14,284 nucleotides of DNA, taken from contig CAMWWR010000008.1 in assembly GCA_947178045.1 (NCBI GenBank), positions 1 to 14,284 of the forward strand, given 5' to 3'. The stretch is from an uncultured Clostridia bacterium. Lineage in GTDB: Bacteria; Bacillota; Clostridia; Lachnospirales; Lachnospiraceae. Every line of letters begins with the position of its first letter. Position 1 is the first letter of the stretch. The notes beneath the pieces were generated by a model. That model saw only the letters and a list, made by a program, of their open reading frames with translations. It did no database searches and was not told the origin of the DNA. Shown here in pieces: positions 1-14,284 of this stretch. Made by a program: the position numbers and the translations under genes.

Positions 1-2
1 GA

Positions 3-38
3 AAGTATACAGCAGAAGAAATTTTCAGGAAACGGTAA
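3..38 (+). CDS. 3' end of an upstream gene (partial)
   Basis: One frame entering the window reads KYTAEEIFRKR and stops at TAA 36-38. The residues look like an ordinary protein C-terminus, and a strong intrinsic terminator follows 22 nt later, as expected for the last gene of an upstream transcript. Only 11 codons are visible, so no family can be named. Another frame also stops nearby (TGA 46-48), so the choice of frame is an inference. Confidence 0.35.
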   Translation, partial: KYTAEEIFRKR

Positions 39-60
39 CGGCATTTGATCAATGCTTTGA

Positions 61-101
61 AAACCCGCTTCCGGCCGAGAGGGCCGGAGGCGGGTTTTTT
101 T
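61..101 (+). terminator. Rho-independent terminator of the upstream transcript
   Basis: A 16-bp stem pairs AAACCCGCTTCCGGCC (61-76) with GGCCGGAGGCGGGTTT (82-97) across a 5-nt loop GAGAG, with a single G-T wobble. The 3' arm runs into seven T residues (95-101). This is a textbook intrinsic terminator. It insulates the eCIS cluster from upstream transcription and implies that the cluster starts from its own promoter. Confidence 0.93.
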
Positions 102-126
102 GGTGCGCAGGGGGCATATTCTCTTT

Positions 127-171
127 TGTTTGTAAAGTGTTAAGATATTGTTATGTCGAAAATGATACTAT
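127..171 (+). promoter_or_regulatory. Putative SARP-type operator and promoter of the regulatory operon
   Basis: Three heptamers lie in direct repeat with an exact 11-bp period: TGTTTGT (127-133), TGTTAAG (138-144) and TGTTATG (149-155). A -10-like TACTAT (166-171, four of six matches to consensus) starts 10 bp after the last repeat, and there is no good -35 box. Direct heptamer repeats spaced 11 bp apart, replacing the -35, are the known operator layout of SARP activators. The cluster encodes a SARP-like regulator (593-2458), and the same layout recurs before the sheath gene. Repeats and spacing are seen; their use as an operator is inferred. Confidence 0.5.
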
Positions 172-224
172 TCAACCCAAAAGAGAAGGTGAACAGCAGA
201 ATTGAAATTAAGGAGGCTGTAGAA

Positions 225-566
225 ATGTCTATATATGCGCAGGAAAAAAGGAAAGAGGAGAGAAAAAGAAATGAAACCGGCCTGTCCGATTCCGTGAAAG
301 CGGCGCTGGAACAAAAAACAGGCTTTTCTGCGGATGATGTGCGCGTTTATCGAAATTCGCCGGCGCCGGCGCGAGTGGGAGCCCTGGCGATCTCGGTTGG
401 CTCCGATATCTGCCTGGGGCCGGGCGGAGACGGCGCTCTGATGCATGAGCTGGGACACTGGGTACAGAAAAAGATGGGGAGGGTGCGGCCGACCAAAATG
501 GAAAATGGCTATCCGGTGAATGATGATCCTGCTCTGGAGGAGGAGGCAGATCGTTTTCGGCTGTAG
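225..566 (+). CDS. Small DUF4157 (eCIS core) HELGH protein
   Basis: A 113-residue protein made almost wholly of a DUF4157 domain, a zinc-metallopeptidase-like domain strongly associated with eCIS loci and their cargo. The N-terminus (1-18) is charged and probably helical. The core runs from about residue 20 (LSDSVKAALEQKTGF) through VRVYRNS (39-45) and a VGSDICLGPG strand (58-67) to the HELGH metal-binding motif (74-78). A C-terminal LEEEADRF (104-111) matches the acidic motif that ends this family and may supply a third ligand. The ATG at 225 is chosen because AAGGAGG (210-216) lies 8 nt upstream; the in-frame ATG at 153 has no ribosome site and lies inside the operator repeats. It is the first gene of the cluster, just ahead of the regulator. 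No secretion signal is visible. Whether it is a peptidase, a cargo-loading factor or an effector is unknown. Confidence 0.87.
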   Translation: MSIYAQEKRKEERKRNETGLSDSVKAALEQKTGFSADDVRVYRNSPAPARVGALAISVGSDICLGPGGDGALMHELGHWVQKKMGRVRPTKMENGYPVNDDPALEEEADRFRL

Positions 567-592
567 TGCACAGCGTAGGAGGAAGAAAGCGA

Positions 593-2458
593 ATGAAGGA
601 ACAATTACTGGCGTCGAAGCTCCGTATGCCCCAGGTGGTCTGCAGCGCGATAAGGCGGCCGGGCCTGCTCGAGCGGATTCATGAGTCGCCCCGGCAGGTG
701 CTGGCTCTGCACGCGGGAGCGGGATACGGAAAAACGGCAATTATGGCGGACTATTTTCAGACCTACAGGCTGCCCTGCGGCTGGTATCAGCTCGGGAGGA
801 CGGATGATGATATGGACCGTTTTCTGCGCTATTTTGAAGCACTGCTGCAAAGGCAGGCAGGCCGGTTCCGCGTACATAAGGAGACGGTCATCTGGACCCG
901 TGAAACGGTTGAGCTGACCGTCGTACAGATCCTGGAACAGCTGGAGTCCGTTAAGGAAGACGTGAATATTGTTCTGGACGATTTTCAATTTATTCAGAAT
1001 CCCCTGATTTTTGAATTTCTCAGCCTGTTTATCCGGTATATGGGGGACGGGATCAGACTCTTTTTTTTGATCCGGGGAAAATTCCCGGAATTTCTGTCCT
1101 GCTATCTGCTTCGGGGAATGGCCGGAGTTTTAGGAACGCAGGATTTAAAAATCACGGAGCCGGAGCTGAAAGCGTACCTTCAGGAAAGCAGAAGAAAATG
1201 GAAGAAAGCGGACGCGGAGCAGATACTGAGCGGTACGGAGGGCTGGGCGATCGCGGTAAACTATGTTCTGGATCATTTAGAGGAAGCGGACGGGGCGGGT
1301 ATGGCCGATCTTCTGTCAGGCTTTGGCCTGAGCGATTATCTGTGCTACGAAATCTTAAATCCCCTGTCCACAAAGCAGAGGATATTTATGGCGGAAAGCG
1401 CAGCCCTGGCAAGGCTTACGCCGGAGGCCTGCGATCATATTCTGGAGACGGAGGACTCCGGCGCGATTCTCGATTCCTTTGCGGACCGGCAGCTGCTGAC
1501 GGAGCGCGCCGGGACGGAGGAATACCGGTATCATCCCATGCTGCAGAGGGTACTGTGCCGACAGCTTCGGGAGGGGAGGAAGCAGGAGATATGGAAGCGG
1601 GCCGCGCAGTATTTCGGGGCACTGCAGGAAAAGCAGCAGGCGGTTCATTATTACGGCATGCTGGAGCCAAAGCAGCATGCCGGAGCCGGGACGGCCGTGG
1701 GAGAAAAAGAGAGCGACGGCCCGCTTCAGCTGTCCTGCTTCGGAGAGCTCAGAATCCACATCGGGGACGAAAAAAACATTGTGCACTGGCGGACAAGAAA
1801 AACGAAGGAAATGTTTGCCTATCTGTGGGAGCAGGAGCGGCCGGCCGGCAAGGAAAAGATTATGGACGCCCTGTGGCAGGAGGGGAATGAGCAGGGGCGG
1901 GAAGCGCTGTTCCACACGACGCTGTCCTATTTAAAACGGGCTTTTTCCGCTATCGGGATATCCGATCTGATTCGGACGGACAATAAAAGATACACCATGA
2001 ACAGACAGCACTTTCATTCGGACACACAGAGTCTGAAGCAGCTGTACGAGAGATGGAAGGGCGCAAAGGAGCTGGATGTGGAGCGGGAATTCCGGGAGCT
2101 GAACCGGCTCTATCGGGGGGAATATATGGAGGAGCTGGACGGGAGCTGGGCGCTTTCCGGACGGGAATATTATCAGGGCATTTATCTGCAGTGCTGCGAG
2201 CTGCTGGCAAATCAGGCGGCCGGCCTGCAGAAATATGATCAGGGCATCCGCGTGCTGGAGCGGGCGCTGAAGCTGGACCCCTATTCCGATCAGCTGAACG
2301 GAATGCTCCTGGAAAACCTTTGCGCAATGGGAGAATTCCAGGCGGCGAGACAGCAGTACGAGCGATATAACCGGCTGCTGAGGGAGGAGCTGAATATCGG
2401 CATCGGCAGGCAGGTACAGGAGATCTACCAGAATACCATCGTCCGGCGTACCGGCTGA
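593..2458 (+). CDS. STAND ATPase / SARP-type (wHTH-BTAD) transcriptional regulator
   Basis: A 621-residue cytoplasmic regulator. The N-terminus resembles MalT-type STAND ATPases: LLASKLRMP (5-13), an RRPGLLERI segment (21-29), Walker A GAGYGKT (42-48) and Walker B LDDFQ (128-132), then an all-helical region to about residue 360. After a Gly/Glu linker, residues 378-475 form an OmpR-like winged helix (LQLSCFGELRI, TRKTKEMFAYLWE, DNKRYTM). Residues 485-615 form a bacterial transcriptional activator domain (BTAD) of TPR-like helices (YRGEYMEEL, ALKLDPYSDQL, AARQQYERY). This is the DNA-binding plus BTAD unit of SARP activators, placed C-terminal to the ATPase rather than N-terminal. ATG 593 is preferred over GTG 566, since AGGAGG (577-582) lies 10 nt upstream. 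The gene follows DUF4157 by 26 nt and precedes the AAA+ gene by 15 nt, so the three are probably co-transcribed. The likely role is signal-gated activation of the eCIS promoters; the ligand is unknown. Confidence 0.86.
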   Translation: MKEQLLASKLRMPQVVCSAIRRPGLLERIHESPRQVLALHAGAGYGKTAIMADYFQTYRLPCGWYQLGRTDDDMDRFLRYFEALLQRQAGRFRVHKETVIWTRETVELTVVQILEQLESVKEDVNIVLDDFQFIQNPLIFEFLSLFIRYMGDGIRLFFLIRGKFPEFLSCYLLRGMAGVLGTQDLKITEPELKAYLQESRRKWKKADAEQILSGTEGWAIAVNYVLDHLEEADGAGMADLLSGFGLSDYLCYEILNPLSTKQRIFMAESAALARLTPEACDHILETEDSGAILDSFADRQLLTERAGTEEYRYHPMLQRVLCRQLREGRKQEIWKRAAQYFGALQEKQQAVHYYGMLEPKQHAGAGTAVGEKESDGPLQLSCFGELRIHIGDEKNIVHWRTRKTKEMFAYLWEQERPAGKEKIMDALWQEGNEQGREALFHTTLSYLKRAFSAIGISDLIRTDNKRYTMNRQHFHSDTQSLKQLYERWKGAKELDVEREFRELNRLYRGEYMEELDGSWALSGREYYQGIYLQCCELLANQAAGLQKYDQGIRVLERALKLDPYSDQLNGMLLENLCAMGEFQAARQQYERYNRLLREELNIGIGRQVQEIYQNTIVRRTG

Positions 2459-2473
2459 GAAAGGAGCAGGCCA

Positions 2474-4516
2474 ATGTTTGATGAGGTGATGGAATGGGGA
2501 ATCCGCCGGATCACCGGCTATCTGAGAAATATGGATGCGGAGCAGCGGGAGCTTCTGAATCAGAACGGCGAATTCAGTGAAAGCATATTGAGCATGGAGA
2601 TTCACGCCTTTTTTCGGGAAGGGGAGGAGTGGGAGGCGGGGCTGCCGGATTTTTGCCCGGAGGACGCGCCGGAAATGCTCAAAAGAAGGCTCGGGCTGGA
2701 TAAGTTCGGGCTGTTCTGTGTGCTGATGGCGCTGCTCGGCGAGCTGGATTACCATTTTGAAAAGCTTTTTGTCTATCTGAACAATGACTGGAATCAGCGC
2801 CTGCTGAGTGTGGAATGGGCGATCCGCCTGTTTACCCTGGAGACGGAGGCGGACGCCTCCTACCTGACGTATTTTTTCCCGGAGGGGAGACTGGCCCGGT
2901 GGGTGCTGGATGTCCGGGCGGAAGGCTCCGGCTCTGGCCTGCGCAGGGGTCTGAAGCTGAAGCAGCCGGTTCTGGAGTTCCTGCTGCGCGCCGGCAGCTT
3001 TGAGGACAAGCCCTTCTTAAAATGGAATCCGAAATGGAAGCTACATACAGGGGACGGCAACACGGACTGGCGGACCTGGCTGCGGGAGGATGTGTGCGCA
3101 TATCTGGAATCCGCCCGTGGCGCCGGGGAGGAAGGAGGGCGAAGCCTGCTCTTTCATCTGAGAGGGGAGGAGAGAGAAGAAAGCTTTCTGTATCCGATCT
3201 GGTATGCCGAACGGAAAAAAACGGCACTGGGAATTCTGGATTACGGAAGCATCCGGGAGGAGCCGGAGCGGCTTCATTCGGCGCTGGAGGAGATTGTTCT
3301 GGCCGGGGGCATTCTTTGCCTGCACAACGCCGACGAACGACGGGAGGAGGGGAAGGAGCCCCGCCGTCTGGCCGCCCTTTTGCGGCAGGCGGCTGAGCTC
3401 CTTCCGGTGATCTTTCTGCTGGGCGGTCCGGAGAGGGCGGAGCTCGGCCTGCCGTGGGATATGGATTATGTTCCGATCGAGCTTTGTCCTCCGGAGGGAG
3501 AGCGAAGGCGGCAGCTTTGGAAACGGCTGGCGGAGGGATATCCCGTGTCGGAGCGGGAATGGGGGCCTGCCTGCGCCCTGTACAGCCTCGGCATGCAGGA
3601 GATCCGGCAGAGCCTGCGGGAGGCGCAGCGGACGGCGGATGCCGCCGGGGAGGCGCAGATTACGGAGAGCATGCTGCACGGGGCGTGCCGGCGGCAGCTG
3701 GAGCATAATCTGCAGGAATGGGCGGTTCGGGTAAAAACGGATTATGCCTGGGAGGATCTGGTGCTGCCCCGGCAGCAGAAGGAGGAGCTGAAGCAGGCCG
3801 CGAACCAGATAAAATACCGGCGGCAGGTATATGAGGAATGGGGCTTTTCCGGCGTCCTTTCCTACGGTACAGGGCTGTCCGTGCTGCTGACCGGGCCGCC
3901 CGGAACCGGAAAGACAATGGCGGCGCAGGTGCTGGCAGGAGCGATGGGACTGGAGCTTTACAAAATTCAGCTTCCGGCGGTGGTGAGCAAATACATTGGA
4001 GAGACGGAAAAGAACCTGAGACAGATTTTCCGGGAGGGGAAAAAAAGTCCGGCGGCGCTGTTCTTTGACGAGGCGGATGTTCTGTTTGGCAGGCGGACGG
4101 AGGTGAAGGACAGCCATGACAAATACAGTAATATGGAGGCGGCCTTTCTGCTGCAGAACATGGAAGAATACGCGGGGGTGGTGATTCTGGCGACAAATTT
4201 CCCGCAGAATATCGACGAGGCGTTCCGGCGGCGGATCAAATTTACCATCGAATTTTCTATGCCGGACCGGCAGCACCGCCGGCTGCTCTGGGAAAAAAGC
4301 TTTCCGAAGCAGGCTCCGCTCGGCGCGGATGTGGATCTGGAGTATCTGGCGGAGACCTTTGAGCTGAGCGGCAGCAGCATTAAAAATATTGCCGTAAACG
4401 CTGCGTTTCTCGCCGCGCCGGGAGGGGAAGCGGTCGGAATGCCCCATATTATAAAGGCACTCACAGGCGAATACAGAAAAAGCGGGAAATATTTTTCGGA
4501 AGAAGAATTGCTGTAA
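2474..4516 (+). CDS. AAA+ ATPase, Afp15-like eCIS ATPase
   Basis: A 680-residue protein with a C-terminal AAA+ module: Walker A GPPGTGKT (474-481), pore-loop-like SKYIGETEKN, Walker B FFDEAD (530-535), sensor-1 N575 in VVILATNF, and arginine-finger candidates FRRRIKF (584-590), followed by a small helical lid. The N-terminal ~400 residues are largely helical; they contain a segment beginning LGLDKFGLFCVLMALL and a divergent NTPase-like region around LGILDYGSIREEPERLHSALEE. This domain order fits the AAA+ ATPases present in almost all eCIS loci (Afp15/PVC15), thought to assist particle assembly or cargo loading in the producing cell. AAGGAG (2461-2466) lies 7 nt before the ATG. A 122-nt non-coding gap with a new promoter follows, so this gene probably ends the first operon, although no terminator is visible. 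Confidence 0.92.
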   Translation: MFDEVMEWGIRRITGYLRNMDAEQRELLNQNGEFSESILSMEIHAFFREGEEWEAGLPDFCPEDAPEMLKRRLGLDKFGLFCVLMALLGELDYHFEKLFVYLNNDWNQRLLSVEWAIRLFTLETEADASYLTYFFPEGRLARWVLDVRAEGSGSGLRRGLKLKQPVLEFLLRAGSFEDKPFLKWNPKWKLHTGDGNTDWRTWLREDVCAYLESARGAGEEGGRSLLFHLRGEEREESFLYPIWYAERKKTALGILDYGSIREEPERLHSALEEIVLAGGILCLHNADERREEGKEPRRLAALLRQAAELLPVIFLLGGPERAELGLPWDMDYVPIELCPPEGERRRQLWKRLAEGYPVSEREWGPACALYSLGMQEIRQSLREAQRTADAAGEAQITESMLHGACRRQLEHNLQEWAVRVKTDYAWEDLVLPRQQKEELKQAANQIKYRRQVYEEWGFSGVLSYGTGLSVLLTGPPGTGKTMAAQVLAGAMGLELYKIQLPAVVSKYIGETEKNLRQIFREGKKSPAALFFDEADVLFGRRTEVKDSHDKYSNMEAAFLLQNMEEYAGVVILATNFPQNIDEAFRRRIKFTIEFSMPDRQHRRLLWEKSFPKQAPLGADVDLEYLAETFELSGSSIKNIAVNAAFLAAPGGEAVGMPHIIKALTGEYRKSGKYFSEEELL

Positions 4517-4534
4517 TAGGAAGATCGCGGTTTC

Positions 4535-4568
4535 TGTTAAGTGTTTGTTAAATAGAATTTTGTAGAAT
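4535..4568 (+). promoter_or_regulatory. Putative SARP-type operator and promoter of the structural operon
   Basis: Two direct heptamers, TGTTAAG (4535-4541) and TGTTAAA (4546-4552), lie 11 bp apart in the AT-rich gap before the sheath gene. A good -10 box, TAGAAT (4563-4568, five of six), begins 10 bp after the second repeat. Both the repeat period and the 10-bp gap equal those in the promoter at 127-171, and the pattern TGTTAAG-N3-TTGTTA is common to both sites. This suggests one activator, probably the product of 593-2458, switches on both operons. The function is inferred. Confidence 0.52.
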
Positions 4569-4598
4569 AATAGAAAACGGAAAAGGGAAAGGAGGGCG

Positions 4599-4629
4599 GC
4601 TGACCGGCCCGGAGAGGAGGGCGGTCAGC
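4599..4629 (+). promoter_or_regulatory. Leader hairpin carrying the sheath Shine-Dalgarno sequence
   Basis: GCTGACCG (4599-4606) pairs perfectly with CGGTCAGC (4622-4629). After one bulged G (4607), CCC (4608-4610) pairs with GGG (4619-4621), giving 11 bp around the loop GGAGAGGA (4611-4618). The purine-rich GGAGAGGAGG (4611-4620), the only strong Shine-Dalgarno-like sequence close to the sheath start, lies in the loop and inner stem. It ends 18 nt before the ATG at 4639, which is unusually far. The hairpin could set translation of the most abundant particle protein or stabilise the mRNA. The structure is seen; its role is inferred. Confidence 0.55.
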
Positions 4630-4638
4630 AAAACGGCC

Positions 4639-6375
4639 ATGGCAGAATACTTATCACCGGGCGTTTATGTGGAAGAATTTGATTCCGGCGCAAAGCCGAT
4701 GGAGGGCGTCAGCACCAGTACCGCGGGCTTTATCGGCCTGGCGGAGCGGGGGCCGGTGGAGGGGACGCCGAAGCTGGTCACCAATTTTGCGGACTTCCGG
4801 CGGAAATACGGGGGCTATCTGCCGGAAAGCGAGTTCGGAGAATATCGTTTTCTGGCGTATTGTGTGGAGCATTTCTTTATCAACGGCGGTTCCCGCTGCT
4901 TTATTGCGCGAGTAGCGCCGGAGGATGCCGCGCCGGCAAAGGGCTTTGCGCCGGACAGGGAGAAGCCGGTGCTCACCTTCACGGCGAAAAATCCGGGGAT
5001 CTGGGGCAACGACCTTAAGGTGCGGCTGATGCCGGCCAGCAAAAGCAGGACGGCGATCTTGGAAGTGATATCCGCGCCGGAGGGAAAGAAGTACCGCTGC
5101 AAGAACGGCTCGGGCTTTCAGGCGGGCGATGTTGTAGCCTACCGGGATAAGCAGCAGGACACTGTGGCATATTATCGGGTCGTGAGGAGCCAGGACAATA
5201 TTCTGGAGCTTACCGGGGAGCTCGGGGATGACGCGGCGGACACGGAGCTGCGGCCGTCCAGATTTCTTCAGAGCTGCGAGTTTACGCTGGAAGCCTCGTA
5301 TGAGGATCAGGTCGAGCTGTATGAATATGTTTCCCTGAATCCCAATGCACCGAATTTCGTGACAAAGAAAACGGAGAAATCGGATCTGATCCTTGTGGAG
5401 ACGGGCGAGCTTCCGGAGGAGCCGGGCTCTCCGTTCGACCTCGTGACCGGGGGAGGGGCCGGGGAGCTGACGGTCTTCCTGCGGGATGGCTCCAACGGCT
5501 CGGTTGCTCAGATATCGGCCGCCGATTTTATCGGAAAGGATAGCGGGGCCGGAAAGCGGACGGGAATCCAGGCCTTTCTGGACAACGATATGGTATCGCT
5601 TATGGCGGTTCCCGGCGTGGTGGACGCCAATGTGCAGCTGACTCTGACGGCGCACTGCGAGAATCTGGGAAGCCGCTTTGCCGTTCTGGACATGCCGCGG
5701 GAGGCGAAGAAGATCGACGATATTGTCGCCCACCGGGAACTGTTCGACACGAATTATGCGGCTCTGTATCATCCGTGGCTCCAGGTTTTTGATCCTCTGG
5801 ACAAGAAAAATCTGGCGATTCCGCCGTCCGGCTCCATACTCGGAATCTACGCGCGGAGCGATAATACACGGGGCGTGCACAAAGCGCCGGCGAACGAGGT
5901 TGTGCGTGCCTGCGTGGGTCTGGACTGCGATTTTAACAAGGGCGAACAGGACATTCTGAATCCGAAGGGGGTCAATCTGATCCGGAGCTTTCCGGGGATG
6001 GGAATCCGGGTCTGGGGAGCCAGAACTGCGACGAGCGACGGCAGCTGGAAGTATATCAATGTCAGGAGACTGTTCATTTTTATAGAGGAATCCATCAGGG
6101 TCAATACGAACTGGGCGGTCTTTGAGCCGAATGACGAAACGCTGTGGGTGAGAGTACAGCTGCCCAGCGACGTATTGTTGACCGGCCTCTGGCGGAACGG
6201 CTCGCTGGCCGGAGCCTCGACGGATGAGGCGTTTTTTGTAAATGTGGGACGCGATACCATGACGCAGGATGATATCGATAACGGGCGGCTGATCTGCGTC
6301 ATCGGCGTGGCGCCGGTAAAGCCGGCAGAATTTGTCATCTTCCGGATTTCTCAGAAAACCGGAGATGCGCAGTAG
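4639..6375 (+). CDS. Contractile tail sheath protein (Afp2/3/4-like)
   Basis: A 578-residue sheath subunit that polymerises around the inner tube and contracts to drive injection. It opens with the sheath signature SPGVYVEEF (6-14) and AGFIGLAERGP (29-39), then NGGSRCFIARV (82-92). A variable insertion of about 200 residues follows (roughly 110-310). The conserved C-terminal half contains HPWLQVFDPL, a PPSG(S) segment, GVNLIRSFPGMGIRVWGART, RRLFIFIEESI (476-486) and a C-terminal strand region near KPAEFVIFRI. Afp has three sheath paralogues; only this one is present here. The ATG at 4639 is fixed by the conserved N-terminus; no other start fits. It is the first gene of the structural operon. 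Confidence 0.96.
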   Translation: MAEYLSPGVYVEEFDSGAKPMEGVSTSTAGFIGLAERGPVEGTPKLVTNFADFRRKYGGYLPESEFGEYRFLAYCVEHFFINGGSRCFIARVAPEDAAPAKGFAPDREKPVLTFTAKNPGIWGNDLKVRLMPASKSRTAILEVISAPEGKKYRCKNGSGFQAGDVVAYRDKQQDTVAYYRVVRSQDNILELTGELGDDAADTELRPSRFLQSCEFTLEASYEDQVELYEYVSLNPNAPNFVTKKTEKSDLILVETGELPEEPGSPFDLVTGGGAGELTVFLRDGSNGSVAQISAADFIGKDSGAGKRTGIQAFLDNDMVSLMAVPGVVDANVQLTLTAHCENLGSRFAVLDMPREAKKIDDIVAHRELFDTNYAALYHPWLQVFDPLDKKNLAIPPSGSILGIYARSDNTRGVHKAPANEVVRACVGLDCDFNKGEQDILNPKGVNLIRSFPGMGIRVWGARTATSDGSWKYINVRRLFIFIEESIRVNTNWAVFEPNDETLWVRVQLPSDVLLTGLWRNGSLAGASTDEAFFVNVGRDTMTQDDIDNGRLICVIGVAPVKPAEFVIFRISQKTGDAQ

Positions 6376-6397
6376 CGCGGAAGGGAGGGAACAGTAA

Positions 6398-6820
6398 ATG
6401 GCATATCCGCACGGCAAATTCAGATATACGCTCGAGGTGCAGGGACTGAATCTCGGAGGCTTTTCGGAGGTGTCCGGCTTTGACGCCTCCATCGATGTGA
6501 TCGAATACCGGGAGGGGGATAAGGTGCAGACGCCCATGAAGGTTCCGGGGCTGAAGAAATACGGAAATATTACAATGAAGCAGGGCGTCGCGGACAAGGA
6601 CGCTCTGTATAAGTGGATGGAAACCGGGTTTGAAAAGGATGTGGACCGGAAAACCGTCACCATTACCCTGCTGGATATCAACGGGCAGCCGGCGGCCTCC
6701 TGGCAGATCATCAATGCGTGGCCTACAAAATATACCGCTCCGGATTTCAATGCGACCTCGTCGGAGATTGCGGTGGAGACGCTGGAGCTGGCGCACGAGG
6801 GAATGAAGAGGACAAAATAG
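6398..6820 (+). CDS. Inner tail tube protein (gp19 family, Afp1-like)
   Basis: A 140-residue tube protein of the T4 gp19/Hcp-like fold that stacks as rings to form the inner tube pushed out on contraction. Diagnostic parts are the N-terminal FRYTLEVQGLNLGGFSEVSGF, the DVIEYREG segment with the loop before KVPGLKKYGNITMKQG (a long hairpin typical of tube proteins), and the C-terminal strand ETLELAHEG. The length is normal for the family. GGGAGG (6383-6388) lies 9 nt before the ATG. The gene begins 22 nt after the sheath stop, the usual sheath-tube order. Confidence 0.94.
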   Translation: MAYPHGKFRYTLEVQGLNLGGFSEVSGFDASIDVIEYREGDKVQTPMKVPGLKKYGNITMKQGVADKDALYKWMETGFEKDVDRKTVTITLLDINGQPAASWQIINAWPTKYTAPDFNATSSEIAVETLELAHEGMKRTK

Positions 6821-6871
6821 CGGCCGGAAAATACGGCGGCGATGTGTGAGCGCAATCCGCCGGGGCGGCCG
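6821..6871 (+). promoter_or_regulatory. Nested inverted repeats in the tube to assembly-protein gap
   Basis: Directly after the tube stop codon, CGGCCG (6821-6826) can pair with CGGCCG (6866-6871), enclosing CGGCGG (6834-6839) paired with CCGCCG (6857-6862) around a 17-nt loop. No T-run follows, so it is not a classical terminator. It could protect the 3' end of a processed sheath-tube mRNA or lower read-through to the assembly genes, which are needed in smaller amounts. The pairing is seen, but the sequence is GC-rich and chance pairing is possible. Confidence 0.35.
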
Positions 6872-6894
6872 GAACAAAGAAGGGAGAATGAGCA

Positions 6895-7266
6895 ATGGCA
6901 TGGCAGCTTGAATATGAATTTACCCTGCCCAGAGGGTATGTGGATATCCAGGGAACGGTGCATCGGGAGGGGGTGATGCGGCTGGCGACCGCCGGCGACG
7001 AGATACTGCCCTTAAAGGATCCGCGGGTGCAGCAGAATTCCGGTTATCTTTCCGTGATACTTCTGGCCCGGGTGATTACAAGGCTCGGCTCCCTGCCGGC
7101 GGTGGACACCAATGTGATAGAGGGGCTGTTCACCATGGATCTGGCGTATCTTCAGGATTTTTATGAAAAGATCAATTCCATGGATGCGCCGAAATATTCC
7201 GGCGTATGCCCGCACTGCGGAAGCGCGGTCGAAATTCCCGTAAATTTTACAGGAGCCGGAAGCTAG
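6895..7266 (+). CDS. Tail-assembly-like protein with a CPHC motif; 0-frame partner of a putative frameshift
   Basis: A 123-residue protein in the place where eCIS and phage clusters carry small tail-assembly (chaperone-like) proteins, between the two tube genes. The N-terminus resembles phage tail assembly proteins (YEFTLPRGYVDIQGTVHREGVMRLATAGDEI, DPRVQQNSGYLSVILLARVITRLG, FTMDLAYLQDFYEKIN). The C-terminus has one CPHCGS knuckle (C105, C108), half of a zinc ribbon. AGGGAG (6881-6886) lies 8 nt before the ATG. At N117-F118 the ribosome meets an in-phase slippery heptamer (7242-7248) followed by a hairpin. A fraction of ribosomes could therefore bypass TAG 7264-7266 and make a 182-residue fusion with the DUF6760 domain, as lambda gpG/gpGT does. 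Assignment to the tail-assembly group rests on position and overall pattern. Confidence 0.75.
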   Translation: MAWQLEYEFTLPRGYVDIQGTVHREGVMRLATAGDEILPLKDPRVQQNSGYLSVILLARVITRLGSLPAVDTNVIEGLFTMDLAYLQDFYEKINSMDAPKYSGVCPHCGSAVEIPVNFTGAGS

Positions 7267-7442
7267 AGGTCTATCCGGCGGATCGTATCTATGAGGAGGC
7301 GGCGTTTATCGCATATTACCTGCACTGGAGCCATGATGATATCATGGACCTTCCTCATCAGGAGAGGCTGCGGTGGTGCAGGGAGATATCCGAAATTAAC
7401 CGGCGTCTGGAAAACGCGCAGGAAAATCCGTTTCTGGTCTGA
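7206..7442 (+). CDS. DUF6760 domain, probably expressed as a -1 frameshift fusion
   Basis: The core VYPADRIYEEAAFIAYYLHWSHDDIMDLPHQERLRWCREISEINRRL matches the DUF6760 family, a small domain of unknown function found beside eCIS tube and chaperone genes. The open frame reaches back to an ATG at 7206, but that start lies inside the upstream gene (61-nt overlap), has no Shine-Dalgarno sequence and would add residues (PALRKRGRNSRKFYRSR) unlike the family. No ATG, GTG or TTG occurs in frame between 7206 and the conserved core. The frame is -1 relative to the upstream gene, and a slippery heptamer plus hairpin sits in the overlap. The likely product is residues 1-118 of the upstream protein fused to 64 residues from position 7248. 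An independent small protein using a rare start is the alternative. Confidence 0.72.
   Translation: MPALRKRGRNSRKFYRSRKLEVYPADRIYEEAAFIAYYLHWSHDDIMDLPHQERLRWCREISEINRRLENAQENPFLV
7242..7279 (+). promoter_or_regulatory. Putative programmed -1 ribosomal frameshift signal
   Basis: The 0-frame codons GTA AAT TTT contain the heptamer A AAT TTT (7242-7248), a perfect X XXY YYZ slip site: after a -1 slip both tRNAs re-pair with AAA and TTT. Six nucleotides downstream a hairpin begins, GCCGGA (7255-7260) with TCCGGC (7274-7279), extendable by AG (7261-7262) with CT (7271-7272) across a bulged A7273. The 0-frame stop TAG (7264-7266) lies in the loop. Heptamer phase, spacer length and hairpin position all match known -1 frameshift elements. 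Activity is inferred. Confidence 0.65.
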
Positions 7443-7469
7443 GGGCCAAAAGGGAGAAAGGAGCGGAAA

Positions 7470-7880
7470 ATGCTGATCGCAGGGCAGTATCATTTCCGGG
7501 TGACTGTCGACAATCTTGACATGTCCTTTGCAAAGATTTCCGGCATGGAGAACAGCATGGAATATGAGGTGCTGCAGGAGGGGGGCAATAATCTGGCCCC
7601 GCGTCTGCTCCCGCTCCCGAAAAAGCAGATCAAAACGCTGCGCATGGAGCGGGGAATACGGAAGAACACGGGGAGCGGGCCGGGACTTTTTCCGGGAGCG
7701 GCGGTCAAAAACGGGATCGGGATATCCGTTTTGGACGCGACGGGAAAAACGCTTGCCCGCTACACGGTGGAGGGCGTTACCGTAGTGAAGTGGGAGATGG
7801 GCGCACTGGACGCGCAGAGCAGCAATGTGCTGCTGGAAACCTTCGAGGTGACGTACACGGGAATAAGGCGGGAAATGTGA
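7470..7880 (+). CDS. Second tube-like protein (gp19 family, Afp5-like tube initiator)
   Basis: A 136-residue protein of the gp19-like tube fold, divergent from the main tube protein. It shows the same plan: N-terminal strand YHFRVTVDNLDMSFAKISGM, then MEYEVLQEGGNN followed by the hairpin LLPLPKKQIKTLRMERGI, the strand segment YTVEGVTVVKWEM, and the C-terminal LLETFEVTYTGI. In Afp/PVC the second tube-type protein (Afp5) makes the ring joining the tube to the baseplate hub, and its position here between the tube and LysM genes fits. AAAGGAG (7457-7463) lies 6 nt before the ATG. Confidence 0.88.
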   Translation: MLIAGQYHFRVTVDNLDMSFAKISGMENSMEYEVLQEGGNNLAPRLLPLPKKQIKTLRMERGIRKNTGSGPGLFPGAAVKNGIGISVLDATGKTLARYTVEGVTVVKWEMGALDAQSSNVLLETFEVTYTGIRREM

Positions 7881-7920
7881 AGGAGCCGCAGAATCGGGCA
7901 GACGGCCGCGGAGCAGGGCG

Positions 7921-8472
7921 ATGATGAAAATACGAAAATGGCCGGGAAGTGTCCGGAATACGGGCAGGGTGGCCGCGATACGCGCGTTTGCGGGAAATAT
8001 AAGCCGGAAATACGAGTGGGGGTGTATGGGCGGATTTTACGGTGCGGCGCTGCGCCACCGGAGGGTGGAGAAGCCAGGCACGGTCGTTCAGCAGATCAAT
8101 CTCCGGCAGATCGAGCAGATTATACAGAAAAATACTGCCAAAACCGTGCCGACGGCCGGCCATACAACCGGGAGGCAGGAGCGCGCCTGGCTGCTCTCGG
8201 TCATGGCGGATATTGACGGGCAGGGCGGAGAGCGCAGGCAGCTGGAGCAGCTGATTTTCCGGCGAAAGGAGCAGGAATGGCAGAAGACGGTGCGCCTGCA
8301 GGAGGAAGCGGTTCTGTCGCTGCGCCGGGAGCTGCTGCAGCAAAAAAAGCTGACGGAGCTCCTGGAAAGAAGGGTGACGGAGTCAGCGCCGGATATCGAC
8401 CGGCTGTATGCGGAATTCCGGAAGCGGCTGGAGCGGCAGCTGCGGCTGGAGCAGCAGAGGGCGGGTCTGTAG
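7921..8472 (+). CDS. Uncharacterised coiled-coil protein at the Afp6 position
   Basis: A 183-residue protein I cannot assign to a family. Residues 1-60 are basic and low in predicted structure (MMKIRKWPGSVRNTGR, ALRHRRVEKPG). Residues about 88-180 are strongly helical and charged with heptad-like Leu spacing (ERRQLEQLIFRRKEQEWQ, LRRELLQQKKLTELLERRV, YAEFRKRLERQLRLEQQ), pointing to a coiled coil. It lies between the Afp5-like and LysM (Afp7-like) genes, where Afp encodes the small Afp6 protein. The start is uncertain: ATG 7921 or 7924 with weak GGAG (7910-7913), or ATG 8026 (MGGFYGAALRHRR), which would drop the Trp/Arg-rich first 35 residues. It could be an assembly factor or a baseplate adaptor; neither is shown by sequence. 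Confidence 0.72.
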   Translation: MMKIRKWPGSVRNTGRVAAIRAFAGNISRKYEWGCMGGFYGAALRHRRVEKPGTVVQQINLRQIEQIIQKNTAKTVPTAGHTTGRQERAWLLSVMADIDGQGGERRQLEQLIFRRKEQEWQKTVRLQEEAVLSLRRELLQQKKLTELLERRVTESAPDIDRLYAEFRKRLERQLRLEQQRAGL

Positions 8473-8484
8473 AGGGGGGATTTC

Positions 8485-9144
8485 ATGGAAAAGGCAAAGC
8501 TGATAACGGAGGGGAAAAAGGAGATCACGGTACAGTTCAACCCGGCGGAATATCAGATCGCCAACAGCGTCCGGTATGCGGAAAAGCCGATCGTCGGCTT
8601 TGACGGTGCCGTCAGCCAGTTTATCTCGGGCAGCAACGCCGTGCTGAATCTGACCCTGTATTTTGATACCTATATACCGCCCCGCGCGGGCGGAACGGAC
8701 GAGGGGGGAACGAATGTAGCGCTCAAGACGCGGGAGATCACAGCGCTGGCGCAGATCGACGGGAGCCTGCACCGCCCTCCGCAGGTGACGTTCTCCTGGG
8801 GAGCCGTCAATTTTAAAGGAATCATCACGGAGGTGAAGGAGAGCTACACGATGTTTCTCTCCGACGGAATGCCGGTCCGGGCGAAGGTGGAGCTCACCAT
8901 GAAGGAGGTGTTCGACAGCGGCAGCAGCAAACGGCAGCAGCCCTTCGAATCACCGGACCGCACCAAATTCCGGAGGGTGCGGCAGGGAGAATATCTGTGG
9001 AATTACGCCTTTGAAGAATATAAGGATCCGGACGCATGGAGTGAGATTGCGGCTGCGAACGGGCTGAAGCATCCTCTGGATATCCGGCCGGGGCAGCTGC
9101 TTCGGATACCGGCCGTCACGAAACAGAGGGAGGATGAAACATGA
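8485..9144 (+). CDS. LysM-containing tube-baseplate connector (Afp7-like)
   Basis: A 219-residue protein. Residues 1-150 form a domain typical of eCIS Afp7 and phage LysM baseplate proteins (ITVQFNPAEYQIANSVRYAEKPIVGFDG, VLNLTLYFDTY, VTFSWGAVNFKGIITEVKESYTMFLSDGMPVRAKVELTMKEV). After a short Ser/Gln-rich linker comes a LysM-type module at about 162-211 (FRRVRQGEYLWNYAFEEYKDPDAWSEIAAANGL, PGQLLRIPA). In structurally known particles the homologue links tube-initiator and hub proteins; here the LysM probably serves protein contacts inside the particle rather than peptidoglycan binding. A GGGGGGA ribosome site (7474-type purine run at 8474-8480) is 4 nt before the ATG, and the stop overlaps the hub start (ATGA, 9141-9144), indicating translational coupling. 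Confidence 0.92.
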   Translation: MEKAKLITEGKKEITVQFNPAEYQIANSVRYAEKPIVGFDGAVSQFISGSNAVLNLTLYFDTYIPPRAGGTDEGGTNVALKTREITALAQIDGSLHRPPQVTFSWGAVNFKGIITEVKESYTMFLSDGMPVRAKVELTMKEVFDSGSSKRQQPFESPDRTKFRRVRQGEYLWNYAFEEYKDPDAWSEIAAANGLKHPLDIRPGQLLRIPAVTKQREDET

Positions 9145-10187
9145 CCAAGGATTATGCCGCGCTGGCGGCCAAATACGGCAATTTTGCAGCGCCGGTCATG
9201 AAAATCCTCGTGGACGGAAACGACGTTATACAAAATCAGAAGCTGGCCGTGGAAAATCTCATAGTGTCCCTGTCCTTAAGGCAGGCGGGAAGCGCGAGCT
9301 TCCATATTGTCAACGCCTTTGAGCTGGGCAGCAGAACCTTTGCTGGCAAAGTGAAGCAGCTTTTTAAGCCGGGCGGCAGAATCAAGGTGGAGATGGGATA
9401 CGGCTCCACGTCCAGCCTGCTGTTCTGCGGCTACATAGCAGAGCTGTGCCTTGATTTCGGGGAGACGCCCCGGCTCAGTGTGACGGCACTGGACATTACC
9501 CGGCTGTTGATGGATACGATCCACCAGAATCGCGTTTATGAGGTTTCAAGCTATTCCGCGGCGTTCCGGGAGGTCATGAGGGAGTTTGCGGGATATTATG
9601 AAACGCTGGAGGTGGAGAACACGGACAATGTGCTGCCCCGGGTTGTCCAGAGGGATACGGCCTACCGCTTTATTCAGGAGGAGCTGTGCGCAAAAGCGAA
9701 TATGGAGTTTTTGGTCAGGGGAGGGACGGTCAGCTTCCGCAGCCCGAGAACGAAGAAAGAGGCGGTGGCAGCTCTGAGCTGGGGGGAGGGACTTATGTCC
9801 TTTCAGGAGAGAAGGAGCCAGTGCAATCAGACCATCCGCGTGTTCGGGAGAGCGCAGAACAAAAAGGATCAGCTCACGGTGGAGATCGCGGTGAAAACAC
9901 CGGCCTCCTCCGGGGAGATCGCCGTCGTGAAGGAATATCAGAATTACAGTCTGGTCGGGGAGGACGCCGTCAGACGGTATGCCGAGGGACTGGCCGGCCG
10001 GCACAGGGCGGCGGGGAGCGGAGGGAGCGGCGTCTGCATCGGATTGCCAGAGCTGATGCCGGGCAGCGGGATCCGGCTCGGAAATCTGGATTCCGACACG
10101 CCGAAGGAATACTATATCAGGAGTGTAAAGCACAGCATGGGGAGCGATGGCTACACCACGCAGTTCGAGGTGGAAGGGTATAAATGA
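9141..10187 (+). CDS. Baseplate hub protein, gpD/gp27-like (Afp8 N-terminal half)
   Basis: A 348-residue protein of the phage late-control gpD / VgrG hub family, which forms the trimeric base of the spike under the tube. Family features include the N-terminal VENLIVSLSLRQAGSASFHIVNAFE, FKPGGRIKVEMGYG, LFCGYIAEL with PRLSVTALD, the central AYRFIQEELCAKANMEFLVRGGTVSFR, and a C-terminal repeat of hub strands (GSGIRLGNLDSDTPKEYYIRSVKHSMGSDGYTTQFEVEGYK). It ends there: the OB-fold and beta-helix spike of Afp8/VgrG is not part of this gene and does not follow it. GGGAGG (9128-9133) lies 7 nt before the ATG. The start overlaps the LysM stop and the end overlaps the next gene (ATGA at both joints), so LysM, hub and baseplate J are translationally coupled. 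Confidence 0.93.
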   Translation: MTKDYAALAAKYGNFAAPVMKILVDGNDVIQNQKLAVENLIVSLSLRQAGSASFHIVNAFELGSRTFAGKVKQLFKPGGRIKVEMGYGSTSSLLFCGYIAELCLDFGETPRLSVTALDITRLLMDTIHQNRVYEVSSYSAAFREVMREFAGYYETLEVENTDNVLPRVVQRDTAYRFIQEELCAKANMEFLVRGGTVSFRSPRTKKEAVAALSWGEGLMSFQERRSQCNQTIRVFGRAQNKKDQLTVEIAVKTPASSGEIAVVKEYQNYSLVGEDAVRRYAEGLAGRHRAAGSGGSGVCIGLPELMPGSGIRLGNLDSDTPKEYYIRSVKHSMGSDGYTTQFEVEGYK

Positions 10188-13100
10188 TGCAGCTGGACGG
10201 ACGGACAAGGGAGGATTTGATACGGCAGATGGAGGAGCTCGCCCGCACCGATACGCCGGAATGGGGATTTCGCGCCGGCCGGGGGGATGTGGGCTTTGCG
10301 CTGATGAGCCTGTATGCGGATATGCTCGAGGAAATGATCCGAAGATATAACCGTGCGCCGGAGAGAGACAGGCAAATGTTTTTCCGGCGGCTGGACGCGG
10401 CCAGGCTTCCGGCGGTTCCGGCGCGGGGCTATGTGTCCTTCGGGCTGGCGGACCGGGGAGTGGAGGGCAGACTGCTTCCGGCCGGTACCGGCCTGATCGG
10501 GGACGCGCAGGACGGACAGCCGGTGAGGCTGGAGACGCAAAAGGACATCTATGTGGACGGAAGCAGAATAGCGGGCATATTTTATCAGGATGGAGAGCGG
10601 GATCTGATCTGCCGTGCGGCGGAAGCAGAAGGGCCGGTTGACTGCGCCGGCCGGGAGAATCTTCAGGAGCATGCATGCTGGCTCGGGCATTCCACCGTGC
10701 TTTGCATCGGCGGGGAGGCGGAGATCCTGATTGCTCTGACGCCCCGTCGGGACGGGCAGGAGTGGGATACCCTGCTGGAGGATCCGGAGAAAACCGGATT
10801 TTCCTATCTTTCCGCCCTGGGAGAGAGGAGCTTCGAGGGATGGAGCTGCGAGAAGAATACCGTCCGGCTGAAAAAGACAGAAAATATGCCGGATTTTGCG
10901 CCGGCCGGTCTGCCGGGCGGCGGCGAAAGCTGCTGGATCAAGTGGTCGGCAAAGGAAATCGGGGCATACGGGGAGCTGGAGCTGTCGGAGCTCTGGATCG
11001 GGTCGGTCGGAGCGGCACAGGCTCCGGAGTATCTTTATACTGCGGACGGGCAGGAGGCGCTTGCGCATTTCTATCCCTTTGGGGAGCGTCCCGGCTCCTT
11101 CGGAGAATTCTATATCTGTTCCGACGAAGTGTTCGGCAAGAGCGGGGCGCGGATAGAATTGACGATGGAACTGGAATTTCGGAGAATTGCCCCGCTCACG
11201 GAGGCGGTCGCTCCTCCGGTACAGTGGAAGACGATCATGAGGCCGGAGGACTTTCCGAAGCCGGAGGAGCTGCCGGTCACCGTCGAAGAGGTGATATGGG
11301 AATATTATAACGGGACCGGCTTCACAAGGCTGTTTCCGGAGACGGAGCGTGGGGAGGCACAGCGGGCAGAAGCTGTCTTTTCGCCGGACCGGCAGAGGGA
11401 AAAGCCCGGGGAGGCTCCTGCGGTGCAGGTCAGAATGACATTTTTCTGTCCGGATGATATTTATCCGGTTCCGGTGAATGCGGGGACGTTCCGATGCATA
11501 AGGGCGAGGATCCTGCGGATGGAGCATGAGTATGCCGTCGGCGGATATTACATAGCGCCGTTTATTAATGGCGTGCAGCTCTCCTACGATTATCGGACCG
11601 CCATGAAAAGGCCGGAGCTCTGCTGGCTGTGCAATAATCTCGAGGAGGACTGGCAACGGGATGTCCGGTCGTTCCGGCCCTTTCGGGCGCTGGAGGAAAA
11701 ACGCCCGGCGCTCTATATCGGCTTTGACCGGCCGCTGCGCGGCGGCCCCTTCGGGCTCTACTGCGGGGTGAAGCAGAGAGCGCGCTTTGAGCGGAGAAAA
11801 TGGAATTGCGAATACTATAACGGCAGGGAGTGGGTCAGCCCGGTGCTGGAGGACGGGACGGAGGGAATGACGAAAAGCGGTACGCTTACGCTGCTCGGCA
11901 ACTATGATTTTGAAGCCGTCCGCCTGTTCGGTGTCCGGCTGTTCTGGCTGCGATTGACGGAGCTTTCAGAAAGTGGGGCGGGCAGAGAGACATCCGGCGG
12001 GAATGCGCCGGGTCCAGCGGAAGAACCGTGCCGCAGGGAAACAGAAGAGGAGGCAGGAACCGGCAAAGACTTGCCCCTGCAGGAGCTGTGGATGAACACA
12101 GTCCCCGTAATGGCGGTGGAAACTGCGCCGGAGGAATTCTTTACCGCGCCGGCATCGGAGGAATATCCGGTCTGCCGGCTAAAACAAAAAAATATTCAGC
12201 GGCTTGCCGTATGGGTCAGCGAGCCGGGACTGGACCGTGAGGAGCAGGAGCGGCTGGAAAGGGAAGCAAGGCTTCTCAGGGTGAGGAACGAGGACGGCGC
12301 GGTATCCGGGCTGTGGGTGCTGTGGGAGGAGACGGCGGATGTCCGGGCGGCCTGTCCCGGGGACCGGAGCTACAGCGCTGACCGGCGGGAGGGTGTTCTC
12401 CGGCTTTCGCCCCGGGCGCGGGGACGTTCCGTCCGGGCGGCTTATTCCTGGGGCGGCGGGGCAAGAGGAAATTTGGCAGAAGGACAGGTCACGCGTCTGA
12501 GCCGTTCCGTCCGTTTCCTGAGCCGGGTCGTCAACCGGCACGCGCTTTTCGGCGGAAAGGATCAGGAGCTGCCGGAGGAGGCGGCAGTGCGCGCACAGCG
12601 CCGGCTTTGCCACCGGAACCGCGCGGTAACGGCCTCCGACTATGAGGTGCTGGCGCTCGAGACCGCGCGGGAGGTGAGGAGGGTGAAGGCATTTCCCAAC
12701 CGAAAAGGAACGGGGGAAGCGCAGCGGGGAGCCGTCACGCTGGTGGTGCTGCAGGAGGACTACCGAAACGCGGATTTTCACGGCCTGCAGGAGGTGCTCC
12801 GCGCGGGCCTTCTGAACCGGATGCCCGGGATACGGCAGCTGCAGAGCAGCCTGTATATTGTGGAGCCGTGGTTCACCGAGGTTCAGGTGTCTGCAGTCTG
12901 CAGCATAAGTCCGGACCGGCCCGTATTCGAGTGCAGGGCGGAGGCAGAAAGACGGCTCAGCAGCTTTCTGGATCCCCTGACGGGTAATTTCGACGGAAGA
13001 GGCTGGGAGATCGGCTGTGCCCCCCGCCGGGAGCAGCTTCGGATTGCCCTGGGTAAAACAAGAGGACTGGAACAGATCCGAAGGCTGTCGGTAAAAGCAT

Positions 13101-13219
13101 ATTGCCGGCGGGAGGGTCAGGTCCGGGAGATCGATCTGGAGGGGAAGCTGCCGGAATTTCTGGTGGTGATGAGCGGAAGTCACAGGCTGCAGCTGGAATT
13201 TTCGGGAAGAGGAGCATAA
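10184..13219 (+). CDS. Baseplate wedge protein, baseplate-J/Afp11-like
   Basis: A large 1011-residue wedge protein of the Afp11 (gp6/baseplate J) group, which forms the ring surrounding the hub and triggers sheath contraction. The N-terminal GDVGFALMSLYADMLEEMIRRYNRAPERDRQMFFRRLD resembles the matching region of the Afp12-like neighbour. The middle holds two similar beta-rich segments, WEYYNGTGFTRLF from residue 372 and CEYYNGREWVSPVLEDGTE ending at 560, followed by FWLRLTEL. A Gly/Glu-rich linker spans about 596-627. The C-terminal third has the baseplate-J core: VNRHALFGGKDQELPEEAAVRAQRRLCHRNRAVTASDYEVLALE, VTLVVLQED, FLDPLTGNFDGRGWEIG. AAGGG (10174-10178) favours the second of two tandem start codons (10187) over 10184. 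The stop TAA is part of the ribosome site of the next gene. Confidence 0.94.
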   Translation: MMQLDGRTREDLIRQMEELARTDTPEWGFRAGRGDVGFALMSLYADMLEEMIRRYNRAPERDRQMFFRRLDAARLPAVPARGYVSFGLADRGVEGRLLPAGTGLIGDAQDGQPVRLETQKDIYVDGSRIAGIFYQDGERDLICRAAEAEGPVDCAGRENLQEHACWLGHSTVLCIGGEAEILIALTPRRDGQEWDTLLEDPEKTGFSYLSALGERSFEGWSCEKNTVRLKKTENMPDFAPAGLPGGGESCWIKWSAKEIGAYGELELSELWIGSVGAAQAPEYLYTADGQEALAHFYPFGERPGSFGEFYICSDEVFGKSGARIELTMELEFRRIAPLTEAVAPPVQWKTIMRPEDFPKPEELPVTVEEVIWEYYNGTGFTRLFPETERGEAQRAEAVFSPDRQREKPGEAPAVQVRMTFFCPDDIYPVPVNAGTFRCIRARILRMEHEYAVGGYYIAPFINGVQLSYDYRTAMKRPELCWLCNNLEEDWQRDVRSFRPFRALEEKRPALYIGFDRPLRGGPFGLYCGVKQRARFERRKWNCEYYNGREWVSPVLEDGTEGMTKSGTLTLLGNYDFEAVRLFGVRLFWLRLTELSESGAGRETSGGNAPGPAEEPCRRETEEEAGTGKDLPLQELWMNTVPVMAVETAPEEFFTAPASEEYPVCRLKQKNIQRLAVWVSEPGLDREEQERLEREARLLRVRNEDGAVSGLWVLWEETADVRAACPGDRSYSADRREGVLRLSPRARGRSVRAAYSWGGGARGNLAEGQVTRLSRSVRFLSRVVNRHALFGGKDQELPEEAAVRAQRRLCHRNRAVTASDYEVLALETAREVRRVKAFPNRKGTGEAQRGAVTLVVLQEDYRNADFHGLQEVLRAGLLNRMPGIRQLQSSLYIVEPWFTEVQVSAVCSISPDRPVFECRAEAERRLSSFLDPLTGNFDGRGWEIGCAPRREQLRIALGKTRGLEQIRRLSVKAYCRREGQVREIDLEGKLPEFLVVMSGSHRLQLEFSGRGA

Positions 13220-13231
13220 GGAGGAAAACGG

Positions 13232-14284
13232 ATGACGCCGCATGAATTTTTTCCGGAGACGGAGTCCTACGAGACGATACGGAACAGGGCGATTCGAAGC
13301 ATCGCCGGATATCAGGGAGAATGGACGAATTACAATGCGGCCGACCCCGGAATCACATTGCTGGAGCTGCTGGCATGGATGCAGGAGATGCAGCAATTCT
13401 ATCTGGAGCAGTACGAGACGGAAAATGAACCGCTCTATCTGGAGCTTCTCGGAATTCGGCCACGCGAGCTGACTCCATCCGCGGTCATGGTGGATATCCC
13501 CGTGCGCCGGGAGATACGGATCAATGAGAATACCGCATTTTATGCGGATTCCCTGCGCTTTGAGCCGGAAAAAGAAAGCATGATCGGCGGGGAGGAGCCG
13601 GCGCTCTGCTGCGCCAGGGGGGCGGACGGAGAGCTGCTGCAGAAATGCCGAAGGGAGGAGCTGCAGTACGGGATGTGGATGTTCGGGGAGGAGCCCGTAC
13701 CCGGAAACAGCTTTTGCCTGGGCTTTGGTCGCCCCGTTTCCCCCGCGTCCGTCCGGACCCTGTATTTTAAGCTGGAGGAGCCGGAGAACCCGCGGCGCAA
13801 CCAGATCACCCGGGGAGGCGCGGCGATGTTTGCCCGCTGGGAAATGGAATATTGGGGACGGAGCTGTCTGGAGGAGCTGCAGGATATTGGAGGACGGAAC
13901 CGAGAGTTTTCTTCAAAGCGGCTGCATCCGATGGACGTCGCCGGGCGGAATGGAGGCTCTGGACGGGCTGTTCTGGCTGCGCTTTCGGCTACTGGAATGC
14001 TGCTATGATACGGCTCCCCGGCTGCTGGAGGTGGCTTCCGGGCGGATATGCCTTGTCCAGAAGGAAACAGTGGCCGCCTCCAGACAGCTTCAGATGCCGG
14101 TCAGCAGGGAAGGACGCTATCGGATCTCGCTGCGGGATTATTTTGATGCGCCCGGGGAGGCCGAGGTTTTTGTAAAGGCGGGCAGCTGCTATAAAAAAGC
14201 GGAGATCACGGCGCGCAGGGACGATTGTCTGGAGTTTCGGTATGGGCAGGAAAAGGGACGCTTTCTTCCGGTGCTGCTTGTGGT
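13232..14284 (+). CDS. Afp12-like baseplate protein, frame broken by an extra G, 3' end beyond window
   Basis: An Afp12-type wedge protein that pairs with Afp11 in the baseplate. The frame from ATG 13232 (AAGGAGG at 13218-13224, 7 nt upstream) has the family N-terminus YNAADPGITLLELLAWMQEMQQFYLEQYETENEPLYLELLGI. It reads well to W208 (13853-13855), then turns to noise and stops at 14008. From 13857 the frame one base later resumes the family pattern: DGAVWRSCRILEDGTESFLQSG, then LDGLFWLRFRLLECCYDTAPRLLEV, open to the window end (142 more codons). Compare WVSPVLEDGTEGMTKSG and FWLRL in the Afp11-like neighbour. Removing one G from the GGGG run at 13854-13857 restores TGG GAC GGA and one continuous frame. 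This may be a sequencing or assembly error, or a genuine mutation that would cripple the particle. Confidence 0.85.
13854..13857 (+). other. Single-base frameshift site in the Afp12-like gene
   Basis: Run of four G. Reading TGG then skipping one G gives GAC GGA GCT GTC TGG (DGAVW), continuing the conserved domain; without the skip, translation ends after 50 more residues. No slip-site logic such as a stop codon, slow codon or slippery repeat is visible, so an indel is more likely than programmed frameshifting. Confidence 0.8.

Follow-up and report, generated by a model that had tools for sequence, protein, structure and literature searches.

A probable programmed −1 ribosomal frameshift joining a candidate tail assembly chaperone to DUF6760 in a clostridial eCIS locus

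The window, which is the whole 14,284-nucleotide stretch of clostridial DNA analysed here, carries genes in the order eCIS_core protein, BTAD regulator, AAA ATPase, sheath, tube, gene A, DUF6760, second tube, 183-aa protein, CIS_tube/LysM, YQBQ-like protein (score under the Pfam cut-off) and baseplate J. Sheath, two tubes, CIS_tube/LysM, baseplate J, AAA ATPase and eCIS_core all occur in this one cluster, which identifies it as an eCIS as judged from 14 kb. The cluster opens with a small eCIS_core (PF13699) protein at 153–566, followed by the BTAD-type regulator at 566–2458. Directly after DUF6760 comes the second tube gene, with no tape measure gene adjoining. The 183-aa protein (7921–8472, between tube and CIS_tube/LysM) is not convincingly matched by anything in Pfam, NCBIfam or PHROGs. 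NCBIfam also has no match for gene A or DUF6760, and an Rfam scan of the window gave 0 matches. Gene A has one CPxC pair, and DUF6760 contains a nearly invariant cysteine (RWC), as seen at 7206–7442 and in relatives.

Table 1. Features at and around the gene A–DUF6760 junction of the window
Feature	Position	Strand	Evidence
Tail tube protein (T4 gp19-like), precedes gene A	6398..6820	+	PF06841, 4.1e-44
Gene A, read in the 0 frame (123 aa); candidate gpG-like tail assembly chaperone	6895..7266	+	ORF; phrog_508, 1.3e-7
Putative slippery heptamer A AAT TTT, in gene A phase	7242..7248	+	Sequence; 79/110 non-redundant junctions; codon constraint
6-base spacer, ACAGGA	7249..7254	+	Sequence
Hairpin GCCGG-N15-CCGGC	7255..7279	+	Sequence; both arms in 56/79 A AAT TTT loci
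Gene A stop TAG, in hairpin loop	7264–7266	+	Sequence
Predicted −1 extension carrying DUF6760 (T-like half), 64 codons past the slip site	7248..7442	+	PF20546, 1.3e-18
Second tail tube-like protein, follows DUF6760	7470..7880	+	PF06841, 1.9e-16

Across the heptamer the 0 frame of gene A reads GTA AAT TTT ACA. The DUF6760 frame is −1 relative to gene A, opens at 7167 and ends with a stop codon at 7440–7442, and its match to PF20546 scores 67.2 bits, above the Pfam cut-off of 27 bits. The hairpin arms are GCCGG(A) at 7255–7260 and (T)CCGGC at 7274–7279. The predicted products are 123 aa and, by a slip at the heptamer, 118 + 64 = 182 aa. A first-pass annotation made from the sequence had described the in-phase A AAT TTT, the 6-nt spacer, the hairpin with TAG in its loop, the exact −1 frame and products of 123 and 182 residues; all of these are confirmed here, with GCCGG and CCGGC as the core arms. 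It had also stated that there is no start with a ribosome site near the DUF6760 core. The sole ATG, GTG or TTG in the DUF6760 frame before the core is the ATG at 7206, 36 nt upstream of the slip site, and the 20 bases preceding it contain no AGGAG-like string. An ATG at the same offset is found in 8 of 107 non-redundant −1 loci. The bipartite pattern TAAATTTT-N6-GCCGG-N15-CCGGC matches the window once (shuffles, mean 0.00). In 299 genomes of the family it has 10 matches, 10/10 at DUF6760 places, and the backwards-pattern control gave 0 among the matches listed for these genomes.

Related junctions were drawn from genomes sharing the genus (DUF6760 in 2 of 6), family (24 of 299) or phylum (13 of 398) of the window, from the best 80 of 166 relatives among named species genomes, and from 13 of 35 matching plasmid records of other phyla. 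Three loci were left out before counting, one without a DUF6760 match (L060) and two without a gene A match (L126 and L128); L001 and L002 are the window itself, L131–L138 repeat family-genome loci and L143 repeats L141. The set comprises 126 loci with gene A and DUF6760, or 110 after removal of 16 near copies. In 107 of the 110, as in the window, DUF6760 is −1 to gene A. The exceptions are L096 (near copy L097), where DUF6760 is in the same frame and has an SD and ATG to itself, the heptamer being absent; L104, in the same frame with a TAG between gene A and DUF6760, which looks damaged; and L117, where the gene A frame looks broken. One of the 107, L094, has a stop inside DUF6760; L094 and L104 are related clostridial loci and both look disrupted.

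The 110 junctions fall into A AAT TTT (79), T TTT TTN (6) and G-run (19) classes, with 4 having none of these and two (L122 and L123) placed as other. The figure of 79 counts any heptamer in the last 45 nt of gene A, and becomes 74 if the last heptamer is used. Since the loci are related, these counts are not independent events. The first-pass annotation had proposed looking for recurrence of heptamer and hairpin in homologous loci; A AAT TTT recurs in 79 of the 110 junctions and both hairpin arms in 56 of those 79. The case that it had named as refuting, a separate start and no heptamer, is present in a minority only (L096/L097 and Haloferax L122). L003, from the genus of the window, has both A AAT TTT and a G-run, together with an ATG that overlaps the gene A stop, as if it stood between two types.

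Ordinary start codons are frequently absent from the DUF6760 frame. From the opening of the frame to the core there is no ATG, GTG or TTG in 49 of the 104 slip-site loci (36/79 A AAT TTT, 2/6 T TTT TTN and 11/19 G-run). Between 30 nt before the gene A stop and the core, starts are lacking in 55/79, 5/6 and 15/19 of the three classes, respectively. In the remaining 24 loci of the A AAT TTT class this stretch does contain an ATG, GTG or TTG, mostly without an SD-like string. Where a start codon is present, it is most often a GTG just ahead of the DUF6760 core, seldom with an SD-like string. A stop closing the DUF6760 frame occurs at most 60 nt upstream of the slip site in 52/79, 3/6 and 14/19 loci, and none of the loci in these classes has a frame-closing stop from the slip site to ~30 codons into the DUF6760 match.

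These data bear on translational coupling, by which a separate DUF6760 protein would be made after ribosomes stop on gene A and restart nearby, possibly at a non-standard codon. Overlapping starts do occur (ATGA in Rhizobium L118 and Haloferax L122, GTGA in the Streptomyces-type L121 and L129), as does the clean SD and ATG of L096/L097, and DUF6760 is annotated by NCBI as its own gene in several plasmids. In Haloferax L122, where all three slip-site types are missing, and in L096/L097, DUF6760 is probably a protein of its own. However, the NCBI gene model for DUF6760 in Nostoc starts on ATA, which suggests that annotation could find no normal start. Coupling also has to contend with the many A AAT TTT loci that offer no start, whether near the gene A stop or in the whole open frame before the core, and leaves the fixed AAATTTT codons unexplained. 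As a general account of the junction it is improbable.

The codons of the heptamer are strongly constrained. There are 82 x-Asn-Phe motifs in the last 18 codons of gene A, and 79 of these read AAATTTT. The preceding codon at the 79 is GTA, ATA, CTA or TTA (in one case the first base is N). The three exceptions are extra Asn-Phe sites in the heptamer-bearing L003 and L014, plus L098. A codon profile was built from 73 related loci picked for having the heptamer (L071, which holds an N, was left out), and its figures describe a pattern rather than independent events. Over 117 codon columns of gene A the mean loss of synonymous freedom is 0.12 bits (sd 0.26). The largest loss is at the GCC codon of the hairpin arm (1.62 bits), and the heptamer codons lose 1.58, 0.93 and 0.69 bits, the last ranking fifth after the thinly filled last column (0.75 bits). 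The heptamer codons and the hairpin-arm GCC are thus four of the five most constrained columns.

It could be supposed that the heptamer is a mere by-product of a conserved Val/Ile/Leu-Asn-Phe motif combined with codon bias. The motif is indeed conserved in the protein, and the genes of these loci favour AAT (58% of Asn) and TTT (67% of Phe). Yet the codon before Asn-Phe ends in A wherever it is readable, while in the same loci GTA makes up 24% of Val, ATA 21% of Ile, and CTA and TTA 2% and 12% of Leu. In addition, adjacent conserved Pro and Cys codons show free synonymous variation, and the −1 position of the DUF6760 frame would have no explanation. There is next to no likelihood that codon bias accounts for the heptamer.

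The hairpin shows a more restricted distribution. A GCCGG located 7–11 bases past the heptamer and a downstream CCGGC are, apart from the 56 loci with both, jointly missing from 22 of the 79 A AAT TTT loci, with one arm alone in 1; the Fisher test that accompanies these counts ignores the relatedness of the loci. In the narrower set of 74 loci the loop is 15 bases in 53/53 arm-bearing loci. CCG encodes the Pro of the 3' arm in 53/53 of these loci, against 10/18 of the others and 263/584 in gene A overall. Mean fold energy in arm-bearing loci is −11.2 kcal/mol at the site versus −6.6 in control stretches, whereas in the remaining loci the two are hardly different (−6.3 versus −5.8 kcal/mol). 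The hairpin of the window taken alone has −11.3 kcal/mol, which is ordinary (z −0.32; 69 of 200 shuffles as good), and it was rejected as proof by itself; its support is conservation among relatives. A universal hairpin was also rejected, as it is incomplete or absent in 23 of the 79 loci. Part of a review on tailed phages indicates that some frameshifts there seem to need no stimulatory signals (PMC5009743). Because of these incomplete cases, and because the gain in folding is largely confined to arm-bearing loci, the hairpin is best described as a feature of a clade. The five core pairs are invariant in the arm-bearing loci, so the structure is marked by synonymous constraint and by joint presence or absence of the arms, with no covariation. 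Transcriptional slippage, where RNA polymerase and not the ribosome shifts frame, could in principle occur where loci of the third class have runs of 5 to 7 Gs, but the window offers just A3 and T4, which are short for such slippage, and a hairpin at fixed spacing suits a ribosomal stimulator, which makes this reading scarcely credible.

The sequence and its conservation, the family matches, and the many loci in which DUF6760 has no other ordinary start make it very probable that a programmed −1 ribosomal frameshift joins gene A to DUF6760. Most ribosomes on gene A would stop at the TAG and release the 123-residue chaperone. A fraction would slip back one base on A AAT TTT, with the tRNAs on AAT and TTT re-pairing with AAA and TTT, probably aided in the clade of the window by the downstream hairpin. 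The slipped ribosomes would read on into DUF6760, giving a 182-residue fusion with the junction VNF-YR. By homology with lambda gpG/gpGT and P2 gpE/E+E', the gene A part should bind the tape-measure protein, and tube subunits would be recruited through DUF6760, which a minority of copies would carry. From the sequence features we infer the slip and its rate, and likewise the role of the hairpin and those of the two chaperone forms.

Other slip-site classes are found in more distant loci. In cyanobacterial, actinobacterial, proteobacterial and some Bacillota loci, the end of gene A carries a G-run in the phase xxG GGG Gxx; here too DUF6760 is −1, and most of these loci give it no normal start. 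The G-run junctions include L139–L142, L144–L147 and plasmid loci among L118–L130, mostly with 5–6 Gs in phase. The 19 loci of this class were assigned to it by having the run; among eight not picked for it (L139–L142 and L144–L147), 7 have at least 5 Gs. A plain ribosome site is an unlikely reading of the run: of 103 other mechanical ORFs there, just 1 has GGGGG within the 13 bases upstream. Single-tRNA slip on G_GGG is a recognized type of frameshift site. The G-run class may use such a slip or coupling, the latter because Rhizobium (ATGA) and some Streptomyces-type (GTGA) loci could restart. Throughout, the −1 frame persists while the slip-site type changes among A AAT TTT, T TTT TTN and the G-run. 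A tree of gene A (119 rows, without L094, L104 and L117, which look disrupted and are kept in the 110) implies at least 11 changes of class, a figure that is only indicative as the tree is poorly resolved.

Viral sequence provides a further setting. Four IMG/VR contigs (L148–L151) carry gene A, T TTT TTY and DUF6760, and in the two examined, L148 and L150, the order is tube, gene A, slip site, DUF6760, tape measure. The exact bipartite heptamer-hairpin pattern had 0 matches in viral contigs, and tblastn of the DUF6760 extension of L148 found no match in phage records. Overall, the evidence tilts modestly towards a broader view, in which chaperone–DUF6760 fusions of the gpGT type are produced by phage-style −1 frameshifting in eCIS from several phyla. 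The slip sites would be of three or more kinds, namely A AAT TTT, T TTT TTN and G_GGG G, the last an unusual run of Gs in phase, and separate starts would have arisen in a few lineages. If true, these non-phage machines would rely on a translational ratio to assemble their tubes.

Fusions encoded in a single frame are rare. Among 120 listed of 7978 proteins, only P0005 is a single-frame gene A–DUF6760 fusion; it is known from a protein record, and an assembly error is possible. A protein search restricted to the DUF6760 end of the fusion gave no match. Six proteins of 249–260 aa (P0002, P0003, P0017, P0019, P0020 and P0027) were rejected as fusions, being tandem gene A copies with no DUF6760 by eye.

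The open literature, with subscription papers and bioRxiv outside its scope, yielded no report of DUF6760 or PF20546. It also yielded no published example of a frameshifted eCIS chaperone, in agreement with the first-pass annotation, which knew of none; a report beyond that scope is possible. Where contractile injection systems and ribosomal frameshifting are mentioned together, the matching passages concern phage tails, and the 'frameshift' in a passage of PMC8528098 is a mutation in a toxin-complex gene. The proposed device is thus of a kind known from phage tails, in a type of machine for which no report was found. It would give a likely role to DUF6760, a domain of unknown function, and add to eCIS gene lists a hidden fused protein where annotation shows either a stand-alone gene whose start is doubtful or no gene at all. 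It also suggests that the slip site must be kept when such a machine is rebuilt, and it makes the assembly of eCIS tubes by the two-form chaperone logic of phage tails directly testable.

Comparison of gene A with known proteins is consistent with a chaperone role. All 20 of the A1 members scanned match phrog_508 (tail assembly chaperone), as does gene A of the window. Relatives on the viral contigs match the T4 gp26-like hub assembly proteins (PF12322) above cut-off (L148, 35.3 bits; L150, 32.1 bits). A model of gene A also matches gp26-like models from phages (best 8.4e-7) and shows a weak similarity to Mu FS-gp41 (PF23746, E 0.11). Gene A of the window itself has no match to PF12322 or PF23746 at E 0.1, and the best gp26-like models are ~250 aa in contrast to its 123 aa. 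No match to gene A was found by tblastn in 50,697 phage records, a sequence search of the PDB gave one chance-like match (E 0.53), and Foldseek against the PDB gave none at E ≤ 0.001. The HK97 tail assembly chaperone (PDB 2ob9) was not outstanding in Foldseek, and its low Z may reflect a common arrangement only. For an HK97-type cluster, 7% frameshifting is given in part of PMC3711429.

The closest parallel to DUF6760 is P2 gpE' (PF06528), with FHW..E...M...E...WRE compared with HW..EIM.M..ER.RWC.E. This is a remote likeness over 28–37 aligned columns (probability 85–90%), with an hhalign score of 32.2 between the DUF6760 profile and the gpE' family, against at most 16.6 in 200 column shuffles and 8.0 for the reversed profile. 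Comparison with Pfam PF06528 alone is weak (3 of 29 members, best 0.019). P2 (NC_001895, frameshift annotated) resembles the window in having a tube gene, a chaperone gene and a −1 extension, gpE/gpE+E'. It differs in its slip site, T TTT TTG rather than A AAT TTT, and in its tape measure gene T, which directly follows the extension where the window instead has the second tube gene. The gpE' likeness and the viral contigs with tube, gene A, slip site, DUF6760 and tape measure lend support to the first-pass suggestion that DUF6760 is the T-like half of the chaperone, and this assignment is likely on sequence grounds. Lambda gpG/gpGT, likened here without sequence comparison, likewise pairs a short chaperone with a longer −1 product, encoded near the tube gene; in the relevant part of the same review the gpG:gpGT ratio is 30:1, with the T part binding tube protein and the G part the tape measure (PMC5009743). 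Lambda has another slip site, and is a phage rather than an injection machine of the cell. The order in L148 and L150, with the tape measure after the extension, resembles that of lambda.
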